64,000 nt of DNA from Litoreibacter arenae DSM 19593 (GTDB lineage Bacteria; Pseudomonadota; Alphaproteobacteria; Rhodobacterales; Rhodobacteraceae): positions 1-64,000 of the forward strand of contig NZ_KE557314.1 in the NCBI RefSeq assembly GCF_000442275.2, read 5' to 3'. Of this stretch, positions 1 through 64,000 are shown piece by piece; the stretch's first letter is position 1, and each line of letters begins with the position of its first letter. The notes beneath the pieces were generated by a model. It was given only the letters and a program-made list of their open reading frames with translations. It did not search any database and was not told the DNA's origin. A program made the position numbers and the translations under genes.

Positions 1-58
1 AAATAGCCCTAAACTGGCCCATAAGCGCTGAAGTCAGACAATTGGCACATTCATCGGC

Positions 59-1444
59 ATGCTTCCGGGCCTTGGGCCCATGTCGATCATCGCAATCATG
101 ATCCCAGTGGCGATCACGATGGGCGATCCGTCCGCAGCGCTAATCCTGTTGGCAGGGGTTTACTACGGTGCGATCTTTGGCGGATCGACATCCTCCATTC
201 TGCTCAATGCGCCGGGTGTCGCGGGAACGGTCGCATCGTCCTTTGATGGCTACCCGATGGTGCGACAAGGCAAGGCTGGCAAAGCACTCACCATCGCCGC
301 AATCGCGAGTTTCGCGGGCGGCACCATCGGCGCAATCCTATTGATGGTCTTCGCGCCAATGCTGTCCACGGTTGCCCTGTTGTTTCACTCGCCTGAATAT
401 TTTGCACTAATGGTTGTTGGCCTGTCAGCCATCGCCGCCTTCGCAGGCCCAGGTCAGGTGACCAAGGCGCTGATGATGACGGTCCTCGGCCTCATCATGG
501 CGACCGTGGGGGAAGGTGCATTGTTCAACATGCCACGCTTCACGGCTGGCATCATGGACCTGCAATCTGGTTTCGGGTTTATCGCGCTGGCCATGGCTAT
601 GTTTGCCCTACCCGAAGCGATCTTCCTCGTCTTGAAACCAAAGAACCTTGGCGATGACGGGGGCGAAATCAAAGACCTGCGCATCACCCGCGCCGAAGCC
701 CGCGCGATTGAGCCCGTCATTGGCCGCCAATCCATTCAGGGGTTCTTCATCGGCGTTCTGCCAGGTGCCGGTGCGACGATTGCCAGCTTCCTTGGCTACG
801 CCGTCGAACGCAACATCGCGCCAAAGCATGAACAGGCTAAATTCGGCAAAGGGTCGATCAAGGGCCTCGCCGCGCCAGGAACCGCCAACTACGCGGCCTG
901 CACGGGGTCATTCGTGCCTTTGCTGACGTTGGGTATTCCGGGGTCCGGCACGACGGCCATTCTTTTGGGCGCATTGATCGCGCTGAACGTGACACCCGGC
1001 CCGCGCCTGATGATCGACGAGCCGCAAATCTTCTGGGCCGTCATTATGTCGATGTTCATCGGCAATCTGGTGCTGCTGATTCTGAACTTGCCGCTGATCC
1101 CCTACATCGCCAAGCTTCTGGCGATCCCGCGCAACTTCCTGATTCCGTTCATCCTCTTCTTAACCCTGATGGGGGCCTACATTGGCCAGAACAATGCGAC
1201 AGAGTTGTTGTTTTTGGTCGGGTTCGGCATCTGCGGTATCGCATTGAAATTCGCCAACTATCCGCTTCCACCGCTCCTGATCGGCTTTATTCTGGGCGGC
1301 ATGATGGAGGATAACTTTTCACGCTCGATGCGGCTTTACGGAGGCGTCTCGTTCGTCCTGGAACGCCCCATGACACTTGCGCTGCTGGTCATCGCGGCAG
1401 GTCTGATCGTGATCCCGGTCCTGCGAACCCGCCTCGCCAAGTGA
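59..1444 (+). CDS. tctA: Tripartite tricarboxylate transporter permease TctA, N-terminally truncated
   Basis: Large integral membrane subunit of a TTT-type carboxylate importer, 461 residues and strongly hydrophobic. Family signatures are LPGLGP at the very start, the GGSTSSILLNAPG segment, and a second repeat with GVLPGAGATIASF and LGIPGSGTTAILLGA. TctA proteins normally have about 500 residues, with one more helix before LPGLGP. The open frame continues upstream only to an in-frame TGA at 29-31. The codons between read QTIGTFIG, which still fits the family, so homology stops about 10 codons upstream of the ATG and the 5' end is lost. No TctB or TctC partner is in the window. It is probably a remnant cut by rearrangement, although translation from the internal ATG cannot be excluded. 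Confidence 0.75.
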   Translation: MLPGLGPMSIIAIMIPVAITMGDPSAALILLAGVYYGAIFGGSTSSILLNAPGVAGTVASSFDGYPMVRQGKAGKALTIAAIASFAGGTIGAILLMVFAPMLSTVALLFHSPEYFALMVVGLSAIAAFAGPGQVTKALMMTVLGLIMATVGEGALFNMPRFTAGIMDLQSGFGFIALAMAMFALPEAIFLVLKPKNLGDDGGEIKDLRITRAEARAIEPVIGRQSIQGFFIGVLPGAGATIASFLGYAVERNIAPKHEQAKFGKGSIKGLAAPGTANYAACTGSFVPLLTLGIPGSGTTAILLGALIALNVTPGPRLMIDEPQIFWAVIMSMFIGNLVLLILNLPLIPYIAKLLAIPRNFLIPFILFLTLMGAYIGQNNATELLFLVGFGICGIALKFANYPLPPLLIGFILGGMMEDNFSRSMRLYGGVSFVLERPMTLALLVIAAGLIVIPVLRTRLAK

Positions 1445-1880
1445 TTTCTAGCGACATCGGTCCAGCTCCGCATCACTGGTGTTTCTGTAACGCTTGAGCG
1501 CAATGCGGAAAGTTACGACGAAGGTCCGCTTTAGTCAGATACCAGCCGTCTGATCAACGTGGGCCCAATGTCGGGAAAGTCCCGCAGAGCGGACTTGGGT
1601 GCATCCTACTGAGCAGGTCAGCTTCCAGCCCAAAGCCGCCATTCCTATAGCATCGCGACGCTACGATGTAGCGTCCCAAAAGCAGACGTTATAGTGAGAG
1701 CGCAGCATTTAGATTGGCAAAGATCAGCGCTGCGGTGTGGATTCAACGGGTCGTCGCAACTCTCCATCTTTCCAAAACGACTAGAGTGTTGCGACCACTC
1801 GTTGAATTCTCAGGGACAAAACTGCCCTAAGCTGCGGTTGGGCAAAGCGACCCATGAGCTAGAGCCCGTCCATAACGCGT
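1445..1880. other. Gene-free stretch with an inverted repeat, probable mobile-element debris
   Basis: I see no credible gene between the tctA stop and the IS66 relic. The only structure I find is the imperfect inverted repeat listed separately. The rest shows no recognisable coding or RNA feature. Confidence 0.5.
1741..1807. repeat. 20-bp imperfect inverted repeat
   Basis: The 20 bases at 1741-1760 match the reverse complement of 1788-1807 at 18 of 20 positions, with a 27-base spacer. The pair lies beside IS66 debris, so it may be a leftover of insertion-sequence ends or a small hairpin element. Its identity is unknown. Confidence 0.55.
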
Positions 1881-2100
1881 TGCTGGCACACCTCAAAAAT
1901 CAGTTCCAAGCTCTTCATGGACGAAACGCCAGCGCCGGTGTTGGATCAGGGACGCGACAAAGTGAAGAATGGGTATTTTGGGCGCTGGCTCGCGACGATC
2001 GGGCCTGGGATGGCGAGACGCCACCCAGCGTTGCCTATACCTATACATCTGGACGATCGGGCAAACGCCGGACGACGGATACCCGGCCGACTTGGAGCAA
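1880..2100 (+). pseudogene. IS66-family transposase (TnpC) fragment, frameshifted
   Basis: Two overlapping frames together spell a piece of the IS66 transposase core. One frame gives LLAHLK. The next, from 1917, gives MDETPAPVLDQGRDK and NGYF. The reading then returns to the first frame for WALARDDRAWDGETPPSVAYTY. IS66 TnpC proteins carry a very similar DET-PVPVLDPGRG...GYFWALARDDRPW block, so this is about 75 codons of a protein normally near 500 residues. At least two frame changes make it non-functional. The remaining transposase sequence is absent on both sides. Confidence 0.75.
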
Positions 2101-2163
2101 CTGAAAGCGGCATGAAACCTAGACCCCATACACCTTAGAAGCGCTGCAAAACTTTCCCAAAAC

Positions 2164-2595
2164 TTGGGACCGCTTCATGCCGAAGGCAAAGTGATCTACG
2201 ATCCAGAGTTATCCTCCGCCCCGACCTTGGACCAAAGATGTTCAATTATCACCGTGTCAATGTGGCCGGTGTCTCGAAATGTGCGGTCACAGTTTTGCGA
2301 TGGAGCCTACGGCGGCCTTTCTGCGACGGGTGCCACGGTGAATGCGGTTGCCAAGCGCTTTGATCTACAGCCGAGCAATGTATCTGACTGGCGGCGCATG
2401 GCCAGGACCGGCAAGCTGGCTTTGCCCAATCTAGACGGCATATATTTTGTGCCTGTGCAGATTGAAAGTCCGGTGCCTGCGATAGAGAATCCCAACCTAC
2501 CGAGTAACCTAGGGAGTGTTGATGTGACCAAAGGGGATGTCACCATTTGTCTGGCCACAGCGACACCAGCGGTTCGGATCTGCGAGCGCAGTTGA
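2164..2595 (+). pseudogene. IS66-family accessory protein (TnpA/Orf1-like) remnant
   Basis: The readable core, about residues 55-100 of this 143-codon frame, contains GATVNAVAKRFDLQPSNVSDW followed by RRMARTGKLALP and FVPVQIE. This is the helix-turn-helix and following segment of IS66 Orf1 proteins. The N-terminal part of the frame does not look like the family, and the typical start is missing. It lies downstream of the TnpC fragment, the reverse of the normal TnpA-TnpB-TnpC order, so it comes from a rearranged or separate IS66 copy. No intact TnpB is present. Confidence 0.65.
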
Positions 2596-2673
2596 CTTTT
2601 GAGTGGTTAGTGGTCTAGTGGTCCAGAGAGCAGACCACTTTGATGGTTCATAATATCTTACTGGGGAGGAGAT

Positions 2674-3426
2674 ATGAGCGACGCGGCGTTTTTGACGGCA
2701 TATAACGCGCCTTTGGAGAAAGTCGCGCATCGCTCTATCAAGGACGAAGTTGCAGAGCGTTTTGCCACGCTCATTGCCTCCGGTGTCCTGAATGTAGGCG
2801 ACAGTCTGCCAAGCGAGCGTGACTTGGCCTCTACGATGGGGGTCAGCCGTGAAACCATCCGTGGTGCGCTTTTGATCCTGTCCCAAAAAGGCATCGTTAC
2901 AGTGGTGCAAGGTGCACGCACCAAAGTGGCATCGGTTGATGTTGGTGGCCTTGGCATGTCGGCATTGTCGAACGGGCGCGTCACCGATTACGCGCTGGAT
3001 GACGTTCATGAAGGCCGACTGATGGTTGAGGCGCGCCTTGCTGTCCTAGCCGCCGAGCGGGTTGATGCCGCAACTGTCACTCGGTTAAGCGAACTGATTC
3101 AAGCACAGGAAGCGGCGATAGATGATCCTGTCAGTTTCCTGATCGCCGACCGCGCGTTCCATATTGCCATATATCAGTCTTGCGGCAATGCGGTTCTGTC
3201 TGATCTTGCGGCCACGCTCTATTCCTACCAACTGGATCACCGCCGCCGTGCAGTCAGCAAGCCCGGCGCGATTGAGCAAAGTATCGCAGATCACCGCGTC
3301 ATCCTGTCCGCGCTGGAAGCCGGCGATGCCGAGGCGTTGGCGCAGGCGCTTGGCGTGCATGAGCGACGAATTTATGACAGCACGCGCGCGTTGCTGGCGA
3401 CATCATCAAAGAGGGCAACAGCATGA
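2674..3426 (+). CDS. GntR-family (FadR subfamily) transcriptional regulator
   Basis: Predicted DNA-binding repressor of 250 residues. Residues about 20-88 form the winged helix, with the GntR features LPSERDLASTMGVSRETIRGAL. Residues about 105-235 form an all-helical FCD ligand-binding domain with the metal-type histidine pattern (DRAFHIAIYQ, ADHRVILSALEAGD). A strong ribosome-binding site (ggggaggag) precedes the ATG. It overlaps the next gene by 4 bases and heads the tetronate catabolic cluster, so it most likely controls that operon in response to a sugar acid. The ligand is inferred from context only. Confidence 0.9.
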   Translation: MSDAAFLTAYNAPLEKVAHRSIKDEVAERFATLIASGVLNVGDSLPSERDLASTMGVSRETIRGALLILSQKGIVTVVQGARTKVASVDVGGLGMSALSNGRVTDYALDDVHEGRLMVEARLAVLAAERVDAATVTRLSELIQAQEAAIDDPVSFLIADRAFHIAIYQSCGNAVLSDLAATLYSYQLDHRRRAVSKPGAIEQSIADHRVILSALEAGDAEALAQALGVHERRIYDSTRALLATSSKRATA

Positions 3427-4415
3427 GAGTAACGATCCTTGGCGCGGCGGGCATGATTGGCCGCAAACTGGCAGAGCGCATTGCAATCACAGGCCAGATC
3501 AACGGACAAAACGTGGACGCATTGACCTTGGTTGATGTGGTAACGCCCGATGTTGCGACTGATTTCAAGGGAACGCGGGATGCATATGCGGCGGATCTGG
3601 CCGAGGCAGGCGTGGCTGCGCAAGTTGTCGCAGACCAGCCTGATGTGATCGTACACCTTGCGGCCGTTGTCTCCGGCGAGGCCGAGGCGGATATGGAAAA
3701 GGGCTACCGCGTCAATCTGGACGGCACGCGGGCCTTGCTCGAAGCGATCGCGGCGCATGACGGCTATTGCCCGCGCGTGATCTATGCGTCATCGCTTGCC
3801 GTCTTTGGTGCGCCATTTCCTGCCAAAATCCCCGACGATTTTCATCTGACCCCGCTCACCAGCTATGGCACGCAAAAGGCTATGGGAGAGATGCTGCTGA
3901 ACGATTATTCCCGCCGTGGCATTCTGGACGGTGTTGGCATCCGCTTTCCGACAATCTGTATCCGGCCCGGCAAACCCAACAAAGCGGCGTCGAGCTTTTT
4001 CTCGGGCATTCTGCGCGAACCGCTGAACGGGCAAGAAGCAATTCTGCCTGTTGCTGACGATGTCCGCCACTGGTTTGCCAGCCCCCGTGCTGCCGTCGGC
4101 TATATCGAACATGCCGCAACAATGGACACTGCGCCGCTTGGCGCGCAGCGCTGTATGACAATGCCGGGTGTGACGGCCACAGTGGGCGAGCAGATCGAGG
4201 CATTGCGCGACGTTGCAGGCGATGAGGCGGTCGCCCTGATCCGCCGCGCGCCCGACCCCGCCGTCGCCAGTATCGTGGCAGGCTGGCCCCGCGATTTTGA
4301 TACCGCACGCGCCCTCAAGATGGGCTTTCGTGCAGAAAAATCCTTTCAGGAAATCATCGCGATATATCTGGAGGATGAGATGGGCCGAACGGCTCTCACG
4401 GGTGCCGCGACTTAG
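3423..4415 (+). CDS. denD: D-erythronate dehydrogenase (DenD-like), NAD-dependent epimerase/dehydratase family
   Basis: Extended short-chain dehydrogenase of 330 residues. The NAD-binding glycine motif GAAGMIG is at residues 7-13 and the catalytic Tyr-Lys pair lies in SYGTQK near residue 147. DenD oxidises D-erythronate at C2 in the oxo-tetronate route. The assignment rests on the fold, the length and the companions: LtnD, OtnK and a broken OtnC follow, with a TRAP importer between. Without those neighbours it would only be an SDR of unknown substrate. The ATG overlaps the regulator stop by 4 bases, so it is probably co-transcribed. Confidence 0.82.
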   Translation: MRVTILGAAGMIGRKLAERIAITGQINGQNVDALTLVDVVTPDVATDFKGTRDAYAADLAEAGVAAQVVADQPDVIVHLAAVVSGEAEADMEKGYRVNLDGTRALLEAIAAHDGYCPRVIYASSLAVFGAPFPAKIPDDFHLTPLTSYGTQKAMGEMLLNDYSRRGILDGVGIRFPTICIRPGKPNKAASSFFSGILREPLNGQEAILPVADDVRHWFASPRAAVGYIEHAATMDTAPLGAQRCMTMPGVTATVGEQIEALRDVAGDEAVALIRRAPDPAVASIVAGWPRDFDTARALKMGFRAEKSFQEIIAIYLEDEMGRTALTGAAT

Positions 4416-4480
4416 GCACCAAACACCTGTGCCAGAGACTGGCCTGAACGATCAGAAACATCACCTTGGGAGAAATCAGA

Positions 4481-5452
4481 ATGAAACATACCTTTTTTGC
4501 AGTTGTAGGCGCGATTGCCTCGCTGGCCGTCACGTCTGTGCAGGCAGAGCAATCCATCGTGATCGGGCATTCTCTGTCGCCGACATCGCACTATGGCATC
4601 GGCGCTGACGCGTTCATCAGCAAACTGACAGAGCTGTCAGGCGGTGAATTTACCGGCACACAAGCACCCGCGGGTCAGCTGGGTGGCGAACGTGACATGA
4701 TCGAGGGTCTGCAAATCGGCTCGATGGATGTTGTCATCACGTCCACCGGTCCGCTGGGCAACTTCGTGCCCGAAGTCTTCGCGCTGGACCTGCCGTTCCT
4801 GTTTCGTGACTATGCCCATGCCCGCAAGGTGCTGGACGGTGACATCGGTCAGGAGCTGCTGGCCAAGATTGGCGAGAACCAGTTGGTCGGCCTTGCATGG
4901 TCTGAAAACGGCTTCCGTCATGTGACCAATTCCCAGCGCGCCGTCAAAACGCCTGCCGACCTGGATGGTCTGAAACTGCGCACCATGGAGAACAAGGTTC
5001 ACATGGAGGCGTTCTCCGAAATGGGCGCATCCCCTACCCCGATGGCATTTCCCGAGCTGTTCACAGCCTTGCAGCAAGGTGTTGTTGACGGTCAGGAGAA
5101 CCCCGTCACTGTGATCACGGCGTCCAAATTCTGGGAAGTACAGGGTTTTGTGTCGCTCACCGGCCACGTCTATTCGCCCGCCGTTGTGCTGGCATCGCCG
5201 ATCCTGATCGACGGTCTGACCGATGAGCAGAAAGGCTGGTTTGCCGAAGCCGCAAAAGCGTCTGCCGCAGCGACACGCGCCGAAGTGAACCGCCTGGAAG
5301 AAGCAGGCGTTGCCCTGCTGCGCGAAAACGGCATGGAAGTGATCACCGACATCGACAAGGCACCGTTCGCAAAATTGGCCCAGCCCGCCTATGCGGTATA
5401 CACCGACCAATACGGCACAGAACTGGTCGAGCGTATTCAGGCCGTCGAATAA
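4481..5452 (+). CDS. TRAP transporter substrate-binding protein (DctP family)
   Basis: Periplasmic solute receptor of 323 residues. An N-terminal signal peptide ends near residue 23 (AVTSVQA). The mature chain has DctP hallmarks: an early LGGERDMIEGLQIGSMD segment, the LKLRTMENKVHMEAFSEMGASPTPM region with the carboxylate-binding arginine, and ELFTALQQGVVDGQENP. The start at 4481 is chosen because ttgggagaaatcag precedes it. It sits between denD and the two TRAP membrane genes. The cargo is likely a four-carbon sugar acid such as erythronate or threonate, inferred from the catabolic neighbours. Confidence 0.92.
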   Translation: MKHTFFAVVGAIASLAVTSVQAEQSIVIGHSLSPTSHYGIGADAFISKLTELSGGEFTGTQAPAGQLGGERDMIEGLQIGSMDVVITSTGPLGNFVPEVFALDLPFLFRDYAHARKVLDGDIGQELLAKIGENQLVGLAWSENGFRHVTNSQRAVKTPADLDGLKLRTMENKVHMEAFSEMGASPTPMAFPELFTALQQGVVDGQENPVTVITASKFWEVQGFVSLTGHVYSPAVVLASPILIDGLTDEQKGWFAEAAKASAAATRAEVNRLEEAGVALLRENGMEVITDIDKAPFAKLAQPAYAVYTDQYGTELVERIQAVE

Positions 5453-5523
5453 TCCGACAATGGCAGGTGCGGAACATCCCGCGCCTGCCGCTTTCAATTT
5501 CTCACTCACGATGAGGCACTGCC

Positions 5524-6030
5524 ATGCGCCATTTACTGCGTCTCGAAGACTTCACGACGGAGGTTGCACGACTGCTGTCCATCGCGTTTCTGATCATCGC
5601 GGCGAGCCTTGCGTTGTATCAGGTGATCACCCGCTTTGCCTTCGGCGCACCTTCGACCTGGTCAGAGGTGATCACACGTTCCGCCATGATCTGGTCTGTA
5701 TTTCTGGGGGTGGCTGTCGCTTTCAAACACGGGGCCATGATCTCGGTTGATGTTGTCCAGAACGCTTTGCCGCCGCGCATTGGCCTTTGGGTATACATCC
5801 TGGCCAGTACCGGCTCTTTGATCTTTTTCACGGTACTGATGTGGCAGGGATATCTGATGACCCTGCGTGTGATACCGCAAAACCTGTCAGCACTCGAAGT
5901 TTCCATTGCATGGGTCTATGCCGCATTGCCTGTGGGGTCCGCGTTTATTCTGATGGCAATCGCCGCTGGCATGGTGCGGGGCATCCAAGGTGCATGGTTG
6001 ACCGGACGCAATGCGGATGATGCACAATGA
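5524..6030 (+). CDS. TRAP transporter small permease (DctQ family)
   Basis: Small membrane subunit of 168 residues with four predicted helices, at about residues 17-38, 52-70, 90-112 and 130-152. The family pattern is visible in FGAPSTWSEVITRSAMIW followed by the LGVAVAFKHGAMISVD loop. It works with the DctM-like large subunit, whose ATG overlaps this stop by 4 bases, and with the upstream DctP. Together they make a sodium-driven carboxylate importer. Confidence 0.93.
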   Translation: MRHLLRLEDFTTEVARLLSIAFLIIAASLALYQVITRFAFGAPSTWSEVITRSAMIWSVFLGVAVAFKHGAMISVDVVQNALPPRIGLWVYILASTGSLIFFTVLMWQGYLMTLRVIPQNLSALEVSIAWVYAALPVGSAFILMAIAAGMVRGIQGAWLTGRNADDAQ

Positions 6031-7307
6031 ACAGCGCACTAGCTCTCTCTCTCGGTATTCTCTTTGTCCTTGGCGTCCCGATTGCGGTCGCAATCGGGCT
6101 GGCATCGGTCATCGGCATCGAAGCAAACGGGCGTCTGCCCCTCTTGCTGGTGGCACAGCGCATGTTCGCGGGCATCGACAGCTTCCCGCTGATGGCGATT
6201 CCGCTCTTTATCCTTGCTGGCAATCTCATGTCGGCGGGTGGCATCTCCCAACGCCTGGTTGATCTGGCCAAATCGCTTGTGGGCGGGATACAGGGGGGGC
6301 TTGCCTGCACCTGTGTGCTGACATGTATGCTGTTTGCTTCTGTTTCCGGCTCTTCCGTCGCCACGACATTTGCGATTGGCGCGATCCTTATTCCCGCGAT
6401 GGTAAAGCACAATTACCCCAAGCCGCTTGCGGCCTCGATTCAGGCATCCTCGGCAGAGCTTGGTGTCCTGATCCCGCCGTCCATTCCGCTGATCCTCTAC
6501 GGCGTGTCCACCGACACCTCGATCGGCAAGCTGTTCGTCGCGGGGCTTGGGCCCGGTCTGGTGGTCGCAGGGTCGCTTATCGCCCTGGTGCTGGTGATCT
6601 GCCACATGCGCGGGATCGGTAAGGACGACGGCATGGATCGCGCCGCCCCCGGTGCGGCGCTTTGGGCGGCCTTGCCTGCTCTGATGGTCCCTGTTGTCAT
6701 CCTGGGCGGCATCTATTCCGGTATCTTCACCCCGACCGAAGCCAGTGCTGCCGCTGTTGCCGCTGCGCTGATTGTCGGTATGGGCCTTTATCGCGAGCTG
6801 AAGTTCCGCGATCTGCCCGATATCCTGACAAAAACAGTGGTCTCGACCTCTGCGATCATGATCATCATCTCTGCAGCGGCGCTGTTCTCGTTCCTGATCA
6901 CCCGCTCGGGCCTCCCGAACGAGATTGCCGCATGGTTCAAGGAAACCTTCGAAAGCCGGATTGCCTTTCTGCTGGCGGTGAATGTCTTGCTGCTCATCGT
7001 GGGCATGTTCATCGAAACCTCGGCCGCGATCCTTGTGCTGGCACCAATCCTGACGCCCATCGCCCTGAGCTATGGCGTTGATCCGGTCCATTTCGGCCTC
7101 ATTATTGTGGTCAATCTGGCATTGGGGATGATCACGCCCCCTCTTGGAGTAAACCTGTTTGCGGCGTGTACTGTGGCAAATCTGCGCGTGGAAAAGATCA
7201 TTCCACAGCTCATCTGGTTTGTTCTGACGGTTTTCGCGGCACTGATGGTCATCACCTATGTCCCTGCGATCACGCTTTGGCCGGTGGAATGGGTTTTTGG
7301 AGAATAA
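6027..7307 (+). CDS. TRAP transporter large permease (DctM family)
   Basis: Large membrane subunit of 426 residues with about 12 hydrophobic segments. Family features are LMAIPLFILAGNLMSAGGIS near residue 55, SGSSVATTFAIGAILIPAM near residue 110, GVLIPPSIPLILYGV, IYSGIFTPTEASAAAV near residue 230, and the C-terminal LGMITPPLGVNLFAA. It pairs with the DctQ-like gene through a 4-base overlap and is followed directly by the L-threonate dehydrogenase gene. The length is normal for the family. Confidence 0.95.
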   Translation: MNSALALSLGILFVLGVPIAVAIGLASVIGIEANGRLPLLLVAQRMFAGIDSFPLMAIPLFILAGNLMSAGGISQRLVDLAKSLVGGIQGGLACTCVLTCMLFASVSGSSVATTFAIGAILIPAMVKHNYPKPLAASIQASSAELGVLIPPSIPLILYGVSTDTSIGKLFVAGLGPGLVVAGSLIALVLVICHMRGIGKDDGMDRAAPGAALWAALPALMVPVVILGGIYSGIFTPTEASAAAVAAALIVGMGLYRELKFRDLPDILTKTVVSTSAIMIIISAAALFSFLITRSGLPNEIAAWFKETFESRIAFLLAVNVLLLIVGMFIETSAAILVLAPILTPIALSYGVDPVHFGLIIVVNLALGMITPPLGVNLFAACTVANLRVEKIIPQLIWFVLTVFAALMVITYVPAITLWPVEWVFGE

Positions 7308-7310
7308 GTG

Positions 7311-8198
7311 ATGTTGATTGATTTTGTAGGCCTCGGTTCAATGGGTCTTGGCATGGCGACCAGCCTTGTGCGCGCGGGCCACGAAGTGCGTGGATTTGAC
7401 CCCGACACGGCGCGGGTCGATCTGTTCTGCGCACAGGGTGGCGCCGTGTCCGGGGATGATTCCGCGCCAAAGGCCGATGCGATCGTCAGCGCGGTCCTGA
7501 ACGCGGATCAGACGCGCGCGGTCCTCTTCGGCGATCAAGGGCGTGTCGGGCGCTTGCGCAAGGGGGGCGTGATTATCTCATGCGCGACCGTGTCTCCGGA
7601 ATTTGCGGTTGAGATGGAGGCAAAAGCCACGACACAAGAGGTCTTGTATCTCGATGCCCCAATCTCCGGCGGTGCGGTCAAGGCCGCCGAGGGACGCTTG
7701 TCAATCATGGCGTCAGGCAAGCCTGCGGCAATGGCCACTGCCGACCCGTTGCTGGAGGCAATGGCCGAGACTGTTCACCGCTTGGGCGACCACGCCGGAC
7801 CCGGGTCTGCGATGAAAGCAGTGAACCAGCTTTTGGCGGGCGTTCACATCGCCGCCATGGGCGAAGCGCTGGCTTTTGGCGCATCGCAGGGTTTGGACCT
7901 CGCGCAGATGGTTGACGTTGTGTCCGTTTCGGCAGGCACATCATGGATGTTTGAAAACCGCGCCCCCCATGTGGTCGAGGGTGATTATACGCCGCGCTCG
8001 AAAGTGGACATATGGCTGAAAGATCTGGGGATCGTTGGGGATATCGCGGCGTCCTCTGGATTGCCCGTGCCGGTCTGTGCCAATGCCCTGGCCCAATTCC
8101 GCGCCGCATCGGAAGCGGGCCTGGGACAAGAGGATGATGCCGCAATCGCAAAATACTTCGCACGTCAGGGTGGCGTGACCTTACCGGGAGATAGCTGA
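7311..8198 (+). CDS. ltnD: L-threonate dehydrogenase (LtnD-like), beta-hydroxyacid dehydrogenase family
   Basis: NAD-dependent oxidoreductase of about 295 residues. It has the Rossmann motif GLGSMG at the N terminus, the substrate-loop motif DAPISGGAVKAAEG near residue 120, and the catalytic lysine region GPGSAMKAVNQLL near residue 170. LtnD oxidises L-threonate to 2-oxo-tetronate. The family also includes tartronate semialdehyde and 3-hydroxyisobutyrate dehydrogenases. The neighbouring OtnK, DenD and OtnC remnant favour LtnD. Either GTG 7308 or ATG 7311 could start it. GGAG lies 8 bases before the ATG, which I prefer. The stop overlaps the OtnK start by one base. Confidence 0.85.
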   Translation: MLIDFVGLGSMGLGMATSLVRAGHEVRGFDPDTARVDLFCAQGGAVSGDDSAPKADAIVSAVLNADQTRAVLFGDQGRVGRLRKGGVIISCATVSPEFAVEMEAKATTQEVLYLDAPISGGAVKAAEGRLSIMASGKPAAMATADPLLEAMAETVHRLGDHAGPGSAMKAVNQLLAGVHIAAMGEALAFGASQGLDLAQMVDVVSVSAGTSWMFENRAPHVVEGDYTPRSKVDIWLKDLGIVGDIAASSGLPVPVCANALAQFRAASEAGLGQEDDAAIAKYFARQGGVTLPGDS

Positions 8199-9433
8199 TG
8201 TTGCTGGGCTGTATCGGGGACGATTTCACAGGATCAAGTGATCTGGCCAATACACTTGCCAAGGCAGGGATGCGCACCGTGCAATACAGCGGCGTGCCGA
8301 CAGGGGCGGCGGATGCTGACGTGCAGGCGGGTGTTGTCGCGCTCAAATCCCGTTCAATTGCGCCTGCCGATGCGGTGCGCCAGTCTCTTGATGCGTTAAA
8401 ATGGCTTCAGGCCCAAGGATGCGAGCAGATATTCTTCAAATACTGTTCTACCTTCGACAGTACGGCGCAGGGCAATATCGGACCTGTCGCAGATGCGCTT
8501 GCGGATGCGCTGGATGCTCACAAGGTCATTGTCTGCCCCGCCTTTCCGGGGGCAGGACGCTCTGTCTACCAAGGCTATCTGTTTGTCAAAGATGCGTTGC
8601 TGAACGAAAGCGGGATGGAAAACCATCCGCTGACCCCGATGAAAGACGCAAACCTGCGCCGCCTGATGGCTGCGCAAAGCGTCCATTCAGTCGGGCATGT
8701 CCCTGCGGAAGCTGTGTTTGACGGGGCCGAAGCGATTTCAGCCAGGCTCGATGCCGAGCATGCCGCAGGTCACCGCATGATCATTGTCGACGCCCTGCGC
8801 GACAGCGACTTGATGCAGATCGGCGCGGCGGCCAAAGGTTTGCCGTTGATCACCGGGGGCTCTGGCGTGGCGCTGGGTCTACCTGCGAATTTCGGCATCT
8901 CGCCTGCGCAAGTGCCTTGGCAGGCACAAAGCGGCAAAGCGGCGATTCTGTCTGGTTCGTGTTCAACCGCGACACGCGGCCAGATCGCGTATCATGTGGC
9001 GCGTCATCCCAGCCTCAAAATTGATCCTGCCGAGGTGATCAGTGGTTCGCAAACGCCCGAAGTGGTGGCAAAATGGCTAGCTGAAACCGATGGCCTACCT
9101 CTCGCCTACAGCTCTGCTGATCCCGATGAAGTTGCGGCAATTCAAGCGCGGTTCGGAGCAGATACCGCTGCCCATGCGCTTGAAGATTTCTTTGGAAAAA
9201 CGGCGGTTTGTCTGACCGAGCATGGTGTGTCACGCATCCTGACCGCGGGAGGGGAAACCTCCGGCGCTGTGGTCGAAGCGCTCAACATTCGCACACTGGA
9301 GATCGGCCCCGAGATTGACCCCGGCGTGCCCGCATTGCGTGCCAGCGATACGCTTGTCATAGCGCTAAAATCCGGCAATTTCGGCAGCGAGGACTATTTC
9401 GAGAAAGCCGCAAACATGCTTGGTGGGAACTGA
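8198..9433 (+). CDS. otnK: 3-oxo-tetronate 4-kinase (OtnK, four-carbon acid sugar kinase family)
   Basis: ATP-dependent kinase of 411 residues from the former DUF1537 family. The N-terminal GDDFTG motif is at residues 7-12. A further family segment, KYCSTFDSTAQGNIGP, lies near residue 80, and the C-terminal nucleotide-binding part shows TAGGETSGAVVEAL and LKSGNFG. It phosphorylates 3-oxo-tetronate so that OtnC can decarboxylate it to dihydroxyacetone phosphate. The ATG overlaps the ltnD stop in the same operon. The sequence looks intact, unlike the next gene. Confidence 0.92.
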   Translation: MLLGCIGDDFTGSSDLANTLAKAGMRTVQYSGVPTGAADADVQAGVVALKSRSIAPADAVRQSLDALKWLQAQGCEQIFFKYCSTFDSTAQGNIGPVADALADALDAHKVIVCPAFPGAGRSVYQGYLFVKDALLNESGMENHPLTPMKDANLRRLMAAQSVHSVGHVPAEAVFDGAEAISARLDAEHAAGHRMIIVDALRDSDLMQIGAAAKGLPLITGGSGVALGLPANFGISPAQVPWQAQSGKAAILSGSCSTATRGQIAYHVARHPSLKIDPAEVISGSQTPEVVAKWLAETDGLPLAYSSADPDEVAAIQARFGADTAAHALEDFFGKTAVCLTEHGVSRILTAGGETSGAVVEALNIRTLEIGPEIDPGVPALRASDTLVIALKSGNFGSEDYFEKAANMLGGN

Positions 9434-9435
9434 TG

Positions 9436-9937
9436 CGCGATACTGCCCTGCGCGTCTGTCCCACCTTGACGCGACCGGCACGCTGATTGGCGGCGACCCG
9501 CCAACCAATGAAATGCCACAGCATCAGGCCTTTTATGACACGCGCAGCACCGCCGGTGCCGTTGTGCATTTGCACAGTTGTCATTCGGTTGCCCTGTCGA
9601 TGTTGCCCGAAACGGACCCCGACAATTTCCTACCCCGCTGACGCCCTACCGGACTATGAAGCTGGGTCGCATCAAGCTCTTGCAGTTCTTTCTGCCGGGT
9701 GACCCCGCGATGGGGGACGCGGTGCGCGGGCTCGTCGGCAAACGCAGCGCGGTCATGCTGGCCAATCACGGGCCGGTTGTTGCCGGAAAGGATGTGGAAG
9801 CGGCCTGCAATGCGGCGGAAGAGCTTGAGGATACGGCAAGGCTGGCAATGATGCTGCGCGGCATGAACGCACGCGGGCTGACGGAGGATCAGGTGCAGGC
9901 GCTTGTGACCAAGTTCGATGTAGAATGGGATGATTGA
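9436..9937 (+). pseudogene. otnC: 3-oxo-tetronate 4-phosphate decarboxylase (OtnC), 5'-deleted and frameshifted
   Basis: A class II aldolase relic in two frames. The first, to 9641, reads PARLSHLDATGTLIGGDPPTNE then VVHLHSCHSVALSMLPETD and hits a stop after NFLPR. The second continues PLTPYRTMKLGRIKLL, GDPAMGDAVRGL, SAVMLANHGPVVAG and ends at 9937. An indel in the run ctaccccgctg (about 9630-9641) would join them. The normal N-terminal 60 or so residues, including the sugar-acid binding segment, are missing, and homology begins almost at the otnK stop. The family metal-binding HLHS and a later histidine survive. The frameshift could be a sequencing error, but the 5' deletion could not. Confidence 0.85.
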
Positions 9938-10256
9938 AGAAGTTAATAATTTTCCTGAGAAATCCCATTGCACCAGATTTCCACATCGTCCAGTTAAGTT
10001 ACCGCTCGACTGCTTTTCGCTTCAGCCGAAATGGACACATAGCTGTCACCGCGCGAACCGAGCCCGTCCGAAAAATTGATGCTCCTGTAAAGAAAAATCG
10101 CGTATTGCGCCGTCATCGGCACCATAAGAACAGGGCAGCGATTTCGTTTACGACGAAATAACAAAAAAACCAATTCAGCCGATCAGCAAGTCCAGTGGCG
10201 GCGGGTAAGAGTAGATTCTTTTGCACAAATCAATATTACTCAACTTGGAGAGTGTT
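9938..10256. other. Intergenic region, no recognisable gene
   Basis: This 319-base stretch between the otnC relic and the esterase is A+T-richer than its surroundings. I see no convincing coding sequence, RNA or repeat in it. It should hold the promoter of the esterase gene, but I could not fix -35 and -10 boxes with confidence. Confidence 0.5.
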
Positions 10257-11180
10257 ATGAACTATGACGACCTGATTGATACTGAGACTTGGGCGTTTAT
10301 TAGAGCGACCGAGCGTTTCTATCCTGTCGACACAATCGGGTTTACTGTTGCCGAGCAGAGGCGCGTCTACAAAAAAATGTGTCGCGCCTTCTTTCAGGGT
10401 TATCCGGCAGGCGTCGCGGCGACAGACACTCTCATTGGCGGTGTCCCCGTTCGCATTTACAGCAAAGCTGCAACTGAGACGACAGTGGTCTACTTCCATG
10501 GTGGCGGCTTTGTTGTAGGTGGGCTTGATAGCCACGACGATGTTTGTGCTGAAATATGTGATCGAACTGGTTTTAAAGTCGTCTCGTGTGACTATCGTTT
10601 GGCACCGGAGTTCAAGCATCCGGCAATGTTCGACGACGCGAAAACGACAACTGAGCACGTGCTTGCCACATATAAGGGGCCAATCTTGCTGTGCGGTGAT
10701 AGTGCCGGGGGCAACCTTGCCGCCTGCGTTGCCCATGCGATGCGCGGTACGACAGACCGGATTCTGGGGCAGGTTTTGATCTACCCCGGGCTTGGCGGGA
10801 ATACGGAACGCGGCAGTTATCTGACACACGCCGAAGCCCCGTTGTTATCGCGCGACGACGTTTTGTTCTATTCACAGATGCGCTTGAATGGTGTCGAGCC
10901 AAGCGATGACCCAACCTTTGCGCCACTTCTCGATACCGATTTCTCCGGGCTGCCTCCGACTGTGATTGTGTCTGCGGAATGTGACCCACTCTCCGACGAC
11001 GGGCGCGTCTACCGCGACGCTATCCAAGCTGCCAATGGGCGGGCGGTGTGGATCAACGAGCCGGGCCTTGTCCACGGATATTTACGGGCGCGGACGACAG
11101 TTCAGCGTGCCAAAACCAGTTTTGAGCGCATCACATCAACCTTGACCGATTTGGGCCAAGCCCGCTGGCCTTTCGACTGA
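10257..11180 (+). CDS. Alpha/beta hydrolase, hormone-sensitive-lipase (esterase) family
   Basis: Predicted carboxylesterase of 307 residues. The oxyanion-hole motif HGGG is at residues 81-84 and the nucleophile motif GDSAGG at 147-152 (Ser149). The acid residue fits SAECDPLSDDG near residue 243 and the histidine fits LVHGYL near residue 275. No signal peptide is seen, so it is probably cytoplasmic. The start at 10257 follows a good Shine-Dalgarno (ttggag), and the longer open frame upstream lacks one. It lies just before a second hydrolase gene and a peptide-type ABC transporter, suggesting hydrolysis of an imported ester or amide. The substrate is unknown. Confidence 0.9.
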   Translation: MNYDDLIDTETWAFIRATERFYPVDTIGFTVAEQRRVYKKMCRAFFQGYPAGVAATDTLIGGVPVRIYSKAATETTVVYFHGGGFVVGGLDSHDDVCAEICDRTGFKVVSCDYRLAPEFKHPAMFDDAKTTTEHVLATYKGPILLCGDSAGGNLAACVAHAMRGTTDRILGQVLIYPGLGGNTERGSYLTHAEAPLLSRDDVLFYSQMRLNGVEPSDDPTFAPLLDTDFSGLPPTVIVSAECDPLSDDGRVYRDAIQAANGRAVWINEPGLVHGYLRARTTVQRAKTSFERITSTLTDLGQARWPFD

Positions 11181-11209
11181 CACGGAATGGTCTATTCAGA
11201 GCAAGCGCG

Positions 11210-12182
11210 GTGTGCGAAGCTAATTTCAGGGGGGAGATACCAATCACACAACAACCAAATCTAACGGTACATGACGACATGCGGATCGTCGTGCGTGATG
11301 GGATTACCCTATCGGCGCGCGTCTGGATGCCGGAGGACGCCAAAACAACGCCTTTACCGGCCATTCTTGAAATACTGCCTTACCGCAAACGCGATGGCAC
11401 CAATGCCCGAGATGCCACGACCCACGCGAAGTTCTCACAGCATGGCTATGTTTGTTTGCGGGTTGATCTGCGTGGCTGCGGTGAATCTGAAGGCTTGTTT
11501 GAAGACGAATACTCTGAACAAGAATTAAGCGATATCGAAGACGTCATCGGTTGGATTTCCCAACAGCCGTGGTGTTCAGGCGCGGTCGGGATCATGGGAA
11601 TTTCATGGGGCGGATTTAACGGCCTACAGACTGCCGCTCGCAGACCCCCCGCGTTAAAGGCCGTCATTAGCCTATGTTCTTCGGTTGACCGGTTTGCTGA
11701 CGACATCCACTACAAAGGTGGTTGTCAGCTGATGGAAAACATCGGCTGGGCCGCGACAGCAACCTCTTGGTTTTCCATGCCGCCAGACCCGTTGCTGGTC
11801 GGGGATGACTGGCGCGACATTTGGCTTGAGCGATTGGAAAACACCCCGCCCCTGATCAACAAATGGCAGCAGCATTCCAGCAAGGACAGCTACTGGAAAC
11901 ATGGCTCGGTTAGCGAAGACTTCTCACAGATCGAAGCTGCCGTGCTGGTCATCGGCGGCTGGCATGACGGCTACCGCAATACGGCCGCAAAGTTGCTTAA
12001 GGGCGGTACCAGTGGCCCCGTCAAAGCGATCATGGGTCCTTGGAACCATAAATACCCGCATCTTGCCACGCCAGAGCCACGCATGGATTTCGTATCCGAA
12101 GCGCTGCGGTGGTGGGATCGTTGGTTAAAGGATGCTCCGAATAGCGTCGATGATGACCCTGATTACCGTGTCTATTTGATGG
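11210..12182 (+). pseudogene. CocE/NonD family hydrolase, 5' part, interrupted by an IS1595-type element
   Basis: N-terminal 324 codons of an X-Pro dipeptidyl-peptidase-like (peptidase S15) hydrolase. The nucleophile motif GISWGGFNG lies near residue 132 and the histidine motif GPWNHKYPH near residue 281. The reading stops just after RVYLM because the insertion adds GGYILN and a stop at 12202. Joined across the element to 14854-15929, the frame is continuous and would encode about 682 residues, the usual family length. The true start is uncertain: GTG 11210 has no clear ribosome-binding site, while aggggggag (11227-11235) sits just ahead of a non-canonical ATC at 11243. Confidence 0.9.
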
Positions 12183-12200
12183 GGGGCTATATACTTAACT

Positions 12201-12242
12201 AGCCAAAATTTGCTTGACGACATACCGTATTTTGGCTAACTT
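12201..12242 (+). promoter_or_regulatory. Putative transposase promoter with palindromic operator
   Basis: TTGACG at 12214-12219 and TAACTT at 12237-12242 are 17 bases apart and lie just upstream of the transposase start. The perfect 9-base inverted repeat agccaaaat (12201-12209) / attttggct (12229-12237) brackets the -35 box and touches the -10 box. That layout would suit binding of a repressor or of the transposase. This is inferred from sequence only. Confidence 0.45.
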
Positions 12243-12267
12243 AATCTCAACAAGAGAGATTAGGCCC

Positions 12268-13194
12268 ATGACTGATACACTTAGCACATTCGAGTTTTTC
12301 CAGAAATTCCCAAATGAAGAAGCGGCGCGTCAGTTTTTCGAGAAACGCCGTTGGAATGACGAGCCTGTTTGCGGTCACTGCGGTTCCGTTTCGGTTACTG
12401 AGTGTAAAGATCACAAACCAATGGCCTATCGCTGCAAAGATTGCCGCAAGCATTTCAGCGTTCGCACAGGCACAGTGCTGGCCGAGAGCCGCTTGCCGCT
12501 GATTAAGTGGCTTCTTGCCATCTACATGCTCACAAGCGCACGTAAGGGCATCCCCAGCACTCAGATGGCCCGCGAATTGGGCGTCACACAGAAAACCGCA
12601 TGGTTTCTTGCGCAACGCATCCGTGAAACATGGATGGGCGGAAATAACGACAAGGACAAGATGGACGGTCAAGTTCAAGTCGATGAAACATATGTTGGCG
12701 GCAAGGAAAAGAACAAGCACGCGGATAAGAAGCTTCACGCGGGTCGCGGTGCTGTCGGCAAGACTGCTGTAGTCGGTATGCGCGACGAGAATGGCGTAGT
12801 GCGCGCCACACCTATCAAGCGTACCAATGCGGCCACTCTGGTTGGTTTTGTGCAAGACAACGCCCCAGAGGGCGGCGCAGTGGTTACGGACGAGTTTCGC
12901 GCCTACAACGGCCTTAGCGCACTGGGTTACACCCACAAGACTGTCCGTCACTCCGTTGGCGAGTATGTCCGCGACATGGCCCATACCAACGGCATTGAAA
13001 GCTTCTGGTCCCTGCTTAAGCGTGGCTACATCGGCGTTTACCACTACATGAGCGAAGATCACTTGCACCGCTATGTAAACGAATTTTCATTCCGCCATAA
13101 CACTTCAAAAGTTGGCACAATTAACTTCATCAACATGACGATTGACCGCATGGTTGATAAGCGTCTGACCTACAAGGACCTGACTAATGGCTAA
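12268..13194 (+). CDS. IS1595-family transposase (ISXO2-like DDE domain)
   Basis: Transposase of 308 residues. The N-terminal zinc ribbon has CGHCGS and CKDCRKHF. A helix-turn-helix-like part reads STQMARELGVTQKTAWFLAQRIR. The ISXO2-like catalytic core has VQVDETYVGG, VVTDEFRAY and the final NGIESFWSLLKRGY block. All expected acidic residues are present, so it looks active. The start at 12268 follows caagagagattaggccc, and the longer frame upstream has no ribosome-binding site. Its stop overlaps the start of the P63C gene by 8 bases, pointing to coupled translation of a passenger gene. Confidence 0.95.
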   Translation: MTDTLSTFEFFQKFPNEEAARQFFEKRRWNDEPVCGHCGSVSVTECKDHKPMAYRCKDCRKHFSVRTGTVLAESRLPLIKWLLAIYMLTSARKGIPSTQMARELGVTQKTAWFLAQRIRETWMGGNNDKDKMDGQVQVDETYVGGKEKNKHADKKLHAGRGAVGKTAVVGMRDENGVVRATPIKRTNAATLVGFVQDNAPEGGAVVTDEFRAYNGLSALGYTHKTVRHSVGEYVRDMAHTNGIESFWSLLKRGYIGVYHYMSEDHLHRYVNEFSFRHNTSKVGTINFINMTIDRMVDKRLTYKDLTNG

Positions 13195-14206
13195 AAAGCC
13201 CGATATTATTGAGCCGATTGAGGCTAATTTTGATGATGTTGTCGATTCTATTCTGGCTAGTGAAGCGCCTTCGGCGCCTTTGCAGACTACGGCCATGCCA
13301 GGATTTGAAAAGCCAGATGAAATCCCTGTAGCGATAGCCTCAGGACCGCTGTCTATTGGTGATGTGGAAATAGACTGTGCAGTACTTGCAGATGAAACCA
13401 GACTTCTTTCTGACCGAAGCGTAACCAAATCAATGGGTGGCAAGCGTGGCGGGTCACATTGGCTTAGGATGAAAGAGGAAGGCGCCATAGCCTTGCCTCC
13501 TTATATCTCAGCGGCAAATCTTCGGCCATTCATCCCGCAGGACCTAATCTACATTCTTTCTAATCCCGTTCCGTACCGCACTAAAAAGTCAGGCGCCAAG
13601 GCAAATGGGTTGCTGGCTACGGCATTCCCTAGGGTGTTACGGGTCTGGGAAAAAGCTTATGAGGCTGGCGCCTTAAAGCCCCAGCAAGAGCATATCGCCC
13701 TTCAAGCGATATCACTTCTAAAAGGCTTTGATGAAATCGCCATTATGGCATTGGTGGATGAAGCCACCGGATATCAAGAAATTAGACGAAAAGACGAACT
13801 GCAAAAGGTTCTTAGCGCTTACATTCTTCCAGAACACCAGCCGTATCTTTCTAGTGTTCCCAAAGAGTTCACAGATGAATTATATCGCGTCTACGGATGG
13901 GAAAGACGGGCAGACAATAGGGGACCGCGATACGCGGGTAAACTATTGCGAAAGCTCATATATGAGCAATTGCCAGAACCTGTTTTGCCAGAGCTAGATG
14001 AAGTCAACCCGACGAACGAAAAGTATCAACGGAAGCGTAAACATTTTCAGAGTCTGACACCGGAGGTTGGCGTCAGCCATTTCAAAACCCAAATGGCGGG
14101 CGTCATGGCGCTTCTTCGTGCCTCCCCATCGAACAACCCTAAAGCGTTTATGAGTCTCTTTAAGCGTGCATACGGCGATCAATATGAATTGGACCTTGGC
14201 GAGTAG
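13187..14206 (+). CDS. P63C-domain-containing protein, IS passenger
   Basis: Passenger protein of 339 residues. From about residue 65 onward it follows the P63C family plan: a DETRLLSDRSVTKSMG segment, LPPYISAANLRPFI, QEHIALQAISLLKGFDEIAI then MALVDEATGYQEIRR near residue 190, and a C-terminal GPRYAGKLLRKLIYEQLP followed by VGVSHFKTQMAGVMALLRAS. The first 60 residues are acidic and low in complexity. The function of P63C proteins is not established; they occur on phages and mobile elements. It overlaps the transposase gene by 8 bases and precedes a PemK-like gene by 39 bases, so the three are probably one transcript. Confidence 0.8.
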   Translation: MAKKPDIIEPIEANFDDVVDSILASEAPSAPLQTTAMPGFEKPDEIPVAIASGPLSIGDVEIDCAVLADETRLLSDRSVTKSMGGKRGGSHWLRMKEEGAIALPPYISAANLRPFIPQDLIYILSNPVPYRTKKSGAKANGLLATAFPRVLRVWEKAYEAGALKPQQEHIALQAISLLKGFDEIAIMALVDEATGYQEIRRKDELQKVLSAYILPEHQPYLSSVPKEFTDELYRVYGWERRADNRGPRYAGKLLRKLIYEQLPEPVLPELDEVNPTNEKYQRKRKHFQSLTPEVGVSHFKTQMAGVMALLRASPSNNPKAFMSLFKRAYGDQYELDLGE

Positions 14207-14245
14207 TAGGCGCCAGTCATGTCGTAAAAAGAAACGAGCAGAAAA

Positions 14246-14668
14246 TTGGCTATTGAGTACCACCCCCCACGCGGGGCCATTGTTTGTGCGAACTTCGACC
14301 AAGGCTTCAAAGTTCCCGAAATGGTGAAGCGCAGGTTATGTGTTGTGATATCCCCGCCCATTGAGGCGAGGTTCGGCCTTTGCACAGTTGTTCCCCTTAG
14401 TCGCTCGGACCCAGAAGCCGTGCAACCCTATCACTATCAATTCGAGATACCCTTTCAGATGCCCCCGAACTGGGGCAACGGGATGCGTTGGGCCAAGTGT
14501 GATATGGTGTGCGCGGTAGGCTTTCATAGGCTTGATTTGTTGCGTTTAGGCAAAAACGCGCAAGGGGTGCGACAATATCAACTAAACACCTTATCCAGCA
14601 TACATTTACGGCATATTAGTAACGGAGTGTTAGCCAGTCTTGGACTTCCCGCTTTGACACAACCATAG
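14246..14668 (+). CDS. PemK/MazF-like protein, IS passenger
   Basis: A 140-residue protein resembling the PemK/MazF endoribonuclease toxin fold. It has an early PRGAIVCANFDQGF strand-turn, then KRRLCVVISPP, LCTVVPLSRSDP near residue 50 and WAKCDMVCAVGFHRLDLLRL near residue 90. This matches the toxin pattern of an RP.VV.S core followed by VVPLS and the later CDQ/CDM-RLD strand. It starts with TTG and has only a weak ribosome-binding site (gaaacgag). No partner antitoxin gene of normal type is visible next to it; the upstream P63C gene occupies that place. Toxin activity is not shown. Confidence 0.65.
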   Translation: MAIEYHPPRGAIVCANFDQGFKVPEMVKRRLCVVISPPIEARFGLCTVVPLSRSDPEAVQPYHYQFEIPFQMPPNWGNGMRWAKCDMVCAVGFHRLDLLRLGKNAQGVRQYQLNTLSSIHLRHISNGVLASLGLPALTQP

Positions 14669-14776
14669 TGAGTTCCTATATATAACGTGTGGCGGCACTG
14701 CTTCGGCATCCGCATTAAGACCCTACCAAGGGCCACTGGCCGACGAAGCGAAAGCAAGTTTCAGGTCAGTGCTGTG

Positions 14777-14815
14777 AGGCCCCATCGGCGCAAGCCTTTG
14801 GGGCTTTTGCTTTTT
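14777..14815 (+). terminator. Rho-independent terminator at the end of the IS1595-type element
   Basis: GCCCCA (14779-14784) pairs with TGGGGC (14799-14804), followed by ttttgcttttt. It ends the passenger transcription unit and would also stop read-through from the upstream esterase/hydrolase genes into the ABC transporter genes. Confidence 0.8.
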
Positions 14816-14853
14816 CTGGTCGGCTAGTTAGGTATATAGGCCCCATTTGATGG

Positions 14854-15929
14854 ATGGGGTGCCGCCAAAGACCAGCTACGTCACAAGGCCGGGCCGATGG
14901 GTCGGATTGCCAAAATGGCCGGCGCCCGAAATTCAGAGCCAATCCCTGCCCCTTGGCAACGGCACGCTTGGGCAGGATGTGATGGCAAGCCCTGTCGCAG
15001 TAAAATCGAACGTGAGCTGCGGGCAAGGGTTTGGCGAATACTTCCCTTTCGGCTTTGGCCCGGGCGAGTTGCCGGATGACCAACGCGCAGATGACGCCCT
15101 GTCAGCGTGTTTCGATACGCAAGCCCTGAGCGAAGCAACACCGCTGATTGGTGCACCCCGCATCAAACTGACGGTCTCGTCGCGGACACCCTACGCACAA
15201 TTGGCCGCTCGTTTATGTGATGTCGCGCCAGACGGGGCGTCGACGCTAATCTCCATTGGCCTTCTTAACCTCCAGTTCCGCGAGGGGTTCGAGACACCCA
15301 AGGCGCTGGTCCCGGATCAGGACTACGCGATCACGCTTGATCTGGATCAGGCGGCGTATGTTGTACCGAAAGGACACCGCCTGCGGTTGTCCATTTCGCC
15401 GTCCTACTGGCCGTTTATCTGGCCAGAACGTGGAGAAACAACGCTGAAAATCTCGCAAGGAACGCTGGAGTTACCAGTGTTTCATGACACCGGCGGATTG
15501 GAATGGCCTTGCCCGCCGTTGACCCAAAGCGACGACCCGATCACCACCGTCACGCGTTCCGGACTGGAAGACAAACGTACACTTATCGAAGACGGTCAGC
15601 TAAAACTGGTTATCCATGCGGACCATGGCGAAGTAGAGCACCCCGACCACAGCTTGCGTACCTCCAGTGAAATTCGTGAAACCTGGTCAATAAATCAATC
15701 CGACATTAGCAAAGCCAGCGCCCACATCGTCTGGAACCGGTCAGTGGCGCGCGGCGACTTTTTTGCATCGACAGAGATTGTTACCCAGATGCACAGTGAC
15801 AGTGACACATATTTCGTTAGTTTGAATATTCGGGCACATGATGCCGAGACCTGTGTGTTCGAACGACAATATCAAGATAGCTTTAGGCGCGATCTAACGC
15901 TCAAAGGCGAACCGACCAACCAAACTTGA
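14854..15929 (+). pseudogene. CocE/NonD family hydrolase, 3' part
   Basis: This is the C-terminal half (about 358 codons) of the interrupted hydrolase. The joined reading is RVYLM-DGVPPKTSYVTRPG, with no base lost beyond the duplicated target. It holds the jelly-roll X-Pro dipeptidyl-peptidase C-terminal domain, with features such as LTVSSRTPYAQLAARLCDV, LLNLQFREGF and GHRLRLSISPSYWPFIWP. It is separated from its nucleophile and histidine, so it cannot act alone. It ends 13 bases before the substrate-binding protein gene, so the intact gene was part of the ABC transporter operon. Confidence 0.9.
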
Positions 15930-15942
15930 GGGAGAAAAACAA

Positions 15943-17526
15943 ATGAACGACGAGCTGAAATATCTCAGTCAACAAGTGGCACGTCAGCGCCTTGATCGCC
16001 GCAGCTTTTTGGGCCGCGCTGGCGCTTTAGGTCTGTCCGCAGTTGGCGCAAGTACACTTCTATCAAGCGCTGTTATGGCTCAAGGCGCAATCAAGGGCGG
16101 TACTTTGAAAGTTGCCGTCGAGGGCGGGTCTTCAACAGACAGTCTTGATCCTGCATTGGTCACAAACTCAACCGGCACCATGGTCAATCGCCTCTGGGGC
16201 GAACCGTTGGTAGAGTTGGACGCGGACGGCGGCTTGGAAATGCGCTTGGCGTCTGAGGTTGAAGCTTCGCATGACGCGGTGACATGGACATTCAAAATTC
16301 GCGACGGCGTGACGTTCTCGAACGGTAAGGCGCTCACAGCCGAAGACGTCTTGGCGACGCTTGAACGCCACGCAGGCGAAGAGTCAAAATCGGGTGCCCT
16401 GGGCATCCTGAGTGGTATCAAATCCATGCGCACTGAAGGCAATGCGTTTATCGTCGAACTCACCGGTCCGAACGCCGACCTGCCTTTCCTGCTGAGCGAT
16501 TATCACCTGATGATCCAGCCAAATGGCGGCAAGGATGACCCCTCGGCGATGATCGGCACCGGCCCCTACACCATCGAAAGCGCTGAATTGGGCGTCCGCT
16601 TTGTGGCCGAGAAAAATCCGAATTACTGGAACCCGGACCTGGGCCACGCATCAACCATCGAAGTGACGGTGATCAATGACGATACCGCTCGTGTTGCTGC
16701 ACTGCAATCGGGTCAGGTTCACATGTGTACGCGCGTGCCTCCAAAAGTCGCGTCGCTTGTCGGTCGGATGCCCGGGGTTGAAATCCACTCCGTCCCGAGT
16801 GCTGGTCACTACGTGTTTATCATGCACTGCAATACGGCGCCTTTTGACAACAATGACCTGCGACTGGCGCTAAAACACGCGATCAACCGAGAGGAAATGG
16901 TTGATAAGATCTTGTTTGGCAACGGATCAATTGGCAACGACATGCCCGTCAACTCCTCCTATCCGCTCTACACAGAGGCAGAACAGCGCACATATGATCC
17001 GGATAAGGCCGCCTTCCACTTCAAGGCGTCGGGACATGACGGAAGCATTCTGCTGCGGACCTCCGACAACTCGTTCCCGGGTGCCCCGGACGCATCACAG
17101 CTATTCCAGCAAAGCGCCAAAGCGGCTGGTATATCGCTCGATATCAAGCGTGAGCCTAGCGACGGGTATTGGTCCGAAGTGTGGAACAAGCAGCCGTTCA
17201 GCACCAGCTATTGGAGCGGACGTGCTACTCAGGATGCGATGTATTCGACGGCCTACCTATCGAGTGCGGACTGGAACGACACACGCTTCTTCAATCCACA
17301 GTTCGACCAGCTCTTGGTTGCAGCACGTGGAGAGTTGGACGTTGCAAAACGCACCCAGATGTACGCTGACATGGGCACATTGGTCCGCGACGAAGGCGGT
17401 CTGATCGCCCCAATGTTCAACAACTTTATTGACGCAACCTCTGATAAAGTTGCTGGTTGGGGACCAAGCAAGGGCTTTGGCCTGATGAACTTCTACGCCC
17501 CGATGAAAATGTGGGTAACAGGCTGA
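15943..17526 (+). CDS. ABC transporter substrate-binding protein (family 5, peptide/nickel type), Tat-exported
   Basis: Periplasmic receptor of 527 residues. The N terminus carries a twin-arginine signal (DRRSFLGRAG, arginines 19-20) followed by a hydrophobic stretch to about residue 48. The mature part fits the family 5 dipeptide/oligopeptide binding fold: NRLWGEPLVELDADG, VTWTFKIRDGVTFSNGKALT, GTGPYTIE and LRLALKHAINREEMV. Ribosome-binding site gagggag precedes the ATG. The two permeases and fused ATPase follow without gaps. The ligand is unknown; the neighbouring hydrolases suggest a peptide- or amide/ester-like compound. Confidence 0.93.
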   Translation: MNDELKYLSQQVARQRLDRRSFLGRAGALGLSAVGASTLLSSAVMAQGAIKGGTLKVAVEGGSSTDSLDPALVTNSTGTMVNRLWGEPLVELDADGGLEMRLASEVEASHDAVTWTFKIRDGVTFSNGKALTAEDVLATLERHAGEESKSGALGILSGIKSMRTEGNAFIVELTGPNADLPFLLSDYHLMIQPNGGKDDPSAMIGTGPYTIESAELGVRFVAEKNPNYWNPDLGHASTIEVTVINDDTARVAALQSGQVHMCTRVPPKVASLVGRMPGVEIHSVPSAGHYVFIMHCNTAPFDNNDLRLALKHAINREEMVDKILFGNGSIGNDMPVNSSYPLYTEAEQRTYDPDKAAFHFKASGHDGSILLRTSDNSFPGAPDASQLFQQSAKAAGISLDIKREPSDGYWSEVWNKQPFSTSYWSGRATQDAMYSTAYLSSADWNDTRFFNPQFDQLLVAARGELDVAKRTQMYADMGTLVRDEGGLIAPMFNNFIDATSDKVAGWGPSKGFGLMNFYAPMKMWVTG

Positions 17527-17527
17527 T

Positions 17528-18484
17528 ATGGGCCTGGCCCTGACATTGATTGCCCAGCGAATTTCGCTGGGCATACTCATGCTATTCGCCGTGTCAGCCT
17601 TGATCTTTGTTGGCACACAAATTCTGCCTGGCGACGTAGCGGAATCCATCCTGGGCCAATCCGCTACACCTGAAAATCTTGCAAATCTGCGCAAGGAGCT
17701 TGGTCTGAACGAGCCTGCGCTCACACGCTATTTCAACTGGCTTGGCGGTATCATGGTCGGCGATTTAGGCACGGCGCTGACCAGTGGCGCGAGTATCTCC
17801 GAGGCCATCACCTCGCGCCTAGGAAATACGCTTTTTTTGGCTGCCGTTGCTGCAATGATCTCGGTCCCAATCGCCATTCTGCTTGGCCTGTTTGCGGTGC
17901 GCTACAAGGACCGCTGGCCTGACAAACTAATCTCCGCCTCGACATTGGCGTCGATATCCTTACCTGAATTTTTCATTGGCTACCTGCTGATCCTCGTCTT
18001 TGGCGTCAAACTGGGATGGTTCCCGACGGTCGCCACAGTCTATGACGGGATGAGTTTTGGCGACCGCCTGAACGCGGTGATGTTGCCGGCGCTAACGCTG
18101 ACCCTCGTCGTGCTTGCACACATGATGCGCATGACCCGCGCTGCCATTTTGAACGTGATGCAATCAGCCTACATTGAGACGGCAGAGTTGAAGGGGCTGA
18201 GTTCTTTCAAAATCATCTGGAAACACGCACTTCCCAACGCAATTTCCCCGGTCATTAATGTGGTCATGCTGAACATGGCCTATCTGATTGTCGGTGTCGT
18301 CGTCGTCGAAGTGATCTTTGTCTACCCTGGCATGGGACAGTATCTGGTCGACCATGTGTCGAAGCGTGACGTGCCTGTTGTGCAGGCGTGCGGACTGATA
18401 TTCGCCGCGATCTATATCGGACTGAACCTTGTGGCCGACATTATCTCGGTCCTGTCAAACCCGCGCTTGCGGCATCCGAAATAA
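17528..18484 (+). CDS. ABC transporter permease (DppB/OppB family)
   Basis: Inner-membrane permease of 318 residues with about six helices. It has the typical N-terminal LFAVSALIFVGTQILPGD, the GDLGTALTSGASISEAI segment, and the EAA loop ETAELKGLSSFKIIWKHALPNA near residue 220. It starts one base after the receptor stop and is followed by the DppC-like permease after 10 bases, in one operon. Confidence 0.94.
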   Translation: MGLALTLIAQRISLGILMLFAVSALIFVGTQILPGDVAESILGQSATPENLANLRKELGLNEPALTRYFNWLGGIMVGDLGTALTSGASISEAITSRLGNTLFLAAVAAMISVPIAILLGLFAVRYKDRWPDKLISASTLASISLPEFFIGYLLILVFGVKLGWFPTVATVYDGMSFGDRLNAVMLPALTLTLVVLAHMMRMTRAAILNVMQSAYIETAELKGLSSFKIIWKHALPNAISPVINVVMLNMAYLIVGVVVVEVIFVYPGMGQYLVDHVSKRDVPVVQACGLIFAAIYIGLNLVADIISVLSNPRLRHPK

Positions 18485-18494
18485 GGGAGGGGCA

Positions 18495-19322
18495 ATGAAC
18501 TTCAGAACAATTCCCGTTAGCGCATGGCTCGGCATCATCTCCGCGAGCCTGTTCGCCTTCGCCGCACTCTTCGCGCCTTTGATTGCCCCTTATGGTATGA
18601 GCGAAATCGTAGGCGACGTCTGGGAGCCGATGTCGGCAGAGCACTTGTTGGGAACCGATAATCTGGGTCGCGATTTGCTGTCGCGTATGATCTTCGGCGC
18701 ACGCACGACACTGGCCATTGCAGCATTAGCAACCATTGTGTCCTTCACACTTGGCGCATTCCTTGGCATGGCAGCGGCAGTCATCGGCGGCTGGGCCGAC
18801 CAGGTGCTATCGCGCGGAGTGGATTTGTTGATGTCGATCCCTACCCTCATATTCGCGCTGGTGGTTTTGTCGGTCATGCCCGCCAACATCGCGACGTTGA
18901 TCCTTGTCATGGGCATCCTGGATGCGACCCGCGTCTTCCGCCTGTCGCGCGCCGTTGCCGTCGACGTCAATGTTATGGACTTTGTCGAGGCGGCAAAATT
19001 GCGCGGTGAAGGGCGTATTTGGATCATCACACGCGAAATACTCCCAAACGCCTTGTCGACCCTCGTGGCCGAATTGGGCCTGCGGTTTATCTTCATGGTG
19101 TTGTTCCTCTCAGCCTTGTCATTCCTAGGCCTAGGCATCCAACCACCCGAGGCGGACTGGGGCGGCATGGTTAAGGAAAACAAGGACGGGATCATTTTTG
19201 GCATCCCCGCCGCCTTGATCCCAGCAGGTGCTATTGCCGTGCTGGCAATCTCTGTCAATTTGATCGCCGATTGGATCCTCAATCGTACAACCGACTTAAA
19301 AGGGGGCCGAGGTGGCAACTGA
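18495..19322 (+). CDS. ABC transporter permease (DppC/OppC family)
   Basis: Second permease of 275 residues. Family marks are HLLGTDNLGRDLLSRMIFGARTT near residue 52 and the EAA loop EAAKLRGEGRIWIITREILPNA near residue 165. About six helices are predicted. The start at 18495 follows the strong ribosome-binding site aagggaggggca. The upstream extension of the open frame overlaps the previous gene and is not believed. The gene end overlaps the ATPase start by 11 bases. Confidence 0.94.
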   Translation: MNFRTIPVSAWLGIISASLFAFAALFAPLIAPYGMSEIVGDVWEPMSAEHLLGTDNLGRDLLSRMIFGARTTLAIAALATIVSFTLGAFLGMAAAVIGGWADQVLSRGVDLLMSIPTLIFALVVLSVMPANIATLILVMGILDATRVFRLSRAVAVDVNVMDFVEAAKLRGEGRIWIITREILPNALSTLVAELGLRFIFMVLFLSALSFLGLGIQPPEADWGGMVKENKDGIIFGIPAALIPAGAIAVLAISVNLIADWILNRTTDLKGGRGGN

Positions 19323-20961
19323 TCCGGCAGACGAGCAATTACTCGACATCCGTGACCTCAAGATCGGCGTCACCGTACGTGAACCTGGCAAACCACCGCG
19401 CGACATTACTATCGTTGAGGGTGTGTCGTGTACATTGGGCAAGGGCAAAGTGCTGGGCCTCATCGGAGAGTCTGGCGCAGGTAAATCCACGATTGGTCTG
19501 TCCTCACTTGCTTACGGGCGCGGCGGGGTCGAGATCACAGGCGGCGAGGTGTTCGTCAATGGCCGCGACATTCTAAAACTGTCGCGCGCGGACCTGAACG
19601 GGTTTCGCGGGCGAGAGGTCTCTTATGTGTCCCAATCGGCTGCCGCCGGTTTCAACCCGGCGCACCGACTAATTGATCAAGTGATCGAGGCCACTCTCGA
19701 GCATGGATTACTAAACCGCTCGGAGGCCGAAGCCCGCGCCAAAGAACTGTTCGAGGCTCTAAGCTTACCTGATCCCGACACGATCGGTAATCGCTATCCG
19801 CATCAGGTTTCGGGTGGCCAATTACAGCGCGTGATGACGGCAATGGCGTTGTGTCCAAAGCCGGATTTAATTGTCTTTGATGAACCGACAACCGCGTTGG
19901 ATGTCACCACCCAGATCGACGTCCTGGCGGCGATCAAGAAAGCGATCCGCATTACCGGCGTCGCAGCGCTTTATATCACGCATGATCTGGCCGTTGTCGC
20001 GCAGATCGCCGATGAAATCATGGTGCTGCGCGATGGCGAAACTGTCGAGCACGGGACGACCCAACAGATCATCGAGACCCCTAAAGAAGAGTACACACAG
20101 GCGCTGGTCTCCGTGCGCTCTATTATTCACGAGGAGAAGCAACCTTCCCAGACGCCATTGATCCGGATGGAGAACATCGTCGCAGGCTATGGACGCGGGC
20201 CGGCAGTCATCAATGATGTGACCGTCGACATCTACTCTGGCCAAACTCTGGCGGTTGTCGGGGAAAGCGGGTCTGGGAAATCAACGCTCGCGCGGGTTTT
20301 GACGGGTCTGCTACCACCGCGGTCAGGCCAGAGTACCTTTGAGGGCAGACCATTGACCAATGCCCAAAAAGACCGGCCGTTGGATGATTTGCGTGACATC
20401 CAGATGATCTATCAGATGGCCGACACCGCGATGAATCCGCGCCAGACCATCGGTACGATCATCGGCCGACCTATCCAGTTTTATTTCGGCGTGACAGGCA
20501 AGGCGTTGCAAGATCGCATCGCGGTAATGCTCGAAAAAATCGAGCTGCCGTCCGATATGGCCAACCGTTATCCTGCTGAACTTTCCGGCGGGCAAAAACA
20601 GCGCGTTTGTATCGCCCGCGCCTTGGCGGCAGAACCCAAGGTTATCATCTGCGACGAGGTGACAAGCGCCCTCGACCCTCTCGTAGCTGATGGCATCCTG
20701 AAGCTGCTCCTCGATTTGCAAAAACGCGAAAACGTGGCCTATATGTTCATCACGCATGATCTGGCGACAGTAAAAGCGATAGCCGATTCAATCGCCGTTA
20801 TGCATCTGGGGAAACTTGCGCGGTACGGTACAAAGACCGAAGTTCTCTCGCCGCCCTTCGATGACTACACCGACTTGTTGCTGTCTTCGGTGCCTGAGAT
20901 GGAAATAGGGTGGCTGGAAGGCGTAACCGCGTCGCGAAAAATGCAAAGTGCCGGGAACTAA
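19312..20961 (+). CDS. Dipeptide-type ABC transporter ATP-binding protein, fused DppD-DppF
   Basis: Fused double ATPase of 549 residues. Domain 1 has Walker A GESGAGKST near residue 55, signature VSGGQLQRV near 165 and Walker B DEPTTALD near 188. Domain 2 has Walker A GESGSGKST near 318, signature LSGGQKQRV near 424 and Walker B DEVTSALD near 448. Both H-loops (YITHDLAVV, FITHDLATV) are present, so both sites look competent. The start is GTG overlapping the permease stop. The fusion replaces the two separate ATPases usual in Dpp/Opp systems and completes the transporter. Confidence 0.94.
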   Translation: MATDPADEQLLDIRDLKIGVTVREPGKPPRDITIVEGVSCTLGKGKVLGLIGESGAGKSTIGLSSLAYGRGGVEITGGEVFVNGRDILKLSRADLNGFRGREVSYVSQSAAAGFNPAHRLIDQVIEATLEHGLLNRSEAEARAKELFEALSLPDPDTIGNRYPHQVSGGQLQRVMTAMALCPKPDLIVFDEPTTALDVTTQIDVLAAIKKAIRITGVAALYITHDLAVVAQIADEIMVLRDGETVEHGTTQQIIETPKEEYTQALVSVRSIIHEEKQPSQTPLIRMENIVAGYGRGPAVINDVTVDIYSGQTLAVVGESGSGKSTLARVLTGLLPPRSGQSTFEGRPLTNAQKDRPLDDLRDIQMIYQMADTAMNPRQTIGTIIGRPIQFYFGVTGKALQDRIAVMLEKIELPSDMANRYPAELSGGQKQRVCIARALAAEPKVIICDEVTSALDPLVADGILKLLLDLQKRENVAYMFITHDLATVKAIADSIAVMHLGKLARYGTKTEVLSPPFDDYTDLLLSSVPEMEIGWLEGVTASRKMQSAGN

Positions 20962-21636
20962 CATCTCACCTTATAAATGATTGCTTTTGTTGAAATTGCA
21001 AAGTTGTTTGATATGGAGTGAGAGAACTTGTCGGTACCATCAGCGCAATTGTGTCCGCTTTTCGAATTTTTCAAATTTTCTTCGCACATGCATAGAACGT
21101 CCGGTTTCCGCCCTAATTCACGGAGCAACTCACCGCCCAAGTTACAGATAGTGGTATCTGCCTTGTTGGCGATCATAGCAAATGGCGGTCTGCTAAAGTC
21201 GAGGCGTTTCGATCATGGGCTTTCGATGCTGCTGAAGCGGACCGGTCTGCAGTTGAAGAGTTCTTGCATGACTAACTTCCGGGCACACGGAAAGCCGCCA
21301 TTCAACTGTTAGTCTGTAATGACCGCTGTGTCCCGCATAGCCGCCCTCTGGCAACCAAAATGCTGCACGATGTGTCCAACGGCTGCTTCAGGGAAGCTGC
21401 AATGCAGCGTTTGGATTACTGGTCAACGGCAGCTTTGGGCCGTTTGCGCCGAAAGCCAGCGCCGGCATTGTATGCGGCGCTTTCTGTGAATAGTCGTCCT
21501 AAAGATCTTACGAGAAACCAAGTGGAGAAGATTCGAACCGGACATTCGCGGTTCGGCCACAAACATCCGGTTCGCGGTGATTGGGTCGCTTTTTGACGCA
21601 AAAGCCAATTTCGTCTGACGTCTTAAAAGGAAAAAA
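20962..21636. other. Long gene-poor stretch before tRNA-Arg
   Basis: About 675 bases with only short frames that resemble no family I know. Around 21523-21540 the sequence gtggagaagattcgaacc resembles the 3' end of the adjacent tRNA-Arg gene at about 15 of 18 positions, which could be a decayed attachment site or chance. Otherwise I see nothing. Confidence 0.4.
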
Positions 21637-21713
21637 TGGCGCGCTGGGGAGGATTCGAACCCCCGACCCCTTGATTCGTAGTCAAGTACTCTATCCAACT
21701 GAGCTACCAGCGC
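21637..21713 (-). tRNA. tRNA-Arg (anticodon ACG)
   Basis: Read on the minus strand, this is a 77-base cloverleaf. The 7-bp acceptor stem (GCGCTGG with CCAGCGC) is followed by discriminator G and an encoded CCA. The D arm starts TAGCTCAG. The anticodon stem is CTTGA/TCAAG with loop CTACGAA, giving ACG. The T arm has GGTTCGAATCC. The ACG anticodon is expected to become ICG and read CGU, CGC and CGA. Its 3' end faces the accessory region to the left. Confidence 0.97.
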
Positions 21714-21762
21714 GCGGGGTGAGGGCGATGTAACCCCGCCCCAACCGCAATGCAACCCCAAT

Positions 21763-22176
21763 TCAAAGCGTTCCCGAAAGAACATTGCTCGATTTTCGGG
21801 TTTCACCGATTGTCGGCAAGGGTGCGCCGTTGCGATCCTGGCCGGGCACCGTGCGAAGTGGCTCTTTCACAGCGTCATTCGGACGAAATATCTGCTTCAT
21901 CCGGAATACGTCGAGAATGCCGTAGGTGTTACCCCCACCGATTGGCTCGGCCATGCCTTGCGGAGACACGGGCAAAGCCGGGTTGCGCTCACGCAGCGCC
22001 TGAAGCGGGGTCAGTTCCGGCTTGGCGTCTTCGGAGAATTTCTCGTCAAGGAAGGCCTTTACGTCCGACAGGCCCGGATAAACGCCCGGCATCTCATACG
22101 CCATGATGACGAAGCCAATGGTGAGTCCGAACAGCGTGATGCCCAGCGAAAGGATGGCTTTGCGGATCGCGTGCAT
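21763..22176 (-). CDS. Hypothetical membrane-anchored protein
   Basis: A 137-residue protein of no family I recognise. Residues about 7-28 form one hydrophobic helix (SLGITLFGLTIGFVIMAYEM). The rest is hydrophilic and proline-rich, with a central LTPLQALRERNPALP stretch. One membrane anchor or signal anchor followed by an exported domain is likely. It is the last of three similarly built small genes that run away from the histidine kinase gene with short gaps (13 and 12 bases), so they probably form one transcript. Confidence 0.65.
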   Translation of the reverse strand: MHAIRKAILSLGITLFGLTIGFVIMAYEMPGVYPGLSDVKAFLDEKFSEDAKPELTPLQALRERNPALPVSPQGMAEPIGGGNTYGILDVFRMKQIFRPNDAVKEPLRTVPGQDRNGAPLPTIGETRKSSNVLSGTL

Positions 22177-22189
22177 TGACTGCCCTCTC

Positions 22190-22540
22190 TCAGCGACCGA
22201 CTGTCATCACACCGGTAAGTGGCTTGTTGCGTTTGTTCAGCTTTTGAAGCTCCGTCTTGGGTGCAGTTCTGCCTCCGGCGCTGCCTATGTTCCCGCCGCC
22301 CATCCATTCGCTGGTGGTGTCGCGAATGGTGTCCCAGATCGTTTTGTCCGGCTCCGGCGGCTGTTCGACAGACCTGAAACCATCAATGCGGGCACCCGGT
22401 TTGGCAACCTTGGCCTGACCGGAGAAAATCGCCCAGTTCTTCGGCTGGGAATAGTTGCCCTGACCATATCCCATGGTCAAAAGCAGCATGAAGATGCTGA
22501 AACTGAAGAGTGCCATTTTCCATGCGACCTTCGCAAACAT
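22190..22540 (-). CDS. Hypothetical membrane-anchored protein
   Basis: A 116-residue protein with an N-terminal hydrophobic segment (residues about 7-24, MALFSFSIFMLLLTMGYG). A polar tail follows, containing KTIWDTIRDTTSEWMGGG and a basic C terminus. I do not recognise a family. It is the middle gene of the three-gene group of small exported proteins next to the kinase. Confidence 0.65.
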   Translation of the reverse strand: MFAKVAWKMALFSFSIFMLLLTMGYGQGNYSQPKNWAIFSGQAKVAKPGARIDGFRSVEQPPEPDKTIWDTIRDTTSEWMGGGNIGSAGGRTAPKTELQKLNKRNKPLTGVMTVGR

Positions 22541-22552
22541 CGTGACCCCTTT

Positions 22553-22915
22553 CTACGAGCCGTTATAGAGCACACCCTTGGTACGGGTGTTGTACGTGCG
22601 GTGCCCGCTGCGGCGCAGGTCCAGCTTTCGCAGCTCGGCCTTGAGATGATCGGTCTTCCGCTCGGCCTCGATATCCACGCCGAACCACGCCCGGACACTG
22701 TCCACGAAGCTGACGTCGTTGGCATACGCGCCTTCTGGCGTGAGCGCGAAATTCTGCGTGCGTTCGCCGATCGCGGCGCTCTTGGCACCGTTGCTGTCGA
22801 TGGTGGCGTAGACCATGGGAGGCTCTTCCGCATCGGTGATCGCAAAGCCCGCCATGATGATCAGCATGAATGCCGCCGCCGTTCCGAGGATCACATTCCG
22901 ATAAAAATTTGCCAT
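22553..22915 (-). CDS. Hypothetical membrane-anchored protein
   Basis: About 120 residues from the chosen start at MANFYRN. The open frame extends 10 codons further upstream without a good start signal. Residues about 8-27 are hydrophobic (VILGTAAAFMLIIMAGFAI), followed by an acidic DAEEPP and a domain with SFVDSVRAWFGVDIEAERK. It is the first gene of the small-protein trio, 94 bases downstream of the histidine kinase gene. No known family. Confidence 0.65.
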   Translation of the reverse strand: MANFYRNVILGTAAAFMLIIMAGFAITDAEEPPMVYATIDSNGAKSAAIGERTQNFALTPEGAYANDVSFVDSVRAWFGVDIEAERKTDHLKAELRKLDLRRSGHRTYNTRTKGVLYNGS

Positions 22916-23009
22916 TCCGCCATTCGCCCCAATTGCTGGATTCACGGCAGTATGGTCCCAAATTCGGGCAACTTATTGGCAGCTATTGGGAAAATTCGCG
23001 TAGGCAAAC

Positions 23010-24413
23010 CTACTCGGCGGCGTCTTCAAACAGCGCGTTTTCTTTCGGAAGGAAAAGCTGGAACTCGGTGCCCTGCTCGTCCGAACGCACCAGTGTCAAT
23101 GCGCCGCCATGACCCCGTGCAAGCTCCGACGCGATGGCCAACCCGAGCCCCGTGCCACCCTTGCGCACCCCGCCCTCGAAGGCGGTGAACAGGTTCTCGC
23201 GGGCTTTGGGCGGCAAACCCGGGCCGGTATCTGACACCGTAAGATGCCAACCGTTCGCATCCTCCGTTCCGGAGACCTTGATCACACCTGCCTCACCCGT
23301 TGTTTCAAGCGCTTGGCGCGCATTGCGCACCAGATTGCCAAGGATCCGGTGCAACTGCTCGCTGTCGCAGCGCACCATCATGTGTGGCGGGACGTCACAC
23401 TCGAAACGAATACCATCGGGGGCAGAAAGCTGTTCACTTTGCAGTACATCGTCGACGATTTCCTGCACCTGTGTCATCGCCAGCTTGGGTGGTGCCTCAT
23501 CCACCCGGCCAAACGCAAGCGTGCCTTCGCAAAGGTTCACCGCGCGGCTGAGTGAATTCACCAGCTTCGGCGCGGAGCGTTGCACCGCAGGATCGTCCGA
23601 GCGCTCCATGCGGTCGGCAAGCAGGGTCGCGGTCGTCAGAATGTTGCGCAAATCGTGGCTGATCTTGGCGACCGCACCCCCAAGCTGCGCAAGGTGTTCC
23701 TTCTGCTTGAGCGACCCGGTCAGACGGGTCTGCAATTCGGCCAGCGTATCTTCGGCGGCCCGCAACTCGGTGATGGAAGATTTCGGCACGATGACGCGGC
23801 GGGCATCTTCCGGCGCTTTGGCGTACGCTTCCATGGAGGTGACGACGCGTTTGATAGGCTTCACCATGAACCTCCGGACGGCCAGAAACAGCAGCGCCGC
23901 CGAAATGATAGAGATGAATGCCGACAGTGCCAGAACGCGCAAACCGTAGTCGATCATCGCGGACCGCAACGGCGCTTGCGGCATCGCCACCTCGATCAGC
24001 GTGCCAGCCGCCTGTGTGGGCGAGCCGATCACGCGGATCACGCCTTCGGGCGGGTCAAACAACTGCATCAAGGCTCCGGCGATCAGATACCAAGGGGACG
24101 GATCGCGCAAATCCACCATCGTGGTAATCGGTCCCGGCACGGGCGAAGACAGAACCAGTTGGCTGGCAGCATCACGACGCAGGACGACGTTATACACGCC
24201 CGCGTTGTCCAACAGTTCCTGCGCCAGCGTTGACGAGATATTCTGGTTTTGCGACGCCAGAACCGACAAAGACGCGATCTGCGACTTTTCCAGCCGCGCC
24301 AGCAGGTAGTCCTGTCGGAACCGCGCGACGGAGGGGACGAAGATCAGCACCTCGGCAATCATCACAAAGATGATCGTCAGCATAAGGAACCGACCTGATA
24401 GCGAATTGATCAA
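23010..24413 (-). CDS. Sensor histidine kinase (HAMP, HisKA, HATPase_c)
   Basis: Membrane sensor kinase of 467 residues. One helix is near residues 8-29, a periplasmic sensor runs to about 160, and a second helix is near 160-183. HAMP follows (MVKPIKRVVTSMEAYA). The phospho-acceptor histidine lies in KISHDLRNILTTA near residue 255. The N box is HRILGNLVRNARQAL, with G boxes DTGPGLP and GGTGLGLAIA. All catalytic boxes are intact. No response regulator gene adjoins it, so it is an orphan kinase here. Three small exported proteins follow on the same strand, and a reductase gene lies 24 bases upstream. Confidence 0.93.
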   Translation of the reverse strand: MINSLSGRFLMLTIIFVMIAEVLIFVPSVARFRQDYLLARLEKSQIASLSVLASQNQNISSTLAQELLDNAGVYNVVLRRDAASQLVLSSPVPGPITTMVDLRDPSPWYLIAGALMQLFDPPEGVIRVIGSPTQAAGTLIEVAMPQAPLRSAMIDYGLRVLALSAFISIISAALLFLAVRRFMVKPIKRVVTSMEAYAKAPEDARRVIVPKSSITELRAAEDTLAELQTRLTGSLKQKEHLAQLGGAVAKISHDLRNILTTATLLADRMERSDDPAVQRSAPKLVNSLSRAVNLCEGTLAFGRVDEAPPKLAMTQVQEIVDDVLQSEQLSAPDGIRFECDVPPHMMVRCDSEQLHRILGNLVRNARQALETTGEAGVIKVSGTEDANGWHLTVSDTGPGLPPKARENLFTAFEGGVRKGGTGLGLAIASELARGHGGALTLVRSDEQGTEFQLFLPKENALFEDAAE

Positions 24414-24437
24414 CCGACCGCCTCCAGCAGAGATGCC

Positions 24438-25856
24438 CTATGGCAAGACCTTCTGCACAAACCTAACAACGCTTTTCACCATATCGCTTTCAAACAGCCT
24501 TGGCGAGAAATAGGCACCCGCCGCGCGTTTGTTAACCTCCCCAAGCGTCGGATAGGGCGCGACCATGCCCGCGATCTGGCTCATTTTCAGATTGTTGGCC
24601 AGCGCCAGCGCCCAGACGCCGATCAGATCACCCGCGCTCGCACCCACGATGGACGCCCCCACAGGACGCCCTTTGACCACCATCACTTTGATAAGCCCCG
24701 TGGTTTTGCCCTCGGCAATCGCGCGGTCGTTTTCGTGGAAGGGGAAGCGGTAGACCTCAGCCTTGTCGCGATGTTCCTCGCGCGCCTGCGCTTCGGTCAG
24801 GCCGACCTGCGCCAGTTCTGGGTCGGTATAGGTGGCCCACGGGATATGCCCCTGCTTAGCTTTCGACGGCAGGCCGAACAGGATGGAGCGGATCACGACA
24901 CCCGCATGATAATTCGCCACGTGAGTGAATTGCAGCTGCCCCGCGACATCACCAATCGCGTAGACCTTCTTGTTTGTGGTTTTCATCGAGGCATCCACTT
25001 CGATGCCGCCACGGGAATACGCGACACCCGCTTTCTCAAGATCCAGATCGTTGACATTGGCGGCGCGGCCCACTGCCATCAACAGGTGCGTTCCTCTAAA
25101 GACACGCCCATCCTTGGCCTTCACGGTGATGTCGCCCGCCTTGCCTGAAATCTCCTCAGCCAAAGCGTCCTCTTCGATGACCATTCCTTCTTCGCGCATC
25201 CGATCGAGCACAATCGCGGCAAGTTCGGGGTCGTCCTTGTTCATGGCCTTGTCACCCTCAATCACCGTGACCTTGGCGCCGAGCCTCAAATGCGCCTGCG
25301 CCATCTCGATCCCGATAGGGCCGCCGCCGACGATCAACAGATGCTCCGGCAGGTCGCGCAAATCCCACAGGGTCTCGTTGGTCAGGTAGGGAACATTCTC
25401 CAACCCGGGAATGGGCGGCACGAAGGGCGACGATCCAGTCGCCACTACAATCCGCCGCGCAGTGATCTCGGTATCGCCTGCCTGCACCGTGTTCTCGCCC
25501 GTAAAGCGCCCGCGTTCGCGGATAACGGTGACACCCAACCCCTCGAACCGCTCCTCGCTGTCGACTGGCGCAATCGTGGCGATCACCTTGTTCACATGGT
25601 CCTTCGCCGCCGCATAGTCGATCTGCGGCTCCGCATTCGCCACGCCGAACTGCGCTCCGTGCCGCAACACATGCGCCTGTTTGCCCGCCGCGATCAGCGC
25701 CTTGGACGGCACGCAGCCATAGTTCAGGCAGTCGCCGCCCATCTTGTGGTCTTCCAGCAGCACCACCTTGGCGCCCATCTGCACGGCACCCGCTGCGACG
25801 GACAACCCGCCAGAGCCCGCGCCGATAACCAGTAGGTCGGTCTTGATCTTGTTCAT
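24438..25856 (-). CDS. FAD-dependent pyridine nucleotide-disulfide oxidoreductase (mercuric reductase/lipoamide dehydrogenase-like)
   Basis: Flavoprotein of 472 residues. It has the FAD-binding GAGSGGL at residues 11-17, the redox-active disulfide in GGDCLNYGCVPSK, the NAD(P)-binding GGGPIGIEMAQ near residue 180, and a C-terminal dimerisation domain. The mercury-binding N-terminal domain and the C-terminal cysteine pair of MerA are absent, so mercury reduction is not supported. Lipoamide dehydrogenase or another disulfide reductase is possible. The start at 25856 is chosen over a much longer frame that overlaps the TVP38 gene. It lies 2 bases after that gene, a frequent pairing. Confidence 0.88.
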   Translation of the reverse strand: MNKIKTDLLVIGAGSGGLSVAAGAVQMGAKVVLLEDHKMGGDCLNYGCVPSKALIAAGKQAHVLRHGAQFGVANAEPQIDYAAAKDHVNKVIATIAPVDSEERFEGLGVTVIRERGRFTGENTVQAGDTEITARRIVVATGSSPFVPPIPGLENVPYLTNETLWDLRDLPEHLLIVGGGPIGIEMAQAHLRLGAKVTVIEGDKAMNKDDPELAAIVLDRMREEGMVIEEDALAEEISGKAGDITVKAKDGRVFRGTHLLMAVGRAANVNDLDLEKAGVAYSRGGIEVDASMKTTNKKVYAIGDVAGQLQFTHVANYHAGVVIRSILFGLPSKAKQGHIPWATYTDPELAQVGLTEAQAREEHRDKAEVYRFPFHENDRAIAEGKTTGLIKVMVVKGRPVGASIVGASAGDLIGVWALALANNLKMSQIAGMVAPYPTLGEVNKRAAGAYFSPRLFESDMVKSVVRFVQKVLP

Positions 25857-25858
25857 GG

Positions 25859-26593
25859 TCAAATACCTTCTTTGCCGCGCACGGCCTTGAGGATAATCGG
25901 CAGCAGCGCCAACGCGCACAGGCCAAGGATCGGCAGCAAAATATGAGGCTCGAAGATGATGCCGAGGTTGGGCGTGTCGCCACGCTCGAACACCTCGCCA
26001 AGTCCGGCACCCACCGAGGTGTAGACAATCGAGCCGGGAATGATGCCGAAAAAGGTCGAGATCACGAAACGGCGCAGCGGCACATCCACCAGTGCGGGCA
26101 CCAGATTGGCGACAAAGAAGGGAACCGCCGGCACCAACCGGATCAGGAACAGGACGGACCACTGATTCTCGTCGATGCCGTCCTTGATGCGTTTGACCAA
26201 GCCCTCGCCCGCCTCCATCCTCGATGCCAGTTTTTCGCCAAACCCCATGCGCGCCGCCGAGAATATCGCCGTCGCCCCGATGGTGGCCGCAATGATATTG
26301 TAAAGAAAGCCCGGAAAGGTCGCGAACAGGAAGCCGCCCGTCAGCGTGGCAATCGCCGCACCGGGCAGGGAAAACGCCACGATCACCACATAGATGGCGA
26401 TGAATCCCAGCACTGCCAGTAGGTAATTCGCGTCCCTGAATGCGATCAGCGCTTCGCGATTGTCACGCAGCGCGTCAAAGCTGAGATAGTCGCGCAAGGT
26501 AAACGCGCCGATCGCGGCCACGGCGACGATGATAAGAATCGGCAGCTTTCTGCGAAGGGCCGATTGGTCGGTTTTGGTCATCATGTCCGCCAT
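25859..26593 (-). CDS. TVP38/TMEM64 family membrane protein
   Basis: Integral membrane protein of 244 residues with about five to six helices. The DedA/VTT-type core is visible in SLPGAAIATLTGGFLFATFPG followed by NIIAATIGATAIFSAARMGF, and in FLIRLVPAVPFFVANLVPAL near residue 150. The family may act in lipid scrambling or membrane homeostasis, but a role here is not known. It is tightly coupled to the downstream disulfide oxidoreductase gene. Confidence 0.92.
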   Translation of the reverse strand: MADMMTKTDQSALRRKLPILIIVAVAAIGAFTLRDYLSFDALRDNREALIAFRDANYLLAVLGFIAIYVVIVAFSLPGAAIATLTGGFLFATFPGFLYNIIAATIGATAIFSAARMGFGEKLASRMEAGEGLVKRIKDGIDENQWSVLFLIRLVPAVPFFVANLVPALVDVPLRRFVISTFFGIIPGSIVYTSVGAGLGEVFERGDTPNLGIIFEPHILLPILGLCALALLPIILKAVRGKEGI

Positions 26594-26772
26594 GGGCTTG
26601 GGGTATCCTGAAATCTAAGCTGCCACGTTCATCTGTGAAAAGGGGCGTCTTGGATACTGCCCCTCACGGTCGCTTGATCGTCGGTGATGGGATTCCGCCC
26701 ATGGTGGCCTTTTGACACGGGGTTCGTTACAACATGCAGGTCAATTGTTGCAGAAATGGGCGGGTTTGCCCG

Positions 26773-26801
26773 TTGACGCAGAACGCAGGGCTGTCTATGA
26801 C
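26773..26801 (+). promoter_or_regulatory. Sigma-70-type promoter upstream of rpmH
   Basis: TTGACG at 26773-26778 and TATGAC at 26796-26801 are separated by 17 bases and lie about 70 bases before the rpmH start. This is the clearest consensus-like promoter in the gap between the divergent TVP38 and rpmH genes. Confidence 0.65.
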
Positions 26802-26869
26802 GCAGGCTCTGAACACTTATGGGTTCGAATCCGCGATGGATTTGCCCCCGATCCGCAGGAGCCCCGCTC

Positions 26870-27007
26870 ATGAGCAAACGTACATTCCAACCGTCGAACC
26901 TGGTTCGCAAGCACCGCCACGGCTTCCGTGCGCGTATGGCAACCAAGGCTGGCCGCAAGATCCTGAACGCGCGTCGCGCGAAAGGCCGGGCGAAGCTGAG
27001 CGCGTAA
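26870..27007 (+). CDS. rpmH: 50S ribosomal protein L34
   Basis: Small basic protein of 45 residues with the full L34 pattern: [20 protein letters not shown], then [23 protein letters not shown]. One serine is added after the initial methionine compared with the common MKRTFQPS start. It heads the conserved rpmH-rnpA-yidD cluster and has a good promoter upstream. Confidence 0.98.
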
Positions 27008-27033
27008 GCGCCCTTCTTCTCCTTTTGACCTAG

Positions 27034-27432
27034 ATGCCGCCGGAGGCCCACGTGACAGGACGAGATGTCCGCGTCGCGGACGCGCCACCGGCGGTTTCCG
27101 TTCGTCTGGATGTCATGCGCAAACGCGCCGACTTCCTGCGCGCCGCCCGTGCCAAACGCTCTGGCCAACCGGGGTTTCTGGTGCAAGCCCGCAAGCGCGA
27201 CGACGACGCGCCCCCTCGTGTCGGCTACACCTGCTCCAAGAAATTAGGCAACGCAGTCACCCGCAACCGCGCCAAGCGACGCCTGCGCGAAGCCGCACGG
27301 CTTGTATTGGGTGCCGAGGCGAAGCAGGGCTGGGACTACGTTCTGGTCGGACGCCCGAACGAAACGGTCTCCCTCCCCTTCGACCAACTTGTCGCTGACC
27401 TGCAACGCGCCATCACCAAGGTTCACACATGA
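27034..27432 (+). CDS. rnpA: Ribonuclease P protein component
   Basis: Protein subunit of RNase P, which matures tRNA 5' ends; 132 residues. The core has [37 protein letters not shown] with the RNR signature, and DYVLVGRP. The N-terminal 30 residues are variable in this family, so the start is open. ATG 27034 is in frame, and GTG 27052 follows ggaggccca, which is a plausible ribosome-binding site. It overlaps yidD by 4 bases. Confidence 0.96.
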
Positions 27433-27650
27433 CACCGCTGGCATGGATATGCGCCCTGCCCGTGCGCGGCTATCGCGCCGTGTTCAGCCCGTGGGTCGGC
27501 CACAACTGCCGCTATGATCCGACCTGCTCCGCCTACGCGCTGGAAGCGCTTCAAAAGCACGGTGGCATCAAGGGCTCCTGGCTTGCCGCGAAACGCATCG
27601 CCCGCTGCAACCCTTGGGGCGGCATGGGCGTGGACGACGTGCCGGACTAG
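27429..27650 (+). CDS. yidD: Membrane protein insertion efficiency factor YidD
   Basis: A 73-residue protein of the YidD family, with [23 protein letters not shown] then [22 protein letters not shown] and a C-terminal [14 protein letters not shown]. The conserved cysteines are present. It assists YidC-dependent insertion at the inner membrane. The ATG overlaps the rnpA stop. yidC is not next to it but lies 3.6 kb further on, after three unrelated genes. Confidence 0.97.
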
Positions 27651-28573
27651 GGCTTCAACGCCAGCGTCCCCAGATTGGTGCGCGTCCGCGTCGGCAAAGC
27701 ACCGGCCGCGCCCCCTGCCAATGTCAGGGCTGCATCTTTCAAAAACCGCGCGTCCTCGAACCACCATCTATGCGAGAAAAGCTGCGCCTCGGTGTCGTCT
27801 GGAAATGTCGGTTTGATGTGGCGATAGCGCTCCGTCGCGTAGAGATCCACATGCTCAGCAAATACCAGATCAGGCATCCCGCTTAAGCCGACGCGCGGCT
27901 TGCCGTGATAGGCGAAGGCCAGCGTCAGGACTTCGTCGTCGTTCGAATAGTAGTTCGTCAGCCGCTTCGAATGATGACGCAGCACCAAGGCCCCGGCAGC
28001 GCCTTTCTCGAAGTCACGCCGATGCGCATCCCCCGCGGCAAACAATATCTCATCCACTTTCCAAGCGCCCGATCCGGGTCCGCTGCTGTCCCCGAACCGC
28101 GCGAACCCGTCCAGCGTGATGAACGCCCCCATCGAATGGCAGATCAAATGAACGCGTGGCTTCCAGGTCGAGTCCAATAAGGGCAGGACACCGCCCTCCA
28201 CCAAATACTTCCCCACCTTGCCCGCCATGCGCAGATCGCGGGCATAGGACGTGCTTTTGCCACGGCTGGGCCAGTCAAAGGAAATCACCGCGCCGCGATA
28301 TCCCTCAGCGCGCAATCCGTCCTCGATCAGCTTGTGCCGTGCAAGCATATCGCGCTGTCTGGTGTTGAACCCGTGCACATAAATCAGCACGTCGTCGCTC
28401 TGGGCCTCCGCCTGCGTGGCGGCCACGAACGCGTCACGATCTAACAGATGCGACGACCATTTGCCGTCCGGTCGCTGGCCTTGCACAGATACATAGCGGG
28501 TCAAACTGGACATGTTGTTGGTGAAGGTATTGGTCTTGGTGTTCAGCGCGCGGCGGGAGAAGAACAACGTCAT
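27647..28573 (-). CDS. Alpha/beta hydrolase, DUF900 family
   Basis: Predicted hydrolase of 308 residues of the DUF900 type. The oxyanion strand is [15 protein letters not shown] near residue 63, the nucleophile motif LICHSMGAF is near 142, and the acid/histidine residues lie in the C-terminal half. The start at 28573 has the strong site ttggaggtcgcc; the longer upstream frame overlaps ttcA. It runs convergently to yidD, overlapping its end by 4 bases, and divergently from ttcA. Substrate unknown. Confidence 0.85.
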
Positions 28574-28700
28574 GGCGACCTCCAATTTTCTTTGGGCATG
28601 TCCGACCATAGCCGCGTCTGTTTCAAACACCAAAAACTCCGCGCGCCCTTCGAGCAGATGTATCTTCCTTTGCTCCCGGCCTCGCCCTATAAGCACGGCC

Positions 28701-29591
28701 ATGCTGGACAAACCCGACACCCCCGCCGAACCGCTCGACGACATTCATGCGCTGTTCCACGGCGCACCCTCAACGACCGAGTTCAAAAAACTGCGCAAAC
28801 GCATCATCCGCGATACTCGTCAGGCCATTGACGATTTCGGCATGGTGGAGCGCGGGGCAAAGTGGCTCGTTTGCCTATCGGGCGGCAAGGACAGCTACAC
28901 CTTGCTCGCGGCGCTTACCGAGTTGCAATGGCGCGGCTTGCTGCCGGTTGAAATTCTGGCCTGCAATCTGGATCAGGGGCAACCCAACTTCCCCGCGACC
29001 GTGCTGCCGGAATTCCTCGAGAAGATGAGTGTGCCGCACCGGATCGAGTATCAGGACACCTATTCCATCGTGAAGGACAAGGTGCCAGCCGGTCGGACCT
29101 ACTGCGCCCTCTGCTCGCGCCTGCGTCGCGGCAATCTCTATAGGATCGCCCGCGAGGAAGGCTGCTCCGCCGTCGTTCTCGGCCATCACCGTGACGACAT
29201 TCTGGAGACCTTCTTTCTCAACCTCTTCCACGGCTCCCGCCTGTCGGCGATGCCGCCTAAGCTGCTGAACGAGGAAGGCGACGTCTTCGTCTACCGGCCG
29301 CTTGCCTATGTCTCGGAGGCTGATTGCGAACGCTTCGCCCGCGACATGAACTACCCGATCATCCCGTGCGACCTATGCGGCTCTCAGGACGGGCTGCAAC
29401 GTCAGAACATCAAGCAAATGCTTGATCTATGGGAACAAAAGTCCCCCGGCCGCCGCCAGAAAATGTTTCGCGCGTTGACGAACACCAACCCGTCACACCT
29501 GCTGGACCCAAGCCTGTTCGACTTTGCAGGCCTGACCCGCGATCCGGTAAAAATTGAGCAAAACCCGCCGGACTTGTCCCGAGGAAGTTAA
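28701..29591 (+). CDS. ttcA: tRNA 2-thiocytidine(32) synthetase TtcA
   Basis: Fe-S dependent tRNA thiolase of 296 residues that modifies C32. The PP-loop motif SGGKDS is at residues 60-65. The cluster-binding cysteine pairs are CALC near residue 137 and CDLC near residue 226. Family segments are [10 protein letters not shown] and [23 protein letters not shown] 28701 matches the family start, and the frame upstream is non-homologous. Confidence 0.96.
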
Positions 29592-29648
29592 CACGCTGAA
29601 AAGCATGCCACCCTAATCGTTCTGCTCAGGAGTGCGAAAGGGTGAGTT

Positions 29649-31163
29649 ATGAATAGGCTGAAGACGTGGGCGTCTGGATTACTGCAATCAGGGTTTTTGA
29701 CACGCTTGGGGCTGGCAAGCCTGCCGGTCGTCGCGGGGGTGTCCTACGCAACCGGTCAATGGCAGATTCTGGTCCTATCCTGCTTTGCAATACCGGTATT
29801 GCTACTTGGTATCCGACCGGCGCAGGCACGCCCCTACCGGATACAACTTCGCAAGGGTGGCACGCCAGACATAGACGCCGCACTTGCCGACGCCTTGGCG
29901 CAATCCAGCACAACACACCGCTGCGCCGCGCTGATGCTGGAACTCGACGAGATCGACAAGCTCCGCGATGCATGGGGGCCCGAAGGGATCGACGCCATCA
30001 TGTCTGCGGTGACCGACCGGCTTTGCTCGGTCCTGCGCAAAGATGATGTCGTTGTGCAAATAGACACGGCCCGCTTCGCGATCTCCCTGCCAAACATCCG
30101 TATACCCGAACTTGGCGGAGTTATCTCGCTGATCGAGCGGCTTCAGAAGGCTGCGCGGGAAACCATCACGCTGGACGGTGTCGGTGTTTACGTGACCCTT
30201 AGCGCCGGTTTCTGCCTGGAATTCCGTGCGCCCGCACGAACACCACAATCTCTGCGTGATGCCGCCGAACTGGCCCTGCTCGACGCGAAATCGCAACAAG
30301 TGGAGAGCCTTCGGGGGTATTCCAGCAACACACCTGCGCGTGTGGCAACGCCGGACCAACATGCACAAGACGCACTGGCCGCGTTGAAAGACGGGCAGAT
30401 CGTCGCGTGGTTCCAGCCGCAACTGTCCACCGACACGGGCATCGTCACCGGGTTCGAGGCGTTGGCCCGTTGGGAGCATCCCGATCGTGGCACCCTGGCA
30501 CCCGCCGACTTCCTGCCGGCGCTGGAGGCCGCCCACGCCATGGAATTGCTTAGCGAAACCATGCTGCAACACGCACTGCGCGCGCTTCGGGCTTGGGACG
30601 TCGCAGGTCACAAGGTGCCCGGCGTCGCGGTTAACTTCGCGACGCAGGATCTGCGAAATCCCAGCCTAATAGAACGCATCAAGTGGGACGTCGACCGCTT
30701 CGAGATGGACCCCAAGCGGCTGACGGTCGAAATTCTGGAGACCGTCGTGTCCGAGCATGACGACGATATAATCACCCGCAACATCAGGGCGCTCGGTGAT
30801 CAGGGATACCGCATCGATCTGGACGATTTCGGTACGGGGCACGCATCGCTTGCCAATATTCGCCGCTTTGCGGTCGACCGGATAAAGATCGACCGCTCCT
30901 TCATCACCCGTGCCGATGACGACCCCGAGCAGCAAAGGATGATTAATGCGATTATCAGCATGGCCGAGCAGATGGGCGTCGAAACACTGGCAGAAGGGGT
31001 CGAAACCATCGGAGAAAAGAGCATTCTGTCGCAACTGGGCTGCACCCATATGCAAGGCTACGCTATTGCCCGCCCGATGCCGTTCGACAAGACGCTTGCA
31101 TGGCTGGAAGAACACCGATCCCAAATGGCGCAGGCGCCGTATTTCCCCCGACGCGCAGTATAG
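29649..31163 (+). CDS. EAL-domain cyclic-di-GMP phosphodiesterase with degenerate GGDEF domain
   Basis: A 504-residue protein with two N-terminal membrane helices (about residues 18-58), a GGDEF-like region (about 75-210) and an EAL domain (about 240-495). Where GGDEF should stand the sequence reads DTARF, so cyclase activity is lost. EAL active-site motifs are intact: FEALARWEHP, LTVEILET, IDLDDFGTGHASL, DRIKIDRSFI, LAEGVET and QGYAIARPMP. It should hydrolyse c-di-GMP at the membrane. It has its own spacing from ttcA and yidC and probably its own promoter. Confidence 0.93.
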   Translation: MNRLKTWASGLLQSGFLTRLGLASLPVVAGVSYATGQWQILVLSCFAIPVLLLGIRPAQARPYRIQLRKGGTPDIDAALADALAQSSTTHRCAALMLELDEIDKLRDAWGPEGIDAIMSAVTDRLCSVLRKDDVVVQIDTARFAISLPNIRIPELGGVISLIERLQKAARETITLDGVGVYVTLSAGFCLEFRAPARTPQSLRDAAELALLDAKSQQVESLRGYSSNTPARVATPDQHAQDALAALKDGQIVAWFQPQLSTDTGIVTGFEALARWEHPDRGTLAPADFLPALEAAHAMELLSETMLQHALRALRAWDVAGHKVPGVAVNFATQDLRNPSLIERIKWDVDRFEMDPKRLTVEILETVVSEHDDDIITRNIRALGDQGYRIDLDDFGTGHASLANIRRFAVDRIKIDRSFITRADDDPEQQRMINAIISMAEQMGVETLAEGVETIGEKSILSQLGCTHMQGYAIARPMPFDKTLAWLEEHRSQMAQAPYFPRRAV

Positions 31164-31278
31164 ACCGCCCCAACCACACGCGGCGTCATGATCAGCAATC
31201 CAGCCAATACTGCTTGACCTTTCGGTCCCCAACCTGTTGAACCGGCCTGACTTGAAAATGACAGGTGGCGGCCCCCTA

Positions 31279-33105
31279 ATGGACGATCAAAACAAGAACC
31301 TTATTCTTGCAACTGCGCTCAGCTTTTTGGTGATCTTGGGGTGGTTCTTTTTCTTCCCACCTGAAGAGCCGGTCGTCGATCCGAATGCGACGTCCACGGC
31401 GGTGACACAGTCGGACGGCTCCGCCGTCTTGCCGCCTGCAAGTCCGTCAGCCGCCCCCGCGCCAGCGCCCGTAACAACCGCGCAGACACGGGAGACCGCA
31501 CTGGCGGAAAACCAGCGGCTCAAGATCGAAACGCCGAGCCTCAGCGGCTCGATTTCGCTGACAGGCGGACGCCTCGACGACCTGTCTTTGTCGACATACC
31601 GCGAAACGCTGGCACCCGACTCGGAGAATGTGACGCTGTTGTCGCCCGTTGGCACCGACGCCGCGTATTATGCTCTGTACGGTTGGGCACCTTCCGGCGC
31701 GCTCACCTATGAACAGGTCCCCGGCGCGAACACCCAATGGACGTTGGCAGAAGGCGACGTTCTTGCACCGGGCGCGCCTGTCACGCTGACTTGGGACAAC
31801 GGCGCTGGCCTGACCTTCTCGCGCACATTCAGCGTGGACGAAGACTTCATGTTCACTGTCACGCAGAAGGTCGAGAACGCCACAGGCACGGCGCAGCGCA
31901 TCCAGCCCTACGGTATCGTGGCCCGCCACGGCGAACCGGAAATCGAAGGCTTCTTCATCGCGCATGAAGGCGTGGTGGTCATGGCCGATGGGGTACTGAG
32001 CGAAATCGACTACGACGACATGCCCGACTTCCCGACTGTCGCCCGCGAGGCCGCCAGTGCGGAAGTCACGACCGTGACGGAGACCGGCTGGGTCGGCTTT
32101 GCTGACAAATACTGGATGACGACCCTCATCCCCGAAAACCAGACGCCTTTCACCTCCGTCGTCAAATACGTCCCCGGTGCCGACATCTATCAAACCGAAG
32201 CCCGCCTTCAGCCCGTCGACATCGCCGCCGGAGCCACCGCCGAGGTCACCACCCGCCTGTTTGCCGGCGCGAAAGAGTGGGAAGCCATCAGGACCTACGA
32301 GGCCAGCGGCGTGGATCGTTTCATCGACAGCATCGACTGGGGTTGGTTCTTCTTCCTGACCAAACCGATCTTCGCCGTGCTGCACTGGCTCAACGCAATC
32401 ATCGGCAATATGGGCTGGTCGATCATCGTGTTGACCCTGCTGATCAAGGCGCTGCTTTTCCCGCTGGCCTACAAATCCTACGTGTCCATGGCGAAGATGA
32501 AGGAACTTCAGCCGCAGATGGAGAAGATCAAGGAAAAGGCAGGCGACGACCGGCAGAAGCTCCAGCAGGAAATGATGGAGCTCTACAAAAAGGAGAAGGT
32601 CAACCCAGCCGCAGGCTGCCTGCCCATCTTGTTGCAAATCCCGATCTTCTTCTCGCTCTACAAGGTGATTTTCAACACGATCGAGCTGCGTCACGCGCCT
32701 TGGGTCGGCTGGATCCGCGACCTGTCCGCACCTGATCCGTCGTCGATCCTGAACCTGTTCGGCCTGCTGCCCTATGCGACGCCGGAGCCCGGTTCGATCT
32801 TTTTCATCTTCTCACTGGGTGTGCTGCCGATCATCCTCGGTATCTCCATGTGGCTGCAACAAAAGCTGAACCCCGCACCCGCCGATCCGACGCAAGCGAT
32901 GATCTTCGCGTGGATGCCTTGGGTATTCATGTTCATGCTGGGCAGCTTCGCGTCCGGTCTGGTCATCTACTGGATCGCCAACAACGTGATCACGTTCACC
33001 CAACAATACACGATCATGCGCACCCAAGGATATAAGCCGGATGTGTTCGGCAATATCATCTCGGGCTTCAAACGAGAGAAGAAGCCCGCGAGCGACAAGA
33101 AGTGA
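31279..33105 (+). CDS. yidC: Membrane protein insertase YidC
   Basis: Insertase of 608 residues. N-terminal helix near residues 7-24 (LILATALSFLVILGWFFFF), then the large periplasmic beta domain, then the conserved insertase core: SIIVLTLLIKALLFPLAYKS, the AKMKELQPQMEKIKEK coiled region and KVNPAAGCLPILLQIPIFFSLYK. Start ATG 31279 gives the typical MDDQNKN; the longer frame from 31237 is less likely. The MOSC gene start overlaps its end, then yihA and argB follow, as in other Rhodobacteraceae. Confidence 0.97.
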   Translation: MDDQNKNLILATALSFLVILGWFFFFPPEEPVVDPNATSTAVTQSDGSAVLPPASPSAAPAPAPVTTAQTRETALAENQRLKIETPSLSGSISLTGGRLDDLSLSTYRETLAPDSENVTLLSPVGTDAAYYALYGWAPSGALTYEQVPGANTQWTLAEGDVLAPGAPVTLTWDNGAGLTFSRTFSVDEDFMFTVTQKVENATGTAQRIQPYGIVARHGEPEIEGFFIAHEGVVVMADGVLSEIDYDDMPDFPTVAREAASAEVTTVTETGWVGFADKYWMTTLIPENQTPFTSVVKYVPGADIYQTEARLQPVDIAAGATAEVTTRLFAGAKEWEAIRTYEASGVDRFIDSIDWGWFFFLTKPIFAVLHWLNAIIGNMGWSIIVLTLLIKALLFPLAYKSYVSMAKMKELQPQMEKIKEKAGDDRQKLQQEMMELYKKEKVNPAAGCLPILLQIPIFFSLYKVIFNTIELRHAPWVGWIRDLSAPDPSSILNLFGLLPYATPEPGSIFFIFSLGVLPIILGISMWLQQKLNPAPADPTQAMIFAWMPWVFMFMLGSFASGLVIYWIANNVITFTQQYTIMRTQGYKPDVFGNIISGFKREKKPASDKK

Positions 33106-33845
33106 CGGCCACTCTCGCCCATATCTGGCGGCATCCCGTCAAATCGCATGGGCGGGAGGAACTGTCGCAGGTCACGCTCAAGGCAGGTCAAACCATGCCG
33201 TGGGACCGGACCTGGGCGGTCGCACATGAGGGCGCGCGCATCGACGGCAGCGAATGGGCGCCTTGCGCGAATTTCTCGCGCGGGTCGAAAGCGCCGCAAC
33301 TCATGGCGATCAATTGCAAGCTGAGCGAGTCCACGGAAACGGTGACACTAAACCATCCCGACCGCGAAGAGCTAACGCTTCATCCCGAACGGGACTCTGC
33401 CGCTTTGATCGACTGGGTACGTCCCTTGATGCCGGAAGATCGCGCGCAATCATCGCGGGTCGTCAGGGTCGAAGGGCGCGGCATGACCGACACTCCGTTC
33501 CCCTCCATTTCAATCGCGAACACCGCCACGCACCAAGCGGTTGAAGATCAGCTTGGACAGAGGCTGGCCCCGACCCGCTGGCGCGCCAACCTCTGGCTCG
33601 ACGGGCTGGGACCTTGGGCGGAGTTCGACTGGCTTGGCAAAACCCTGCGCATCGGCGAGGTGGATTTCGCGATCGAGGAGCGTATCACCCGCTGCCTTGC
33701 CACCACCGCGAACCCGCAAACGGGAGAACGCGATGCGGATACGTTGGGCGCATTGAAGACCTGGGATCATCAGGATTTCGGCGTCTACGCGGTCGTTAAA
33801 ACCTCCGGCACTATCCGTCGCGGCGACAAGGCAGAACTTCTATGA
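33102..33845 (+). CDS. MOSC-domain protein
   Basis: A 247-residue protein with the beta-barrel N-terminal part (ATLAHIWRHPVKSHGREEL, WDRTWAV) and a MOSC domain (about residues 130-240) containing RWRANLWLDGLGPWAEFDWLG then ITRCLATTANPQTGERD. The cysteine in RCLAT corresponds to the family sulfur-carrier residue. MOSC proteins act on Mo-cofactor-linked sulfur or N-hydroxyl reduction; the exact substrate is not known. GTG start overlaps the yidC stop, and the stop overlaps the yihA start, so translation is coupled. Confidence 0.92.
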   Translation: MTATLAHIWRHPVKSHGREELSQVTLKAGQTMPWDRTWAVAHEGARIDGSEWAPCANFSRGSKAPQLMAINCKLSESTETVTLNHPDREELTLHPERDSAALIDWVRPLMPEDRAQSSRVVRVEGRGMTDTPFPSISIANTATHQAVEDQLGQRLAPTRWRANLWLDGLGPWAEFDWLGKTLRIGEVDFAIEERITRCLATTANPQTGERDADTLGALKTWDHQDFGVYAVVKTSGTIRRGDKAELL

Positions 33846-34495
33846 CCAGCTTCACCTTCAAGATCGCCGAGGAACCTACCCCCGAGGAAATCGAGAAAGG
33901 CCGCGTCCTGTTCGCAGGCGAGACCGACTTCTTGAAAGGCGTCGTCGCGATGGACGGGATGCCATCCGCCGACCGTCTGGAGGTTTGCTTTGCGGGTCGT
34001 TCCAACGTCGGCAAGTCCAGCCTGATCAACGCGCTAACCGGTCGCAAAGCCTTGGCGCGCACGTCCAACACACCCGGCCGCACGCAGGAAATCAACTTCT
34101 TCACTCTCGCCGACAGCCATTATCTCGTGGACCTTCCCGGCTATGGCTTTGCCGAAGCCCCCGTCGCCATCGTGCAAAAATGGCAACGCTTGCTAAAAGC
34201 CTACCTGTCGGGTCGCCAAACCCTGCGCCGCGCTTTCGTGCTGATCGACTCGCGCCATGGTGTGAAGCCTGTGGACGAGGAAATCCTGTCCTTGCTCAAC
34301 TCTTCCGCCGTGACTTTTCAGGTCGTGCTGACCAAGACCGACAAGCTGAAGAAGGGTGAGCTCGACAAGGTTATCGCCCAAGTCAGCAACGCGCTACAAA
34401 AGCATCCCGCCGCCTTTCCAGAGATCGTCCTGACCTCGTCCGAGAAAGGCATCGGCATCCCGACCCTGCGCCACATCATCGGCACGCTGGTCTGA
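33842..34495 (+). CDS. yihA: Ribosome biogenesis GTP-binding protein YihA/YsxC (EngB)
   Basis: GTPase of 217 residues needed for 50S assembly. G1 GRSNVGKSS at residues 52-60, G2 NTPGRTQ, G3 DLPGYGFA, G4 TKTDKL near residue 162 and G5-like TSSEKGIG. All nucleotide-binding motifs are intact. ATG overlaps the MOSC stop by 4 bases. Confidence 0.97.
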   Translation: MTSFTFKIAEEPTPEEIEKGRVLFAGETDFLKGVVAMDGMPSADRLEVCFAGRSNVGKSSLINALTGRKALARTSNTPGRTQEINFFTLADSHYLVDLPGYGFAEAPVAIVQKWQRLLKAYLSGRQTLRRAFVLIDSRHGVKPVDEEILSLLNSSAVTFQVVLTKTDKLKKGELDKVIAQVSNALQKHPAAFPEIVLTSSEKGIGIPTLRHIIGTLV

Positions 34496-34567
34496 TCCGG
34501 TCCCGCTTGGCAGCTCCCGCGCCAGCGGCTAGAACATCCGTACATTCGCAACAAACCGGCCCAAAAA

Positions 34568-35437
34568 ATGAAAAAGCAGACCGCCATGAACAGCAATTGG
34601 ATCGAAACCGCGAAGACTCTGTCGGCGGCCCTGCCCTACCTGCAACGCTATGATGGCGCGGTCGTGGTCATCAAGCTTGGCGGCCACGCTATGGGCAGCG
34701 ATGAGGCGATGGACCTGTTTGCCCGCGACGTCGTGCTGATGCAGCAAGTCGGAGTGAACCCGGTGATCGTCCATGGCGGTGGCCCGATGATCAACGGCAT
34801 GCTGGCGCGGCTGGGCGTTCAGTCGGAATTCGTCAACGGCAAGCGCGTCACGGATGCCGCGACGGTCGAGGTGGTCGAAATGGTCTTATCCGGCTCGGTT
34901 AACAAGCGCATCGTCCAAGCCATCAACCGTCAAGGCGGGCGTGGCATCGGCCTGTCCGGCAAGGACGCCGCCATGATCCGCTGCGAGGCATCGAAGCCCG
35001 AACTCGGCTTCGTGGGTGAACCTGTCGAGGTGAAACCCGATGTCCTGCGCCAGCTTTTCGAGGCCGAGATCATCCCAGTCATTGCGCCCATCGGCTTTGG
35101 CGACGAGGGTGAGACCTTCAACATCAACGGCGACACCGCGGCAGGCGCTATCGCGGCCGCCTTGAAAGCCGACCGCCTCTTGCTGCTGACCGATGTGGCA
35201 GGCGTCAAGGACGCATCGGGCGAGGTTGTGACCGAACTGACCGCCTCCTACATCCGCAAGCTGACGCAAGACGGCATCATCGCCGGTGGCATGATCCCGA
35301 AAACCGAAACTGCCTTGGCCGCCCTTGACGGCGGTGTGCGGGCGGCGGTTATCCTCGACGGCCGCGCCCCCAACGCCTGCCTGCTGGAACTGTTCACACC
35401 CCATGGCGCGGGCTCCATGATCCGGCAGGACAGCTAA
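34568..35437 (+). CDS. argB: Acetylglutamate kinase
   Basis: Second enzyme of arginine synthesis, phosphorylating N-acetylglutamate; 289 residues. Amino-acid kinase motifs are [11 protein letters not shown] near residue 33, [11 protein letters not shown] near residue 64, GKRVTDA, and the C-terminal [14 protein letters not shown]. The allosteric N-terminal helix ([19 protein letters not shown]) suggests arginine feedback inhibition. The starts at residues 1 and 7 are both possible. It follows yihA by 72 bases. Confidence 0.97.
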
Positions 35438-35602
35438 GCGTTAATTATGGTGGGGGTGCGTGGAATTGGTCGCTGACTAGCAGGCGACTAAGCGTTTTAC
35501 GTTTGAACTTCCAATGTCGAGGCCACCACGGTCTAGCGAAAATCACGCAGTTGTGCCCACGCTACCCTTGCCTGCAAGCCCTAGCGCCGTAGGTTGAGCT
35601 TT

Positions 35603-36397
35603 ATGGAACATGAAGCCTTCATCCGCCTCGCGGTCTTTATCGGACTGTTCATCTTGTTCGCCGCGATGGAAACCCTCGCGCCGCGCCGGGTTCGCAGCCA
35701 GCCGCGCAAGTCGCGGTGGACGACGAACTGGGCCATCGTCATTCTCGACACCGTCACCTTGCGTGCCTTGGCCATCTTCATGCCCCTGCTCGCCGTCGGT
35801 GCCGCCTATGACGCCGCGGGCAAGGGCTGGGGCTTTTTCAACACTGTCGACTGGCCCGTCTGGTTGGAGATCACACTGGCCATCCTGATCCTCGACTTCG
35901 CCATCTGGGCGCAGCACCTGATTACCCACAAGGTGCCGCTGCTGTGGCGGCTGCATCAGGTCCATCACGCGGATGTCGATATCGACGTCACCACCGCCAT
36001 CCGCTTTCATCCCATCGAAATCGCGCTATCGATGCTGCTGAAAATAGGCCTCGTCTACCTGATGGGTCCGGCCGGTGTGGCCGTGATCCTGTTCGAGATC
36101 ATCCTGAACGGCACCGCGATGTTCAACCACGCCAACATCAAACTGCCGCTCCGGCTCGATGCGATCCTGCGAAAGGTGTTGGTGACCCCAGACATGCACC
36201 GTGTCCATCACTCGGTTCACCGCGCCGAGCATGACAGCAATTACGGCTTCTCGCTGTCGATCTGGGACCGCATATTCCGCACCTATATCTCGCAACCGTC
36301 CGAGGGGCATGACGGCATGAAAATAGGGCTGCGCTGGCAAGATGAACGCCCGTCCAGACTGGGCTGGTCGCTGTCACTTCCGTTCCGCAACAAGTGA
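35603..36397 (+). CDS. Sterol desaturase / fatty acid hydroxylase family protein
   Basis: Membrane di-iron enzyme of about 264 residues with four hydrophobic segments. The histidine clusters are HLITH near residue 112, HQVHH near 125, and HRVHHSVH near 200, preceded by FNHANI. These bind the metal pair in the fatty-acid hydroxylase superfamily. The substrate is not evident; carotenoid, fatty acid and sterol-like lipids are all possible. TTG 35594 is an alternative start. The stop overlaps the following Fe-S gene start. Confidence 0.88.
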   Translation: MEHEAFIRLAVFIGLFILFAAMETLAPRRVRSQPRKSRWTTNWAIVILDTVTLRALAIFMPLLAVGAAYDAAGKGWGFFNTVDWPVWLEITLAILILDFAIWAQHLITHKVPLLWRLHQVHHADVDIDVTTAIRFHPIEIALSMLLKIGLVYLMGPAGVAVILFEIILNGTAMFNHANIKLPLRLDAILRKVLVTPDMHRVHHSVHRAEHDSNYGFSLSIWDRIFRTYISQPSEGHDGMKIGLRWQDERPSRLGWSLSLPFRNK

Positions 36398-37056
36398 CGC
36401 TGGACGACATCAAAACCCTGTGCGAGGCCAGTCACCTTGCTGTGCTGGGCGCGTTTCACCCAACCCCCGAAGACCTTGCCCCCGAAGGGAGCGGCACCCT
36501 CATCCTTCTCGGCCCGCACGAGCCCGGTTTCTGGGACGCTTTCACCGCCAGTTCCGAGTGGCAGGACGAAGCACCCGATCCGATGGATCGTTGGTCGACC
36601 CGTGTCATCACCAGCCTTGGGCAGAAAACCAACGCGACCCCGCTCTTTCCGTTCGGCGGGCCACCCTATCAGCCGTTCTTCCGCTGGGCGCTGGCCTCGG
36701 GCCAGGCGTGGCAAAGTCCGGTATCCCTGCTGGTACACGCGCGGGCAGGTCTCATGGTGTCCTATCGCGGTGCGTTGGCGCTGCCCGAGCGCCTCTCGCT
36801 CCCGCCCCCCTCTCCCAAGCCCTGCGACACCTGTGCAGCCCAGCCCTGCCGCACTGCATGCCCTGCGGGTGCGTTGACCGAGGCAGGGTATGACGTCCCC
36901 GAATGCCACGCCTTTCTCGACACCGACGCGGGTCGCGAACATCTCACCAACGGCTGCAACGTCCGCCGCGCTTGCCCGGTGTCACAAAGCTATGGCAGGG
37001 TGAGGGAGCAATCGGCGTATCATATGTCGATGTTTCATAAGGGAGCACCGGCTTGA
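36394..37056 (+). CDS. Ferredoxin-like 4Fe-4S cluster protein
   Basis: A 220-residue protein whose C-terminal third carries iron-sulfur cysteine motifs: CDTCAAQPCRTACP near residue 147 and CNVRRACP near residue 196. The arrangement resembles the ferredoxin part of epoxyqueuosine-reductase-like proteins, but the cobalamin-binding part of QueG is not seen. The N-terminal region is unrecognised. GTG start overlaps the desaturase stop and its own stop overlaps the phosphatase start. The electron partner is unknown. Confidence 0.8.
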   Translation: MTLDDIKTLCEASHLAVLGAFHPTPEDLAPEGSGTLILLGPHEPGFWDAFTASSEWQDEAPDPMDRWSTRVITSLGQKTNATPLFPFGGPPYQPFFRWALASGQAWQSPVSLLVHARAGLMVSYRGALALPERLSLPPPSPKPCDTCAAQPCRTACPAGALTEAGYDVPECHAFLDTDAGREHLTNGCNVRRACPVSQSYGRVREQSAYHMSMFHKGAPA

Positions 37057-37565
37057 AACTCATCCTCACCCGCCACGCCAAATCCAGCTGGGACGACCTG
37101 ACACTGGACGACCACGACCGCCCCCTGAACGAGCGGGGCCAGTCAGCAGCGCAACGGATGGGAAAATGGATCGAAGGCCGCCGCCATGTGCCGGCGCAAG
37201 TCATTACCTCCGACGCAGCGCGCGCACGTGAGACCGCAGAAATCATGGTCAAGGCAATGGGCGGAGCGCCGAGCCTGACCTTGGATGAAGGGCTGTACCA
37301 TGCCTCGCCCGACACCGTGTTGGCGCGCATCCAGAAGGCCCCCAAGGGCGACCTGATGATCGTCGGCCACAATCCCGGTATCGCAGCGCTCGCTGCCCTG
37401 ATCGTCGACGTGCGGCCGACGCATGAGCGGTTCGGCGTCTACCCCACGACCGCCACCCTGATTGCCGAAGTCCCGGTCGACGACTGGTCAGAGCTGCAAT
37501 ACGGCATGGCCCGCGTGATCCAGTTCATCGTCCCGCGCGAGTTGAAAGAACTCAATACCGCCTGA
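37053..37565 (+). CDS. Histidine phosphatase, SixA-like
   Basis: Small phosphohistidine-type phosphatase of 170 residues. The catalytic RHG-like motif is LTRHAKSSW at residues 5-13, the second histidine lies in VGHNPGI near residue 108, and arginines follow in SDAARARETAEI. SixA enzymes remove phosphate from histidine-phosphotransfer proteins. The target here is unknown. It starts with TTG overlapping the previous stop (ttga). A hairpin terminator follows 10 bases after the stop. Confidence 0.9.
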   Translation: MKLILTRHAKSSWDDLTLDDHDRPLNERGQSAAQRMGKWIEGRRHVPAQVITSDAARARETAEIMVKAMGGAPSLTLDEGLYHASPDTVLARIQKAPKGDLMIVGHNPGIAALAALIVDVRPTHERFGVYPTTATLIAEVPVDDWSELQYGMARVIQFIVPRELKELNTA

Positions 37566-37574
37566 AACGAAAAA

Positions 37575-37600
37575 GGCCCCGACCTTAGCCGGGGCCAAAT
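37575..37600. terminator. Bidirectional hairpin terminator between sixA-like and aapP
   Basis: GGCCCCG (37575-37581) pairs with CGGGGCC (37590-37596), preceded by an A run and followed by aaatttt. It separates convergent transcription of the plus-strand phosphatase and the minus-strand amino-acid transporter. Confidence 0.85.
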
Positions 37601-37641
37601 TTTCATCGAAAATTTGCGGACAGAGTTTCGTCGAAACTCTG
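37597..37641. repeat. Double-hairpin repeat module A
   Basis: Two adjacent perfect hairpins. Eight base pairs at 37597-37604/37608-37615 have a 3-base loop. Ten base pairs at 37621-37630/37632-37641 have a 1-base centre. The linker is gcgga. On the minus strand the right hairpin is preceded by ggaggcag, a feature shared with module C. It lies directly after the aapP stop. Confidence 0.7.
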
Positions 37642-37645
37642 CCTC

Positions 37646-38413
37646 CTAGTGGCCAAGGATCTGGCTCAGGAACAACTTGGTGCGCTCGCTCTTCGGGTTG
37701 TTGAAGAACTCCTCCGGCTCGTTCTGCTCCACAATCTGCCCCGCATCCATGAAGATCACGCGGTTGGCGACCTGACGGGCAAAGCCCATCTCGTGGGTCA
37801 CGCAGAGCATGGTCATGCCCTCTTCCGCCAGCTCGATCATGGTGTCGAGCACCTCTTTGATCATCTCGGGGTCCAGCGCCGATGTCGGCTCGTCAAACAG
37901 CATAATGCGCGGTCGCATGCACAGTGATCGCGCAATCGCCACACGTTGCTGCTGACCACCCGAAAGCTGGCCGGGATACTTGTCGGCCTGCTCCGGAATC
38001 TTCACCTTCTCAAGGAAGTGCATCGCCGTTTCCTCGGCTTCGCGTTTTGGCGTCTTGCGCACCCAGATCGGGGCCAGCGTGCAGTTCTCCAGAATGGTCA
38101 GGTGGGGGAACAGGTTGAAGTGCTGGAAGCACATGCCCACTTCGGACCGGATCTTGTCGATGTTTTTCAGGTCCGATGACAGCACCGTTCCGTCCACCAC
38201 GATCCTGCCCTGCTGGTGCTCCTCCAAGGCGTTGATACACCGGATCAGCGTGGATTTGCCCGAGCCGGATGGCCCGCAAATCACGATCCGCTCGCCACGT
38301 TGCACGGTCAGGTCAATGTCGCGCAGCACGTGGAAGGTGCCGTACCACTTGTTCATGTTGGTGATCTCGATCGCGACTTCGTCCGAGACCGTCATTTGGG
38401 ATGCTTGGGTCAT
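37646..38413 (-). CDS. aapP: General amino-acid ABC transporter ATP-binding protein (AapP/BztD)
   Basis: ATPase of 255 residues for a polar amino-acid importer. Walker [10 protein letters not shown] near residue 50, Q-loop [10 protein letters not shown], signature LSGGQQQRV near residue 152, Walker [11 protein letters not shown], and H-loop CVTHEMG. It is the last gene of the aapJQMP operon, 13 bases after the aapM stop. Orthologues serve glutamate, glutamine, aspartate and asparagine uptake. Confidence 0.96.
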
Positions 38414-38426
38414 TATTCAGGTCTCC

Positions 38427-39974
38427 TTAGCGGTGGCTGGTGTTAAGCTGGCGCTCAAGCCACTGGGAATATTGCGAAATCGAGTAGCACACGACAAAGA
38501 AGAGCAACGCGCCGAAGCCGTAGACCTCCCAGTAGACGCTGATCCACTCGGTAGAGTTCTGGATGGGTCCGCGGATCATGCCCACTAGATCGAACATCGA
38601 AATGATCGACACCAGCGTGGTATCCTTGAACAGCCCCACCGCCACGTTCACGATCCCCGGAATGGAAATCTTCAGTGCCTGTGGCAAAATGATGAGACGC
38701 GTGGCCTGCGTGTAATCCAGCCCTAGGCTGTCCGCCGCCTCGTACTGCCCTTTCGGCAACGCAGCCAGACCGCCCCGGATCACCTCGGCGATATACGCCG
38801 CCGAGAACATGGTGATCATGATGATCACCCGCAGGATCAGATCGAAATTGGATTCCGGTGGCAGGAAGTAGGCCAGCATCACGTTCGCCACGAACAGCAA
38901 AGTGATTAGCGGCACGCCACGGATGAATTCGATGAACACCACGCAAACGCCCTTGATCAGCGGCATGGAGGACTGGCGCCCCAAGGCCAGCAGAATACCC
39001 AGCGGGATCGACAGGGACACGCAAACCGTGCCGAGGATCATGTTAAGCATGAAACCCCCCATGTCGCGCGATGCGACCTCCTGTAGCTCAATCGGGAAAA
39101 CACCGTTCAACGCCATCCATATCGGCCCCAGCAGGTATGTCAGCGCAACATAGATAAACAACAGGGCAGTCACGACGGAGACTAGCCCGCCATCCTCGTA
39201 GCTGTTGAAGATCGCGTAGCCGACGAAAATGCCCATGGGAACGCACAAAGCGAAGGTGAAGATCGCCATCAGCCAGAAGAGACCATAAGCAACGGAACTT
39301 ACGATCCCCTCGGTCCCGACGCTCCCCGCGATGAATACAAGCTCCTGTGCGCCGATGAACAGCAGGTAGGTCAGACCCACGCCGCAGATTACCCCGATGA
39401 CGCCGGACACGATTTTGCGCATGTCGACGGATATCTGCCGCGCTACAAGCTGGAAAACCAGTCCGGTCGCAATGACCAACGCCAGCAGTGTGACCGGCAT
39501 CCAAAGCGACCCGCCCCAAATCAGCCAATAGGCCAGAAACGGGTAAAGCGCCGTGAACAGCAGCATCTTGCGCGGCAATTTCTGGAACAACGCCGGCGCG
39601 GCAGCGGCCATCAGTAGCACGAAAGCCAACAGAATGCGCCAGTAGCCATCTTGCGGATACTTGAAGCCGAACAGCAGGTGATCCCAACGGTCAACCAGAA
39701 CTGCGAAGCAGGCACCCGTTGCGCCGTCCAACTGGTCGCGGCAGTCGCGGATCGACTCCGCCTCCCACACGCCATTGTAGAACCACGGGAACACCGCGAT
39801 AGCCAACCTGGCCACGACATAGAGCGCGATCAGCGTCAGGACGGTGTTGAAAACCCCCGAGAACAGGTTCTCCCGCACCCATTTGACAGCACCGGCCTGC
39901 GCGACAGGGGGCGGCGATGGCGGGATTTCGGTTTCGCGGACGAAAGCGACTGATTGCGCGTGTGTGTCAGACAT
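38427..39974 (-). CDS. aapM: General amino-acid ABC transporter permease (AapM/BztC)
   Basis: Permease of 515 residues, longer than the roughly 385-440 of most AapM/BztC proteins. The extra length lies in a middle stretch of added hydrophobic segments (about residues 120-300) ahead of the conserved MetI-type core. The core holds FIEFIRGVPLITLLFVANV, the AAYIAEVIRGGLAALPKGQYEAA EAA-like loop and GLFKDTTLVSIISMFDLVG. A cytoplasmic proline-rich N terminus precedes the first helix. It starts one base after the aapQ stop and pairs with AapQ. Confidence 0.94.
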   Translation of the reverse strand: MSDTHAQSVAFVRETEIPPSPPPVAQAGAVKWVRENLFSGVFNTVLTLIALYVVARLAIAVFPWFYNGVWEAESIRDCRDQLDGATGACFAVLVDRWDHLLFGFKYPQDGYWRILLAFVLLMAAAAPALFQKLPRKMLLFTALYPFLAYWLIWGGSLWMPVTLLALVIATGLVFQLVARQISVDMRKIVSGVIGVICGVGLTYLLFIGAQELVFIAGSVGTEGIVSSVAYGLFWLMAIFTFALCVPMGIFVGYAIFNSYEDGGLVSVVTALLFIYVALTYLLGPIWMALNGVFPIELQEVASRDMGGFMLNMILGTVCVSLSIPLGILLALGRQSSMPLIKGVCVVFIEFIRGVPLITLLFVANVMLAYFLPPESNFDLILRVIIMITMFSAAYIAEVIRGGLAALPKGQYEAADSLGLDYTQATRLIILPQALKISIPGIVNVAVGLFKDTTLVSIISMFDLVGMIRGPIQNSTEWISVYWEVYGFGALLFFVVCYSISQYSQWLERQLNTSHR

Positions 39975-39975
39975 A

Positions 39976-41193
39976 TCAGCGCTCCTGCAATTTCATCGTG
40001 TTGTTGTAGATGTTCATGATGAACGAGATCGACAGCGAGATGATGAGGTAGAACAGCATCAGCAGCAGCACCGACTCGATGGCCCGGCCGGTTTGCAGCA
40101 AGGTGATGCCACCCAGCGTACCGGTCAGGTCCATATAACCCACGGCGATTGCCAGCGACGAGTTCTTGGTAATGTTGAGATATTGCGAGATCAGCGGCGG
40201 GATGATGACCCGAAGCGCTTGCGGCAACACCACAAGGTTCATGATCCGCCCGGGCCGAAGGCCCAGCGCCGCCGCAGCCTCGGTCTGCCCAGCGGACACC
40301 GCAAGGATACCTGCCCGGACGTTCTCCGCAATAAAAGCACCGGTGTAGATCGCGAGTGCGAACCACAAGGCTATCAGCGAGCCCAGTATCGTAACACCGC
40401 CCCGGAAGTTGAAGCCTTTCAGCTCCGGATACTCAAGCGAGATGGGCGAGCCCATGACCAGTTGCGCCAGGATGACGGGCACGAAAAACAACGCGACCGA
40501 AGGCCAGAATGTCGGCACCAGTCTGCCGTGATCGTAGAGCTGTTTCCGCGCGTAGCGGCGATACATGAATATGCCAATGATCGAGGCGATGAAGACACCC
40601 ACGACCAGCAGCGACCCGCTGCCCCAAACGGGCTTTGGCAAGTAAACGCCGCGGTTGGTGACCGCGATGGTATCGAACAACCACATGGAGGCCGACGGGT
40701 CGTCGCCCCTGAAATCCCGCGGCGCGGGGGCGGCGTTGATCATGATCGAGAAGATGATCAGGATCCAGATCAGCACCGGCACGTTGCGGAAAATCTCCAC
40801 GTAGAAAGACATGATCTTGCGCACCAGCCAGTTGGGCGACAGGCGCAGCACCCCTGCGAGAACACCGATAATGGTCGCGGTGACACAAGCCAGAAACGCG
40901 ACGATCAGCGTGTTCAGCAAGCCCACCATCGCGGCACGGCCATGTGTGTCTTGGCTGTCATAGCTAATGGGGCGCTGGTTGATATCATATCCGGCTTGCG
41001 CACCGAGGAAGTCGTAAGAAATATTCAGCCCGGCTTCCGTCAGGTTGCGCACGAGGTTGCCGCCGATAAAGGCCATGGCGGCGATAATTGCCACAAGCGC
41101 GATGAACTGGAAGGTGAGCGAGCGGTAGCGCGTATCGTTCAACAGCATAGAGGGCCGGAACGACTCCGTGTGCGGGTCGGCTAGTGTCGTCAT
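39976..41193 (-). CDS. aapQ: General amino-acid ABC transporter permease (AapQ/BztB)
   Basis: Permease of 405 residues with about eight helices. Typical features are FIGGNLVRNLTEAGLNISYDFL near residue 40, FYVEIFRNVPVLIWILIIFS near 135, AFIAENVRAGILAVSAGQTEAA near 288, and LPQALRVIIPPLISQYLNITKN then SSLAIAVGYMDLTG. It is the second gene of the operon, separated from aapJ by a 138-base gap with a terminator hairpin that may lower its expression relative to the binding protein. Confidence 0.95.
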   Translation of the reverse strand: MTTLADPHTESFRPSMLLNDTRYRSLTFQFIALVAIIAAMAFIGGNLVRNLTEAGLNISYDFLGAQAGYDINQRPISYDSQDTHGRAAMVGLLNTLIVAFLACVTATIIGVLAGVLRLSPNWLVRKIMSFYVEIFRNVPVLIWILIIFSIMINAAPAPRDFRGDDPSASMWLFDTIAVTNRGVYLPKPVWGSGSLLVVGVFIASIIGIFMYRRYARKQLYDHGRLVPTFWPSVALFFVPVILAQLVMGSPISLEYPELKGFNFRGGVTILGSLIALWFALAIYTGAFIAENVRAGILAVSAGQTEAAAALGLRPGRIMNLVVLPQALRVIIPPLISQYLNITKNSSLAIAVGYMDLTGTLGGITLLQTGRAIESVLLLMLFYLIISLSISFIMNIYNNTMKLQER

Positions 41194-41296
41194 CTGGGAC
41201 GTTCCCTGTCTTGGCTGGCGCTATTTTTATGCACGTCATTTGCGCGTGCGGCGCTACCAGCTCTTTTTTGGATGGTCGTTGTCGGACAGATGAAAA

Positions 41297-41317
41297 GGGC
41301 GCGGAAAATCCGCGCCC
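41297..41317 (-). terminator. Attenuator-like terminator between aapJ and aapQ
   Basis: GGGCGCGGA (41297-41305) pairs with TCCGCGCCC (41309-41317), and on the minus strand a TTTT run follows. Such a hairpin just after a binding-protein gene commonly sets higher expression for the receptor than for the membrane genes. Confidence 0.8.
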
Positions 41318-41331
41318 TCCTCTCTTAGAGT

Positions 41332-42348
41332 TTACCGGAACGGCGGTGCGTAGATCAGACCACCATCGGTCCACTGTGCGTTCAGGCCACGGGCCAGACC
41401 GATCGGAGTGGAGGCGCCGATGTTCTTCTCGAAGATCTCGCCATAGTTGCCTGCAACACCGATCGCACGCTTGGCCCAGTCTTTATCAAGACCAAGCATC
41501 GCGCCTAGATCACCTTCAGTGCCCAGCAACCGGTTGATTTCCGGGTTCTCGGTGCCGGCGGACAGCTCTTCCAGATTGACCGAAGTCACACCCAGCTCTT
41601 CAGCTGCGATCAGCGAGTTCAGCGTCCAGCGGGCAATATCGGCCCATTCGTTGTCACCGTGACGCACCAGCGGCGCCAGTGGCTCCTTGGAGATGATCTC
41701 TGGCAGCAGAACATAGGCTGACGGGTCTTCAAAGTTGGCGCGTTGTGCCGCAAGTGCCGACGCGTCAGTGGTGTAGACGTCACATGCGCCAGCAATGAAC
41801 TGCTGGACCGCTTCTGCGCCGGTCTCGATCGGAACCGGCTCGTAGGTAATGCCGTTCGCGCGGAAGAAGTCCGCAAGGTTCAGCTCGGTCGTGGTGCCGG
41901 TCTGGATGCAGACAGTAGCGCCATCGAGATCTTTTGCGGATGCAACGCCCAGCTCTTTTGGAACCATGAAGCCCTGGCCGTCATAGTAGTTGACCCCGAT
42001 AAATTCGAACTTCAGGTCGACATCGCGCGAAAGCGTCCAAGTGGTGTTACGTGCCAGCAGATCAATTTCGCCGGAGGCCAGCGCGGTGAAGCGCGTCTTG
42101 CCGGTGGTTGGAACGAATTCGACAGCATTGCCGTCGCCCAGCACGGCGGCAGCCACAGCGCGGCACACAGCCACGTCGAAACCTTGCCATACGCCTTGCG
42201 CGTCTGGCTCAGCGAAGCCGGGCACGCCTGTGGTCACGCCACAGTTCAGTTTGCCGCGTGCTTTAACTTCGTCAAGCGTGGCTGCCGATGCGCCGCCAGC
42301 AACAATGCCGGCAACGGTCAGGGCGCCAAGAAAAACGGATTTTTTCAT
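41332..42348 (-). CDS. aapJ: General amino-acid ABC transporter substrate-binding protein (AapJ/BztA)
   Basis: Periplasmic receptor of 338 residues with a signal peptide to about residue 22 (LTVAGIVAGGASA). The mature chain fits family 3 amino-acid binding proteins of the AapJ group: VKARGKLNCGVTTGVPGFAEPD, GFDVAVCRAVAAAVLG, LASGEIDLLARNTTWTLSRD and a C-terminal GGLIYAPPFR. Start ATG 42348 follows gaggaagaggtaaac. It is the first and probably most expressed gene of the amino-acid uptake operon. Confidence 0.96.
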   Translation of the reverse strand: MKKSVFLGALTVAGIVAGGASAATLDEVKARGKLNCGVTTGVPGFAEPDAQGVWQGFDVAVCRAVAAAVLGDGNAVEFVPTTGKTRFTALASGEIDLLARNTTWTLSRDVDLKFEFIGVNYYDGQGFMVPKELGVASAKDLDGATVCIQTGTTTELNLADFFRANGITYEPVPIETGAEAVQQFIAGACDVYTTDASALAAQRANFEDPSAYVLLPEIISKEPLAPLVRHGDNEWADIARWTLNSLIAAEELGVTSVNLEELSAGTENPEINRLLGTEGDLGAMLGLDKDWAKRAIGVAGNYGEIFEKNIGASTPIGLARGLNAQWTDGGLIYAPPFR

Positions 42349-42570
42349 GTTTACCTCTTCCTGATGGTCCACCCGTTTTCGGGCGGTTTATTTGGCCGAG
42401 TGAAGGCCGAGAGCGATACGTGGGGAAGGTTCTCCCCGTCGATAGGGCTGAATAAGGCCAAATCGACGGTTAAACGTCAAGACAATACGGGGGATTTACC
42501 CTTGGTAAGGCACTGAAATTAGACGCACGACCGCGTGGGTGAAGCCAAAATCGCAACAATGCACGCTAAA

Positions 42571-42587
42571 AGGGCCTAATCGGCCCT
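42571..42587 (-). terminator. Hairpin terminator overlapping the ATP12 gene stop
   Basis: AGGGCC (42571-42576) pairs with GGCCCT (42582-42587), followed on the minus strand by TTTTAGC. It overlaps the TAG stop of the ATP12-family gene and ends the crcB-rluC-HAD-ATP12 transcription unit. Confidence 0.7.
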
Positions 42588-43298
42588 ATCTTGCGCGCCT
42601 AAATGATAAAATACCTCTGCCCTTAATAAGTCACGCTTTTTAAGGGCCGCCTGCGCTTCGGCGTCTTCATCGGCCCCCCATTGGGCCATTTGCCAGTCCT
42701 CATCGATTCGGCTCAGTGTCCATGCCTTATCGGCATCAAGCTCCCCGCGGGTGACCGCCAGACCCAGAATTAACGATCCCGTGATCGCCACAAGGTCGTG
42801 AAAAGCCGTAAGCTCGAACGCGTCGAAACCAGCCACATGACGGCGAAGCGTCGTCAGCGTCTCGGGCGCTTGTGGCTTGTGCATCACGCCGGTGCGCAGC
42901 TGTAACGGCGCGCCCAGCGCAGTGGCCGACCAGTCGACCATCGGGTCCCAGCCCTCCGCCTGCTTGCGCACCAGCCCCTCTGGGCTGTCGGCGCGATAAC
43001 ATAACAGATCGCTGTCCCCATAGGCCGCCAGCATGTCGACCACCTCCGCATGCTGCGTCGCCACCTTATCAAGCGCCGCGTTGACCGCGCGGGTCACCGG
43101 CATCGACAGCGGGTCAATCTTCTCACCTTGTGCGTCCCATTCCGCCTTCATGGCCTCTGCCATCGCCCGCGTCGGCACGACCACAGGCGCTTTGAGCGGA
43201 GTGCGCACCGGACGCCCATCCAAATGCACCGCAAAACCGCCCTCGACCTCATCGGCAGTCACGTTTTCCCAAAAGCGTTTCGCAGCCCATTCGCTCAT
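42576..43298 (-). CDS. ATP12 family F1-ATPase assembly chaperone
   Basis: A 240-residue protein of the ATP12 family, known in mitochondria to bind the alpha subunit during F1 assembly and conserved in alphaproteobacteria. It shows RFWENVTADEVEGGFAVHLDGRPVRTP at the start, EWDAQGEKIDPLSMPVTRAVNAAL near residue 65, YGDSDLLCYRADSPEGL near 100, and SLILGLAVTRGELDADKAW. Its ATG overlaps the HAD gene stop by 4 bases. Confidence 0.95.
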   Translation of the reverse strand: MSEWAAKRFWENVTADEVEGGFAVHLDGRPVRTPLKAPVVVPTRAMAEAMKAEWDAQGEKIDPLSMPVTRAVNAALDKVATQHAEVVDMLAAYGDSDLLCYRADSPEGLVRKQAEGWDPMVDWSATALGAPLQLRTGVMHKPQAPETLTTLRRHVAGFDAFELTAFHDLVAITGSLILGLAVTRGELDADKAWTLSRIDEDWQMAQWGADEDAEAQAALKKRDLLRAEVFYHLGAQDRAD

Positions 43299-43978
43299 GG
43301 CGTCTTACTCCAAATTCCGTTCAACGCGGCGTCCAGATCCGCGTAGGTGTCAATCAATACAGTCGCACGTGCGCGAAGTTTCTCGGGCGTGTGATACCCC
43401 CAACTGACCCCGACCGAGGCCATCGACGCATTCGCCGCCATATCCATGTCATAGCTTGTGTCGCCGATCATCACCGCGTCTGCCGCCTCGACGCCCGCGT
43501 CATACATGCAGCGCTCCAGCATCGACGGGTGCGGCTTTGACGGGTGGTCATCCGCCACCTGCGTCGTCACGAAAAAGCGGCGCAGGTCATGGGCATGCAG
43601 CAGGTGGTCCAAGCCCCGACGAGACTTGCCTGTAGCGATCCCCAGCAGCACGTTATCCTGCGCATACAGCCGCTCGATCGCCTCCAAAGCACCGGGGTAA
43701 AGCGGGCTCGTTTCCGTGCTGTCTCGCAGCTTGCGCGAGGTCATGAACGACGTCTTGTACCCCTCCACCAGCGCGTCGCCATGGGTGGGATAGAGCGCGG
43801 GCGTCAGCTTCTCGAACGCCGCGTGCAGCGACAGCCCGACAATGCCCAGAATATCCGCCCGCGACGGCACAGCTTCGCCAATCGCCTCGAACGTGGTGGT
43901 CATGGCTGAGACGATGTCGTCCTGACTATCCACCAACGTCCCGTCGACATCGAAGACAACCAGCTTCAGCTCTGCCAT
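43295..43978 (-). CDS. HAD-family hydrolase (phosphoglycolate phosphatase-like)
   Basis: Phosphatase of 227 residues. Motif I DVDGT with nucleophile Asp10 and Asp12, cap domain, motif II-like GIATGKS near residue 118, lysine in SKPHP near 150, and motif IV VMIGDTSYDMDMA near 175. The family includes phosphoglycolate phosphatase, but the substrate is not determined by sequence. It overlaps the rluC-like gene end by 13 bases and the ATP12 gene start by 4. Confidence 0.92.
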   Translation of the reverse strand: MAELKLVVFDVDGTLVDSQDDIVSAMTTTFEAIGEAVPSRADILGIVGLSLHAAFEKLTPALYPTHGDALVEGYKTSFMTSRKLRDSTETSPLYPGALEAIERLYAQDNVLLGIATGKSRRGLDHLLHAHDLRRFFVTTQVADDHPSKPHPSMLERCMYDAGVEAADAVMIGDTSYDMDMAANASMASVGVSWGYHTPEKLRARATVLIDTYADLDAALNGIWSKTP

Positions 43979-45024
43979 TGCTCATCCGCGTCGAAAGGAT
44001 CATTTGGCACGTCATTCTCGGACCAGCCGAGGAAATCCCACGACCGCTGCATATGATCCGGCAAATCCGCTTCGATGCGGATCATCTTGCCCGTCACCGG
44101 ATGTTCGAACTCTAAGGACCGCGCGTGCAGGTGCAGCTTCTTGCTGATCTCGTCGCCCAGCTGAGAGCCCCAGCCGTCGCCCATATTCTCCTGCCCCGAG
44201 CCGCCATATTTGCCGTCGCCCACAATCGGATGCCCCATCTCGGCCATATGCGCGCGCAACTGGTGGGTGCGGCCGGTAATTGGCACCAAGGCCATCCAGG
44301 CCGCCCGCTGCCCCAGAAAGCACAGCGTCGCGTAATCCGTCTGCGCCCGTTTCGCGCCGGGCGTATTCGCTACTTCGCGCGGGTGGACGCAATGCATCTT
44401 CTCGCCCTCGCCGCCTTTGCCATGGCCCGGAGCCTTCACCAGCCCGTATTTGATCGTTCCGATCTTCGGATAGGGAACGCCCGCAACCATCGCCCAGTAA
44501 ATCTTGCGCGTGCCGTGGTGCCGGAACGCCGCTGTCAGCGCCGTCGCCATCGCAGGGGTCCGCGCCAGAACCAGAACGCCAGAGGTATCCTTGTCCAAAC
44601 GGTGCACCAGCTTCGGCGTGTCATGGCGGTCAAAGCTCAGCGCCGCCGCCATGCCGTCCACATGTCGCGCGGTTTTCGAGCCGCCCTGCACCGCCAGACC
44701 GGCAGGCTTATTCAGCGCGATGATGTGGTCGTCTTTGTAGATCACACAGCCGCGGATCATCTCCGCGTCGGCCTTGGAGACATGCGGCATGCGCGTTTGC
44801 GCTTCCATATCCTCCTCGCTCGGCAGCGGCGGAATGCGCACCTCTTGGCCCGGCCCCACACGGGTGCTCGATTTCACCCGACCGCCATCGACGCGGATTT
44901 CGCCCTTGCGGCACATCTTCTCGATGCGCCCCTGTGGCACATGCGGGAATTGCTTGCGGAACCAGCGGTCCAGCCGCTGCTCTGCCTCGTCGGGGCCAAC
45001 TCTAAGGGTCTGAACCTTGCTCAT
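43966..45024 (-). CDS. Ribosomal large subunit pseudouridine synthase, RluC/RluD family
   Basis: RNA pseudouridine synthase of 352 residues. An S4 RNA-binding domain is at about residues 10-70 (LDRWFRKQFPHVPQGRIEKM). The catalytic motif LVHRLDKDTSGVLVLAR near residue 140 holds the catalytic aspartate. A later GRTHQLRAHMAEMGHPIVGD block is present. By length and S4 domain it is RluC-like. The ATG overlaps the crcB stop by 4 bases. Confidence 0.93.
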   Translation of the reverse strand: MSKVQTLRVGPDEAEQRLDRWFRKQFPHVPQGRIEKMCRKGEIRVDGGRVKSSTRVGPGQEVRIPPLPSEEDMEAQTRMPHVSKADAEMIRGCVIYKDDHIIALNKPAGLAVQGGSKTARHVDGMAAALSFDRHDTPKLVHRLDKDTSGVLVLARTPAMATALTAAFRHHGTRKIYWAMVAGVPYPKIGTIKYGLVKAPGHGKGGEGEKMHCVHPREVANTPGAKRAQTDYATLCFLGQRAAWMALVPITGRTHQLRAHMAEMGHPIVGDGKYGGSGQENMGDGWGSQLGDEISKKLHLHARSLEFEHPVTGKMIRIEADLPDHMQRSWDFLGWSENDVPNDPFDADEQWQS

Positions 45025-45398
45025 GCGAATAGTCCTCTGGCGATCATCACGCCTGCGATCAGTCCGGCGATGGACAGGATTACGGAAGCCAGCACGTATA
45101 GCCCGGCTGCCCCCGTCTGGCCACGCTCAAATAGGGTGTATGCCTCTAGGGAAAAGGCGGAAAACGTGGTGAACCCGCCCAAAATGCCCGTCATCACGAA
45201 GGGGCTCAGATGCGTGTTCGATGTCTTGGCTGCGAACACCACAAACAGACCCATGGCAAAGCTGCCGACGATGTTCACCGACAGCACGCCCAGCGGAAAC
45301 CCCGGACCCGTCAGCTTGAACATGCCAATGCCCGCGAGGAACCGCAAAGCGGCCCCGATGGCCCCGCCAAGGGCGACCTGTAGAGTGGTATAAAACAT
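45021..45398 (-). CDS. crcB: Fluoride efflux channel CrcB/FluC
   Basis: Small membrane channel of 125 residues with four helices. It carries the family elements GGAIGAALRFL at residues 11-21, NIVGSFAMGLF near 44 with the pore asparagine, and GGFTTFSAFSLE near 74 with the phenylalanine track. Exports fluoride. No fluoride riboswitch could be recognised upstream. It appears to be the first gene of the unit that continues with the pseudouridine synthase. Confidence 0.96.
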   Translation of the reverse strand: MFYTTLQVALGGAIGAALRFLAGIGMFKLTGPGFPLGVLSVNIVGSFAMGLFVVFAAKTSNTHLSPFVMTGILGGFTTFSAFSLEAYTLFERGQTGAAGLYVLASVILSIAGLIAGVMIARGLFA

Positions 45399-45435
45399 GC
45401 GCGTTCTCTCTGCCCTGCGCGGCCCAGAGTCAAGT

Positions 45436-46734
45436 TCAGCGTTTTGCCCGCAGCTTGGTGAAATAGTCCAAGCGCCGCTTCAACTCCCGCTCGAACCCGC
45501 GCTCCACGGGGTTGTAATACACCCCGCGCTTCATCGTCTCGGGGAAATAGTTCTGCCCCGAAAAACCGTCCTCCGCGTCGTGGTCATAGGCGTAGCCGTC
45601 GCCGTAACCCTGATCCTTCATCAGCTTTGTCGGCGCGTTCAGGATATGCTTCGGCGGCGGCTCCGAGCCGGTTTTCTTCGCGGCTGCCATAGCGTTCTTA
45701 TACGCCGCATACCCAGCGTTGGACTTCGGCGCGAGCGCCAGATAGGTCACCGCCTGCGCCAGCGCCAGCTCCCCTTCGGGCGAACCCAGCCGCTCATACG
45801 TCTCCCAAGCATCCAGACAAACGCGATGCGCATGGGTGTCCGCCAAGCCGATATCCTCCACCGCCATCCGCGTGATCCGCCGCGCCAGATAGCGCGGGTC
45901 TTCGCCCCCCGTCAGCATCCGCGCGAACCAGTACAAGGCCGCGTCAGGGTCCGATCCACGCACCGATTTATGCAAGGCCGAGATCAGGTTGTAATGGCTG
46001 TCCCCCGACTTGTCGTATTGCGCCGCACGGCGCATCAGCCGCTTGCCCAGACTTTCGGTGTCCAGTTTGCCGTCGATCTTCCACGCGCTCACCTGCTCGA
46101 TCAGGTTCAAAAGCGCCCGTCCGTCGCCATCCGCCATTTCCAGCAGCGCCGCCCGCGCGTCGGGGTCCAATGGTAAATTGCGGCCCAAGTCCTTCTCCGC
46201 CCGCTGCGCCAGCCGTTCCAGATCAACCAGCGACAGACGCGTCAGCACCAACACCTGCGCCCGTGACAGCACAGCGGCATTCAACTCGAACGAGGGGTTC
46301 TCGGTCGTGGCCCCAACCAGAAGGATCGTGCCGTCCTCCATATAGGGCAAAAACCCGTCCTGCTGCGCCTTGTTGAAACGGTGTATCTCGTCGACGAACA
46401 GCAGCGTCCCCTGCCCGTTGTCGCGGCGCATCCGCGCGGCATCGAATATCTTCTTCAGGTCCGGCACACCGGTGAAAATCGCGCTGATCTGCACGAAATG
46501 CAGATCGGTTTCATCCGCCAGCAGCCGCGCGATGGTGGTCTTGCCCACCCCCGGCGGCCCCCAGAAAATCAGCGACGACAAAGCGCCCGATGCCAGCATC
46601 ACCCCAAGCGGGCTGTCCGGCCCTAGCACCTGTTCCTGTCCGATAACCTCGCCCAGCGTTTTGGGCCGCAAACGATCCGCCAAAGGCTGCATCTTCGACG
46701 GCTCTTTCGCGCCCGTATCGAACAGGTCCGGCAT
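45436..46734 (-). CDS. rarA: Replication-associated recombination protein A (RarA/MgsA)
   Basis: AAA+ ATPase of 432 residues acting at stalled replication forks. Walker A is GPPGVGKTT near residue 59, Walker B is LFVDEIHRFN near 112, sensor 1 is GATTENPSFELN, and the C-terminal RarA domain has a YKNAMAAAK segment. The start overlaps the degP-like stop (ATGA), so the two are co-transcribed. Confidence 0.96.
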   Translation of the reverse strand: MPDLFDTGAKEPSKMQPLADRLRPKTLGEVIGQEQVLGPDSPLGVMLASGALSSLIFWGPPGVGKTTIARLLADETDLHFVQISAIFTGVPDLKKIFDAARMRRDNGQGTLLFVDEIHRFNKAQQDGFLPYMEDGTILLVGATTENPSFELNAAVLSRAQVLVLTRLSLVDLERLAQRAEKDLGRNLPLDPDARAALLEMADGDGRALLNLIEQVSAWKIDGKLDTESLGKRLMRRAAQYDKSGDSHYNLISALHKSVRGSDPDAALYWFARMLTGGEDPRYLARRITRMAVEDIGLADTHAHRVCLDAWETYERLGSPEGELALAQAVTYLALAPKSNAGYAAYKNAMAAAKKTGSEPPPKHILNAPTKLMKDQGYGDGYAYDHDAEDGFSGQNYFPETMKRGVYYNPVERGFERELKRRLDYFTKLRAKR

Positions 46735-48116
46735 CAGATACGGAACCTGTAGGAAAACCGCTGCCCGCCGCGCAAGCCGTCAATCCGCCAGTTGCGCGAG
46801 CGCATGTCCGACACATCCTCCACATCGGCCGTCGACATGATCGCCTCGCCGTTGATTTCCAGCAGAACGTCGCCCGCACGCAATCCCACACGAGCCAGCG
46901 GGCCGGACACATCCGTCACCACCACACCCTCGGACAGCGCCGTGGGCAGGTTCAACTCCGACTGCACCGCCGGATTGATATTGGCCACGGCCAGACCCAC
47001 CAACGTGCCGCCCTGCACCACCCGCGCGTCACGCGGCGGCGTGTCAGGCGCTTCGATCAAAGCGACCTCCGCCTTCCTGACCTCGCCATCCGATAAATAC
47101 TCCACCGTGATCGTGTCGCCAACCGGCCGCACCGACATGCGAAACAGCATCTCCGGCGGCGAGTTCACCGGCTGCCCGTCCACCGACAACACGATGTCAC
47201 CCAAGGCCAACCCAGCCTCGGCAAACGGGCTGGCCGGATGCATCGACGAAATCACCACGCCCTCCGGCACGCTCAGCCCGAACCCTTCGGCCAGCGAGTA
47301 GTCCACGGCCTGCCCGAAAATACCGGCCCAGGCTTGGGTAAAGCTGTCATTGCCCGCCCGCGCCTGCTCGACATAGCGCGCAACCAGATTGGCGGGGATG
47401 GCGAAGCCCACCCCGTTCGACCCGCCGGAGCGTGTCAGGATCGACGTGTTGATCCCGATCAGACGCCCGCTCACGTCAATGAGCGCGCCGCCAGAGTTCC
47501 CCGGATTGATCGCCGCATCCGTCTGCAAGTAGTACCCGCGCGCGTTGCCTGTCGCCGTGCCGGACCGCGCCAGCCCCGAGACGATGCCGGACGTCACGGT
47601 CTGCCCGATCCCGAACGGGTTGCCGATGGCCAGCGCCAATTCGCCCACCTCGACCTGGTCGCTGTCGCGGAAGTCCAGATGCGGCAGCGGCGTGTCCGCG
47701 TTGATCTTCAAGATCGCCAGATCGCTGTCCCGGTCCGCCAGCAGAATATCCGCCTCGAACTCGCGCCGGTCGGTCAAAACCACGCGGATTTCCGTCGCCA
47801 TGCCGACCACATGGTAGTTCGACACCACGATCCCGTCCTCGGACACGATCACACCCGACCCCAGCGAGTTCTGAACCCGTGGCCGCGACAGGCCAAACCC
47901 ACGAAACAAATCCTCGAACATCGGGTTGCCCGCGAACGGGCTTTCCGACTGCTGCACCACGCGGTTGGCGAAGATGTTGACCACCGCGGGGGCTGCCTCC
48001 TTGACCAGCGGCGCAAAGCTCAGGCTGATCTCGGTCTGGCTCTGCGGCACCTTCACTTCGGCGGACGCAGGCAGGGCAAAGGCAAGGACGGCGAGAACGG
48101 GTAAAATCAGTCGCAT
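46734..48116 (-). CDS. Do-family serine endopeptidase (DegP/DegQ-like)
   Basis: Periplasmic protease of 460 residues with a signal peptide ending near residue 19 (LAFALPASA). The catalytic triad is His in VSNYHVVG near residue 103, Asp in DRDSDLAILKI near 133 and Ser in NPGNSGGALID near 208. Two PDZ domains follow (about 265-350 and 365-455), as in DegP and DegQ. Start 48116 is chosen for the signal peptide and the gaggga site; the longer frame adds 19 unlikely residues. It lies upstream of rarA. Confidence 0.93.
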   Translation of the reverse strand: MRLILPVLAVLAFALPASAEVKVPQSQTEISLSFAPLVKEAAPAVVNIFANRVVQQSESPFAGNPMFEDLFRGFGLSRPRVQNSLGSGVIVSEDGIVVSNYHVVGMATEIRVVLTDRREFEADILLADRDSDLAILKINADTPLPHLDFRDSDQVEVGELALAIGNPFGIGQTVTSGIVSGLARSGTATGNARGYYLQTDAAINPGNSGGALIDVSGRLIGINTSILTRSGGSNGVGFAIPANLVARYVEQARAGNDSFTQAWAGIFGQAVDYSLAEGFGLSVPEGVVISSMHPASPFAEAGLALGDIVLSVDGQPVNSPPEMLFRMSVRPVGDTITVEYLSDGEVRKAEVALIEAPDTPPRDARVVQGGTLVGLAVANINPAVQSELNLPTALSEGVVVTDVSGPLARVGLRAGDVLLEINGEAIMSTADVEDVSDMRSRNWRIDGLRGGQRFSYRFRI

Positions 48117-48178
48117 CGGGTTTCCCTCTGTGGTGCGTCCCTCTGATATGCCGCCGCGACCGCCGGAATTCAATGCGC

Positions 48179-48733
48179 TTACAGGTCGCCTTCGTAAGCC
48201 AGCCGCCGCCTGCGCCGCTCCGCCAGTATCTCAAGACGCGGATACCAGTTGTAGCGCTTGTCCTCGCGGGTCTTGCTCCAGAACAGCCGCCCGCTGTCGC
48301 GCCACGGGTCCAGCACGATCGCGTCATACATGTCGTCGCCCTTGGCCGAGATCAGCACGGTGCTGTGCGAAATCAGGATCGGGTTCAGCCCGTTGGCAAT
48401 CGCGCGGTGCAGGTCCAGCGTCTTGAACTGCTCTTGCGCCAACCGCGCCTGCATGTCCTCCGCCCAGTGCCAGCATAGCCCGCGCGGGCGCTCCCCCCGG
48501 TTCACCTTGCGGTTATGGGCCAGCGGGCGGTCGGTAATCCGGTATTCCTTCGCCAGTTGCAAAGGGTAGTCGTAGGCAATCCGCGCCGCGCGCGCTGCCT
48601 CGTCAGGGTCCACATGCGCACCCAGCCCACGGATTTTCGCTGCCAAAGCGTCCACCTCGGCCTTGCTGGCTTGTGGCGGGCCGTCAGGATAGGGCGTCCC
48701 GCAGGCGGCCAGAGCCAGGCTTGCGCCGGACAT
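48179..48733 (-). CDS. Hypothetical lipoprotein, signal peptide apparently out of frame
   Basis: A 184-residue frame with a lipobox-like SLALAACG near residues 5-12. The signal peptide is too short as read. Just upstream, a run of five T (48757-48761) separates it from ATG 48770. With four instead of five, the frame would read MRQKILRRSFLLMSG and join the lipobox as a normal lipoprotein signal. The mature part has RGLCWHWAEDMQARL, AIANGLNPILISHSTVLISA and VLDPWRDSGRLFW, a conserved-looking alpha/beta domain I cannot name. Either the sequence has an indel or translation starts inside. Confidence 0.7.
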   Translation of the reverse strand: MSGASLALAACGTPYPDGPPQASKAEVDALAAKIRGLGAHVDPDEAARAARIAYDYPLQLAKEYRITDRPLAHNRKVNRGERPRGLCWHWAEDMQARLAQEQFKTLDLHRAIANGLNPILISHSTVLISAKGDDMYDAIVLDPWRDSGRLFWSKTREDKRYNWYPRLEILAERRRRRLAYEGDL

Positions 48734-48842
48734 AAGAAGAAACGATCGTCTAAGAATTTTTCTGCCTCATACGTCTTTTTTGTTTGCCGGAAAACTAAGC
48801 GGCCCCGCGGCCCGTGTCGAGCCTATGACCAAAACGTGAAAA

Positions 48843-48865
48843 GCCCCGCCGGTCACAGGCGGGGC
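48843..48865 (-). terminator. Terminator of the ribosomal/rpoA operon
   Basis: GCCCCGCC (48843-48850) pairs with GGCGGGGC (48858-48865). On the minus strand TTTTCACGTTTT follows, 27 bases after the rplQ stop. Confidence 0.85.
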
Positions 48866-48891
48866 CTTCCAAATCTCTCGTCAGAAGCGCC

Positions 48892-49305
48892 CTATTCGGC
48901 GTCTTCGGCCTCAAGGCGGGCCTTGTCGGCGGCACCCTTGGCGGATACGTCGCGGTCGACGAACTCGATGATTGCCATGGGCGCCATGTCGCCGTAGCGG
49001 AAGCCGACTTTCATGATGCGCACATAGCCGCCCTGGCGGTCTTTGTAGCGGGGGCCCAGCACGTCGAACAGCTTGGCCAGGTCTTTGTCCTGACGCAGCT
49101 TCGAGCCAGCTAGGCGGCGGGCATGCAGATCGCCGCGTTTCGCCAGCGTGATCATCTTTTCAATGATGGGGCGAAGCTCTTTGGCTTTCGGCAGGGTTGT
49201 CTTGATTTGCTCATGTTCGATGAGCGAGCCGCACATGTTGACGAACAGCGCTTTGCGGTGCTCGTGGGTGCGGTTCAGGCGGCGGTAGCCTCTTGCGTGA
49301 CGCAT
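48892..49305 (-). CDS. rplQ: 50S ribosomal protein L17
   Basis: Ribosomal protein of 137 residues. [23 protein letters not shown] start, then [19 protein letters not shown] and an acidic C-terminal tail usual in alphaproteobacteria. Last gene of the alpha operon, after rpoA, with a terminator behind it. The 198-base gap to rpoA is wider than usual and contains hairpins. Confidence 0.97.
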
Positions 49306-49470
49306 TTGGTCGTTCCTTCTATCTATACTTTGTACGGGTCAGCGATGCGTGTCGCTGCCTCTGTTGGGGCGGGATTGCCCGTGTTTTCCCGGTCAAAACA
49401 CCGGTATTTTCGTGGTCTGCTTCGCGTCGGCATTGTGTCGGACTTTTGTCGGGCACGCCGGGCGGAGCTG

Positions 49471-49493
49471 CAAGGCGGGGGCGACCCCGCCTC
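49471..49493. repeat. G+C hairpin downstream of rpoA
   Basis: AGGCGGGG (49473-49480) pairs with CCCCGCCT (49485-49492), 12 bases past the rpoA stop on the minus strand. No T run follows, so it may be an RNA stabiliser or repeat more than a terminator. It resembles the GGCGGGG...CCCCGCC repeats at 54.4-54.7 kb. Confidence 0.5.
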
Positions 49494-49503
49494 ACGGTGT
49501 TTC

Positions 49504-50520
49504 TCAGAACGCGTCTTCGAATTTCTTGGCCAGATCTTCGATGTTCTCTGGCGGCCAGTCCACGATGTCCATCCCGAGGTGCAGGCCCATGCCGGACAGC
49601 ACTTCCTTGATCTCGTTCAGCGACTTGCGGCCGAAGTTCGGCGTACGCAGCATTTCTGCTTCGGTCTTCTGGATCAGATCGCCAATATACACGATATTGT
49701 CGTTCTTCAGGCAGTTGGCCGAACGTACGGACAGTTCCAGCTCGTCCACCTTCTTCAGCAGAAGCGGGTTGAACTCCAGCTCGTCCTCGTCGTCCTGCGC
49801 GCGGGCCGATTCCGGCTCGTCGAAGTTCACGAAGATGCCCAGCTGATCCTGCATGATGCGCGCGGCATAGGCCACGGCGTCGTCAGGCGTCAGGGAGCCG
49901 TCGGTTTCGATCTTCATCGTCAGCTTGTCATAGTCGAGCACCTGACCTTCGCGGGTCGGCTGCACGTCGTAAGACACTTTCTTGACGGGCGAGAAGATGG
50001 CGTCGATCGGGATCAGGCCGATGGGTGCATCCTCCGGCTTGTTCTTCTCTGCCGAGACGTAGCCCTTGCCGGTGTTCACCGTCAGCTCCATGAACAGCTC
50101 TGCGCCGTCATCAAGGTGGCAGATCACATGGTCGCGGTTCAGGATTTCGATGCCAGCGCTATCCGAGATATCGCCAGCGGTCACGACTGCCGGGCCTTTC
50201 GCGGAAACCGACAGGCGCTTTGGCCCTTCGACTTCCATGCGGATGGCCACGCCTTTGAGGTTCAGGATCACATCCGTCACATCTTCACGCACGCCCGCGA
50301 TCGAGGAAAACTCGTGCAGCACGTTGTCGATCTGGACCGAGGTGATCGCGGCACCTTGAAGCGAGCTCATCAGAACGCGACGCAGGGCGTTGCCCATGGT
50401 CAGGCCAAAACCACGCTCCAGCGGCTCGGCAATCACGGTTGCTTTGCGCGCAGGGTCGTTGCCGGGCTTTACGTCCAGTTGGGTGGGCTTGATCAGCTCT
50501 TGCCAATTTTTATGGATCAT
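49504..50520 (-). CDS. rpoA: DNA-directed RNA polymerase subunit alpha
   Basis: RNA polymerase alpha of 338 residues. The N-terminal assembly domain includes [22 protein letters not shown] near residue 38. The C-terminal domain holds [17 protein letters not shown] near 265 and [12 protein letters not shown] near 300. Start 50520 matches the family and has the ggaggcgacacac site; the longer open frame starts in a non-homologous extension. Confidence 0.97.
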
Positions 50521-50639
50521 GTGTGTCGCCTCCATGCTCGACCGCGGATCATGTCCAAATCCGGGGCCACTCGAGGTTGAAATGACAAACACGGACCCCG
50601 CCCAGAACAAGGACGGGGACCGCGCGATAAAATCGTATC

Positions 50640-51029
50640 TTAAACGCGGCGGCGCTTTGGTGGGCGGCAGCCGTTATGGGCCATTGGCGTCACGTCGCGG
50701 ATGGACGAGATCTGGAAGCCCGCAGCAGCCAGCGCACGCAGCGCGGACTCACGGCCAGAGCCTGGGCCCTGAACTTCGACTTCCAGCGTCTTCACGCCGT
50801 GTTCCTGAGCCTTGCGGCCTGCGTCTTCGGCAGCCATCTGTGCGGCGTAAGGCGTCGATTTGCGCGAGCCCTTGAAGCCACAGGTCCCAGCGGAGGACCA
50901 GGAGATAGCGTTGCCCTGAACGTCAGAGATCAGGATCTTGGTGTTGTTGAACGAAGAGTTCACATGCGCAACGCCTGCGGCGATGTTCTTGCGGACCTTC
51001 TTCTTAACGGTGCGTTTTTCACGTGCCAT
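50640..51029 (-). CDS. rpsK: 30S ribosomal protein S11
   Basis: Platform protein of 129 residues, with [38 protein letters not shown] and the C-terminal [18 protein letters not shown] signature. Between rpsM and rpoA as in the usual alpha operon. Confidence 0.98.
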
Positions 51030-51044
51030 GGATCAAGCCTCCCC

Positions 51045-51413
51045 TTACTTCTTCTTGCCGGCAATGGCCTTTGCGGGGCCTTTGCGGGTGCGTGCGTTCG
51101 TGTGGGTCCGTTGACCGCGAACAGGGAGGTTACGACGGTGGCGCAGGCCACGGTAGCAACCCAGATCCATCAAACGTTTGATGTTCATGGTGGTCTCACG
51201 ACGCAGGTCGCCTTCGACGTCATAGTTTTCGTCGATATGCTCGCGGATTTTCAAAATCTCGGCGTCCGAGAGATCGTTCATGCGGCGCGATGCGTCGATA
51301 CCGACGGCTTCACAAATCGCTTTCGCGGAGGTGTGGCCGATGCCGGTGATGTAGGTCAGTGCGATGGGGACGCGCTTTGCGTCTGGCAGGTTAACGCCGG
51401 AAATACGTGCCAA
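51045..51413 (-). CDS. rpsM: 30S ribosomal protein S13
   Basis: Head protein of 122 residues: [37 protein letters not shown], and the C-terminal [21 protein letters not shown] tail. It follows adk after a 209-base gap carrying two hairpins. Confidence 0.98.
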
Positions 51414-51436
51414 GTGGCAATTCCTTCTTCGGTCGC

Positions 51437-51502
51437 GGTTCCGTAGCTCCGGAACCTTTTTTCACAACGTAAGCCCGAAGGTTTTTTACAACCTGCGGGC
51501 TT
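51437..51502. promoter_or_regulatory. Pair of hairpins in the adk-rpsM gap
   Basis: GGTTCCG (51437-51443) pairs with CGGAACC (51450-51456), followed on the plus strand by six T. AAGCCCG (51471-51477) pairs with CGGGCTT (51496-51502), with a further inner AAGGTT/AACCT pairing. On the ribosomal strand they could act as an attenuator or leader of rpsM. Their function is unproven. Confidence 0.5.
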
Positions 51503-51622
51503 GGCTTGGATATGGTCAACACCGTGTCAGCTAGCTAGGCCGTGGTGCGATTCCCTTGAGGGATGGTGCGGCTTAGGAGGTTTTTGCCATATGGTCAAGA
51601 GCCCCCCGCCCCGCCGTAGCGT

Positions 51623-52263
51623 CTAGCGGTCCAAAACCCCCGCAATGGCCTTCGCCACCGCGTCGATTTCGCCCAGCCCGTCGACCGTGTGCAGGTCGCC
51701 CTTGGCGTAGTAATATCCGATCAGCGGCGATGTCTTCTTGTAGTATTCCATCAGCCGGGTGCGCAGGCTTTCCTCGTTGTCGTCCGCGCGACGCTGGAAG
51801 TCGGTGCCGCCACAATTGGAGCATTTGCCATCGTCGGGGATCGGTTTGGTCAGGTCGTTATAGACCTCGCCGCAATCCCCGCATGTGGACCGCGCGGTGA
51901 TCCGTGCGACCAGCGCATCGTCATCCACCTGCATCTCCACCACCGCGTCCAGCGTGGTGCCATGTTTCGCAAGCAGATCGCCTAACGCATCCGCCTGAGG
52001 CAGCGTGCGCGGGAACCCGTCAAAGATAAACCCGCCCGCGTGGTCGCCTTCCAGCTTCTCTTCGATTAGCCCGATGACGATCTCGTCGGTGACCAACTGT
52101 CCCGCATCCATGATCGCGGCAACCTTGTTGCCCATCGCAGTGCCGGAGCTTTTCGCCTCGCGCAGCATGTCGCCGGTGGACAGTTGCACCATGCCGCGCT
52201 CCGCGACCAGTTTGCGGGCTTGTGTGCCCTTCCCCGCGCCGGGCGGGCCAAGCAGAATGATGT

Positions 52264-52267
<4 letters not shown>
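51623..52267 (-). CDS. adk: Adenylate kinase
   Basis: AMP phosphotransferase of 214 residues. P-loop GPPGAGKGT at residues 7-15, [13 protein letters not shown] near 84, and a zinc-type LID with CGDC and CSNC cysteine pairs (about residues 128-155), as in many Gram-positive and some alphaproteobacterial enzymes. Its ATG overlaps the secY stop by 4 bases, a standard spc arrangement. Confidence 0.97.
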
Positions 52268-53631
<1,364 letters not shown>

Positions 53632-53740
53632 GTGCTTGGGTATCCTGTCTAGATATGCACAGCGCCGCGCACGGGGCTTCCCGTCGCGGCGCTGGAAAAC
53701 TCAAAAGGTATGTAAGAGGCGCAGTGGCCTCTCACAAGGC

Positions 53741-54208
53741 TTATTCAGCAGCCGCTGCGGTGTTGAGCTTGCCGCCGGCTTTTTCCACGGCTTCGACAGC
53801 CGATTTGGAGGCACCGGTCACGCTCAGGTTCACCTTGGCCGAGAAGTCACCCTTCGCCAGAACGCGAACGCCGTCCAGCTTGCGACGCACCAGACCTGCT
53901 TCAATCAGCGTGTCTTCGGTGATCTCGCCTTTGGCGTCCAGCTTCTTGGCGTCGATGAATTTCTGGATCATGCCCAGATTGACGACGGCGAACGCCTTGC
54001 GGTTCGGCTTGTTGAAGCCGCGCTTGGGCAGACGCATGTAAAGGGGCATTTGGCCGCCTTCGTAGCCGTTCAGAGCAACGCCCGAGCGGGATTTTTGACC
54101 TTTGATACCACGGCCACCCATCTTACCTTTGCCAGAGCCCGGGCCACGGCCCACGCGCTTTTTGGTTTTGGTCGCACCGGGGTTGTCACGAAGTTCGTGC
54201 AGTTTCAT
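53741..54208 (-). CDS. rplO: 50S ribosomal protein L15
   Basis: Large-subunit protein of 155 residues with [42 protein letters not shown] and the later [16 protein letters not shown] block. It lies 512 bases downstream of rpmD instead of next to it, behind a terminator, so it probably has its own promoter for rplO-secY-adk. Confidence 0.97.
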
Positions 54209-54354
54209 ATCGCTTCTCCTATTGCCGGAAGGGTCCTCGAAGCGAAATGGACCAAACGCGGCGTTTCTTGTTTATGAGTCGGACCTGTCAGCCAGGCCAC
54301 TGTGGGCGTATATGCCCTCGCGCCACCTGTTGCAAGCCGGATGATCCGGCATTT

Positions 54355-54382
54355 GTAAGGCGGGGTTTCACCCCACCACCCT
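54355..54382. repeat. GGCGGGGTTTCACCCC repeat, copy 1
   Basis: A short near-palindrome of the form gtaaggcggggtttcacccc. Two related copies lie at 54621-54640 and 54694-54717, all inside the rpmD-rplO spacer. Confidence 0.6.
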
Positions 54383-54620
54383 GTCAGCCTTAAAGGCAGT
54401 CCCGCGCCAGTATTCGGTCCACGACGGGGCAGGCTCGGATTTCAAAATGACTTTGAGACGAGGTCCGAAGACCTTGAGCAGAATAAGAGCGGTCATGTGA
54501 GGAGAGTCCATTTGAGTAAACGAGTCAGTGCGGTCTCTACGCCAGCGTCTCTCACGACGCCAGAGCCATTTCGGAATGGCAGGGATGCGGTTGGCGCATG
54601 CACACGAAAACCCCCTCGTT

Positions 54621-54640
54621 TGGCGGGGTTCATCCCACCC
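54621..54640. repeat. GGCGGGGTTCATCCC repeat, copy 2
   Basis: A variant of the neighbouring near-palindromic repeat (tggcggggttcatcccaccc), just beside the rpmD terminator. Confidence 0.5.
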
Positions 54641-54650
54641 CCACCACCCC

Positions 54651-54681
54651 AAAAAAACGCCCCGCTTTTCAGCGAGGCGTT
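54651..54681 (-). terminator. Strong terminator downstream of rpmD
   Basis: AACGCC (54656-54661) pairs with GGCGTT (54676-54681), with a further CGC/GCG pairing inside and one mismatch. On the minus strand a run of seven T follows. It lies 40 bases after the rpmD stop and would end transcription of the rplN-rpmD block before rplO. Confidence 0.85.
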
Positions 54682-54693
54682 CTCAAACTTTGC

Positions 54694-54717
54694 GTAGGGC
54701 GGGGTTCACCCCGCCGC
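54694..54717. repeat. GGCGGGGTTCACCCCGCC repeat, copy 3
   Basis: A near-perfect palindrome (ggcggggttcaccccgcc) directly after the rpmD stop on the minus strand, related to the copies at 54355 and 54621. Confidence 0.6.
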
Positions 54718-54720
54718 CAC

Positions 54721-54909
54721 TTAGCCGCGCTCTTCGATGATCTCGACGAGGTGCGGGATGCTTTCGACCATGCCGCGTACGGAAGGGGTGTCTTCCAGCT
54801 CACGGGTCTTGTGCATTTTGTTCAGGCCCAGACCAACCAGCGTAGCACGCTGCTTTTCCGGACGACGGATCGGGCTACCGATCTGTTTTACAACGATAGT
54901 TTTAGCCAT
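54721..54909 (-). CDS. rpmD: 50S ribosomal protein L30
   Basis: Small protein of 62 residues: [38 protein letters not shown] and [18 protein letters not shown]. It starts 3 bases after the rpsE stop. It is followed by a repeat and a strong terminator. Confidence 0.97.
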
Positions 54910-54912
54910 GTC

Positions 54913-55494
54913 TTAGGCCTCCGTCACAACTGGAGCTTGCTCGCCGTCGACCTTGGGGCCGTCTTCCGAGCGCAGAATGTCCGCAACCTTCTTACCACGA
55001 CGCTGCGCCACCATGCGGGGGGAAGCTTCGTTCACGAGACCGTTCAACGTAGCACGGATCATGTTGTAAGGGTTCTGCGAACCGATTGATTTTGCGACAA
55101 CATCCTGGACGCCGAGCATCTCGAACACAGCACGCATCGGACCACCGGCGATGATACCGGTACCTTGTGGCGCGGTCCGCATAACGACTTTACCAGCGCC
55201 GTGACGGCCAGCAACATCGTGGTGCAGCGTGCGGCCTTCGCGCAGTGGCACGCGGATCATCTGGCGCTTGGCTTGCTCGGTGGCTTTGCGGATGGCCTCT
55301 GGGACCTCTTTCGCTTTACCTTTACCGAAGCCGACGCGGCCTTTCTGGTCGCCAACGACGACAAGTGCGGCGAAGCCGAAACGCTTACCACCTTTAACGG
55401 TCTTGGACACGCGGTTGATCGCGACGAGGCGATCTGCGAATTCGGGGGTTTCGTCCCGATCGCGGCGACCGCGGTTTCCTGGTTCTCTTGCCAT
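54913..55494 (-). CDS. rpsE: 30S ribosomal protein S5
   Basis: A 193-residue protein with the double-stranded RNA-binding N domain ([23 protein letters not shown]) and the C domain ([34 protein letters not shown]). Start 55494 is supported by the gaaggatttgcca site; the longer frame adds 15 residues without a site. Confidence 0.96.
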
Positions 55495-55621
55495 TGGCAA
55501 ATCCTTCAATTTCTGCGCCTTAGCGCCGTTTAACCTCAATCGCAGTGGGCAAGCGCCCCCCGATCATCGAGGCCCTAGGGCCTGCAAAAATGGGCGCCCC
55601 TGATACGGAGCGCCCAAAGAC

Positions 55622-55981
55622 TTAGATTTTCAAACCGCCTTCACGGGCAGCTTCGGCCAAGGCCTTCACTTTACCGTGGAAGAGGAAACCACCGCGGTCG
55701 AAGTAGGCTTCGGACACGCCAGCTTTCTTGGCGCGTTCCGCGATTGCGGCCCCGACTTTGGTTGCAGCTTCGATGTTGTTCTTGCCAACGATGCCCAGAT
55801 CCTTCTCGAGAGAAGAAGCCGAGGCGATCGTCACGCCGTTCACATCATCAATCAGCTGCACGCTGATGTTCTTGTTGGAGCGGTGAACCGACAGACGCGC
55901 GCGTCCGGCGTTGACCTTGCGAAGTTTGTTCCGAACGCGCAGGCGGCGTTTGATGAACAGATCACGTTTGCTAGTAGCCAT
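55622..55981 (-). CDS. rplR: 50S ribosomal protein L18
   Basis: 5S rRNA-binding protein of 119 residues: [12 protein letters not shown]-type start, [21 protein letters not shown], and the C-terminal [24 protein letters not shown] block. Its ATG overlaps the rplF stop by one base. A wide gap of 127 bases, with no gene seen, separates it from rpsE. Confidence 0.97.
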
Positions 55982-56514
55982 TACTTCTTCTTCCCTTCTT
56001 TGCGGAAGACGAACTCGTCCTTGTAGCGGATGCCCTTGCCTTTATAAGGCTCTGGCTTTCGCCACGCGCGGATGTTGGCAGCCACTTGGCCGACAACCTG
56101 CTCGTCAATCCCCTCGACGGTGATTTCGGTCGCCTTGGGAGACGTAACCGTTACACCTTCAGGCACTTCGTAGATTACGTCATGCGACAGGCCGAGGTTC
56201 AGCTTCAGGTTCTTGCCTTCCATCGCGGCGCGGTAACCCACACCTTGAAGTTCAAGCTCTTTCTTGAAGCCGTCCGTAACGCCCGTGATCAAGTTTGCCA
56301 CCATCGTGCGGCTCATGCCCCACTGCTGGCGGGCACGCTTGGACGAGCCGCGAGGCGTAATGGTCACCACGTTGTCCTCGACAGTGAGGGTCACGTCGTC
56401 GGTTGCCTTGAAGGAACGGGTCCCCTTGGGGCCTTTCACTTCAATGGTCTGGCCAGAGACGGACGCGGTCACGCCGGAGGGCAGATCGACTGGTTTTTTA
56501 CCAATACGAGACAT
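55981..56514 (-). CDS. rplF: 50S ribosomal protein L6
   Basis: A 177-residue protein: [19 protein letters not shown] start, [21 protein letters not shown] in the middle and the signature [13 protein letters not shown] near the C terminus. Confidence 0.98.
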
Positions 56515-56526
56515 AACTGGCGCTCC

Positions 56527-56919
56527 TTAGAATACCGTGCAAATCACTTCGCCGCCAACGTTATGGCTGCGAGCGTTCGCGTCCGACATCACACCGCGAG
56601 GTGTGCTGACAATCGACACGCCCAAGCCCTGACGGACCACGGGGATGTCATTGGCGCCCATGTAGACGCGACGACCGGGCTTGGAGACCCGCTTCAGTTC
56701 GCGAATGACAGGAGTGCCTTCGTAGTATTTCAGCTCGATATTCAAAGCCGGGTGGCCGTCTTTGCCCGTCACCTTCTCGTAGCCACGGATGTAGCCCTCG
56801 TCGGCGAGTACGTCCAACACCCAAGCGCGCAGCTTGGAGGCGGGCGTTTCAACGGTTGCTTTGCCGCGCAACTGCGAGTTGCGGATGCGGGTGAGCATAT
56901 CTGCGATAGGATCGTTCAT
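56527..56919 (-). CDS. rpsH: 30S ribosomal protein S8
   Basis: A 130-residue protein with [35 protein letters not shown] and [20 protein letters not shown]. Twelve bases separate it from rplF. Confidence 0.98.
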
Positions 56920-56934
56920 AATCTAATGCCCTCC

Positions 56935-57240
56935 TTACCAGCTCGACTTGACCATGCCGGGGATCAGGCCGGCAGAGCCCAGGTCCCGCAACATGATCCG
57001 GGAAATCTTCAGCTTACGGTAGTAAGCATGAGGACGGCCGGTCAGTTGGCAGCGGTTGTGCAAACGGGTCGCCGAGCTGTTGCGCGGCAGTTCAGCCAGT
57101 TTCAGACGCGCTTTGAAACGCTCTTCCATGGGCTTCTCTTTGTCGTTTGCGATGGCGAGCAGAGCAGCACGTTTAGCGGCGTATTTCTTCACCAGCTTTT
57201 CGCGCTTCTTCTCGCGTTCGATCATTGCTTTTTTAGCCAT
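56935..57240 (-). CDS. rpsN: 30S ribosomal protein S14
   Basis: A 101-residue long-form S14 without zinc cysteines, with [20 protein letters not shown] at the start, [23 protein letters not shown] in the middle and the FGISRI-like [19 protein letters not shown] end. Confidence 0.98.
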
Positions 57241-57259
57241 GTCTAATTCCCTCCAGCGA

Positions 57260-57823
57260 TCAGCTGTTGAAAGGCATGTTGAAAGCTTTCAACAGGCTCT
57301 TTGCTTCAGCGTCGGTGGTTGCGGTGGTGCAGATAATGATGTCCATGCCCCAGTTCTCGTCGATCTTGTCAAAGTCGATCTCGGGGAACACAAGGTGCTC
57401 TTTCAGGCCCATGGCGTAGTTGCCACGGCCATCAAAGCTTTTGCCGGACACGCCGCGGAAGTCGCGGATGCGAGGCATTGCAATGGTAATCAGACGGTCA
57501 AGGAATTCATACATCCGCTCGCCGCGCAGGGTTACCTTGGCACCGACAGGCATCTCTTCACGCAGGCGGAAGCCGGCGATGGATTTCTTGGCGCGGGTAA
57601 CCATGGCCTTCTGACCTGCAATGGCGGTCAGATCGGCAGCAGCGCCCGCAGGCTTCTTGCTGTCTTTCACGGCCGCACGGCCAGCACCGATATTGAGAAC
57701 GATTTTCTCAAGGCGCGGGATTTGCATGTCGTTCTTGTAGCCGAACTCTTCCTTCATGGCGGCACGGATGGTGTCGACATAAACAGACTTCAGGCGCGGG
57801 GTGTAGTTTGCTTCGTCAAGCAT
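57260..57823 (-). CDS. rplE: 50S ribosomal protein L5
   Basis: 5S rRNA-binding protein of 187 residues: [56 protein letters not shown] and the C-terminal [19 protein letters not shown]. Its ATG overlaps the rplX stop by one base. Confidence 0.98.
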
Positions 57824-58128
57824 CAGATCACGTCCCCAGTTGTCTTGGCAAAACGCACTTTCTTGTCGCCGTCCATTTTGAAGCCCACACGGGTGGCCTT
57901 ACCATTGGCGTCGAGAAGAGCGAGGTTGCTCAGTTGAATAGGCATCGCTTGCGGCACGCGGCCACCTTGCGAGTTCTGGCTTTGCTTCACGTGGCGAATG
58001 GCGACGTTCACGCCTTCCACGATGGCTTTACCGGCTTTGGGGTCAACGGAGGCAATGGTGCCTTCCTTGCCTTTATCCTTGCCAGCCAGCACGACAATCT
58101 TGTCGCCTTTTTTCAGTTTGGCAGCCAT
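57823..58128 (-). CDS. rplX: 50S ribosomal protein L24
   Basis: A 101-residue protein with the KOW motif [20 protein letters not shown] at the start and IPLSNVAL-like [20 protein letters not shown] near the end. One base separates it from rplN. Confidence 0.98.
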
Positions 58129-58129
58129 G

Positions 58130-58498
58130 TCACAGCACCTCCGGGGCGAGCGAGATGATTTTCATGAAGTTCTTGGCGCGCAGCTCACGAACGACCGGGC
58201 CGAAGATACGGGTGCCGATAGGCTCGTTGTTGTTATTCAGAATAACGGCGGCGTTGCCGTCGAAGCGGATGGCGGTGCCATCGTCGCGACGAACTTCCTT
58301 GGCGGTGCGTACAACGACAGCCTTGCGGACGTCGCCTTTTTTCACGCGGCCGCGCGGGATGGCTTCCTTGACCGACACGACGATGATGTCGCCGACGGAT
58401 GCGTATTTACGCTTGGAACCACCCAAAACCTTGATGCACTGAACACGGCGAGCGCCGCTGTTGTCAGCTACATCCAGGTTGGTCTGCATCTGGATCAT
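58130..58498 (-). CDS. rplN: 50S ribosomal protein L14
   Basis: A 122-residue protein with [21 protein letters not shown], the [11 protein letters not shown]-like [20 protein letters not shown] and the C-terminal [21 protein letters not shown]. Between rpsQ and rplX as usual. Confidence 0.98.
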
Positions 58499-58564
58499 TT
58501 GATGTCTCCCGACCTTTGGGGACGCATGCCTGCGCCCCAGGGTTTCGAATTAATTAGAAAAGCC

Positions 58565-58801
58565 TCACGCCTCGGCGGTGATGACTTCCCAACGCTTGGT
58601 TTTGGATTTCGGCGCACATTCCTGAATGCGAACCTGATCTCCCACGTTAAACGTGTTCTTCTCGTCGTGAGCCCGATACTTCTTGGACTTACGGATCGTT
58701 TTCTTCAGAACGGGGTGGCGGAAGCGGCGTTCGACGGAAACCGTTACGGTTTGCTCGTTCTGGTTGCTGGTGACGGTGCCTGTCAGGATACGCTTGGGCA
58801 T
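58565..58801 (-). CDS. rpsQ: 30S ribosomal protein S17
   Basis: A 78-residue protein with [42 protein letters not shown] and [11 protein letters not shown]. Its ATG overlaps the rpmC stop by one base. Confidence 0.98.
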
Positions 58802-59010
58802 TACTTGGCCTCCCCAGCTGCAGCTTTCGCTTTTTCGTTCAGAATGGTTTTCACACGTGCGGCGCCGCGTTTGACGGCGCGCATACGTGCAGTGTTCTCA
58901 AGTTGGCCGGTGGCCTGTTGGAAGCGCAGGTTGAAGGCTTCCTTTTTCAGCGCGACGAGCTCTTCGTTGAGCTGGTCCGCGGTCTTCTCGCGAAGCTCGC
59001 TGGCGTTCAT
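58801..59010 (-). CDS. rpmC: 50S ribosomal protein L29
   Basis: A 69-residue protein with [21 protein letters not shown] and [22 protein letters not shown]. It normally follows rplP directly. Here 1.6 kb of other genes lie between them, so the rpmC-rpsQ-rplN block needs its own promoter; on the minus strand, ttgcaa with taaagc 17 bases later (about 59.1 kb) is a weak candidate. Confidence 0.97.
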
Positions 59011-59188
59011 AGCCGTTTCCTTTTTTCATACACCGGAGGGCCCCATAAGAGGTCACCCTGATTCCAGTGGAGTTCATGATGAAACGTGGCTTTAGACCCC
59101 TGCCCGACATATTGCAAGCCCTGTCGCTGATATCTGTAAAATAAGGGCTTACTTACGGGTTCGGCTGCGGTATCAGCGGGCGCTCTCA

Positions 59189-59251
59189 TCGCTTTTGCAA
59201 TCAAAAGCGACTGCCGCGCTGGTCCAATATCGCTTTGTGCGATATTGGACC
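59189..59251. repeat. Double-hairpin repeat module B
   Basis: Hairpin 1: TCGCTTTTG (59189-59197) with CAAAAGCGA (59202-59210). Hairpin 2: GGTCCAATATCG (59221-59232) with CGATATTGGACC (59240-59251), a perfect 12-bp stem with a 7-base loop. The linker is ctgccgcgct. The second hairpin ends 3 bases before the ATG of the oxygenase-like gene, where a ribosome-binding site would be expected. Confidence 0.75.
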
Positions 59252-59254
59252 GAC

Positions 59255-59875
59255 ATGACAAACATTCGCTCCCTCTTCGTGACCCGCCTCTACCAAGCCC
59301 GCCTTGCCGATCATGGCAAACCCATCGACGCGGAGGAGTTGGAGGACAACTGCCTTGGCATCGCCGAGGATGACGAGGCCGGTCAGGACTGGTGCGAGGA
59401 AAACGGCTATGCGGGCTACACCAGCTACGCGTCCCTGACTGATCTTCCATGGCGCTCGCCCATCTTCAAGGACTTGGTGAAGGTGCTGGACAAACACGTG
59501 GCCGAATTCGCCAAGGATTTGCAGTTCGATCTGGACGGGCGCAAATTGAAGCTGGAGGACATCTGGATCAACATTCTACCCGAAGGCGGCATCCACACGT
59601 CCCACATCCACCCGCATTCGGTCATTTCCGGCACCACCTATGTGGCCATGCCCTCCGGCGCGTCAGCGATCAAGTTCGAGGACCCTCGGTCGCAGATGAT
59701 GATGGCGGCCCCTACCCGCCTGAAAGACGCCCGCGAGGAGATGCGGCAGTTTATCTATGTCGCGCCCGAGGTTGGAGACGTGCTGCTATGGGAAAGCTGG
59801 CTGCGGCATGAGGTGCCGATGAATTTGAGCGAGGAGGATCGGGTGTCGGTGAGCTTTAATTATGCTTGGGCTTAA
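59255..59875 (+). CDS. 2OG-Fe(II) oxygenase family protein (TIGR02466-like)
   Basis: A 206-residue protein of the putative 2-oxoglutarate/iron oxygenase type. It has SLFVTRLYQARL at the start, LEDIWINILPEGGIHTSHIHPHS near residue 110, with the HxH metal pair, and the C-terminal VLLWESWLRHEVPMN with the distal histidine. Substrate unknown. ATG 59255 follows a hairpin with no evident Shine-Dalgarno site; TTG 59195 in frame is less likely. It sits on the opposite strand inside the ribosomal cluster, convergent to the PIN-like gene. Confidence 0.85.
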   Translation: MTNIRSLFVTRLYQARLADHGKPIDAEELEDNCLGIAEDDEAGQDWCEENGYAGYTSYASLTDLPWRSPIFKDLVKVLDKHVAEFAKDLQFDLDGRKLKLEDIWINILPEGGIHTSHIHPHSVISGTTYVAMPSGASAIKFEDPRSQMMMAAPTRLKDAREEMRQFIYVAPEVGDVLLWESWLRHEVPMNLSEEDRVSVSFNYAWA

Positions 59876-59891
59876 GTAGGCTCATCTAAAT

Positions 59892-60479
59892 TCAAACTAC
59901 AAATTCCAACGCCCCAGCAGGATCACAGATATGGTTCATACCCAGAGACTTGAGTTTTGCTGCGTGCTTTTGAAAGTCCCTGGTGTTCAGTGTAACAAAC
60001 ACGTCTCTGTTTGCTTCAATGTGAGAATATGCGGACAAGACATCACACCAACTATTTCTCCATTTGGTTAAACTCTCTGATTGGATCATCTCATCGGTTA
60101 GAGCGTCAGGACCGTCAAAATGATCCACTGGGTCACACGCTACCTTTGAGGCGATCACGTCCCAAATCGCGCCAGTTTCGCGCTCAAACTTATTGCCATC
60201 GTCAATCCAATAGCAAAAATCCCAATATGTTAGACCGATCACAGCGGGCATGGGGACAACGGGTAAGTCACTCCAATTCAGTCGACGTACCCGCTCAGTG
60301 AACTCACTAGCACTTCCCGGAAACCGTTTCGATCTGGTGTTCTCCGAGGCCGACGTTGCCAAGAGTGCAACCTCACACTTATGACTGCGGTGCAGTTCAA
60401 TCAATGCCCCGACATACTTCGATTGAGGGCCATCATTCTCGACTTCAATTATGCAATTCCAATCCAGTGTTAGCTTCAT
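59892..60479 (-). CDS. PIN-like domain protein of unknown function
   Basis: A 195-residue protein. The start KLTLDWNCIIEVEN suggests the first acidic residue of a PIN-like nuclease, and the C-terminal part reads WCDVLSAYSHIEANRDVFVTLN followed by TRDFQK, as in PIN proteins where D-x-x-x and T-x-x-x-D-F strands line the active site. No neighbouring antitoxin gene is visible. Codon use looks less biased than the ribosomal genes around it, which fits acquisition. Not a firm family call. Confidence 0.6.
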   Translation of the reverse strand: MKLTLDWNCIIEVENDGPQSKYVGALIELHRSHKCEVALLATSASENTRSKRFPGSASEFTERVRRLNWSDLPVVPMPAVIGLTYWDFCYWIDDGNKFERETGAIWDVIASKVACDPVDHFDGPDALTDEMIQSESLTKWRNSWCDVLSAYSHIEANRDVFVTLNTRDFQKHAAKLKSLGMNHICDPAGALEFVV

Positions 60480-60500
60480 CTTAACCCCCAGAATTCGAGA

Positions 60501-60528
60501 AGCCCCCGCCGATTTCTCAGCGGGGGCT
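60501..60528 (-). terminator. Hairpin terminator between rplP and the PIN-like gene
   Basis: AGCCCCCGC (60501-60509) pairs with GCGGGGGCT (60520-60528). On the minus strand it lies 79 bases past the rplP stop and just before the PIN-like start, so it likely ends the rplB-rplP block. Confidence 0.75.
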
Positions 60529-60552
60529 CTATTATCTCAACCGTGGCGGAAC

Positions 60553-60605
60553 GCGCGTTTTCAAGAAAACACGCTGCCTCCGCCGCGTCGCGCTAAAGCG
60601 CGACG
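60553..60605. repeat. Double-hairpin repeat module C
   Basis: Hairpin 1: GCGCGTTTTC (60553-60562) with GAAAACACGC (60565-60574), one mismatch. Hairpin 2: CGTCGCGC (60586-60593) with GCGCGACG (60598-60605). Linker tgcctccgccg. It abuts the rplP stop. On the minus strand ggaggcag precedes the second stem, as in module A. Confidence 0.7.
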
Positions 60606-60606
60606 G

Positions 60607-61020
60607 TTACCAGTCTTCCCGAACAACGACCCGTGTCTTGATCGGCAGCTTCATCGCAGCAAGGCGCAGGGCCTCGCGGGCGACGTCGTCGTTGACGCCG
60701 TCGATCTCGAACATCATGCGGCCGGGTTTGACCTTGCATGCCCAGAAATCCACCGAGCCTTTACCCTTACCCATACGAACTTCGATGGGTTTGGAGGTCA
60801 CGGGCAGGTCCGGGAAAATCCGGATCCAGACGCGGCCTTGACGCTTCATGTGACGCGTCATGGCACGACGGGCAGCCTCGATCTGGCGCGCGGTGATGCG
60901 CTCAGGCTCGGTTGCCTTTAGGCCGTAAGTGCCAAAGTTCAGGTCGGTCCCGCCCTTGGCTTCGCCACGGATGCGGCCTTTGTGCATCTTGCGGAATTTA
61001 GTACGCTTTGGTTGCAGCAT
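60607..61020 (-). CDS. rplP: 50S ribosomal protein L16
   Basis: A 137-residue protein: [19 protein letters not shown], the [22 protein letters not shown] block and [22 protein letters not shown]. Thirteen bases after rpsC. The gene that usually follows, rpmC, is displaced by 1.6 kb. Confidence 0.98.
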
Positions 61021-61033
61021 TGATCAATCCTCC

Positions 61034-61741
61034 TTAGCGACGACCGCCTGCACCACGAGGTGCTGGGCCATCCTGGAGTTCCTGTTGCTTACGGTCACGC
61101 GCTTGTGGATCGTGCTCCATGATCTCGCCTTTGAAGATCCAGGTCTTGATCCCGATGATGCCATAGGCGGTCATCGCTTCAACGTGTGCGTAATCGATGT
61201 CGGCACGCAGGGTGTGCAAAGGCACGCGGCCTTCACGATACCATTCGGTCCGGGCGATCTCGGCACCGCCAAGGCGGCCTGCGAGGTTCACACGGATACC
61301 AAGGGCACCCATACGCATTGCGTTCTGCACGGCACGCTTCATGGCGCGGCGGAAGGACACACGACGTTCCAGCTGCTGGGCGATGGACTCGCCAACCAGT
61401 GCTGCGTCCAGTTCGGGCTTGCGCACTTCAACGATGTTGAGGTGCAACTCGCTGTCGGTGAACGCGGCCAGCTTGCGGCGCAGGCCTTCAATATCGGCGC
61501 CTTTTTTGCCGATGATGACGCCCGGACGTGCAGTGTGGATCGTGACGCGGCACTTTTTGTGCGGACGTTCGATGATCACACGGCTGATGCCGGCTTGCTT
61601 GCACTCTTCCTTGATGAATTCGCGCATTTTGATGTCTTCGAGAAGAAGATTACCAAAATCCTTGCTTTCAGCGTACCAGCGGCTGTCCCAGGTGCGGTTG
61701 ACCTGAAGACGCATGCCGATAGGATTTACTTTGTTACCCAT
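61034..61741 (-). CDS. rpsC: 30S ribosomal protein S3
   Basis: A 235-residue protein with [20 protein letters not shown], the KH motif [19 protein letters not shown] and the C-terminal signature [14 protein letters not shown]. Its ATG overlaps the rplV stop by one base. Confidence 0.98.
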
Positions 61742-62121
61742 TATGCTTGCTCCTCAACTTGGCGCACCTTGATGGTCAGCTCCGAGAATGGCTTGACGAT
61801 TTTACCGAACCGGCCACGGGCCCGAGGGCGACCGCGCTTCATGGTCAGGTTCTTGCCGACATAGGCCTCGGCCACGATCAGATCATCCACGTCGAGGTTG
61901 TGGTTGTTCTCTGCGTTGGCGATGGCGGATTGCAGGCACTTTTTCACGTCGTCAGAGATACGCTTCTTGGAGAAGGTGAGATCGGCCAGAGCCTTGTCCA
62001 CTTTCTTGCCACGGATCAGCTGAGCCACGAGGTTCAGTTTTTGCGGGGAAGTCCGGAGCATGCGCAGTTTTGCCATTGCTTCGTTATCTGCCACGCGGCG
62101 GGGGTTCTTATCCTTGCCCAT
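61741..62121 (-). CDS. rplV: 50S ribosomal protein L22
   Basis: A 126-residue protein with [41 protein letters not shown] and the C-terminal [20 protein letters not shown] loop that lines the exit tunnel. Located between rpsS and rpsC in the standard S10 order. Confidence 0.98.
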
Positions 62122-62124
62122 GGC

Positions 62125-62403
62125 TTACTTCCTCTTCGCTTTTTTATCAGCGGCGTGACCGTAATAGGTCCGGGTTGGCGAGTACTCACCAAACTTCTGA
62201 CCGATCATTTCTTCGGTTACGTTCACCGGGATGTGCTTCTTGCCGTTGTACACGCCAAACGTGAGGCCAACGAACTGAGGCAGGATGGTGGAGCGGCGCG
62301 ACCAGATCTTGATCACGTCGTTGCGGCTGCTTTCTTTCGCAGCTTCGGCTTTCTTCAACACATAAGCGTCGACGAAGGGGCCTTTCCAGACTGAGCGAGA
62401 CAT
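62125..62403 (-). CDS. rpsS: 30S ribosomal protein S19
   Basis: A 92-residue protein with [40 protein letters not shown] and [22 protein letters not shown]. Three bases after rplB and before rplV. Confidence 0.98.
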
Positions 62404-62406
62404 ATC

Positions 62407-63249
62407 TTAACGTCCCTTCTTCTTGGCGTGACGCGAGCGGATGATCAGCTTTTGCGACGCTTTGTTCTTGTTGCGGGTACGCGCACCCTTGGTTGGCTTG
62501 CCCCATGGGGAAACCGGGTGACGACCACCAGATGTCCGGCCTTCACCACCACCATGCGGGTGGTCGATCGGGTTCATCACGACACCACGAACGGACGGGC
62601 GAACGCCCTTGTGGCGCATACGACCGGCTTTACCGTAGTTCTGGTTGGAGTTGTCCGGGTTCGACACGGCGCCGACGGTGCACATGCACTCCTGACGCAC
62701 GAGGCGAAGCTCGCCGGAGCTCAGACGGATCTGGGCGTAGCCACCGTCACGACCAACGAACTGGGCGTAGGTGCCAGCAGCACGGGCAATCTGGCCGCCT
62801 TTGCCGGGCTTCAACTCGATGTTGTGGACGATTGTGCCGATTGGCAGACCGGAGAACGGCATTGCGTTGCCCGGCTTCACGTCGGCTTTCTGCGACGCCA
62901 CGACGGTGTCGCCAACGCCGAGGCGTTGTGGAGCGAGGATATAGGCCTGCTCGCCGTCTTCATATTTCACCAGTGCGATAAACGCGGTCCGGTTCGGGTC
63001 ATATTCGATCCGTTCAACCGTAGCAGAGACGTCGAATTTCGTCCGCTTGAAGTCAACGATCCGGTAAAGACGCTTGGCGCCCCCACCCTTGCGACGCATC
63101 GTGATCCGTCCGGTATTGTTCCGTCCGCCATTCTTGCTCAAACCCTCAGTGAGGGACTTGACCGGGCGGCCTTTCCAGAGTTCCGAACGGTCGATCAGAA
63201 CCAACCCACGTTGGCCTGGCGTCGTCGGCTTATACGACTTAAGTGCCAT
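62407..63249 (-). CDS. rplB: 50S ribosomal protein L2
   Basis: A 280-residue protein with [41 protein letters not shown] and the catalytic-centre signature [20 protein letters not shown] near the C terminus. Start 63249 matches the family; the longer frame is not conserved. It is the first ribosomal gene here: rplW does not precede it, and a terminator hairpin at 63.38 kb shows that transcription restarts upstream of rplB. Confidence 0.98.
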
Positions 63250-63375
63250 GCTTTCTGTCTTCCGTTGTTGCAGCAAACGGGTCGCCCCGCCGCTTGTGTT
63301 TATAGGGCCCCGAAGGTCCCCGACTTGAAGTGTCCCATTCGGCATCTGCTGGGCAGAACCGGGAACAACAGCAAA

Positions 63376-63395
63376 GCCCCGGACGAATCCGGGGC
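63376..63395 (-). terminator. Terminator between the VPLPA-CTERM gene and rplB
   Basis: GCCCCGGA (63376-63383) pairs with TCCGGGGC (63388-63395) around a 4-base loop, with TTTGCTG following on the minus strand. It would end the upstream gene before rplB. Confidence 0.75.
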
Positions 63396-63538
63396 CTATG
63401 CCGATGGGGGTGTTTAGGAAGGGAAGCCTCGGGGGTCAAGCGAGAACTAGGGCTTTCGACCATGAATGATCCGCCGCAAAGCTCCGAGCGCAACAAAGCC
63501 GGGCGTTCGTGGTTTAATATCAGGAGGTGGCCCTGTGG

Positions 63539-64000
63539 TTAGCCGACAGTCGCCTTCGACCGCGACATCCGCCGCGCGCCTACAAGCAAGCCTAGCCCGG
63601 CCAGCAGGAAGCCCAGCGACGCTGGCAGCGGAACCGGCGCGATCGACAGGGACGTCACGTCATGCGTGACAGTCACCCCGTATCCCATCTGCGTAAAATG
63701 GCGGGTTCCGTCATCCCAGGAATAGCTCCGGTCATCCGAGTACCGAAGAGACCCGGCACCAAGTTGCGTCAAAAAGCTGAGCCCGTCGCTATTGCTGAAA
63801 TCAGTGGCGTCGAACGCCAAACGCGTGACTGTGCCAGTGCAAAGCGAGCGCAACACACCGGTGCAATTCGAGAAGACCGGCGCGACAGCATCGGCGTCCG
63901 CCTCATCATAGACGAACTGCAGCGATCCTGTGGTTTGGCGCGCATCTGCGATCCAGCTAAAGCCATCAAGGGCAGATGATGCGGCATCGGTGTAGCTCAG
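63539..64000 (-). CDS. VPLPA-CTERM sorting-domain protein (partial, runs off the window)
   Basis: The minus-strand frame is open from the stop at 63539 to the window end, at least 153 codons. It ends in the exosortase-type sorting signal: VPLPASLGFLLAGLGLLVGA, then a basic RRMSR tail (final 30 residues), the VPLPA variant typical of Rhodobacteraceae. The visible part is rich in Gly, Ser, Thr and Asp, as expected for a secreted surface protein, with two cysteines (SNCTGVLRSLC). The N-terminal signal peptide must lie beyond position 64000. Probably exported and anchored or processed by an exosortase-like system. Confidence 0.85.
   Translation of the reverse strand: MSYTDAASSALDGFSWIADARQTTGSLQFVYDEADADAVAPVFSNCTGVLRSLCTGTVTRLAFDATDFSNSDGLSFLTQLGAGSLRYSDDRSYSWDDGTRHFTQMGYGVTVTHDVTSLSIAPVPLPASLGFLLAGLGLLVGARRMSRSKATVG

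Follow-up and report, generated by a model that had tools for sequence, protein, structure and literature searches.

A candidate RNA-antitoxin addiction module, a MazF-fold toxin with a single-copy structured RNA, on an IS1595-type transposon of Litoreibacter arenae

Transposons of the IS1595 family are able to carry passenger genes. In the 64,000-nucleotide stretch of Litoreibacter arenae DSM 19593 analysed here (contig NZ_KE557314.1, positions 1 to 64,000; the window), such an element interrupts a hydrolase gene, and a structured RNA lies directly 3' of its PemK/MazF-like gene. What is this RNA to the toxin beside it? Here, we report that RNA and toxin go together in different hosts, on different elements and in either gene order, and that the conserved structured RNA is probably the antidote of the adjacent toxin.

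The 2,663-bp element (12182-14844) is complete and of the IS1595 type, and its clean insertion into the hydrolase gene is supported by the features collected in Table 1. The initial annotation had called an IS1595-family transposon with GGGG inverted ends and an ISXO2-like zinc-ribbon transposase, and both calls hold: the inverted repeats pair at 21 of 23 positions when the element starts at 12182, and the transposase matches PF12762 (IS1595/ISXO2-like, 3.9e-42), PF12760 (zinc ribbon, 1.2e-09) and NF033547 (199.2 bits, cut-off 75). Family membership is thus seen both in the protein, i.e., a DDE_Tnp_IS1595 domain and a zinc ribbon, and in the DNA, i.e., inverted ends starting GGGG and an 8-bp duplication. 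The 9-base duplication first read has to be shortened to the 8 bp ATTTGATG, because the ninth base (G) is the element's first base; exact 8-bp duplications are also found in 10 further elements of the group (that of L378, in our locus numbering, is a mere A run). When the hydrolase flanks are joined through a single target copy, 683 codons result whose sole stop is the terminal one, as expected from the precise insertion that had been claimed, and in the empty-site comparison that had been proposed a same-genus homologue (39% identity) aligns through the predicted join with no gap there. The genome holds one copy of the element and one IS1595 transposase.

Table 1. Features of the transposon and its insertion site in the window
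Feature	Position	Strand	Basis
Hydrolase gene, 5' part (longest frame)	11210..12181	+	
Target duplication, left copy ATTTGATG, 8 bp	12174..12181	.	direct reading
Left terminal inverted repeat, 23 bp	12182..12204	+	21/23 positions equal to right end
IS1595-family transposase, 308 aa	12268..13194	+	Pfam and NF033547
Overlap of transposase stop and second-gene start ATGGCTAA, 8 nt	13187..13194	+	
P63C-domain protein, 339 aa	13187..14206	+	PF10546 6.4e-19
PemK/MazF-like toxin, 140 aa, TTG start	14246..14668	+	PF02452 3.5e-10
Putative sigma-70 promoter of the RNA (TTGACA, 17 nt, TATATA)	14654..14682	+	direct reading; kept in relatives
Structured RNA core, ~86 nt, candidate RNA antitoxin	14689..14775	+	covariance models R1 and R2
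Intrinsic terminator of the RNA, hairpin and T-rich tail	14777..14816	+	reading; scan lists 14792-14806
Right terminal inverted repeat, 23 bp	14822..14844	-	
Target duplication, right copy ATTTGATG, 8 bp	14845..14852	.	direct reading
Hydrolase gene, 3' part	14853..15929	+	

The 8-nt overlap of transposase and second gene is constant in all 14 elements read (the window's, eleven others, L350 and L352). The first ~45 residues of the second gene's product form a conserved leader peptide common to these elements; the body behind it resembles P63C proteins of viral contigs and is usually P63C, yet exchangeable, and the 3' slot holds variable cargo, PemK being one of several. The unusual pairing of passengers noted by the initial annotation stands only in part, the overlapping second gene being constant. 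The transposase-P63C-PemK order recurs in L062, L067, L069, L071 and L150. Elements with P63C often lack PemK (L043, L044, L046, L049, L051, L059). The annotation would have been contradicted by transposases with the same ends lacking both passengers. When 275 family genomes were searched with the transposase, 30 of the matching loci were examined. Among the 7 transposases of at least 75% identity with downstream DNA available (window included), five are accompanied by P63C and two by another body behind the same leader, while PemK occurs in the window only, within the DNA examined; two more such transposases, in L354 and L359, are truncated by contig ends. No P63C was found in the flanking DNA examined, at most 1.5 kb on each side, at the other 21 loci (L355-L358, L360-L376), whose transposase identity is at most 51%. 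IS1595 elements (compare ISApl4, PMC12561309) are alike in transposase, GGGG ends and 8-bp duplications; unlike IS1595 elements with passengers, the present ones combine an overlapping second gene, a conserved leader and an exchangeable body, followed by a cargo slot.

A structure model of the P63C protein has a pLDDT of 83.3, and its best PDB match has an E-value of 0.49. Since the structural matches are weak (DdrC, best Z 6.2, rmsd 15.0 over 184 residues; DdrC N-terminal domain, Z 5.6, rmsd 4.2 over 94 residues), a role as DNA-binding phage regulator is a guess. PADLOC matched none of the element's three proteins at E<=0.1.

The toxin, as modelled by AlphaFold (pLDDT 94.1), has the MazF fold with the catalytic positions retained. 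Its structural matches reach Z 14.3 for MazF chains and 11.3 for Kid, and E25 and R30 fall opposite E24 and R29 of MazF, which we take to be the catalytic positions (E24A mutants are named among the MazF structure entries). The 50 structural matches listed include no ToxN chain, which carries no weight against a ToxN likeness. PF02452 is matched by all 76 toxin family members scanned; the best PHROGs match is phrog_15698 (function unknown), followed by phrog_1936, a MazF-like growth inhibitor (1.1e-05).

Two genes and then a terminator had been read behind the transposase; the two genes are indeed P63C and PemK/MazF-like, but the stretch taken for a terminator alone also holds the structured RNA. 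Its fold is strongly supported by compensatory changes. Briefly, seed sequences were chosen with a motif pattern fitting 59 of 160 toxin loci, and the genome loci among those 59, minus nine, plus the window, L062 and L064 were aligned by sequence alone (A2, 29 sequences), and the structure was drawn by hand from that alignment. In A2, 96.6% of cells pair, both partners have changed in 18 of 22 pairs, and the covariation score is 0.610 versus 0.231 when shuffled and at most 0.132 when slid; a chance fold is rejected by this covariation. A 101-sequence alignment, itself fitted to the model, scores 0.815 versus 0.215. Folded as a single sequence, the window RNA is unexceptional over 14686-14820 (z -1.34) and 14690-14780 (z -0.93), but reaches z -3.18 over 14690-14830.

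Rfam returned nothing over the RNA in the window (11900-15200, E<=10), in nine loci at E<=1 or in nine further loci at E<=0.1, and the structured RNA is apparently undescribed. In L098, a sub-threshold tmRNA match overlaps the last 3 bases of the RNA. As for its putative promoter, a suitably spaced TTGAC is present in 65 of 77 genome loci versus 2.2% of 15,400 random positions, and TTGAC plus a -10 element in 53 of 77 versus 0.8%; the signal persists where TTGAC sits beyond the toxin stop codon. A strict consensus promoter scan does not list the RNA promoter and gives fewer promoter-like sites than in its shuffles.

The association of RNA and toxin was followed from both sides. The toxin loci comprised 80 on genome contigs (of 341 genome-contig relatives) and 80 on viral contigs, i.e., 160. 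With the toxin as bait, model R1, trained on 26 of the 80 genome loci, has an adjacent same-strand match at 76 of them (E<=1). Model R2 was trained on most loci (100 sources; among those left out were unmatched loci, near-duplicates and also L093, L105, L107, L114 and L140); by it, the RNA adjoins the toxin at 77 of the 80 genome loci (E<=0.012). For the viral loci the count is 75 of 80 at E<=0.5 (72 at E<=0.05), L178, L199 and L224 passing only at E 0.11-0.46. None of 19 P63C control loci has an RNA match at E<=1. With the RNA as bait, R1 matches occur in 13 of 394 family genomes and the toxin adjoins the best nine, the four weakest (L236-L239, 27.9-29.9 bits) having no toxin within 1.5 kb; R2 matches occur in 8 of 398 phylum genomes, six of them adjoined by the toxin, and L245 has the RNA and no toxin within 1.5 kb. 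RNA and toxin divergence are correlated across 97 loci (Mantel r 0.60, 0 of 999 permutations). The RNA lies upstream of the toxin in six viral loci (L202, L211, L215, L216, L221, L222).

Distant toxin genes without detectable RNA exist, because 8 of the 160 loci have no adjacent R2 match at E<=0.5 (L073, L114, L123, L208, L210, L212, L213, L226) and 4 of 13 plasmid records read have none at E<=1 (L041, L246, L251, L253). In L073 and L114 the contig ends less than 60 nt from the toxin gene, and the sole match of L114 is distant and on the minus strand. Among the plasmid records, L253 has a broken toxin gene, and inspection by eye shows an RNA variant in L251 but no clear one in L041 or L246.

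We consider it fairly likely that toxin and RNA form an RNA-antitoxin addiction module, type III-like, in which a single-copy RNA, usually downstream and separately transcribed, is borne with its toxin on IS1595- and IS1-like transposons. Under this model, the transposase gene overlapping the second gene would be the transposon core and the addiction module its cargo, i.e., a MazF-fold endoribonuclease and a single folded RNA of ~86 nt. Transcription of the RNA would be driven by a separate promoter within the 3' end of the toxin gene and stop at a separate terminator, and the folded RNA would most likely bind the toxin and block its active site, as ToxI does with ToxN. If the element is lost or silenced, the short-lived RNA would disappear first and the toxin be freed, which would favour carriers of the element and also of plasmids and phages with the module. 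We infer transcription, toxicity, neutralisation by direct RNA-protein inhibition, RNA instability and addiction.

Type III systems (ToxIN, TenpIN, CptIN, AbiQ) likewise place a Kid/MazF-fold ribonuclease beside a structured RNA. Their textbook order of RNA, terminator and toxin is found in the six viral loci with upstream RNA (a terminator lies between RNA and toxin in five, all five that were read), not in the window or most loci, where the RNA is downstream of the toxin. Type III antitoxins are described as tandem repeats, whereas here the unit is single: one R2 match accompanies each matched toxin, and where a second one occurs, in L082 and L179, it begins 420 and 1,020 nt, respectively, from the other, with no tandem array. 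The present system further differs from type III in that the usually downstream RNA probably has its own promoter and in that the toxin belongs to PF02452. In AbiF-RCd22 of a Clostridioides difficile prophage, a non-coding RNA neutralises a phage-borne toxin by direct binding (PMC12373285); AbiF belongs to another protein family (Abi_2/AbiD/F) than the toxin here, and its RNA, which lies before the gene, contains a motif repeated twice (two repeated motifs).

Rather than inhibiting the PemK-like nuclease, the RNA could serve it as substrate, activator or guide in a two-part RNA-protein effector, e.g., a phage-defence ribonuclease that the RNA switches on. Tight association in both gene orders and the conserved unpaired motifs of the RNA, AAG[AU]CC and GANNNCAA, would fit any ribonucleoprotein, and the module is present on many viral contigs. 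As an activator, however, the RNA would have less reason to be kept after toxin loss, as it is in L063, L066 and L242 (toxin remnants seen by eye); its own promoter favours RNA excess, and MazF-fold toxins are active alone. We regard this reading as unlikely.

It is still less probable that the RNA base-pairs with the toxin mRNA in a type I-like antisense control, as might be suggested by a small RNA that lies beside a toxin and is probably transcribed separately. Across 66 loci, duplexes of each RNA with its own toxin start region are slightly better than mismatched duplexes (mean residual -1.44 kcal/mol, z -3.0), but the effect is small, the own RNA's median rank is 26 of 66, and shared base composition could give it. 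Moreover, strong helix covariation points to a folded RNA more than to an antisense RNA, and the RNA occurs both upstream and downstream of the toxin. Antisense action was rejected on this weak and unspecific signal.

Pfam and most plasmid records label the toxin as type II, and P63C is directly upstream of it in the window and five other IS1595 loci (one gene further in L108 and L115), so the upstream protein could be an ordinary antitoxin and the RNA a 3' untranslated structure. Toxin fold and catalytic positions are indeed common to MazEF/PemIK, and the toxin belongs to PF02452, but in place of a conserved upstream antitoxin gene there is a conserved RNA: the 133 upstream ORFs fall into 96 clusters, the largest of 11, and an upstream protein antitoxin was rejected for this lack of conservation. 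The P63C elements without PemK listed above, viral-contig P63C genes with no PemK homologue within 3 kb at 79 of 80 loci, and an RNA that can precede the toxin and has its own likely promoter also speak against a type II system, to which we give very little credence. That the RNA serves the transposon, in transposition control or as an end structure, is largely refuted because it is absent from the same six toxin-free IS1595-P63C elements and an IS1595-like transposase accompanies only 5 of 160 toxin loci, even though the RNA lies just inside the right end in the window and the deletion derivatives L063 and L066 keep ends and RNA.

Beyond the RNA-antitoxin module of this transposon, we lean towards a widespread, undescribed toxin-antitoxin class, i.e., a PemK/MazF-fold ribonuclease with a single-copy, non-repetitive folded RNA that has its own promoter and stands on either side, serving as addiction cassette of IS1595- and IS1-type transposons, plasmids and phages. 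In the parts of the open-licence PMC literature that the search covered, neither an IS1595-P63C element nor a PemK with such an RNA is described. If true, many "orphan" PemK/MazF toxins in databases would be RNA-controlled, and for genes without a recognisable antitoxin there would be a testable answer, an RNA partner invisible to gene callers. It would link MazF-type toxins to repeat-free RNA antitoxins with both gene orders in one family, and show small transposons that bear their own addiction module; their second protein would be modular, with a leader peptide coupled to the transposase. The RNA model is searchable in any genome. An IS1-like transposon (L115) is one further setting: its transposase is IS1-type (PF03400, 43.7 bits, cut-off 24.1; NF033558, 72.5 bits, under the cut-off of 100), and P63C, transposase, PemK and RNA follow in this order between inverted ends that differ from those of the window element, with an 8-bp duplication, CAGATTAT.

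The PemK/MazF-like toxin gene of the transposon in the window is followed by a structured RNA of about 86 nt, which we consider a candidate RNA antitoxin. The 23-bp ends of this transposon match at 21 of 23 positions if its start is placed at 12182, so that the target duplication is 8 bp long (ATTTGATG) and not 9 as the initial annotation had it; the additional G is the first base of the element itself. The other features proposed there were borne out: an IS1595 transposase with a zinc ribbon, a P63C protein (gene 2) and the PemK/MazF-like protein were all found by domain searches, and once the element and one copy of the target are taken out, a hydrolase frame of 682 residues is restored, to which a homologue from the same genus (39% identical) aligns across the join, gap-free there. 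The element is present in one copy in its own genome and carries the one IS1595 transposase found there. Elsewhere in the window, an aldolase-like frame seen by eye (9420-9937), just 3' of a sugar-acid kinase-like gene (8198-9433), is divided between two frames (9420-9641 and 9578-9937) and is possibly a frameshifted gene.

A second three-gene copy was found on a viral contig (L062; L-numbers denote related loci from genome contigs, plasmids and viral contigs), and its comparison with the window revealed the conservation of a stretch 3' of PemK. Four viral contigs were matched by a 21-base motif from this stretch: L062 in its three-gene copy; L064, a PemK-RNA pair without transposase; and L063 and L066, which hold transposon end(s), remnants and the RNA. 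These last two are short loci (L063 at about 14211-14565, with both ends; L066 with one end found) that keep the RNA and mere scraps of P63C and PemK. A similar folded stretch lies downstream of most of ten PemK genes from plasmids and viral contigs, L041 being doubtful. The RNA model was based on a MAFFT alignment of 29 sequences, from which the structure was drawn by hand: a 5' hairpin, a conserved AAG[AU]CC followed by a second hairpin, and a long stem capped by a hairpin whose loop reads GANNNCAA. In this alignment, 96.6% of the cells pair, both sides are changed in 18 of 22 pairs, and the covariation is 0.610, versus 0.231 after shuffling and no more than 0.132 after sliding; a wider model of 101 sequences gives 0.815 versus 0.215, where please note that the alignment was fitted to the structure. 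As a single-sequence fold the window RNA is unexceptional (z of -1.34, -0.93 or -3.18, depending on the stretch).

Searching with the PemK alignment yielded relatives on genome contigs (341) and viral contigs (96), and the best 80 of each were analyzed; by database labels, most of the best 80 of the 341 come from Alphaproteobacteria, and the others include gamma-, beta- and deltaproteobacterial as well as Planctomycetaceae and Chlorobiaceae contigs. The narrower covariance model R1, trained on 26 of the 80 genome loci tested, found an adjacent same-strand match in 76 of them at E<=1, and the wider R2, trained on most loci, in 77; the other three are L073 and L114, whose contigs stop just past the gene, and L123, where a variant is discernible by eye. 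Among the best 80 of the 96 viral loci, R2 matched 75 at E<=0.5, 72 of which also stayed within E<=0.05, four of the five unmatched being near-identical to loci (L205, L209, L214) themselves matched at E 0.021. None of 19 P63C control loci had an RNA match at E<=1. With the RNA as the query, R1 matched 13 of 394 family genomes (the toxin adjoins the nine strongest matches and is absent beside the four weakest) and R2 matched 8 of 398 phylum genomes, six of these beside the toxin. Among 13 plasmid PemK records, the RNA was matched in nine (L032, L033, L034, L035, L036, L040, L249, L250, L252) but not in the remaining four (L041, L246, L251, L253); the RNA is present in one of two Vibrio phage records, the other stopping at the gene. 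The L247 record, from a Vibrio cyclitrophicus phage assigned to Vinavirales, has PemK and the RNA together with a LexA-like gene. L098 has the look of a tmRNA gene that served as insertion site for a toxin-RNA island.

A TTGAC lies 28-50 nt 5' of the RNA in 65 of 77 genome loci, compared with 2.2% of 15,400 random positions, and a matching -10 in 53 of 77, compared with 0.8%. Coding does not explain this conservation, because in several loci (e.g., L072, L079, L137, L183, L187) the TTGAC is past the toxin stop codon. The putative window promoter is not listed by a strict scan of the window, which requires a T ending the second hexamer. On the 3' side of the window RNA there is a terminator hairpin with a T-rich tail, and we infer that the RNA is transcribed.

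The predicted toxin structure (pLDDT 94.1) matched MazF chains, reaching a Z of 14.3 with an rmsd of 2.4 over 114 residues. Its conserved residues E25 and R30 fall opposite E24 and R29 of E. coli MazF in the alignment, and the active site is therefore probably intact. We propose that the folded RNA would bind this ribonuclease and inhibit it, since no conserved upstream protein was found (133 upstream ORFs fall in 96 clusters), RNA and toxin diverge together (Mantel r 0.60 over 97 loci; 0 of 999 permutations), the RNA occurs without a toxin gene (L063, L066, L242, L245), and base-pairing of the RNA with the toxin mRNA gave only a weak and unspecific signal. RNA-only loci are what an antitoxin would permit: L242 has an intact RNA and, judged by eye, apparently the toxin gene's final codons; L245 has the RNA alone. 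Where no RNA is detectable beside a toxin gene, a contig end cuts it off, the locus is borderline for the model, or the gene is broken or distant. Toxicity, RNA-toxin binding and addiction may be expected of such a pair.

By the definition found in PMC5086642, the toxin of a type III system is preceded by tandem repeats, and a terminator lies in between. The window system has neither the repeats nor an upstream RNA with a terminator between, and is therefore not to be classed as type III, even if its mode of action is probably similar. In six viral loci (L202, L211, L215, L216, L221, L222) the RNA precedes the toxin, and a terminator separates the two in the five examined (all but L216); this is the type III order, yet their RNA is single-copy. 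AbiF-RCd22 is a precedent for RNA antitoxins beyond the ToxN superfamily (PMC12373285), and RNAs before ToxN are reported in a survey of structured RNAs from human microbiomes, whose main text mentions neither PemK nor MazF (PMC8040213).

The P63C protein as query matched 12 of 394 family genomes, including that of the window. An IS1595 transposase is immediately 5' of P63C in six relatives (L043, L044, L046, L049, L051 and L059, the last from the phylum search); that of L044 carries an internal stop. Exact 8-bp duplications surround eleven elements (window, L043, L044, L046, L049, L051, L059, L071, L150, L377 and L378, the last a run of A); comparison of the flanks gave no matching duplication at L067, L070, L148 and L063, and L062, L066, L069 and L050 lack one end or flank. 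L070 and L148 retain ends, PemK and RNA, and no transposase was found in them. The P63C, PemK and RNA trio is also inside an IS1-like transposon (L115) and at L108, known here without element ends.

The transposase as query matched 41 of 275 family genomes at E<=1e-30. Passenger-free copies, which would have spoken against the passenger pairing of the initial annotation, were sought among the seven transposases (window included) at least 75% identical and with downstream DNA: P63C follows in five and not in L350 and L352. In these two, gene 2 starts with a leader of the P63C-element type (M-D-KKD-IEPID-FDEVV) and continues into a different body of ~300 residues without a Pfam family above cut-off, an apparent domain swapping behind the leader that overlaps the transposase. 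This overlap is 8 nt in all 14 elements examined (window, L350, L352 and eleven more). Matches to P63C proteins of viral contigs begin mostly at about residue 45, so the leader seems to belong to the transposon itself and may tie gene 2 to the transposase. The cargo slot 3' of gene 2 differs in content between elements.

Positions of the features and contents of the cargo slot
Feature	Locus	Position	Strand	Content or basis
Complete transposon	window	12182-14844		seen directly in sequence
Putative RNA promoter	window	14654-14682		TTGACA-17-TATATA, read directly
RNA core	window	14689-14775
Second gene of IS1595 element, P63C-type leader, other body	L350	459-1502	minus	body without Pfam family above cut-off
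Second gene of IS1595 element, P63C-type leader, other body	L352	462-1502	minus	body without Pfam family above cut-off
Complete IS1-like transposon	L115	1694-4607		P63C, transposase, PemK, RNA; own ends, 8-bp duplication CAGATTAT
Another, diverged PemK-RNA pair	L062	1799-2322		about 700 bp before the transposon
RNA twice at one locus	L082	477-567, 897-985
RNA twice at one locus	L179	3426-3508, 4446-4528
RNA abutting tmRNA-like fragment	L098	4531-4587		fragment below Rfam cut-off
Cargo slot	window, L062, L067, L069, L071, L150			PemK + RNA
Cargo slot	L051, L059			DUF3800 protein
Cargo slot	L378			243-residue frame, identity unassigned
Cargo slot	L046			opposite-strand frames
Cargo slot	L043, L044, L049			nothing obvious

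DUF3800 is thus an alternative cargo in the slot that PemK and the RNA occupy in the window element, and a DUF3800 gene adjoins PemK on the Citrobacter plasmid L250 too.
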